Notes under the pieces: generated by a model
The model's database searches: none
What the model saw: the letters and a program-made list of their open reading frames with translations, nothing else
What the model was told of the DNA's origin: nothing
Part shown: positions 1-26,287 of the stretch, piece by piece
Layout of the letters: each line of letters opens with the position of its first letter
How positions within the stretch are numbered: position 1 is the first letter of the stretch
Made by a program: the position numbers and the translations under genes
Origin: a virus
Direction: 5' to 3' (one strand)
Length of the DNA stretch: 26,287 bases
Virus record (IMG/VR): IMGVR_UViG_3300045738_000177
Location: 1 to 26,287 of that record

Positions 1-252
1 TATTATACTACATTTAAGTGACATCAAGTTACCTTGTTTTTCTTTTCATATCATTAGTATCTTTTTTCAAGATACTTGATGCCACTATTCATGATCCCGT
101 AAGGGATACAAGAATTCGTTTATCAATTGCCACCTCCCTACCATACAAGATGAGATGTGGTTTTTAATTAAAGGTACGAACTTGTTCGTGCTATTTCTTG
201 GTAAAGACCAAGATATAGAGCCACACATGTGACTCTATAAGTGAAATGAAAG
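1..252. other. Noncoding hairpin-rich region at left end
   Basis: No plausible gene is present, but the stretch holds a run of inverted repeats. These are 18-29 with 74-85 (11 of 12 pairs), the alternative 56-63 with 69-76 (8 pairs, loop TTTTC), 94-98 with 103-107 (loop GTAA, a GNRA tetraloop if read on +), 174-180 with 185-191 (7 pairs including one T-G, loop CTTG), 196-202 with 207-213 (7 pairs, loop AAAG) and 214-220 with 233-239 (7 pairs, with a further 3 inside). The GNRA loop and the T-G pair favour + strand RNA. The A-C mismatch in the first stem would be a wobble only on the minus strand, so strand evidence is mixed. The region lies just 3' of a leftward gene and could hold termination signals or a second structured RNA. 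Confidence 0.5.
130..165 (+). terminator. Weak terminator-like stem with T run
   Basis: Bases 130-136 (CCACCTC) pair with 152-160 (GAG, two bulged bases, GTGG), and the stem is followed directly by five T residues at 161-165. The loop is long (15 bases) and the stem is bulged, so this is only a weak candidate for a rho-independent terminator of a transcript entering from the left. Confidence 0.25.
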
Positions 253-615
253 CTAATTAGCTTTAGGAGGATAGATAGTATCAGCTATTTCAGAAAGAAA
301 TCTAGCATTCTCATGAACACCATTTTCTTTCATTTCATCACGCTGAATGCTTGCATTCACGTGTAATCTTTGTGCATTAGCTGAATATGTTTTCTGTCTA
401 GAAAACTCATTCACTTGATTTTGCCTTTGGCAAATATCAATATTTGATGCACAAAAATTAGGAAGTTTCTTCGCAATCCAGTACTTAATGCCTTTACGAA
501 TAGAACCGTCAGGGTCTGAAAGTTTATCTATACCATAGAAAGCCATTTGGCTATCTACTTGTTGCTCTAAACTATCTTTTGTTATTATTACAACTTTATC
601 TACAACTTTATCCAT
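253..615 (-). CDS. Hypothetical protein, leftward gene
   Basis: I do not recognise this 120-residue protein. It is hydrophilic, with no membrane segment or signal peptide. The N-terminus is rich in Val, Lys and Asp (MDKVVDKVVIITKDS), there are two Cys near the middle (FCASNIDICQ), and the C-terminus is polar (YPPKAN). I chose the start at 615 rather than the upstream ATG at 642 because AGGA lies 8 bases before it, and the upstream ATG sits inside a small hairpin (627-641). It is the only convincing minus-strand gene in the window and is divergent from the structured RNA and late genes. A hairpin at 214-239 follows its stop codon and may help end its transcript. Standing alone and opposed to the virion operon, it could be an early or regulatory gene; that is inference only. 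Confidence 0.6.
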   Translation of the reverse strand: MDKVVDKVVIITKDSLEQQVDSQMAFYGIDKLSDPDGSIRKGIKYWIAKKLPNFCASNIDICQRQNQVNEFSRQKTYSANAQRLHVNASIQRDEMKENGVHENARFLSEIADTIYPPKAN

Positions 616-642
616 AATATACATCCTGTGGAATAACCACAT

Positions 643-656
643 TTATTAATTAATAA
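643..656. promoter_or_regulatory. 14-bp AT palindrome in divergent intergenic region
   Basis: TTATTAATTAATAA is a perfect 14-bp palindrome between the start of the leftward gene (615) and the first base of the RNA candidate (671). The surrounding bases 641-670 are almost entirely A and T and contain several -10-like hexamers in both directions (for example TAATAA). The position suits a divergent promoter and/or an operator for a dimeric repressor. No clear -35 element or phage-polymerase consensus is visible. Confidence 0.3.
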
Positions 657-670
657 CAAAGAAAAAATAA

Positions 671-853
671 CTCTTTGTTGACCGCCTACTATCAGGATTG
701 TAATCTATTGCAAGAAAAGCTAGATTGGGTGCAACCCAATAATAAAAACGACACGCACAGGGAAGTGCGTGACCTTTAATGCCGGTTTTCTTGGTAGACA
801 GGGAGTCTACGCACAATATATTACAATTCTGATACCCTGAGCGAAACAAAGAG
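671..853 (+). ncRNA. Candidate structured RNA, about 183 nt, three-way junction
   Basis: Read on the + strand the sequence folds into a compact nested structure. P1 pairs 671-679 with 845-853 (9 perfect pairs). P2 pairs 690-704 with 820-834 (15 pairs, one G-U at 696-828), and after one mismatch 706-710 with 814-818 (5 pairs). P3 pairs 711-718 with 786-793 (8 perfect pairs) and encloses hairpin P4 (724-730 with 734-740) and hairpin P5 (752-758 with 765-771, loop AGGGAA). Hairpin P6 (794-799 with 805-810, loop AGGGA) abuts P3, giving an almost flush P2/P3/P6 three-way junction. Eight T residues follow P1 (854-861). The single wobble is G-U on + and would be a C-A mismatch on minus, favouring + transcription. 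I cannot match it to a known RNA family. Alternatives are a DNA element such as a packaging or recombination site, or a 5' leader of the terminase gene. Confidence 0.6.
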
Positions 854-863
854 TTTTTTTTAA

Positions 864-928
864 ACCCGACTGGGTATTCAGACGTACCGAGCCAGGTGCG
901 TCCAAGAGTGGTATGCGACGATACGCAT
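864..928 (+). other. Hairpins between structured RNA and terminase small subunit
   Basis: Three further hairpins follow the RNA candidate: 864-867 with 872-875 (4 pairs, loop GACT), 881-888 with 895-902 (8 pairs including one T-G, loop GAGCCA), and 913-917 with 924-928 (5 pairs, loop ACGATA). The T-G pair is a wobble on the + strand only. They may be part of the same transcript or of the 5' leader of the terminase small subunit gene. The last one overlaps the ATG at 913, which argues against using that codon as the start of the downstream gene. Confidence 0.4.
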
Positions 929-975
929 TCAATTTAGCCATTGGCTTTATATGTTGCTTCTGTTATAAAAGAGAT

Positions 976-1332
976 ATGGCAATAAGTAGTAAAGCTAAGC
1001 TATTGGTAGATACTATCGTAGCTAGAGGATGTACGATAACAGAAGCCTCTAAGCTCGCTGGATACAAGGGTGTTTCTAGCCGTGTTAGTGCGTCCAGAAC
1101 GTTGCACAAACCAGAGGTGCAAGCGTATCTTATGCAACGAGTACAATCCAAGATAGCACTCGGTAGCACTAAGGCTATCAACACCATTGTTAATCTCGCT
1201 GGTGGTGCGTCATCAGAGTATGTCAGACTGGAAGCTAGCAAGGATATACTAGACCGTGCTGGATTCAAAGCTCCAGAGAAGCACCAACATCTTATTGATG
1301 GAAACTTTCAAATCAACATTGACTTGAGCTAA
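976..1332 (+). CDS. Terminase small subunit (putative)
   Basis: This 118-residue protein probably binds phage DNA at the packaging start site and loads the large terminase subunit. The N-terminal half looks like a helix-turn-helix (VARGCTITEASKLAGY), followed by an arginine- and serine-rich turn and the segment TLHKPEVQAYL. The C-terminal half has SSEYVRLEASKDILDRAGFK, a pattern common in phage small terminase or terminase-associated HTH proteins. An ATG at 913 would add 21 residues, but that extension is Cys/Phe-rich and overlaps a hairpin. The ATG at 976 starts with the natural-looking MAISSKAK and has a weak purine stretch (AAGAG) just upstream. The location at the head of the packaging and virion genes fits. 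The large subunit lies about 3.8 kb downstream rather than next door. An alternative is a DNA-binding regulator. Confidence 0.7.
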   Translation: MAISSKAKLLVDTIVARGCTITEASKLAGYKGVSSRVSASRTLHKPEVQAYLMQRVQSKIALGSTKAINTIVNLAGGASSEYVRLEASKDILDRAGFKAPEKHQHLIDGNFQINIDLS

Positions 1333-1356
1333 TAGGGGGTTTAAAAACTCACATCT

Positions 1357-1369
1357 TCATCTGGTGATA
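1357..1369 (+). repeat. Imperfect direct repeat, copy 1
   Basis: TCATCTGGTGATA matches 12 of 13 bases of a second copy at 1417-1429, exactly 60 bp away. Paired motifs directly after a terminase small subunit gene may be protein-binding sites; this is inference. Confidence 0.35.
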
Positions 1370-1416
1370 CCACCCCGACACACAACAATCCCTAAAAAAG
1401 TACTTCACACCCTAGC

Positions 1417-1429
1417 TCATCTCGTGATA
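1417..1429 (+). repeat. Imperfect direct repeat, copy 2
   Basis: TCATCTCGTGATA is the second copy of the 13-base motif at 1357-1369, differing at one central base. Confidence 0.35.
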
Positions 1430-1486
1430 TAAAGAGAGAGAGGATTAAAAAGAGTTTTAAAAAAAATTTATTTTTAGAGAGTAGTT

Positions 1487-2332
1487 ATGCCACAAGGTAA
1501 AGGAACATATGGAACTAAGAAAGGTAGACCGCCTATTAAGAATAGATATACGGCATATGAAACATCTGGCGTAGGTGGTGTTTTTAGTGATGGATCTAGT
1601 TTAGGAAGACCTCCTGAGAGATATACAGAATCTCCTAAGAGACCTCGACCGGATTTTAGAAACTATACACCCTATAGACCAAAACCTAATCCTCCTAGCA
1701 GAACACGAAGAACTAGCACTTCATTATTACCAGATAGAAGAATTGCCAATCCGGCAACGCAAGAAGAGATCGCAAGAACTAACCGCAATGTAGGATATGC
1801 CTATAAAGCATTAGAAATTGGATCTTATGCTGTAGGTGGAGTAGGTTTGCTCAAACTTGCCAATGTATTAAGAAACCCTGTTGCACCGTATAGAGCAGCT
1901 AGAAAATTTTTAAGCAATGTAGGTAGAAACATAAAGATGACACCTAATGTTGGCAATGTAAGATTAGCAGATACCGTAGGTAATAGAATTAAACAAGCTC
2001 AAGCTATTAACCCCACACTAGGTAAAGCTGACTGGGCTAGATTTGGACAGCAATGGGGAAAAGGACAGCCTGTTTATAATCAACGCTATAACCGTAAGCT
2101 TGATATGCCAGAACTCATTACAGTTGGCAGAGGCGGTACAACTAGTCTACTAGGTATGGGGAAAGGCGGCAGAACCCTACAAAAAGCCGTAGAACAAGGA
2201 CCAGTTAAATTCTTTAGTAAAGGTAGGCATCCTAAGACAGGTGTTGCTCCTTTTAAAAGATTTGATAGGAAATATGGGTTGATGCCAAGAAATCAAGTAA
2301 ACCCAAAGCCTAATCCTACCAATAAGAAATGA
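1487..2332 (+). CDS. Basic modular protein of terminase-region cassette
   Basis: This 281-residue protein has no function I can assign. It is very basic and rich in Arg, Lys, Gly and Pro. The N-terminus reads MPQGKGTYGTKKGRPP, a start I associate with uncharacterised marine phage proteins. Residues 1-78 are low-complexity and probably disordered, with many RP and KP dipeptides. Residues 80-123 (LLPDRRIANPAT ... GVGLLK) form a 44-residue module about 68% identical to residues 3-46 of the protein at 4239-4826. The module ends in a Gly-rich hydrophobic helix that could touch a membrane. The C-terminal part is basic and ends in NPKPNPTNKK. It opens a cassette between the two terminase genes, and its stop codon overlaps the next start (ATGA). 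A virion-carried or ejected protein is possible but unproven. Confidence 0.65.
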   Translation: MPQGKGTYGTKKGRPPIKNRYTAYETSGVGGVFSDGSSLGRPPERYTESPKRPRPDFRNYTPYRPKPNPPSRTRRTSTSLLPDRRIANPATQEEIARTNRNVGYAYKALEIGSYAVGGVGLLKLANVLRNPVAPYRAARKFLSNVGRNIKMTPNVGNVRLADTVGNRIKQAQAINPTLGKADWARFGQQWGKGQPVYNQRYNRKLDMPELITVGRGGTTSLLGMGKGGRTLQKAVEQGPVKFFSKGRHPKTGVAPFKRFDRKYGLMPRNQVNPKPNPTNKK

Positions 2333-2505
2333 GTATTGAGAAGAATAAAAGAAGAGCCAAAGCAATTTTTGCCAATGAGGGTAAAGAGAAGCGAGAAAGG
2401 CGCAATCAACGAATTATGGACTACATAGAGCATAAAATGCTCAAAGGACACACCAGAGAACAAGCCTCATTTATGGCGCAAGAATTGATTGATAATCAGG
2501 GGTAG
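2329..2505 (+). CDS. Small basic hypothetical protein
   Basis: This is a 58-residue ORF whose ATG overlaps the preceding stop codon (ATGA), indicating translational coupling. The protein is highly charged and predicted helical (MSIEKNKRRAKAIFANEG, then a Lys/Arg/Glu-rich stretch), ending FMAQELIDNQG. It fills the gap between two larger genes and stops four bases before the next ATG. The 14 bases at its start junction (2323-2336) are identical to those at the junction at 4233-4246. Function is unknown; its size and charge would suit a nucleic-acid-binding or adaptor peptide. Confidence 0.6.
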   Translation: MSIEKNKRRAKAIFANEGKEKRERRNQRIMDYIEHKMLKGHTREQASFMAQELIDNQG

Positions 2506-2508
2506 CCT

Positions 2509-4242
2509 ATGCCATTACCATTTTTAGTTCCAGTAGCGATTGCTGGTATTCAATACGCCGCTCGTTATGCAGCCGTTAAGGGCGCTCGAAAACTATTGTC
2601 TTATGGCGCTCGCAAAATTCTCAAAAAAACTGGCAAATTTACCTCTCAATACGGAGGCAGAGCAGTCACAGGTGCATTCTATGCAGATGCTGTAAACGAA
2701 GCTTCTAAGGGCAATTATGAGCCTCTAACTTATCTATCTATGGGTGGAATACCAGGAGCTGGAAAAGTTATAAGTAAAATACCGGGTGTTGGTAAAAAAT
2801 TAGAAAGTATATACGCTAGATCGCAAGGAAGAACTGTACTGGGAGGACCTGGCATGGGAATAGATGATGCCATTGTTGTTACTAGAGGTGCGTTTGGATC
2901 TCGGATAAATAAAGCGGGCAAGGTTAATAAAACATGGAGACGGATAAAAGTAGAGGCACCTAAAGATAAATCGGGTCCAATATTTGATGTTGATAAACAG
3001 CTTTCAAGACAAAATACAACTAAATCATTTACTTCAACTAAAGCTAAAAAACAACTTGAAGTATCTACCATAGTAGCTGGCAAAAAAAGAGGAGGGGTGT
3101 ACTATGGCGCTCAAACAAGAGAAAAGGATATTCGTAGAGGATCAGCTAAACCCGCTACTTATTTGCCAAATACAATGGGGAAAGGGAGTTCTATCTTAGG
3201 ATGGAAACTTAAAAATGGAAAACCTACCCATGATAAACCTGTAATCAGCTCACAAAGTAAAGATTATAAAGCATTTAAAGCTCAAGAGCGTTATGAACAA
3301 TCCCTTAAACATAAAAAAATACCGTTAAAAGCCTCTTATCCTAAATATTCATATGAGCTGGTAGGTAGAACAAAAGCTGACATTATCCATGAAATCAAAA
3401 CAGCAAAAAGCAAAGCAGCTAAAAGAGTAGCTCAATATAAAATAAAAGGAGATGATCTTAATAGATTATATGTAGGTAAAGATAAATCTAGCCAAATAGC
3501 AGCAAAAATCTTTGTAAAAGAGGGTAAGAAGATTGGAGTGAATATAAAGGTTATGGATAAACCTAGTTCTAAGATATCAAACCAAGTAGATTCTGTTCTA
3601 AGAGGTAAAGCAGATTATTTAAACAGAGAATATACTAGCAATCCAAATAAAAAATTAGACACACATCTTAGAGAATTAGAAACTAAAGATGTGGGTGGGA
3701 AAATGAAAGCAATAAGAAGCTGGGTATATGCACAGCCATATAAGGTCAAAAGCAGCCCAGGGAAAGCAATGGTCTTTTATAGAGCGCAACATGGTAAAAG
3801 CATTAATCAGACTATTACCACTGCTGATGGTAAACAAGAGGTTAGAAAGGTACTAGAACATATTAAACCTGAGTGGTCTGTAACAAAATGGGTAAAAGGT
3901 TCATTGGAAGCAATTGAACGACAAGCAAAGATAGGAAAGTACCCATATAAAAAAACAGCAGAAGTAGAAATGATCCCACTTGATAGACCTCCAATAGAGA
4001 AAAGAGACCTTTATAAACATACTTTGAAACAAAAATATAAAAAATTTAAAATAGATGATAAGGGTAAATTAGTAATGGATAGTCAGGAAACTATCGAATG
4101 GTGGAAAAGAATTTCGAAGAAAGCATACTTAAAATATGGAGGAATGAAGACACCAGAACAAAGACTGGCTGTAAAGGAGATAACTAAAGCAAAGATTAAA
4201 CCACTTCCTGGTCAACTTGATTTATTTAAACCTAAGAAATGA
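2509..4242 (+). CDS. Large basic cassette protein, possible C-terminal ART-like region
   Basis: I do not firmly recognise this 577-residue protein. Residues 1-60 are hydrophobic to amphipathic (MPLPFLVPVAIAGIQYAARY, then ARKLL and ARKIL repeats). Residues 78-98 are Gly/Pro/Lys-rich (GGIPGAGKVISKIPGVGKK), suggesting membrane contact. The middle (about 130-410) is Lys-rich and charged. Residues 421-490 contain VFYRAQHGK (Arg425), EWSVTKW, a helix and AEVEMIP (Glu485 and Glu487). This order is reminiscent of the Arg ... aromatic ... Glu layout of ADP-ribosyltransferases, though much weaker than in the next gene. The C-terminus ends LPGQLDLFKPKK. It has an AGGGG-type ribosome site (around 2498-2502), and its stop overlaps the next ATG (ATGA). 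It could be an ejected or virion-associated protein. Confidence 0.6.
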   Translation: MPLPFLVPVAIAGIQYAARYAAVKGARKLLSYGARKILKKTGKFTSQYGGRAVTGAFYADAVNEASKGNYEPLTYLSMGGIPGAGKVISKIPGVGKKLESIYARSQGRTVLGGPGMGIDDAIVVTRGAFGSRINKAGKVNKTWRRIKVEAPKDKSGPIFDVDKQLSRQNTTKSFTSTKAKKQLEVSTIVAGKKRGGVYYGAQTREKDIRRGSAKPATYLPNTMGKGSSILGWKLKNGKPTHDKPVISSQSKDYKAFKAQERYEQSLKHKKIPLKASYPKYSYELVGRTKADIIHEIKTAKSKAAKRVAQYKIKGDDLNRLYVGKDKSSQIAAKIFVKEGKKIGVNIKVMDKPSSKISNQVDSVLRGKADYLNREYTSNPNKKLDTHLRELETKDVGGKMKAIRSWVYAQPYKVKSSPGKAMVFYRAQHGKSINQTITTADGKQEVRKVLEHIKPEWSVTKWVKGSLEAIERQAKIGKYPYKKTAEVEMIPLDRPPIEKRDLYKHTLKQKYKKFKIDDKGKLVMDSQETIEWWKRISKKAYLKYGGMKTPEQRLAVKEITKAKIKPLPGQLDLFKPKK

Positions 4243-4826
4243 GTATATTACCTAAAAGAAGAATTAAGAATCCAGCAACAGCAGCAGAAATAGCTATTAC
4301 TAATCGCAATGTTGCTAATATTTATAAAGGATTAGAGTATGGTTCTTATGCACTAGGAGGTCTTGGTCTTGTAAAGGGAGGAGCTAGTCTATTAAAAGGA
4401 TATATTAAAAAGCAAGGTCTAAAAAATAAATATAAAGTTTACAGAGGCGAAAATAAAGAAAATGTTCAATGGGACACAGCTGGTGGAAAACTTTTAGGCA
4501 GATTTTATTTTGGTGGCGAGAGCAAAAAAAGTGCCGCTAGATCGTATGCAAGCGGAGGAAGTTACCCAAATGTTTCTAGTGCAAGAGTATATAGTATTTT
4601 ATTACCCAAAACACAATATAATATTGCTAAAAAAATTGCAGCTAGAAGAGAGGGAGCAAGTCTATCTATGTCTGGCGAAGTAAATATACCAAAATTATAT
4701 GTAGGTAAACAAAAACTTGAAATAGGGCAAACATTATTAGCACAAGGAGAAGCTTTGAAAAATAAACTAATTAACTATAAAACTAGAAAAAAAATAAAGA
4801 GTTTACTTAAATGGCACACTCAATAG
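4239..4826 (+). CDS. Candidate ADP-ribosyltransferase-like protein with shared N-terminal module
   Basis: In this 195-residue protein, residues 3-46 are the 44-residue module also found in the 1487-2332 gene (30 of 44 identical), ending in a Gly-rich hydrophobic segment (YGSYALGGLGLVKGG). The remainder follows the layout of phage ADP-ribosyltransferase folds. KVYRGE has Arg69 in the first strand, GRFYFGGE (87-94) precedes a helix with KKSAARSYASGG (Tyr103), a strand reads ARVYSILLPK (115-124), and GEVNIPKLYV places Glu147 in the usual final catalytic position. If correct, it would transfer ADP-ribose from NAD+ to a host or phage target. The call rests on motif order by eye. Its ATG overlaps the upstream stop, and its 3' end overlaps the next small ORF by 16 bases. 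Alternatives are a non-catalytic virion or toxin-like protein. Confidence 0.6.
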   Translation: MSILPKRRIKNPATAAEIAITNRNVANIYKGLEYGSYALGGLGLVKGGASLLKGYIKKQGLKNKYKVYRGENKENVQWDTAGGKLLGRFYFGGESKKSAARSYASGGSYPNVSSARVYSILLPKTQYNIAKKIAARREGASLSMSGEVNIPKLYVGKQKLEIGQTLLAQGEALKNKLINYKTRKKIKSLLKWHTQ

Positions 4827-4829
4827 AAA
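4809..4829 (+). repeat. 21-bp direct repeat at gene start, copy 1
   Basis: The 21 bases here, starting AAATGGCACACT and ending ATAGAAA, recur exactly at 4974-4994. Both copies cover the start codon and first residues (MAHSIE) of consecutive small genes, so a local duplication or recombination is likely. Confidence 0.8.
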
Positions 4830-4972
4830 GCATAGAAAGCATGAAATTTTTTGACAAAGTTTTAACTAGAGAATTAGCAAAACCAATTTCAAATGTTAAA
4901 GCTATGCAGATAGCACACAGAGAGACAGCTATAAAGTTTAAGAGGAAAAACCCATTACAAGGTACTTCATAA
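4811..4972 (+). CDS. Small hypothetical protein, MAHSIE start
   Basis: This 53-residue ORF overlaps the end of the preceding gene by 16 bases. The product is basic and mostly helical by composition (MAHSIESIESMKFFDKVLTR, and later HRETAIKFKRKNP). Function is unknown. Its first six residues and 21 bases of DNA are identical to the start of the next gene, after which the two proteins diverge, so they share a start region rather than being full duplicates. No strong ribosome site is seen (TTACTTAAATG), so expression may depend on coupling to the upstream gene. Confidence 0.5.
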   Translation: MAHSIESIESMKFFDKVLTRELAKPISNVKAMQIAHRETAIKFKRKNPLQGTS

Positions 4973-4973
4973 A

Positions 4974-4994
4974 AAATGGCACACTCAATAGAAA
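4974..4994 (+). repeat. 21-bp direct repeat at gene start, copy 2
   Basis: Exact second copy of the 21 bases at 4809-4829, 165 bp downstream, covering the start of the gene at 4976. Confidence 0.8.
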
Positions 4995-5182
4995 CATTAA
5001 GAAAGTATAACAAACCAGCTATGAAGAAGCTGATAATGGCAGTGAAGATGAGCCATATGAAAGACTTACCCAAAGAAGCTATGACTGATTATGAGGCAGA
5101 GAGAGTACTTGAAACCCTTAAACCTTTAACTTTAGAGAGGCTGTATAAACTAGCAGTAGATCATGACATCATTAACTTATAA
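4976..5182 (+). CDS. Small hypothetical protein upstream of large terminase
   Basis: This is a 68-residue, helix-rich charged protein (MAHSIETLRKYNKPAMKKL, later YEAERVLETLKPLTLERLYKL). It begins three bases after the previous stop, shares its first six residues with that gene, and overlaps the start of the large terminase gene by 20 bases, implying coupled translation. I do not recognise the family. Its position directly before the large terminase gene is a place where some phages keep small packaging accessory proteins, but nothing in the sequence proves that role. Confidence 0.6.
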   Translation: MAHSIETLRKYNKPAMKKLIMAVKMSHMKDLPKEAMTDYEAERVLETLKPLTLERLYKLAVDHDIINL

Positions 5183-6665
5183 GCCAGATGGCGAAGTAAT
5201 TAAACAATTCATGAAAGATGAATCCTTTTTCAGGGGATTGAGAGGACCGGTTGGATCGGGTAAATCTGTTAGCTGTTGTATAGAGATAATGAGAAGAGCG
5301 CTTTCTCAAAAGAAATCAGAAGACGGTAAGCGTAAATCCAGATGGGCTGTCATTAGAAATACCAATCCACAACTCAAGACCACTACCATTAAGACTTGGT
5401 TAGATTGGTTTGATGAGGAAGTATGGGGTAGATTTGCCTGGTCTGTGCCTTATACCCATATGATTAGGAAAGGAGAAATAGAATTAGAAGTTATCTTTTT
5501 AGCCCTAGATAGACCAGAAGATGTCAAAAAACTACTATCATTGGAGCTTACAGGTGTCTGGATCAATGAAGCTAGAGAGATTCCCAAGTCAATTGTTGAT
5601 GCTTGTACCATGAGAGTAGGCAGATATCCCTCTATGAGAGATGGTGGACCTAGTTGGTATGGCGTTATTTGTGATACAAACCCTCCAGATACAGACCATT
5701 GGTGGTCAATTCTATCGGGAGAAACTATATTGCCTGATTATATAACTAAACAAGAAGCTAAGATGTTAATCAAACCAGATACTTGGAGATTTTTTAATCA
5801 GCCTCCAGCAATGTTAGAGGTCTTTAAAGAGAGTAAATTAGAATCTTATGAATACAATAAAGACAGAGAAAATGGGAAGAATCTTACTAAAAACTATTAT
5901 GAAAATATTATTAGAGGTAAGACTAAATCATGGATAGATGTCTATGTTTTAAACAGGTTAGGGCAGATTGAAGATGGAAAACCTGTATATGAAATGTTTA
6001 GAAGAGACACTCATGTAGCTAAAGGAGACTTAGCAATCATGAAAGATACCCCTATTTATATAGGAATTGACTTTGGATTAACTCCAGCATGTGTATTTGG
6101 ACAGAGAGTTAGAGGTAGATGGCTTATTATTGATGAATTAGTGGCTGAAGACATGGGTATATTACGCTTCAGCGATCTAATGAAACAAAAAATGGCAGAG
6201 TATTTACCTAGAAGTTATGTAATCTTTGGCGATCCGGCTGGAGATCATAGAGCGCAAACAGATGAATCTACTCCCTTTCAAATCCTAAGAGGCAGAGGAA
6301 TCAGCGCAAGACCAGCACCAAGCAACGATGTTACATTAAGACTAGAGAGTGTTAACGCTACATTAGCCAGAATGATAGATGGAGATTCTGGAATATTAAT
6401 AGATCCTAAATGTATTAATCTTATAAGAGGGTTTGATGGAGGATATCATTACAGAAGAATACAAGTATCAGGAGAACGCTATGATGAGAGACCTAACAAG
6501 AATAGATTTTCTCACATACACGATTCTTTACAGTATATGTTGTTGGGCGCTGGAGAGGGAAGATTGTTGACAATAGGTAATAAAACTAGTAAACCTAGAG
6601 TTGCAAGAAGAGATTTTAATGTCTTTGATGTTAAACCAAAGACCGTTTACGAAAGGAGAAAATAA
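5163..6665 (+). CDS. terL: Terminase large subunit
   Basis: This is the ATPase and nuclease of the DNA packaging motor, acting at the portal vertex of the procapsid. The 500-residue protein has an N-terminal ATPase with Walker A GPVGSGKS (28-35), a Walker B-type segment LTGVWINEA with Glu136, and a motif III-like CDTNPP (170-175). The C-terminal RNase H-like nuclease shows YIGIDFG (Asp303), FGDPAGD (Asp357, Asp361) and a late Asp454 in HIHDSLQ. Length and layout fit the family in podophages with a T7-type portal. The WINEA form, with Asn before the catalytic Glu, is in my recollection usual for this subgroup. The start at 5163 overlaps the previous gene by 20 bases and keeps the conserved run-up to Walker A. 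The stop overlaps the next start (TAATG). Confidence 0.95.
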   Translation: MTSLTYKPDGEVIKQFMKDESFFRGLRGPVGSGKSVSCCIEIMRRALSQKKSEDGKRKSRWAVIRNTNPQLKTTTIKTWLDWFDEEVWGRFAWSVPYTHMIRKGEIELEVIFLALDRPEDVKKLLSLELTGVWINEAREIPKSIVDACTMRVGRYPSMRDGGPSWYGVICDTNPPDTDHWWSILSGETILPDYITKQEAKMLIKPDTWRFFNQPPAMLEVFKESKLESYEYNKDRENGKNLTKNYYENIIRGKTKSWIDVYVLNRLGQIEDGKPVYEMFRRDTHVAKGDLAIMKDTPIYIGIDFGLTPACVFGQRVRGRWLIIDELVAEDMGILRFSDLMKQKMAEYLPRSYVIFGDPAGDHRAQTDESTPFQILRGRGISARPAPSNDVTLRLESVNATLARMIDGDSGILIDPKCINLIRGFDGGYHYRRIQVSGERYDERPNKNRFSHIHDSLQYMLLGAGEGRLLTIGNKTSKPRVARRDFNVFDVKPKTVYERRK

Positions 6666-6931
6666 TGTGTAGTTTTGGAGGAGGACCAAAGGCACCACCA
6701 CCACCGCCACCACCTGATCCTAGTATTGAAGAAGAAGCAAAAGCAAAAAGAAGAAGAGAAAGAATGAAACTTCAATCTGAAACTTCTGCTTTAAAACAAG
6801 AACAATATGAACAAAGAGTTAATGCGGCTTATGGAAGAACAGGAAGACGCTCTCTTTTATCTGGTAGTAAAGGCGGGAGAGGTTATGCTTTAGAACCAAG
6901 ATTGATGTCTAAAACCACATTGGGTGCATAA
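6665..6931 (+). CDS. Proline-rich small virion-associated protein
   Basis: This 88-residue protein starts MCSFGGGPK, followed by a run of seven prolines, a highly charged predicted coiled coil (EEEAKAKRRRERMKL) and a Gly/Arg/Ser-rich tail (GRTGRRSLLSGSKGG) ending KTTLGA. Small proteins with an MCxFGG and poly-Pro start and an RRSLL-Gly tail are recurrent in podophage head-tail regions next to the portal, and I place it there by recollection. The second-residue Cys is not in a lipobox. It is coupled by TAATG to the large terminase upstream and to the portal downstream, which suggests a structural or assembly role. The exact function is unknown. Confidence 0.7.
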   Translation: MCSFGGGPKAPPPPPPPDPSIEEEAKAKRRRERMKLQSETSALKQEQYEQRVNAAYGRTGRRSLLSGSKGGRGYALEPRLMSKTTLGA

Positions 6932-8514
6932 TGCCGGTACAAAAACTACAAACCGAACAAATTAATTACATGGATTCTCCTGTTGCGCAATTACTTAAAC
7001 GATATGAGCATGCCAAAACTATAAAAGACCAATGGAATGGTACTTTTGAAGAATGTTATGAATACGCACTACCGCAAAGAGAGAGTTTTTTTACAGAAAC
7101 TCCAGGCAGAAGAAGAACAGATCGCATCTTTGATGAGACCGCAGTAGTCGGTGTACAAGAATTTGCTTCAAGATTACAAGCTGGTATCGTTCCAAACTAT
7201 GCTAGATGGGCTGACTTTGTTGCTGGAGCTGAAATACCTCCAGAAGCAGAAAAAGAAGTCAATTTAATGCTAGATGAAGTAACAGATTATATATTTGAGA
7301 TAATACAGCAATCTAATTTTTCACAAGAAGTGCATGAATCATTCCTAGATATAGCATTAGGGACAGGAGTTTTACTTGTAGAAGAGGGTAATGCTTCTAA
7401 TCCTATTAATTTTAAAGCCGTACCACTACCCCATGTTTGTATGACTTCAGGACATGATGACAAAATAGACCATATCTTCAGAAAAAGAATGATTAAAATG
7501 TCATCTTTACCTATAGCTTATCCTCAAGGTATATTTGAAGAAAAGATGCTTACAGAAATGGGGAAAAATCCAGATAAAGAATGTGAAGTTATAGAGGTTG
7601 TTTATAGAAATTACTACAACACTAAAGAAGAAGAATACCATTTTTGTGCAATTGCAAAAGAATTTGAGACAAAAGTATATCAAGAAATATTTAAAGGTAT
7701 AGGAGCAAATCCCTATATTGTTTACAGATGGAGTAAGTGTGCTGGAGAAACCTATGGTCGTGGACCATTAATGTTAGCTTTACCAGCAATTAAAACTGCA
7801 AACTTAGTAGTAGAATTAATTTTAGAGAACGCTCAGATGTCTATATCAGGTATGTATCAGGTAGAAGATGATGGAGTTATTAATGTAGATAATATTCAAT
7901 TAATCCCAGGTACTATCATACCGAAAGCAGCTGGATCTCAAGGATTAACACCAGTAGCCCCAGCTGGTAACTTTAATATTTCAGATTTAGTCCTCAATGA
8001 CATGAGAGCCAATATTAAAAAAGCCCTATATAATGATATGCTAGGTAATCCTAATGAAAAAACACCTATGTCTGCAACAGAAGTAGCTGAAAGACAAGCA
8101 GATTTATCTCGTCAAATAGGCGCAGCCTTTGGTAGATTACAATCAGAATTAGTAACTCCCGTATTACAAAGAATAGTATATATCCTTAAAAAACAAGGAC
8201 GTATAAAGATTCCTGTAGTTAATGGAAGAGAGATTAAAATACAATCATCAAGTCCATTAGCACAAGCACAACATCAAGCAGATGTAAGTAATATAGACAG
8301 ATTTTTAGAAATGATACAAGGCAGAGTAGGTCCAGAACTTGCTAATATCTTAATAAAACAAGATGAGGTTGCCAAATATATAGCTAAAAAACTAGGTATT
8401 CCAGAAGAACTCATTCGTTCTAAGGAAGAAATGCAAGCTGCTGCACAACAAATGCAACAGATGATGCGACAACAACAAGCACAACAACAGGAGGAAGCGC
8501 CTCCCGAACAATAG
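6931..8514 (+). CDS. Head-tail connector (portal) protein, T7 gp8 type
   Basis: This protein should form the dodecameric ring at one capsid vertex, through which DNA is packaged and ejected and to which the tail attaches. The 527 residues match the T7-type head-to-tail connector family. The start region (SPVAQLLKRYEHAKTIKDQW, then YALPQRESFF) and the phrases RRRTDRIFDETAVVGVQEFA and SRLQAGIVP are characteristic, as is GRGPLMLALPAIKTANLV in the middle. The C-terminus is a Gln-rich tail (QQMQQMMRQQQAQQQ). Length is close to the family norm. It begins with the last base of the preceding stop codon and is followed by the small Bbp19-like gene, scaffold and capsid, the classical podophage order. 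Confidence 0.95.
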   Translation: MPVQKLQTEQINYMDSPVAQLLKRYEHAKTIKDQWNGTFEECYEYALPQRESFFTETPGRRRTDRIFDETAVVGVQEFASRLQAGIVPNYARWADFVAGAEIPPEAEKEVNLMLDEVTDYIFEIIQQSNFSQEVHESFLDIALGTGVLLVEEGNASNPINFKAVPLPHVCMTSGHDDKIDHIFRKRMIKMSSLPIAYPQGIFEEKMLTEMGKNPDKECEVIEVVYRNYYNTKEEEYHFCAIAKEFETKVYQEIFKGIGANPYIVYRWSKCAGETYGRGPLMLALPAIKTANLVVELILENAQMSISGMYQVEDDGVINVDNIQLIPGTIIPKAAGSQGLTPVAPAGNFNISDLVLNDMRANIKKALYNDMLGNPNEKTPMSATEVAERQADLSRQIGAAFGRLQSELVTPVLQRIVYILKKQGRIKIPVVNGREIKIQSSSPLAQAQHQADVSNIDRFLEMIQGRVGPELANILIKQDEVAKYIAKKLGIPEELIRSKEEMQAAAQQMQQMMRQQQAQQQEEAPPEQ

Positions 8515-8522
8515 GAGTTAAT

Positions 8523-8810
8523 ATGGCAGAGAAAAAGCCCGATATGCTTATAGGTTTAGATGGTATGAAGCGTAAACCAGCAGATGAGGAGAACTTAAAT
8601 ACTTTGTTTTACAAAATGTTTAATACACCAGGCGGTTCCGAAATCTTAAAACACCTCAAATCATTAACGCTCGAAGCAGTAGCTGGACCAGAAATATCTG
8701 ATTCACAATTAAGGCATTTAGAGGGTCAACGCTATTTAGTTGGATTGATCCAAAGAAGAGTTAACAAAGGCATAAGTCAAAACATGATACAGGAGAATAA
8801 AAATGGCTGA
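8523..8810 (+). CDS. Bbp19-like small phage protein (putative)
   Basis: This 95-residue protein lies between portal and scaffold. It contains TLFYKMFNTPGGSEILKHL and a conserved-looking LRHLEGQRYLVGLIQRRVNKG, which recalls the short Bbp19-like domain proteins found near the portal in many podophages (the EGxR...L.L.I/L pattern). The function of that family is not known. It starts after a good ribosome site (TAGGAGTTAATATG) and overlaps the scaffold gene by 8 bases. An alternative is an unrelated assembly factor. Confidence 0.55.
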   Translation: MAEKKPDMLIGLDGMKRKPADEENLNTLFYKMFNTPGGSEILKHLKSLTLEAVAGPEISDSQLRHLEGQRYLVGLIQRRVNKGISQNMIQENKNG

Positions 8811-9600
8811 AGAACAAGTAATCAATACTGAAGAAACAGTACAAGCAGAACCTCAAACAGAGCAATCTGAAAATGTTTCACATGAAACGCCAGAGGTAAT
8901 GGAACGCCCAGAAATTATTCCAGAGAAATTTTGGAATCCTGAAACTGGGGAAATTAATCTAGAGGATATGGCTAAGTCATATCATCACTTAGAGAAGTTT
9001 GCTAGTGGCAAAAAAGACGAAATGAGAGATTCTCTTATTGCTGAATTACAGACAGAGGCAAGAGAGGGTCTTCCAGAGGATTCTAAAGGTTATACATTGC
9101 CTAAATTGGTAGAGGGAATTACCGAAGAGATAGTAGAAGCTAATCCACTAACTGGATGGTGGAGAGATAAATGCCATACTATGGGTTTAAATCAAGAGCA
9201 ATTTGAAGACGGTATTAATCAATATGTTGATATGATGCAATCTGGGCAAATAAATACTGAAGAAGAAATGAATAAATTAGGAGAAAACGCTAATGATAGG
9301 GTTAATGCTATTAATTCATGGGCGCAATCTTTCTTCCCACCAGAAGAATTTGAGACTGTTGTAAATACTTTAGGCACTACTGCTCAAGGAATAGGAGTGT
9401 TAGAGAGAATACAGGATTCAATGCGTTCTAATATGGGAAATTCTGAGAGTGTTGCACAACCAGAAAGAGAACTAGAAATCCCGGATGTTAAAGCTATGAT
9501 GAATGATAAGCGTTATTATGATTCAAGACATAGAGATCCAGCATATGTTAAACAGGTAGATGAGGCTTGGGCTAGACTCAATCGTGCCGGCAAGGTTTAA
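8803..9600 (+). CDS. Capsid assembly scaffold protein (putative)
   Basis: This 265-residue, strongly acidic protein (many Glu and Gln in residues 1-35) has the typical scaffold phrases PEKFWNPETGEINLEDMAKSYHHLEK and a later helical region with RERELEIP-like charge. Scaffold proteins fill the procapsid, guide capsid assembly and are removed before or during packaging; T7 gp9 is the reference. The C-terminal third (PDVKAMMNDKRYYDSRHRDP) resembles the segment of podophage scaffolds that contacts the capsid protein. It is preceded by AGGAGAATAAAA and ends with TAATG onto the next gene. The position between portal and capsid supports the call. Sequence alone does not show cleavage or release. Confidence 0.8.
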   Translation: MAEEQVINTEETVQAEPQTEQSENVSHETPEVMERPEIIPEKFWNPETGEINLEDMAKSYHHLEKFASGKKDEMRDSLIAELQTEAREGLPEDSKGYTLPKLVEGITEEIVEANPLTGWWRDKCHTMGLNQEQFEDGINQYVDMMQSGQINTEEEMNKLGENANDRVNAINSWAQSFFPPEEFETVVNTLGTTAQGIGVLERIQDSMRSNMGNSESVAQPERELEIPDVKAMMNDKRYYDSRHRDPAYVKQVDEAWARLNRAGKV

Positions 9601-10145
9601 TGCTCTATGTAGAGAAAGGAACTCCGGCTCATGCCTTTGAGCTGGCGTTCAAACTTAGAGAATTAGATAAATATGAACTAGCATTAAATGGGAGAGATCC
9701 TTTATCTGCATTAATTGATCCTTTCAGATTTAATAGACCGAATGTAAATACCTATACAGTCTTAAAAGATAATAAAGTTTTAGCTATGTTTGGTGTAGTT
9801 TCTACAAGAATAAACCCAAAACATGGTTCAGTTTGGATGTTATCTTCTAAAGAATTAGACAAATATTGGTATTATTTTACAAAAAGAACTAAAAAATGGG
9901 TAGATTATTTTCTCTCTGACTACAATTTTGTCCATAATTACGTAACAATTGAACATAAAAACAACATAAAATGGTTAAAATGGTTAGGTTTTAGTTTTAA
10001 AAGCAAAGAAATAATTGTCAAAGGGGTTAAAGTATTGTATTTTTATAAGGAGATACATTGTGTATCTAAAGATATACAGCCCGTTTTAGGGGATATCGGT
10101 CCATTATGGACAACCGATGAGAAGCTGAAAGTGGACAACTGTTAA
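9600..10145 (+). CDS. gp13-like, GNAT-fold virion protein (putative)
   Basis: This 181-residue protein has an acetyltransferase-like layout. There is an N-terminal strand and helix (HAFELAFKLRELDKYELAL), a strand TVLKDNKVLAMFGVV, then GSVWMLSSKELDKYW, a helix (RTKKWVDYFLSDYNF), and VHNYVTIEHKNNIKWLKWLGF, which matches the strand-helix end of GNAT folds. The family including T7 gp13 (DUF2833) has the same WxLTS and NxxxxxWLKxLGF features, which is my basis. The gene is placed just before the capsid gene, whereas T7 gp13 lies after the tail tubular genes. The residues usually binding acetyl-CoA (Q/RxxGxG/A) are not visible, so catalysis is doubtful and a structural role is likelier. Confidence 0.65.
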   Translation: MLYVEKGTPAHAFELAFKLRELDKYELALNGRDPLSALIDPFRFNRPNVNTYTVLKDNKVLAMFGVVSTRINPKHGSVWMLSSKELDKYWYYFTKRTKKWVDYFLSDYNFVHNYVTIEHKNNIKWLKWLGFSFKSKEIIVKGVKVLYFYKEIHCVSKDIQPVLGDIGPLWTTDEKLKVDNC

Positions 10146-10173
10146 ATTAACTATTTAACAATAGGAGCTTAAT

Positions 10174-10998
10174 ATGGCTACGCAAATCAGTACAGCCTTT
10201 ATTAAACAGTTTGAAGCCGAAGTCCACATGGCTTACCAGAGGATGGGTTCCAAACTGAAGAATACTGTACGACAATCTAACAATGTCATAGGGAACCAAG
10301 CACGATTCCAGAAAGTTGGCAAAGGCACAGCGTCTACTAAATCTAGACACGGTCAAGTCAATACTATGGAAGTCGCACATACTACTGTTGATGTTACTTT
10401 AGCTGATTACTATGCTGCCGACTATGTCGACAGTCTAGATGAGATAAAGACTAACATTGATGAGAGACAGGTGCTGGCAATGAGTGCTGCGGCTGCTCTA
10501 GGACGAAAAATAGACCAATTAATTATCGACATCTTTGATGCTGGATCTAACTCAGCGAATATTTCACACGGCTCAGCTGGTTTAACACTAGCAAAAGCTT
10601 TAACAGTGTACGAAACATTCGGTGGAGCAGATGTACCAGATGATGGACAACGATATTTTGTTGTGTCTCCAGCTGGATGGGCTGATTTACTACAAGTAGA
10701 TCAATTCTCCAGAGCAGAGTATGTGGGAGAAGCTGACCTACCATTTGCTGGCGGAATGACTGCCAAAAGATGGATGGGATTCATGTTCTTTACACATTCG
10801 GGACTGACTCTATCAGGTAGTAACCGTGATTGTCACGCTTGGCACAGTAGTGCTGTAGGTTTGGCAACGGGTTCTGATGTGAGAACAGAAATGAACTATG
10901 TACCTGAAAAGGTCAGTAACTTGATTACATCGTATTTTTCTTCTGGAGCTGTCGAAATTGACGGCAATGGTATGATACAATGCATAATCGCAGAATAA
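10174..10998 (+). CDS. Major capsid protein
   Basis: This 274-residue protein lies directly after the scaffold and gp13-like genes and has a strong ribosome site (AATAGGAGCTTAATATG). The N-terminus (MATQISTAFIKQFEAEVHMAYQ) is followed by FQKVGKGTAS, DVTLADYYAADYVDSLDEIK, an Ala-rich helix (VLAMSAAAALGRKIDQLIIDI) and FVVSPAGWADLLQ, which I recognise as capsid-type segments of marine podophages. An HK97-like fold is expected but not provable here. It is shorter than T7 gp10 (about 345), within the range of phage capsid proteins. It is followed after 10 bases by a small gene with a strong AAGGAGG site and then by a terminator-like hairpin, consistent with high expression. Confidence 0.85.
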   Translation: MATQISTAFIKQFEAEVHMAYQRMGSKLKNTVRQSNNVIGNQARFQKVGKGTASTKSRHGQVNTMEVAHTTVDVTLADYYAADYVDSLDEIKTNIDERQVLAMSAAAALGRKIDQLIIDIFDAGSNSANISHGSAGLTLAKALTVYETFGGADVPDDGQRYFVVSPAGWADLLQVDQFSRAEYVGEADLPFAGGMTAKRWMGFMFFTHSGLTLSGSNRDCHAWHSSAVGLATGSDVRTEMNYVPEKVSNLITSYFSSGAVEIDGNGMIQCIIAE

Positions 10999-11008
10999 GG
11001 AGGATATT

Positions 11009-11257
11009 ATGGCTTTAGATGCAACAAACTTGAAAAAAGTAGCTGGTGCTGGAGATATGAATGTCTTCATTTACAAAAGTACTGACGCTATCGGAACAAT
11101 TGTTGGCTCTGGATATTTTAATAATTCCACAGCCGATCTAAAACAATTCGACATTATATTATGTGTCGGTGCCACTGGTGGTACTGCTACTGTTGATGTC
11201 GCTGTTATTACATCGGCTACGGCAGCTACAACTGTTACCGCTACAAACGGTACTTAA
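11009..11257 (+). CDS. Capsid-associated small protein (putative decoration protein)
   Basis: This 82-residue, beta-rich, Thr/Ala/Val-rich protein (LKKVAGAGDMNVFIYKS, GSGYFNNSTADLKQFDII, then ATGGTATVDVAVI) lies immediately after the capsid gene and before a strong terminator hairpin. It has the best ribosome site in the window (TAAGGAGGATATTATG). Small proteins with the IYKSTDA...GYFN...L..FD.I pattern occur beside podophage capsid genes and within fibre proteins, so a decoration or head-fibre role is my inference. No catalytic motif or membrane segment is seen. Confidence 0.6.
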   Translation: MALDATNLKKVAGAGDMNVFIYKSTDAIGTIVGSGYFNNSTADLKQFDIILCVGATGGTATVDVAVITSATAATTVTATNGT

Positions 11258-11264
11258 CAGGTAA

Positions 11265-11294
11265 GGGGAGAGGTTCCTTGTTTATCCTCTCCCC
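11265..11294 (+). terminator. Strong hairpin after capsid genes
   Basis: GGGGAGAGG (11265-11273) pairs perfectly with CCTCTCCCC (11286-11294), 9 bp with a 12-base loop. It is the most stable simple hairpin seen in the window. Only a short T stretch follows (ACTTTG). It sits between capsid and tail tubular A genes, where T7 has its major late terminator T-phi, so it probably reduces transcription of the downstream genes. The start codon of the next gene lies 10 bases beyond it, so it may also affect translation. Confidence 0.7.
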
Positions 11295-11303
11295 ACTTTG
11301 AAT

Positions 11304-11915
11304 ATGAGTGATAGTAAGTTTAATATATGTAGCAAATCACTGGTTCTAGTAGGAGCCAATACTATTACTTCGTTTTCTGAAAATACAACAGAATCAAAAG
11401 TAGCTAATCAGCTATATGAATCAACATTAGAGAATATGCTCACACGCACGAGATGGAGATTTGCGTCACAACAAGCACAACTCTCTAGAAATTCAGTAGC
11501 ACCAACAGCTAGATGGGCAGCAAAATATGCAATACCTACGGCTGCTTTAATAGTACATACAGTAACTGTTGGGGATAATGTAATAGAGTTTGATCGTTAT
11601 GAATCTGATATATTATGTGATGCTTCCTCTTCTGATACTGTAGTAGCTGATTATACCTTTCAACCATCGGAAGCTAACTTTCCACCCTATTTCAAACAGG
11701 CATTAATATTTGAGCTAGCATCTTTATTTGCGGGAGCAATTGCTAGAAACGATAATTTATCTACTCTTTATCAAAATAGAGCAATAGCCCAATTAGCAAT
11801 TGCTAGAGCGCAAGATTCACAAGCGCAAACTACTAGAAGAATAGATACAACTAGATTTAGAAATAGGAGAAATACAGGGGCTTTGGGAACTATTAAAGCC
11901 ACTGTTGGCTCATAG
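11304..11915 (+). CDS. Tail tubular protein A (gp11-like adaptor)
   Basis: This 203-residue protein forms the ring joining portal and tail nozzle in T7-like virions. Recognisable segments are FNICSKSLVLVGANTI at the N-terminus, YESTLENMLTRTRWRFAS, and the C-terminal FPPYFKQALIFELASLFAGAI followed by an arginine-rich tail (RRIDTTRFRNRR). Size and order (directly before a gp12-like gene) match T7 gp11. I chose the ATG at 11304; a TTG at 11298 in the same frame would add two residues. No ribosome site is close to either, because the 3' arm of the hairpin at 11265-11294 occupies that space. Confidence 0.85.
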   Translation: MSDSKFNICSKSLVLVGANTITSFSENTTESKVANQLYESTLENMLTRTRWRFASQQAQLSRNSVAPTARWAAKYAIPTAALIVHTVTVGDNVIEFDRYESDILCDASSSDTVVADYTFQPSEANFPPYFKQALIFELASLFAGAIARNDNLSTLYQNRAIAQLAIARAQDSQAQTTRRIDTTRFRNRRNTGALGTIKATVGS

Positions 11916-14396
11916 ATGGGTGTAGCACGAATATCACAAACAAATTTTAATAGAGGAGAGATTGACCCTAAGTTAATAGGAAGAGTTAGTCTCCAGTCTT
12001 ATGGGAATTCCTTAAAGAAAGCTAGAAATGTTATTGTTAATAACCAGGGATCAGTAGAGAGAAGACCTGGGACTTACTTTAGAGCAGATTTAGGAGTTGC
12101 TTCTAGGATAGAACCTTTCATTTTTAGTGGATCACAAGAATATATCTTTGCATTTCAAAACACAGCCCTGAAGATTTACTCTACTGCTGGCGTTTTACTT
12201 CAGACACTTACTAGCCAACCATGGGCTACAGCTGATTTATATGAATTAAATTATACTCAACAAGGCGATACAATGATTGTCGTACATGAAGAATTTATGC
12301 CTGTAGTTATTACCAGAACAGGTGCAACAACCTTTACAGCAGCTACCTTTGCCTTTGATTCAAGCGTTAATTCTGAAAAAACATACCAACCTTATTTTAA
12401 ATTTGCAGTTGACACAATTACCCTAGATATTGATTCAATAACTAAAGATGCGACAGGAGTTACTTGTACTACATCTAGTGCATATTGGTCATCAGATTAT
12501 GTGGGAACAAGAATACGATACATGGGAGCAGAATTACTTGTCACTGGATATAGTTCTACAACTGTAATAACAGCTACGCTTAAATCAGTACCATTAATGG
12601 AATTAGATGAAGATCCGTTTGCAACATCAGCTGGTTCAGCTATTGTAACTGTAACTCATGTAGCACATGGATTTAGTACAGGAGCATCGGTAACTATTGC
12701 TGGGGCAGAATCAATCAATGATACCGATGGCGATGGTATTGCATATAGCAATCTTAATGGAGCTAAAACCATTACTACAATAGATGATAACCACTATCAA
12801 TTTACATCTGACTCATCAGATGCAGCAACAGAATCTGTAGATGGAGGAGGTGTTAGAGTTACCGTATCCGGGCATCCACCAACAAGAAACTGGGATGAAC
12901 AAGTATTCTCAGCAGTTAATGGTTATCCTAAAGCTGTGGCTTTTCATGAACAAAGACTATTTTTTGGAGGAGTTACTAATCTTCCAGATGGAATACAATC
13001 TAGTAAAACAGCTACCTTTTATAATTTTGATTTAGGCGATGGAAATGATGCAGATTCAGTCCAAATTCAAATAGCATCAGATGAAATTAATGAAATTAGA
13101 CATTTAAGGTCAGGGAAAGTTTTAGAAATATTAACTAATACAGCAGAGTTTTATTTAAAACCTCAAATATCAAAAGCAATAACACCAGCAGATATACAGA
13201 TTATAAGACAATCTACTAATGGAACACAGCAAAAAGCCATGCCTAGATTCTTTGACGGATCAACTATTTATGTTCAAGATAATGGTCGAACTATTAGAGA
13301 ATATTTATATAATTCAGCACTGGAAGAATTTTCATCTGCTCCTATCAGTATTGAAGCTAATCATTTAATAAGCTCGCCAACAGACAGTGCATCAGTTACG
13401 GCTCTTCCTAATAGAACAGAACAATTATTCCTTTTAGTAAATGATGATGGCACAATAGCTGTTTTTTCATCTCAAAGAGCAGAAAAGATATTTGGATGGG
13501 TACAATGGAATACTGATGGAACTTTTGAATCTGTTTGTGCAACTAGTGACACCATATATTTTTCAGTTAAAAGAACCATTAATAGCGCAACTGTTTACTA
13601 TTTAGAACAATTATCAGCAACTGTATTTGATATACCAACAGACATGACCGTAACCAAAACATTGTCTGGGAGCTACCAACCACATGGGTCCCCCTTGACC
13701 AACGGTACAACGAGTAGCTCCACTGGTGTAATTGTTAATGGATTTACCAATGCTCCTTTAGTGGGAGAGAAGTTTACCTTTGCTGGGAATTCAACAGTTT
13801 ATACAATAAACGCTGCATCAGCAACAAGCAATTCAGGAGAATATGCTATCACAGTCAATGCGGCAGTTAGCACAGCTAATGATATAGCCCTTACTTTTAC
13901 AGCTTCTAAAACATGGTCAGCTTTAAATTCTGCACCAGACATGAGAGGATTGACGGTATATGGAACATCAGGATCAGAAGAGGGAGGCAACATAAATTAT
14001 TATGGAGATGGAGTTGTTACTAGCGGTGGTGTTGTCGTTCTTGATTCTGTTGCAGCAGCAATAGATATAGGTCTAAATTATACCTTAGAAATCAATACTT
14101 TAGCAGTAGATGCTGTTATTGAATCTTCTGGAGGAAAAGCTCCATTAACAGGTTATCCAAGAAAAATAGGTAAAGCTATTTTTGAATTATCAAATAGTTA
14201 TAATCTTAAAGTAAATACTAATGATGTTATTATCAATACCGTTGCGGATCTAAACACTACTACAACATTACCTAGTTTTACTGGTAAAAAAGAAGTATAT
14301 TTCTTAGGATACGATTTAGAACCCTCTATGGAAATAACTCAATCAGCACCATTACCATTAAGGATATTGTCTATTACATCGGAGATTTATTACTAA
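11916..14396 (+). CDS. Tail tubular protein B (gp12-like nozzle)
   Basis: This 826-residue protein is the nozzle of a short non-contractile tail. The N-terminus is diagnostic of the family (ISQTNFNRGEIDPKLIGR, then RNVIVNNQGSVERRPGTYF), with the later phrases VAFHEQRLFFGG, NGRTIREYLYN and HLRSGKVLEILTNTAEFYL also typical. The C-terminal third has Thr/Ser/Gly-rich beta segments and ends PLPLRILSITSEIYY. T7 gp12 has about 794 residues, so the length is normal. The start follows the previous stop with no gap and only a poor ribosome site. Its stop overlaps the next ATG (TAATG). Confidence 0.92.
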   Translation: MGVARISQTNFNRGEIDPKLIGRVSLQSYGNSLKKARNVIVNNQGSVERRPGTYFRADLGVASRIEPFIFSGSQEYIFAFQNTALKIYSTAGVLLQTLTSQPWATADLYELNYTQQGDTMIVVHEEFMPVVITRTGATTFTAATFAFDSSVNSEKTYQPYFKFAVDTITLDIDSITKDATGVTCTTSSAYWSSDYVGTRIRYMGAELLVTGYSSTTVITATLKSVPLMELDEDPFATSAGSAIVTVTHVAHGFSTGASVTIAGAESINDTDGDGIAYSNLNGAKTITTIDDNHYQFTSDSSDAATESVDGGGVRVTVSGHPPTRNWDEQVFSAVNGYPKAVAFHEQRLFFGGVTNLPDGIQSSKTATFYNFDLGDGNDADSVQIQIASDEINEIRHLRSGKVLEILTNTAEFYLKPQISKAITPADIQIIRQSTNGTQQKAMPRFFDGSTIYVQDNGRTIREYLYNSALEEFSSAPISIEANHLISSPTDSASVTALPNRTEQLFLLVNDDGTIAVFSSQRAEKIFGWVQWNTDGTFESVCATSDTIYFSVKRTINSATVYYLEQLSATVFDIPTDMTVTKTLSGSYQPHGSPLTNGTTSSSTGVIVNGFTNAPLVGEKFTFAGNSTVYTINAASATSNSGEYAITVNAAVSTANDIALTFTASKTWSALNSAPDMRGLTVYGTSGSEEGGNINYYGDGVVTSGGVVVLDSVAAAIDIGLNYTLEINTLAVDAVIESSGGKAPLTGYPRKIGKAIFELSNSYNLKVNTNDVIINTVADLNTTTTLPSFTGKKEVYFLGYDLEPSMEITQSAPLPLRILSITSEIYY

Positions 14397-15115
14397 TGTG
14401 TGATCCAGTAACAATGGGAATAGCAGCCGGAGCAGCATCAGGATTTGGAGCTTATTCTGCTGGTGCAGCTGGGATAATGGGAATGAGTGCAATGAGTTTT
14501 GGTACAGCAGCATCAATCGGATTAACAGTAGGTAGTAGTGTTATACAATTAGGAGCTGCTTCTGCCGCTAATAGAGCAGATAGACTTTCAGCTGGTCTAG
14601 AAGAAAGGCAATACTCAGAACAAGCAAAAAGATATAAAGAACAAGCTGATGCACAAGAACTAGAAACAACAACAGCAATCATAAATAGGAAAAGAGAATA
14701 TTTAAGAAATTTATCAACAAATACAGCATGGATGGGAGCCTCTGGAATAACAGTATCTTCTGCTAGTAATAGAAATTTATTACAAGATAATTATCAAACT
14801 TATAGAGATGATGTTTCAGCTATTGGTTTAATGGGAACTGAGGCTAGATATGCGTCAATTAGTCTTGCACAAGATGCCCTTACTGCCAAAGAAAGTGTTG
14901 CTCCATTATTAAAAGCTAAACAAACAAAAAGAAAATATGACACGATTAGCAGTATTGCTACTCAAGCTGCTGAAATAGGGACTAAGATTGGTAGCAGTAC
15001 ACCTGGAACTCCTAAAACTAAAAAGACAAATCTTCTTAAAGGAACATCTACAAGACAAGCACAAAACTACGAAAAACTTAGAAGAAAATTATTAGGTAAA
15101 GAATATGGCTATTAA
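14396..15115 (+). CDS. Internal virion protein, gp14-like (putative)
   Basis: This 239-residue protein has an MCDPVTMGIAAGAASGFGAY start and a Gly/Ala/Met-rich hydrophobic N-terminal region (residues 6-60) able to enter membranes. An Ala/Gln/Glu-rich helical middle (EERQYSEQAKRYKEQAD) and a basic end (LRRKLLGKEYGY) follow. In T7-like phages the gene after gp12 codes for gp14, which is ejected and forms the outer-membrane part of the DNA conduit; a similar MCxP start with a GIAAGAASG-type hydrophobic stretch is common for it. The internal phrase MGASGITVSSASNRNLLQD is also usual. It overlaps the next gene by 11 bases. Confidence 0.75.
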   Translation: MCDPVTMGIAAGAASGFGAYSAGAAGIMGMSAMSFGTAASIGLTVGSSVIQLGAASAANRADRLSAGLEERQYSEQAKRYKEQADAQELETTTAIINRKREYLRNLSTNTAWMGASGITVSSASNRNLLQDNYQTYRDDVSAIGLMGTEARYASISLAQDALTAKESVAPLLKAKQTKRKYDTISSIATQAAEIGTKIGSSTPGTPKTKKTNLLKGTSTRQAQNYEKLRRKLLGKEYGY

Positions 15116-17378
15116 AAGAGAGAAAAAACTAATAGATTATCAAACCAAGATTGGGGTTAATAGAGGCGCTGGTATTGCAACGGCTGCTAATAATGCAGCA
15201 AGAGAATCTCAGATATTTGACCAAATATTAAACGATGCAGCAGACAAAAATCTAGTTAGATTAAAAAAAAGAGGGGAGAAATTAGGGAAAGAAGCAGCAG
15301 TTAAAACTATTTTTGATTCAGTATCTACAGAAATAGAAGTAGATGGGGTTAAAAAAATAGTCAATGTGCCTGTACGCCCACCTACTCCTTTAGGAATGGG
15401 TATCACAGAAGCGGAAGTATACGAAAAGAATGTTGTAAATATCTACAATAACAGAATGAAAACAGATATAGACTCTGAAATTATAGAAGCTAGTAAAGAA
15501 GCTGTTTTTAATAACGCTACTCCAGACATGTTTGACAAAGATATTGATGCAAGATTAAAACCTTACTTTGATGCTATGGCTGACGGATCTCATCAAGAAG
15601 AAATGAGAATTTATTCTCAAAATAGAAAAGATGTACATGGATATAAAGTATTTACTAATCATAGAACTAATTTATCAGATAACGCTATAGCTTCTTACAC
15701 TGTAAATCGAAATGGTCTTATACAAGAACTTAATAATAGATATAGGACAGATGATATTAATTACCAAGAATATAAGGAAAGATTAACTTCTTACACTAAA
15801 AATTTAAAGACGAGCGGAATTAACACAACAAAACAAGAATTAGAAAATAAAGTTATGCTAGAAGCTTACAAGCTAGGTGGAGAATTTTGGAAAGAATACC
15901 CAGTACTTAAGAGTGATAGCGATATTTCAAAACTTCATAGATTAATAAAAGACGAAACAGAATCAATAACTTTGTCAGATAAAAGAATAGTAACTAAAAA
16001 AGATTTACTTAAATATATAGATAATCCTACAACTGCAAAACTTATAGCTAAAGACCTTAAAGTTTTAGATATTTTTAACAATGAAGATTATATGCAAAGG
16101 CACCGTAGAACAAAGTTTAACACTGATTTTACACTAGGAGTAGAAGCTGTCTTAGATGGACGACCATTTACCTCTTCTATTAGCGCAGATCCAAAAGAGT
16201 TTGGTAAATATTATTCAAAGAATCCAATGTACTATAATCAAATACTTGATTCACAAATTACGCTTTCTGGAGAAGAACCTACAGAATTAAGAAGATATGA
16301 AGTTATGTTGAAAGCTCATGGTTTTATTCCAGAAATTTTAAGAGAAGATATGAAGTCGTTTTTAATAACTCCTAGTAAAGAATCTCTAATTACTATAATG
16401 CCTTATTTAAGCATAGCAAGCGATTATAAGCTTGAAAATAGAGAGTTTAAAATGGAGGGTTTTAACGCTAGACAATCCAGACAACTAAACTATGTCGCTC
16501 ATATATACAAATCTAGTAATAAAGATGTAGAGACGACTTTTGACATATATGATGACCTTAAAGATAAGCTTGACGATAAAGGAGATATAACAAATATTAT
16601 CCGAAATAACTTACAGTCTAGTTCTGAAATTAATAGTAGAAAAGATTTGGAACGTTTTGTTAGAGATAATCTTAAAACACAAGATATTTTAGGAAGTATA
16701 GGCGCTTATAGTGTTCCCGATGACTTTATACAGGAAGTTATAAGAGAAGTGGAAATAACAATATTAACAAATAAAGTCATAGTAGAAGATACTGAATATG
16801 ATCCAATAATAGGTAAAGCCGTTAATCAAGTTTTAGCTTATAAAGATTATTCTATTAGTGGAAGTACTGCCCCTAGGTTTATTGCAAACGAATTCTTGCA
16901 TATTGATGTAGAGCAAAAATTTCAAAGAAGAAGAGTTGTAAAAAATGGAGCAGAAGCAAATTACGGAGTATATCCCCAAGGTTATGATGTTGAACAAGAA
17001 AGTACGGGTTTAACCATAAATTACATGCACCAAATAATAATAGATAAGTTAAAAAAAGTTGATCCAGAATCTTTGCCTGGATTTGAAAAATCAGATTTAT
17101 CTAGATTAATACAAAATTTAGAAAATAATAAGGGTACAGAAAAATTTTTCTATAATGACCAAGAAGAAGATTTGCACATTAATCTTATTCCAGAATCTGA
17201 TAACTATTTAAGAGGACAAAAACCAGAGTATCATATAGGTATATTTAATCCTGGAGACGGAAATTATATTCCTCTACAAAACGGAAATACTCCTGTTTAT
17301 TTAAAACTTTCAAGAGAAGAATTTGAAAAAGAAAGAGACGATTACATAATAAAGTTAAAAGAAGAAAGGAAGCAATAA
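15105..17378 (+). CDS. Internal virion protein, gp15-like (putative)
   Basis: This 757-residue, mostly helical, highly charged protein has no membrane segment. The N-terminus (MAIKREKKLIDYQTKIGVNRG) is followed by AANNAARESQIFDQILND, typical of the second ejection protein of T7-like phages (T7 gp15 has 747 residues). The rest is Lys/Glu/Ile-rich without motifs I can name. It starts inside the end of the gp14-like gene after AGGTAAAGA and ends one base before the next gene. The call relies on position, size and the N-terminal feature. In infection such proteins leave the capsid and form part of the periplasmic channel. Confidence 0.7.
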   Translation: MAIKREKKLIDYQTKIGVNRGAGIATAANNAARESQIFDQILNDAADKNLVRLKKRGEKLGKEAAVKTIFDSVSTEIEVDGVKKIVNVPVRPPTPLGMGITEAEVYEKNVVNIYNNRMKTDIDSEIIEASKEAVFNNATPDMFDKDIDARLKPYFDAMADGSHQEEMRIYSQNRKDVHGYKVFTNHRTNLSDNAIASYTVNRNGLIQELNNRYRTDDINYQEYKERLTSYTKNLKTSGINTTKQELENKVMLEAYKLGGEFWKEYPVLKSDSDISKLHRLIKDETESITLSDKRIVTKKDLLKYIDNPTTAKLIAKDLKVLDIFNNEDYMQRHRRTKFNTDFTLGVEAVLDGRPFTSSISADPKEFGKYYSKNPMYYNQILDSQITLSGEEPTELRRYEVMLKAHGFIPEILREDMKSFLITPSKESLITIMPYLSIASDYKLENREFKMEGFNARQSRQLNYVAHIYKSSNKDVETTFDIYDDLKDKLDDKGDITNIIRNNLQSSSEINSRKDLERFVRDNLKTQDILGSIGAYSVPDDFIQEVIREVEITILTNKVIVEDTEYDPIIGKAVNQVLAYKDYSISGSTAPRFIANEFLHIDVEQKFQRRRVVKNGAEANYGVYPQGYDVEQESTGLTINYMHQIIIDKLKKVDPESLPGFEKSDLSRLIQNLENNKGTEKFFYNDQEEDLHINLIPESDNYLRGQKPEYHIGIFNPGDGNYIPLQNGNTPVYLKLSREEFEKERDDYIIKLKEERKQ

Positions 17379-17379
17379 A

Positions 17380-20300
17380 ATGGCAAAAAGAATATTACAG
17401 CGTGATACAAGTTTTCTTCAAGACACTTATAGTCAATATTTATGGGACAACCCTAATATAATTCAAAAGAAAATAGAAGTAGAAAAGGGTTATAGAGGTT
17501 CAGATCCCATGGGGATATTGCCTTATACTTTAAATGCTAATGATCTTAGTATGGGATATGATGATCCAAGATGGGCAATTGACAGCCAAGAATATATGGA
17601 AGTTGATCCTCTCTTTAGCTGGGTGGAGCAAGCAGAAAAAGATAATATAGAAGAATATCTAACCCATATTTCAAAACATAACCCTAAAAATAAGCTTCAA
17701 TACGAAGTAATAAAAGAAACTATAGATGGTATAGCTGCAAATGGACGAGCGTTAGAAGCTACTGATAGATTTTGGGGACCAATGATTGCCGCACAATTTA
17801 TGCAAGGAGAAACATATGCTTTATTGCCTTTCACTTTTGGTTATGGAATTGGAATTACTGCTGCTGTAAGAGGATTTGCTAAACTTGCAACTTTAAACAT
17901 GATAAGTGAAATTCCAAGAGAAGCAGAAAGAAGATATTACGATCCGTTTTATAATGAAACTCATAGCACAATAGTGTTTGGACTTACTGGCGCAATAGGA
18001 GGATTGATGGGGGCTATGCCACCTATAGTTAGAGGAGGTCTTAGAGGATTAAGAAACAAAAGATTACAAGACAACCCTTTCCATGAATCAAAAAGTATTC
18101 CAATAAAATATGACGATATGTCTAATGAAGAATTAATGAAATCAGCTATAAAAGAATACGATGTAAAATTTAACGGGGGTTTAGATTTAGTGTTTGATCT
18201 TAAAATACCCGGAGTATCAAGAAATGTTGCGATAAAGACAGTTCACAATACAGGTAAATATATTGATTTAGAAACAGGTTTAACACTTACCAGTAGAATA
18301 AAAAAATCTAGAAGATTAAGAGATACAGACTTATATGTTCCTATTAAATTTACAGATAAAAATGGAGTTCAAACTATAGAGATTGATGATGTTTGGATGG
18401 AAACTTTTTGGCAAAACTTCAGTAAATTAAACAAAGGTGTACCAGGAATACCAGCTGAGTTTAACAAAACAATAAAAACTAAAGCAGATTTTCAACAATT
18501 TTTAATAAGAAAAGAGATATATAGAGATTTAGAGTTTGTTGAAAATTTACCTAAAAATGCACAAAAAAGAGAGTTAATACTTAGTGCTAAAACAATGGGC
18601 GATATTATAGAAGAAAATAAAATGAGTTTTCAAACAGAAGATTTACTGCCTGATATTGATTTTTCAACAAAATATTTTGATCTAAAACTAAATCCTGTAA
18701 ATCTTATAAATAGAATGTTTGAAAAATTTACTCCATTAACAAAATATAACAATAGCTTAAAATCAAACCCTAGACTTTATTTTAAATCTAATCATCTTAT
18801 AGGAAGTTTGTTAAACGATAACGGAGTTAGATTACAAGCTAAAAACAAAGGTATAAACATAAACGACAGTGTTGCAGTAACCAAAGATAATATCTGGGGA
18901 AGGCTACATAACGAGTATGTTCATGAAGTAAATCATTTATATAGAGTTTATTTAAAAGGCTACAAACCAAAAGTTAGTGACTTAAACGAATCTTTACTAG
19001 CTATAGGTGATTCAGCGGAAGTATCGGCATCTAGGGCAACTAGAGCAACTAGAGAAGCATATCAAAAAACTAAAAATAAATTATTAAAAAAACAAACTGA
19101 AATTTTAAGAGATGAAAACTCTTACGCTGACAACTTAACTATTGGAGAGTTTAGAAGCGACATCTCAAGGCTTATGGCTGATACCACTGCTTTTGAAAAA
19201 AGTACAATTCAACCTTTAAAAGATGCTATTCATGCAAGAAGACAATTTTACAAAACAATTAAAAAGGGAATAGAAACAAGCAAGCTTATGGGTTATGAGA
19301 CTCAATTTGAAGAATTTGCTAAAGCATCAGCAGCCATTAAAAGATTAAAAGAAAAAATTAAAAATCCAAAGATTGATTTACCCGGAAACATAGCAAGATA
19401 TAAGTTATCTCTAGCAGAAATTCAAAAACGAATGAAGTACTTAGACGATATTATAGAAGAAGATGAGGCTGGGAAATTAGTTTTAAAAGCTAAACCAAAG
19501 GAAGATATTTCTGAAATGGGCATTATGCCGATGAATGAAACGGATCAAACGTTTTTTCATAGAATTCATAATCCAGATGCATGGATAAATAATCCGGAAC
19601 AAGGATTAAAAGTAATAGCAAACGACATGAAAGTTTATAACCCTAATGCTAAGTTTTATATCCAAATGGAACAAACTCAGCCTAAATTATTTATGTCAAA
19701 ACTTTTAGCAAAATACAGACATATTATTACTAGAGAGGCTGCTATAGGCGATGAATTAAACATGATTGACATGGGGGCAGATAAAAAAATAAACCCAGCT
19801 ATGCACAGAACTTTATACGGACCTAACAAGTCTTTTATGGCAGAAGAAAATGGAGGGATTGATTTTATATTAAGAGATGCTTTAGAAGTAGATGATATAT
19901 ATTCTAAGCAAATGGGAACAGCTATAGAAATGAAGAAGATGTTTGGCGACAGAATGGGTTTTTATAAAAAATTAGAATTAGAAGAAGACATTGCTGACCT
20001 TATGCCAATAGAAGCTCCTGGTCTTCATGCAGAAGATTTAATACTTGGAGTAAGACCAATAAAAAAAGCAATAACAGGAAAAATTAGTAATTCTGAAATA
20101 AACGGAATAATGAGAACTTTTGAAGACCAAGTATTTAATTTATATGGATTACACAACAGAATACCCTCAGACCAATTAACCAAAAGAAGCGTAGAATTCT
20201 TAATGAATTGGACTGTTTCAGATACTATGGGTAATGCTGGTTTATCTGGAATGGCAGAAATGGCAAGAAGAACAACGGTTCATGGTTTCGGTAAAGCTGG

Positions 20301-21684
20301 ATTGATACCAGGTCTAAAAGGCGGCAAGGGTTCAATTGGTGGATATGAACGATCTATGAATGCTTTAAATACAGCACTCAGAGACAAAGTATTAGCTGAA
20401 CAATCATGGTATTACACTCACATGGAAGTAACCTCATCTACTGGTTATATGTCTAGAATGATTTCTACTGATATGGGTATAATAAATAAAGCCCAAGGAA
20501 CCAATATTGTTTCTAAAACAGCAAATTGGGCTGAACAAACAAATAGAACTGTAGCAAGAGCAACTTATATTGTAAACGGACAGTCACATCTTACATATAT
20601 ATTAAAAAATTCTCATGCTGGGATTTCTTCTCACAGATTTATAGAAGATTTATTGTCATTACATAGGAAGACGCTTTCTGCAGAGGATATTTTAAGATTA
20701 AAAAATTATGGCTTAGGTGAAAAACACGCTAAAATAATGAACGACCTTGATAAAGCGGGGATTATTCAAAAAGTTTCTGTAAAAGGAAGAAGCGACCTTT
20801 TCTTGGCTAATCCATCAAAATGGGGAGAAGTAAAAGGAGGAAACGATATTTTTATGGCTTACCAAAATGCTATTAAAATGGATGTAGAAAGATCAATTGT
20901 AACCCCTAATTTTGCTGATAAACCCAACATGATGACTGGTAAAATACAAATAGACAACCAAATCATTGCTGATTTTTTAGGTAACTCAAAACTTTTAGAG
21001 TTCTTAAACAAAATAAGTGGTGGAGCTACAGGAAAATTTCACGCTTTAAGCAGAGGCGGTCTATACGAAAATGCACTCTTAATGTTCCCATTACAATTTT
21101 ACACTTTCTCTGCTGGCGCACAAAGAAAGATATTCAGAAATCTTGCTACAGAAAGAAATGCTTATGTAGGAGTATCGTTAGCAATGATCTACATGCACAT
21201 TGCAAATTACTTTAAGTATGGTTGGTTCCATGATTTAGATTGGAAACAAAAAATGTATCTGAATTATCAAACTTCAGGAGTAGCTGGTTATTGGAGTGAT
21301 GTTCCTAGAATGATAGAAACAGAAACTAAAGGAGCATATTCAATACAAAAACTGCTTGGAATAGAACCATTACCTTGGGAACAAGAAGAAGACAGGAGAG
21401 GAGCAAGTTTGATGGGGATTGGACCATCAAAAATTAGAGATTTAAGTAGGGCTTTAAACGGACATGATAAACATCAAATGGTAAGAAATATTGGATCTAA
21501 CTTACCTTGGCAAAATCAAGTTCTTCTTAAAAGAGGATGGCATTTAATAGGGCATATATCCGATGAAGACATAGGCAGAAAATATGGAACTTTTTATGAC
21601 CCAATTCTAGATTGGTCTCTTGACTATGATAGAGATAAAAATAAAAAAAGATATTCTAATACAAAGAAAGATAGATATGAATGA
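17380..21684 (+). CDS. Internal virion protein, gp16-like (putative)
   Basis: This 1434-residue protein is the largest gene here and lies in the place of T7 gp16 (1318 residues), the ejected core protein that spans the inner membrane. Residues about 135-220 are hydrophobic and Gly-rich (LPFTFGYGIGITAAVRGFAKLA; VFGLTGAIGGLMGAMPPIVRG), fit for membrane insertion. The middle is charged and helical. The C-terminal region has LLMFPLQFYTFSAGAQRKIF and SLAMIYMHIANYFKYGW, another hydrophobic pair. I see no lytic transglycosylase domain, which T7 gp16 carries at its N-terminus. Residues 515-519 read HEVNH, an HExxH pattern that may be chance. It is separated by 64 bases from the tail fibre gene. Confidence 0.72.
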   Translation: MAKRILQRDTSFLQDTYSQYLWDNPNIIQKKIEVEKGYRGSDPMGILPYTLNANDLSMGYDDPRWAIDSQEYMEVDPLFSWVEQAEKDNIEEYLTHISKHNPKNKLQYEVIKETIDGIAANGRALEATDRFWGPMIAAQFMQGETYALLPFTFGYGIGITAAVRGFAKLATLNMISEIPREAERRYYDPFYNETHSTIVFGLTGAIGGLMGAMPPIVRGGLRGLRNKRLQDNPFHESKSIPIKYDDMSNEELMKSAIKEYDVKFNGGLDLVFDLKIPGVSRNVAIKTVHNTGKYIDLETGLTLTSRIKKSRRLRDTDLYVPIKFTDKNGVQTIEIDDVWMETFWQNFSKLNKGVPGIPAEFNKTIKTKADFQQFLIRKEIYRDLEFVENLPKNAQKRELILSAKTMGDIIEENKMSFQTEDLLPDIDFSTKYFDLKLNPVNLINRMFEKFTPLTKYNNSLKSNPRLYFKSNHLIGSLLNDNGVRLQAKNKGININDSVAVTKDNIWGRLHNEYVHEVNHLYRVYLKGYKPKVSDLNESLLAIGDSAEVSASRATRATREAYQKTKNKLLKKQTEILRDENSYADNLTIGEFRSDISRLMADTTAFEKSTIQPLKDAIHARRQFYKTIKKGIETSKLMGYETQFEEFAKASAAIKRLKEKIKNPKIDLPGNIARYKLSLAEIQKRMKYLDDIIEEDEAGKLVLKAKPKEDISEMGIMPMNETDQTFFHRIHNPDAWINNPEQGLKVIANDMKVYNPNAKFYIQMEQTQPKLFMSKLLAKYRHIITREAAIGDELNMIDMGADKKINPAMHRTLYGPNKSFMAEENGGIDFILRDALEVDDIYSKQMGTAIEMKKMFGDRMGFYKKLELEEDIADLMPIEAPGLHAEDLILGVRPIKKAITGKISNSEINGIMRTFEDQVFNLYGLHNRIPSDQLTKRSVEFLMNWTVSDTMGNAGLSGMAEMARRTTVHGFGKAGLIPGLKGGKGSIGGYERSMNALNTALRDKVLAEQSWYYTHMEVTSSTGYMSRMISTDMGIINKAQGTNIVSKTANWAEQTNRTVARATYIVNGQSHLTYILKNSHAGISSHRFIEDLLSLHRKTLSAEDILRLKNYGLGEKHAKIMNDLDKAGIIQKVSVKGRSDLFLANPSKWGEVKGGNDIFMAYQNAIKMDVERSIVTPNFADKPNMMTGKIQIDNQIIADFLGNSKLLEFLNKISGGATGKFHALSRGGLYENALLMFPLQFYTFSAGAQRKIFRNLATERNAYVGVSLAMIYMHIANYFKYGWFHDLDWKQKMYLNYQTSGVAGYWSDVPRMIETETKGAYSIQKLLGIEPLPWEQEEDRRGASLMGIGPSKIRDLSRALNGHDKHQMVRNIGSNLPWQNQVLLKRGWHLIGHISDEDIGRKYGTFYDPILDWSLDYDRDKNKKRYSNTKKDRYE

Positions 21685-21748
21685 TAAGAGAAAACAATAA
21701 CTAGTGATTTATATAGGTTTTATGATATAAAAGAATTAGGAGAAAAAT
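21685..21748 (+). promoter_or_regulatory. Intergenic leader of tail fibre gene
   Basis: This is a 64-base AT-rich gap, one of the few spacers in the late region. It holds an AT stem (21708-21714 with 21725-21731), -10-like sequences (TATGATATAAAA) and a good ribosome site (TTAGGAGAAAAATATG) before the fibre gene. A separate promoter for the adsorption genes is possible, but no -35 or phage consensus is evident. Confidence 0.3.
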
Positions 21749-23806
21749 ATGACAATAGTAACAGCTAAGAATACACCAAGAGTCTCATACACAGCCACGA
21801 CTGATCAGACTGCCTTTGCAATTCCTTTTGAATTTTTTGCAGCAGCTGATATTAAAGTATACAACGGCACAACACTTCTAACTTATGATGCTAATGCTAA
21901 TGCAGTTGATGAATATACTTTAACAGGTACAGCTTCAAGTGGAGATGATGCCTATGAATTTGGAGCGGGTGGGACAGTAACTCTCGGAGCTACTGGTATT
22001 TCTAGTGGAGCTATTGTTACTATCATTAGAGACATAACTATAGAGAGAGCCTCAGATTTTTCTCCATCAGGGACATTTGATATAACATCTCTTAATACAG
22101 ATTTAGATAAGATTTATGCAAAGCTTGCAGATATAGACCAACAATCTGATAGATCCGTTAAACTATTAGATACCGATTCAATCGCAGCTACTGTAACCCT
22201 ACCGGCTAAAGCAGACAGAGCCTCTAAGGTTATGGCATTTGATGCAGATGGAGTTCTTACAACACAAGAGAATGTAAATAATGTAAGTATTGCAGATGAA
22301 AGCTCAGATACAACTTGCTTCCCTCTCTTTGTTACAGCGGCATCTGGAGATTTACCATTAAAATCAGCTGCCGGTCTTACCTTTAATGCTTCTACTGATG
22401 TATTAGCGGGAACTTTTTCTGGAAATATAACAGGCGATGTTACTGGAGATGTTACTGGAACGGCATCAGTAGCAACAGCCGTTACAGTCGCAGATGAATC
22501 ATCAGATACAACATGCTTCCCATTGTTTGCAACAGCAGCAACTGGAGATTTAGCACCAAAGTCAGGGTCTAATCTTGCATTTAATTCTGCCACAGGTGCT
22601 TTAACGGCAACCTCATTTGTAGGAACTGCACCTACTCCAACGGCAATTACAGTAGCAGATGAGAGTAGTGATACGAGTTGCTTCCCTTTATTTGTAACCG
22701 CAGCAACAGGAGATTTAGGACCTAAGTCAGCAGCTGGATTAACTTTTAATTCGAGTTCAGATACTTTAACAGCGACTGCATTTAGTGGTCCACTCACAGG
22801 AAATGTGACGGGAAATGCTAGTGGTTCATCTGGATCATGTACTGGATTATCTGCAACGGCAACAGCACTAGCATCAGCTAGAAATATAGGTGGTGTATCA
22901 TTTGATGGCACAGGCAACATAGACTTGCCAGGAGTTAATACTGCCGGTAATCAAGCTACATCAGGATTAGCTGCAACAGCAACATTAGCTGCAACGACAA
23001 CGGCTCTAGCTTCTGCTAGAAACATAGGTGGAGTAAGCTTTGATGGAACTGGAAATATAGATTTACCGGGTGTAAATACAAGTGGAAATCAGGATACATC
23101 AGGTACAGCAGCAGATGCCACAGTTTTAGAAACAGCTAGAAATATTGGTGGGGTAAGTTTTAATGGGTCAGCAAACATAGACTTGCCTGGAGTAAATGCA
23201 GCGGGCAATCAAAATACTTCTGGAACAGCAGCTGGATTGTCAGCAACCCTTGTAACAGGAAGTGGTGGCACAGGATTAACAGGTGCAGTTGTTGGCAAAC
23301 AAACCATATGGATTCCAGCAGCAGCTATGTATCCAAACACTACAGCGGGATGTGCAGCACTTGCACAATTAGAATTATCCAATGGACCAGAATTAAAATG
23401 TTTAGATTTTGATGCAAGTTCAGATGAAAATGCACAGTTTACAGTAGCATTCCCTAAATTATGGGCTTTAGGTACAGTTACTTTCCAAGCATTTTGGACA
23501 GTATCAGGAACAAACACAGGTACAGTAGCTTGGGGATTATCAGGTGTAGCTTTTGCAAGTGATGGAGATCAGAATACAGCATTTGGAACGAATGTCGTAG
23601 CAACAGCTTTAGCTCATAGTGGAACAACTGCAGACTTAATGGTATCTGCTGAGAGTGGTGCAGTAACCATAGCTGGTTCGCCAGGCGATAATGAATTATG
23701 TTACTTCCAAATTATGAGAGATGTATCAGCAGATGACCAATCAGGAGATGCAAGACTCTTAGGTATTAAATTATTCTTCACAACAGATGCACTAACAGAT
23801 GCGTAG
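21749..23806 (+). CDS. Tail fibre protein, T7 gp17-type N-terminus
   Basis: This 685-residue protein probably attaches to the tail and binds the host receptor. Residues 1-140 match the T7 tail fibre N-terminal domain layout (RVSYTATTDQTAFAIPFEFF, VTLGATGISSGAIVTIIRD and SFDITSLNTDLDKI-like helix), which docks to the tail tube. Then three repeats begin near residues 181, 248 and 303 (ADESSDTTCFPLF...GDL...K), and three more near 375, 421 and 461 (ARNIGGVSFDGTGNIDLPG). These are Gly/Ser/Thr-rich shaft-like units. Residues about 510-685 form a distinct C-terminal domain (QTIWIPAAAMYPNTTAGC; LKCLDFDASSDENAQFTVAFP; LLGIKLFFTTDA) that I recall from many marine phage fibres and that may be the tip. 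Bias to Ala, Thr and Gly leaves the opposite strand almost free of stops. Confidence 0.88.
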   Translation: MTIVTAKNTPRVSYTATTDQTAFAIPFEFFAAADIKVYNGTTLLTYDANANAVDEYTLTGTASSGDDAYEFGAGGTVTLGATGISSGAIVTIIRDITIERASDFSPSGTFDITSLNTDLDKIYAKLADIDQQSDRSVKLLDTDSIAATVTLPAKADRASKVMAFDADGVLTTQENVNNVSIADESSDTTCFPLFVTAASGDLPLKSAAGLTFNASTDVLAGTFSGNITGDVTGDVTGTASVATAVTVADESSDTTCFPLFATAATGDLAPKSGSNLAFNSATGALTATSFVGTAPTPTAITVADESSDTSCFPLFVTAATGDLGPKSAAGLTFNSSSDTLTATAFSGPLTGNVTGNASGSSGSCTGLSATATALASARNIGGVSFDGTGNIDLPGVNTAGNQATSGLAATATLAATTTALASARNIGGVSFDGTGNIDLPGVNTSGNQDTSGTAADATVLETARNIGGVSFNGSANIDLPGVNAAGNQNTSGTAAGLSATLVTGSGGTGLTGAVVGKQTIWIPAAAMYPNTTAGCAALAQLELSNGPELKCLDFDASSDENAQFTVAFPKLWALGTVTFQAFWTVSGTNTGTVAWGLSGVAFASDGDQNTAFGTNVVATALAHSGTTADLMVSAESGAVTIAGSPGDNELCYFQIMRDVSADDQSGDARLLGIKLFFTTDALTDA
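22289..22750 (+). repeat. Three-fold repeat in tail fibre, type 1
   Basis: Three units begin with I/V-ADESSDT(T/S)CFPLF at 22289, 22487 and 22652, spaced 198 and 165 bases. Protein is better conserved than DNA (codons differ), pointing to old duplications kept by selection on the protein. Unit phrases are T-A-A-(S/T)-G-D-L and an FN-S/A-TD-LT-type end. Confidence 0.75.
22871..23210 (+). repeat. Three-fold repeat in tail fibre, type 2
   Basis: Three units carry ARNIGGVSF(D/N)G(T/S)(G/A)NIDLPGVN, with the Ala codon of ARN at 22877, 23015 and 23135. This Gly/Asn-rich motif is common in long phage fibre shafts. As in the first set, third codon positions differ between copies. Confidence 0.75.
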
Positions 23807-23814
23807 GAGATTAG

Positions 23815-24345
23815 ATGTCAAACTTTGGATATAGAGTTTTAGGTTTTGGTGGGCATACTAGAGCAGTAGTAGCATCAGGGATTGACTTCACAACAACAGT
23901 AACTATAGGCACAAATAATACTAAATCAGGTCATTACTCTTATGGTTTTGATACGAGTACAATACATGATAATAATGCTATTGGTAGTATAGCTGATAAT
24001 CAAATAGCAGGAATGACTTATGATGATGGGTCTGGTGGTGTTTCTGATGATTTCAGAATAGGGAGAGTTGTATATCATAATGTACCTAGTACTAGTACCG
24101 ATACTAGATTTAGAATAAGGATATATGATGCAACTGGGGAACTAACAGGGAATCTTTTAAACCTCCATTCAAACATTTTTGAGGGAACTATAACTATAGG
24201 AAGCACAGTTTATACACTTGGAACAACAGAAGCTTATAATCTTGGTTGTAGTGCCGATGGTGGTGATGAAGACCATAGTTGGCAAGATGCCAGTAACTCA
24301 GTAGGAACTTCAGGCACAGTTACAATAAGGATTCAATCAGCATGA
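23815..24345 (+). CDS. Tail fibre-associated protein (putative)
   Basis: This 176-residue, Gly/Ser/Thr/Asp-rich, beta-type protein (MSNFGYRVLGFGGHTRAV at the start; later FRIRIYDATGELTGNLLNL and SGTVTIRIQSA) has no membrane or catalytic motif. It follows the tail fibre after 8 bases with GGAGATTAG as ribosome site. Its composition and place suggest a second fibre component, fibre tip or chaperone-like partner. I do not recognise a named family, though an MxxFGYRxLGFG start appears in uncultured marine phages as I recall. The stop overlaps the next start (ATGA), so it is probably made together with the next protein. Confidence 0.6.
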   Translation: MSNFGYRVLGFGGHTRAVVASGIDFTTTVTIGTNNTKSGHYSYGFDTSTIHDNNAIGSIADNQIAGMTYDDGSGGVSDDFRIGRVVYHNVPSTSTDTRFRIRIYDATGELTGNLLNLHSNIFEGTITIGSTVYTLGTTEAYNLGCSADGGDEDHSWQDASNSVGTSGTVTIRIQSA

Positions 24346-24899
24346 CAATTACAGTAGAAACAATAACCGAGATAGATGATGACGTCTTCAACACTCTATA
24401 CGCTGACTCTTTAGCAGATATGGGTGCTGGAAGTATGCCGTTCCCTGATGGATTAGATGCTGCTGAAAAGAAAGCTTTTGTGAAAACAATGTTGGAGAAA
24501 GATACTATGGTTTTATTTAAAAAAGATACTATACCTGTTTCTTATGCTAGTGGTTATATTAGAGATACTTTTGCTTATTATGAAAATGGTGGTAAAGATG
24601 ATGATGGAAAACATGACCCTACAAAAGCAAAGCATAACTTTACTAATCTTTTTCATTGGACACATTCTGTAATGGGTAATGTTGGTGGTAATAAAGATTG
24701 GATAAGAACTTCCGAGTTATTTCAAGCTATGAAAGATTATTTAGTAAGTGAACATTCGGTAGATGGAATGTTAATAGATGCAATAAAAGGAAAAGCTTTG
24801 GCTACCTCTTTTAAACAATCTCAAGCAAACGGAGTATGTCAAGGCACATACAGTCTTAATAATGCTGGTAGCACAGCTTCAATGGTATGGGTGTATTAA
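24342..24899 (+). CDS. Hypothetical protein of tail fibre cluster, faintly GNAT-like
   Basis: I do not recognise this 185-residue protein. It is acidic at the N-terminus (MTITVETITEIDDDVFNTL). The strand-like segments TMVLFKKDTIPVSYASGYI and LFHWTHSVMGN are followed by a helix (ELFQAMKDYLVSEHSVDGML) and a late strand. This alternation weakly resembles GNAT-like folds such as T7 gp13, but no cofactor loop is seen and I would not assign activity. It is coupled by ATGA to the preceding fibre-associated gene and by TAATG to the following membrane miniprotein. It could be a fibre assembly factor or an enzyme modifying the fibre. Confidence 0.55.
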   Translation: MTITVETITEIDDDVFNTLYADSLADMGAGSMPFPDGLDAAEKKAFVKTMLEKDTMVLFKKDTIPVSYASGYIRDTFAYYENGGKDDDGKHDPTKAKHNFTNLFHWTHSVMGNVGGNKDWIRTSELFQAMKDYLVSEHSVDGMLIDAIKGKALATSFKQSQANGVCQGTYSLNNAGSTASMVWVY

Positions 24900-25060
24900 T
24901 GAAAGTAACTAACGAAATATTATTAGAGAAGATGGAAGAAATGGATGGACGCATTGTCAAGATTGAAGAAGTAATGAACAAAGGCAAGGGTGCAGTCTCA
25001 GTCATAGTATGGCTAGGCAGTATCTCAGCAATAGTAGGAGGCTATTTTTACCAAAAATGA
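24899..25060 (+). CDS. Coiled-coil plus transmembrane miniprotein (lysis-type)
   Basis: This 53-residue ORF begins in TAATG with the preceding stop and ends in ATGA with the next start. Residues 1-28 are a charged heptad-like helix (EILLEKMEEMDGRIVKIEEV), followed by one membrane segment (GAVSVIVWLGSISAIVGGYFY, 31-51) and a terminal Gln-Lys. Such one-segment proteins with an N-terminal coiled coil are common next to phage holins. A holin-antagonist or holin-like role is inferred from that context. The tight overlaps on both sides and the clear topology make it a convincing gene despite its size. Confidence 0.65.
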   Translation: MKVTNEILLEKMEEMDGRIVKIEEVMNKGKGAVSVIVWLGSISAIVGGYFYQK

Positions 25061-25491
25061 TACCAATGGAATTAATTAGTATGGGAGCAAGTACTGTACT
25101 CGGTGGAGTATTAGGTATTATGGCTCAGAAAGCTAAAGACAAAGCCGAAGAACAAAAGAACTTAATGGTAAGAGCAGGGTTTGTTGCAGAACAAGCAGAC
25201 AAGGCTCGTGATGTTAAAGACTCTTTTACAAAGAATACAAGGCGATGGATAGCTTTAATGTGTGTAGGAGCTATTCTTGTTCTGCCTAAACTAGCACCCT
25301 TTATTGACCCAACTATGCCTATCTATGTAGGTTATACCGAAGCAGTTATGGAGGGATTTTGGATATTTAATTATTCAATAGATGTAACTCAATGGAAACC
25401 AATGGTTGGTTTGGTAATAACTCCATTAGACACGCATGTAGTTAGCTCAATAATCGGACTATACTTTGGTGGCAGTTTAGTCAGGAGGTAG
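25057..25491 (+). CDS. Holin-like membrane protein (putative)
   Basis: This 144-residue protein has three hydrophobic segments: 1-20 (MELISMGASTVLGGVLGIMA), about 68-88 (WIALMCVGAILVLPKLAPF) and 126-142 (VVSSIIGLYFGGSLV). They are separated by a charged helix (KAKDKAEEQKNLMVRAGFVAE) and end in Arg-Arg. This layout suits three-segment phage holins that permeabilise the inner membrane at lysis, though no family motif is decisive. I use the ATG at 25057, which overlaps the preceding stop (ATGA); the ORF could also open at 25009, but that part lies wholly inside the miniprotein gene. Its 3' end carries the AGGAGGT ribosome site of the next gene. No endolysin gene is visible nearby. Confidence 0.6.
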   Translation: MIPMELISMGASTVLGGVLGIMAQKAKDKAEEQKNLMVRAGFVAEQADKARDVKDSFTKNTRRWIALMCVGAILVLPKLAPFIDPTMPIYVGYTEAVMEGFWIFNYSIDVTQWKPMVGLVITPLDTHVVSSIIGLYFGGSLVRR

Positions 25492-25493
25492 AG

Positions 25494-26093
25494 ATGGACT
25501 GGAAACTTATACTTAAAGCCTTTTTAGTTCTGCTATTTATTTCTTTTTTACTAACGATAGAATCTAGAGCCGATGTGACATCCTCTGGCAGCACAACTAC
25601 TTCACAGGAAAACCAAAGTGGCTCTAATACGGCAATCACAGGTGGTTATGAATCCTCAACGACTTATCAATCAGGTTCAGAATCAACGACAACTACCAAC
25701 AACGATACTACCAATACTACTAATGCTAAAACAGCAGCAAACAGCTCATCAGCACCTGCTATGAGTGTCTATGGACAGGATAGTTGTGTTATTCCATTAG
25801 CAGCAGGAATTACTGTAATCGGTTTCTCAGGCACATTTGGTAGTTATTTTGTAGACCCTCAATGTGAGCGTAGAAAAGCTACAGCTGTCCTAGCTAAGCT
25901 AGGTATGAAAGTAGCAGCGATCTCTCTCATGTGCCAAGATGAAAATGTATGGCAAGCCATGATGATGGCAGGTACACCATGCCCAATAGATGGATTAATT
26001 GGTGAGAAAGCTAAAGCTAAATGGATAGAGAAAAGAAAGGGAAGTTTAAGAAATCAAACAACCAAGCAATCCATGACCTGGAATGATGATTAA
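25494..26093 (+). CDS. Exported Ser/Thr-rich phage protein, unknown function
   Basis: This 199-residue protein has a signal peptide: MDWKLILK, a hydrophobic core (AFLVLLFISFLLTI) and a likely signal peptidase I site after SRA (residue 27). Residues 28-85 are Ser/Thr/Asn-rich low complexity. A conserved-looking domain follows, with four Cys (DSCVIPL, DPQCERRK, LMCQDENVW, TPCPIDG) that could form disulphides in the periplasm. The segment AVLAKLGMKVAAISLMCQD, then WQAMMMAGTPCPIDG, recalls uncharacterised proteins of marine phages near the lysis genes; this is recollection. It has a strong ribosome site (CAGGAGGTAGAGATG). A spanin-like or virion surface role is possible, but nothing proves it. 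Confidence 0.65.
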   Translation: MDWKLILKAFLVLLFISFLLTIESRADVTSSGSTTTSQENQSGSNTAITGGYESSTTYQSGSESTTTTNNDTTNTTNAKTAANSSSAPAMSVYGQDSCVIPLAAGITVIGFSGTFGSYFVDPQCERRKATAVLAKLGMKVAAISLMCQDENVWQAMMMAGTPCPIDGLIGEKAKAKWIEKRKGSLRNQTTKQSMTWNDD

Positions 26094-26287
26094 AACCATG
26101 ATTGAAATAGAGAAAGATATCCCAATATCTAGCCAAAGTAAGCATGGCAAACATATACAAGCTATGATTGATATGAAAAAAGGAGAATCTTTTGTGGTAA
26201 ATAATTATAAAATTGTAGATGCAGTCAGAAGTTATGCTTGGAGAAAAGGATATAAAATAACTTTCCGAACTATTGCTAAAGAACAAT
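26083..26287 (+). CDS. Conserved phage hypothetical protein, 3' end outside window
   Basis: This ORF begins at 26083 (with in-frame alternatives at 26086 and 26098), overlaps the previous gene by 11 bases and runs off the window. The visible 68 residues read MMIKTMIEIEKDIPISSQSK, then AMIDMKKGESFVVNNYKIVD, AVRSYAWRKGYKITFRTI. This matches a pattern I know from small conserved phage proteins: a KDIPIP-like start, M..GESF.V, and an A...Y..R.G.K...R end. Their function is not established. The overlap indicates it belongs to the same late operon. Confidence 0.6.
   Translation, partial: MMIKTMIEIEKDIPISSQSKHGKHIQAMIDMKKGESFVVNNYKIVDAVRSYAWRKGYKITFRTIAKEQ

Follow-up and report, generated by a model that had tools for sequence, protein, structure and literature searches.

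Adenovirus VA RNA I is a viral hairpin RNA of ~160 nt, with a terminal stem, a junction and a long, wobble-containing apical stem, which mimics double-stranded RNA (dsRNA) (PMC6599070). In staphylococcal phages, a structured RNA from the terminase region, cabRNA, triggers the host CBASS system; its sequence is not conserved, and it is the dsRNA structure that matters (PMC10686824). Obelisks and other viroid-like RNAs are ~1 kb long, rod-like over their entire length and common in the ocean (PMC11922315). Finally, the single-strand origins of rolling-circle elements are strand-specific imperfect hairpins in which structure outweighs sequence (PMC4595007).

The element described here is found in the window, that is, the whole 26,287-base virus record that was analysed, and is the compact member of a family of rods in Hodr-like marine phages. 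Across this family the rods retain their position and their pairing but not their sequence. Most likely the element is a viral RNA, not described before, whose function lies in its shape. The likeness to VA RNA I, a long imperfect hairpin with a junction, is one of shape only, since there is no sequence or Rfam relation; VA RNA I is, moreover, a Pol III transcript in animal cells, whereas the rods of the phages are up to 1.36 kb long and overlap with a divergently transcribed gene. cabRNA is an earlier example, in phages, of an RNA of the terminase region that is sensed by its shape, but it arises within terS-terL, while the rod lies upstream of terS and left of the predicted terS promoter. 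In addition, no kilobase inverted repeat has been described for cabRNA, which triggers immunity. Obelisks are circular RNA replicons encoding Oblins, whereas the rod is encoded in DNA at a fixed locus, also in the isolate Hodr, where the strand that folds runs antisense to the divergent gene. On the folded strand of three giant rods, there is no ORF of at least 60 aa besides terS, which lies outside the rod.

The Locus and Its Fold

The record stems from a tailed marine phage whose TerL shares 81% identity with its counterpart in Pelagibacter phage EXVC031P Hodr. The terminase small subunit gene terS (976 to 1332, + strand; Pfam Terminase_2, PHROG 2538) and gene X (253 to 615, − strand) diverge, with the folded element (663 to 861) in their spacer. 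Gene X, called as an ORF only, opens a divergent operon and encodes a helical, fast-evolving protein; a terminator-like hairpin lies past its end (214 to 239, − strand). Neither a tRNA nor a tmRNA was found.

The minimum free energy (MFE) of 671 to 861 on the + strand is −67.7 kcal/mol, compared to −38.7 ± 3.8 for 200 dinucleotide shuffles, none of which folds as well (z −7.7). This bears out the sequence-only reading, made without any database search, that helices nested in this way are unlikely by chance, and all of the helices listed there return in the MFE fold. A 9-bp closing stem is formed by CTCTTTGTT (671 to 679) and AACAAAGAG (845 to 853). The long stem (690 to 710 with 814 to 834), of about 21 bp, consists of 15 bp (690-704/820-834), a 1x1 C/T mismatch and 5 bp (706-710/814-818), and includes one G.U pair. 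The 8-bp stem CAAGAAAA/TTTTCTTG (711-718/786-793) encloses an apical domain (711 to 793 in all) with two 7-bp hairpins, one at 724 to 740 with a GCA triloop and one at 752 to 771. It directly adjoins a 6-bp hairpin on the 3' side (794 to 810), which makes the junction almost flush. Eight T residues follow the closing stem (854 to 861). The element extends beyond the 671 to 853 originally proposed: the A-run at 664 to 668 additionally pairs with this T-run, and the best local structure is 663 to 861 (z −8.1). The same interval tops the window in a strand-neutral inverted-repeat score, which counts G.T as any mismatch: it scores 26, while the median over the tiles is 14 and the second-best tile reaches 22. 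The element is almost certainly a real, selected structure. The sequence-only reading named no family of this shape at this position, and a covariance-model search of Rfam 15 with the window and 12 relatives indeed gave no family at or above the gathering threshold. There was thus no Rfam match to 6S RNA either, which mimics the sigma70 open complex with a central bubble.

A 5' leader was among the roles first suggested for the element. A promoter-like sequence (TTGGCT-17-TATAAA; 941 to 969, + strand), seen in the sequence and in a PWM scan, lies 7 bp upstream of the terS start codon (ATG at 976), and therefore transcription of terS would begin to the right of the element and give a nearly leaderless mRNA. 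The promoter pattern CTCTGTTATAT is present in close relatives, and TTGAC[ACT] is found between rod and terS in 49 of 74 non-redundant relatives. With the predicted terS promoter to the right of the rod, a terS leader is not supported. An intrinsic terminator was also rejected: the window has its T8, yet a T5 is found at just 3 of 74 right ends, and the T-run is thus not conserved. The PWM scan gave no convincing leftward promoter for X.

Rods Upstream of terS in Related Phages

A TerS search of viral contigs yielded 593 relatives; 80 of these were retained, and further scans added more. Since elements were de-duplicated by shared k-mers and not by a tree, the element counts given here are not fully independent. 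Upstream of terS, local folds have a z below −5 in 89% of 73 loci (median −9.5), as compared to 38% (median −4.5) for the 490 nt downstream, taken as a control. In the X-terS spacer region of Hodr-like marine phages, the inverted-repeat score is at least 22 in 125 of 157 distinct loci and reaches 237, whereas dinucleotide shuffles (six for each of six loci, 36 in total) score 12 to 19 and tiles elsewhere in these loci 10 to 26. In Hodr itself, the repeat extends from −690 to +117 of terS with a score of 97, the next tile elsewhere in this genome reaching 25. The scanned stretches of the less related phages HTVC010P, HMO-2011, MEP301, BcepC6B, Ss1 and Pmp11 contain no comparable repeat (best 32). 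Genome contigs gave five matches only, all of them metagenome-assembled, with no prophage seen, and the collections searched hold no close homologue of the window's own element. An artefact of assembly or amplification is rejected, because the position is constant, the arms are imperfect and co-varying, and the isolate Hodr has the rod.

Many contigs start 0 to 125 bases before terS, as if assembly breaks at the hypervariable rod (L006, L011, L023, L040, L059, L076, L077, L089, L111, L120, L121 and L123).

Gene X changes fast as well. In the window group, X proteins are 24 to 33% identical where TerS is 83 to 89% identical, and the rod sequences are unrelated. No match for X was found in Pfam, PHROG or PDB. 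The structure model for X of one relative (L016) is helical, with a pLDDT of 84.6 and no fold match at E < 0.001; the model for the window's X has a pLDDT of 65.8. In Hodr (L126), the operon led by X includes an ArdC-like anti-restriction gene (13573 to 14457), followed by DnaT-like, RecE-like, SSB and RusA genes. The detrended GC-skew of this genome has its minimum at ~12095, at the rod, and its maximum at ~19358, at the convergent end of the X operon; these extremes track gene direction, and an origin is possibly located there.

Rod Anatomy and Gene Overlap

The rods range from about 150 to 1,360 nt, a roughly ninefold variation, and no sequence core is common to them. The exact form of the three-way junction, which the sequence-only reading had highlighted, is not a conserved feature across relatives; the long rod is. 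A conserved apical motif, CGAGGAAYGAGG, was considered and rejected, as it occurs at just 4 of 126 loci, though GAGGAA and GCGAAGC are commoner on the + strand than on the − strand. Two otherwise different rods, L088 and L093, have a near-identical apical loop, GGGCGTTCGGCTTG(C/T)CCGAATCCCCCGAAG, a rare case of conserved apical sequence.

A packaging RNA had also been proposed. Like the pRNA of phi29, the rod would be a phage RNA with a three-way junction and a shape kept over sequence, and it adjoins terS; pRNAs of this type retain their shape while their sequences differ (PMC12670572). The phi29 pRNA, however, has a fixed compact size and is part of the packaging motor in phages that use pRNA, whereas this phage has both TerS and TerL. 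Since the rods grow to 1.36 kb and have no sequence core in common, a role of the phi29 type is extremely unlikely.

Among 64 elements with a called X, 17, that of the window included, are confined to the spacer, 41 reach the 5' part of X and 6 span all of it, and in 13 of 74 the rod terminates within terS. The left arm reaches antisense into gene X in most lineages and across the entire gene in a few; the right arm is its noncoding complement. The giant rods L173, L175 and L185 have a left arm that extends from the terminator-like hairpin of X across the complete gene. At many loci the arms include the ribosome-binding site and start codon of X. In Hodr-like phages, the outer pairing of X with terS coding regions is real: coding X and the terS side pair with scores of 49 to 66 at eight loci, as against 19 at most for shuffles.

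This architecture would suit a cis control of X, in which X expression is limited by a transcript of terS sense that is complementary to the start of the gene or to all of it, and the right arm keeps this antisense RNA self-paired or stable. The partial or whole overlap in 41 and 6 of the 64 elements, the inclusion of the X translation start and the giant rods that begin at the X terminator-like hairpin all point in this direction. Nevertheless, the 17 spacer-only elements do not touch X, some rods (the 13 ending inside terS) extend into terS instead, and an antisense arm that is paired with its own complement makes a poor antisense. Cis control therefore seems an unlikely, albeit plausible, explanation.

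The pairing between the arms is rich in indels, with some perfect runs of 28 to 32 bp. Evasion of RNase III by avoiding long perfect helices was considered and rejected, since the longest runs (median 15) equal those expected from random placement (15.1); weak avoidance is seen in Hodr-like rods alone.

Compensatory Change

Comparisons of related rods show that compensatory evolution is strong. Between L175 and L185, which are 81% identical, 44 double changes preserve Watson-Crick pairing and 11 break it, whereas pairings slid by 1 to 2 bases preserve at most 4. L175 and L155 differ by 65 kept and 36 broken double changes, with 7 to 14 for slid pairings, and L052 and L050 by 18 kept and 12 broken, with 2 to 6. 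The slid control is the fair comparison because the pairs were taken from one member. In the close relatives L001, L003 and L004 of the window group, changes are mostly at unpaired positions and there are no paired double changes. The covariation among homologues to which the sequence-only reading had attached weight is thus seen in pair comparisons of the relatives, and not in close pairs of the window's own group.

The similarity of the arms could also be due to template switching (quasi-palindrome correction), which would keep them alike without selection for the fold. The indel-rich pairing and the long perfect runs of 28 to 32 bp are what such a process might leave behind. What speaks against it is the distribution of mismatches between the two strands.

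Which Strand Folds, and as What

Read on the terS-sense strand, the 74 non-redundant elements contain 594 G.T and 217 A.C mismatches, where 435 and 344 are predicted from arm composition. The G.T:A.C ratio is 52:0 in L173 and 30:2 in L175, and the single changes between L175 and L185 comprise 15 to G.T and 3 to A.C. Relative to expectation, + strand mismatches in 47 elements amount to 1.5x for GT, 1.2x for TT, 0.65x for AA, 0.5x for AC and 0.3x for CC. The excess of G.G over C.C, T.T over A.A and A.G over C.T is a skew in the same direction as that of G.T over A.C. Apical purine GNA triloops number 21 on the + strand versus 3 on the − strand. From the G.T bias it follows that the strand that folds is, for the family, the terS-sense strand. 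An impression of strand neutrality gained from the first lineages was revised when more lineages were added.

The bias is not universal. It is absent from the window group (the window, L001, L002, L004, L005 and L008; G.T:A.C 8:14), from Hodr-like rods and from the L050-L053 lineages. As the AT-rich group of the window lacks it, the strand of the window element rests on analogy with relatives. The transcript of the + strand assumed in the sequence-only reading is accordingly upheld as to the folded strand in relatives and not by any bias in the window's own group, and the lone G.U pair on which it was based is no evidence for a strand.

Neither a structure in dsDNA nor template-switched arms would give such a strand skew, which thus argues against both. 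Since template switching acts on dsDNA, it cannot yield a bias of G.T over A.C (52:0; 15:3 for single changes); in the biased lineages it is already hard to keep, and overall we regard it as very improbable. An inverted repeat acting at the DNA level beside terS, either as a cruciform or as a hairpin formed in the course of concatemer processing or packaging, would agree with the proximity of terS and, being symmetric, with the lack of strand bias in the Hodr-like, L050-L053 and window-group rods. The strong + strand bias of the other lineages and the kilobase, bulge-rich arms within genes are difficult to reconcile with it, and such a role is improbable.

A different possibility is a single-stranded DNA element, the + strand folding during replication as a single-strand origin or a single-stranded promoter. 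G.T is tolerated in RNA as well as in DNA, and the order of + strand mismatches (GT, AG, TT and GG over AA, CT, AC and CC) fits DNA too. C(GAA)G triloops, such as those at the apex, have a very high stability in DNA, and the enrichment of GNA loops is compatible with single-stranded DNA as well. The GC-skew minimum of Hodr (12,095) coincides with the element. Known single-strand origins are strand-specific and depend on structure over sequence (PMC4595007), which is reminiscent of the 594:217 ratio in the family, a feature absent from the window's group. Such origins, however, act as single-stranded DNA; no rolling-circle single-stranded stage is known for this phage, and tailed dsDNA phages have no obligate one. 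Moreover, a single-strand origin needs no kilobase rods across coding genes, the skew minimum tracks gene direction anyway, and the preference for U.U over A.A (TT 1.2x, AA 0.65x) suits RNA better. A single-stranded DNA role is therefore conceivable but rather unlikely.

It is the lack of a known single-stranded stage in tailed dsDNA phages, together with the excess of T.T over A.A, that leads us to prefer RNA. We infer this step, as no boundary promoter was found: promoters or −10 boxes are not enriched at the rod boundaries on either strand. An RNA made from the + strand is likely across the family and, by analogy, somewhat favoured for the window element.

A Possible Function in Trans

The best explanation overall, which we advance tentatively, is a putative trans-acting RNA that works by its rod shape. 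From the terS-sense strand, between terS and the early gene X, the phage would express a long-hairpin RNA, and this double-stranded rod would act in trans through its shape. It might serve as a mimic or decoy and occupy a dsRNA-binding protein, be it a host nuclease, a sensor or protein X itself. Such a shape-based decoy is the likeliest of the candidate mechanisms, though by itself still doubtful, with cis control of X and a single-strand DNA origin as its chief competitors. It would account for the persistence of shape and position against rapid change in sequence and length, next to a fast-evolving early gene. What persists is a long double-stranded form at the start of the early operon, which in Hodr includes genes for DNA replication and recombination. 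An effector that works by shape, such as VA RNA (PMC6599070), fits better than a sequence-specific one: a core is lacking, lengths differ about ninefold, and not all rods are antisense to X.

The rods may even constitute a new class of phage noncoding RNA, a suggestion that is no less speculative than the decoy. This class would be defined by rod shape and location, not sequence, and extend to about 1.36 kb, with one arm antisense to a whole divergent gene and the other co-evolving to pair with it; its members would serve as trans dsRNA effectors against host factors in abundant marine bacteria. If so, this would be, to our knowledge, the first long hairpin RNA of a tailed phage for which shape alone is maintained, with numerous compensatory changes in its pairs and a protein gene overlapping one arm. 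The isolate Hodr, which grows on Pelagibacter HTCC1062, provides a ready test system. terS has been listed among the genes of hypervariable islands in marine phage populations (PMC3909814), and the rod, if this reading holds, could help explain why the terS region is such an island.

Elsewhere in the window, two + strand genes that flank a 577-aa gene (1487 to 2332 and 4239 to 4826) encode proteins with a common segment, RRIANPATQEEIARTNRNVGYAYKALEIGSYAVGGVGLLK and RRIKNPATAAEIAITNRNVANIYKGLEYGSYALGGLGLVK, respectively. Pfam and PHROG searches gave no match for either protein; a VYRGE stretch in that encoded at 4239 to 4826 may be reminiscent of ADP-ribosyltransferases.
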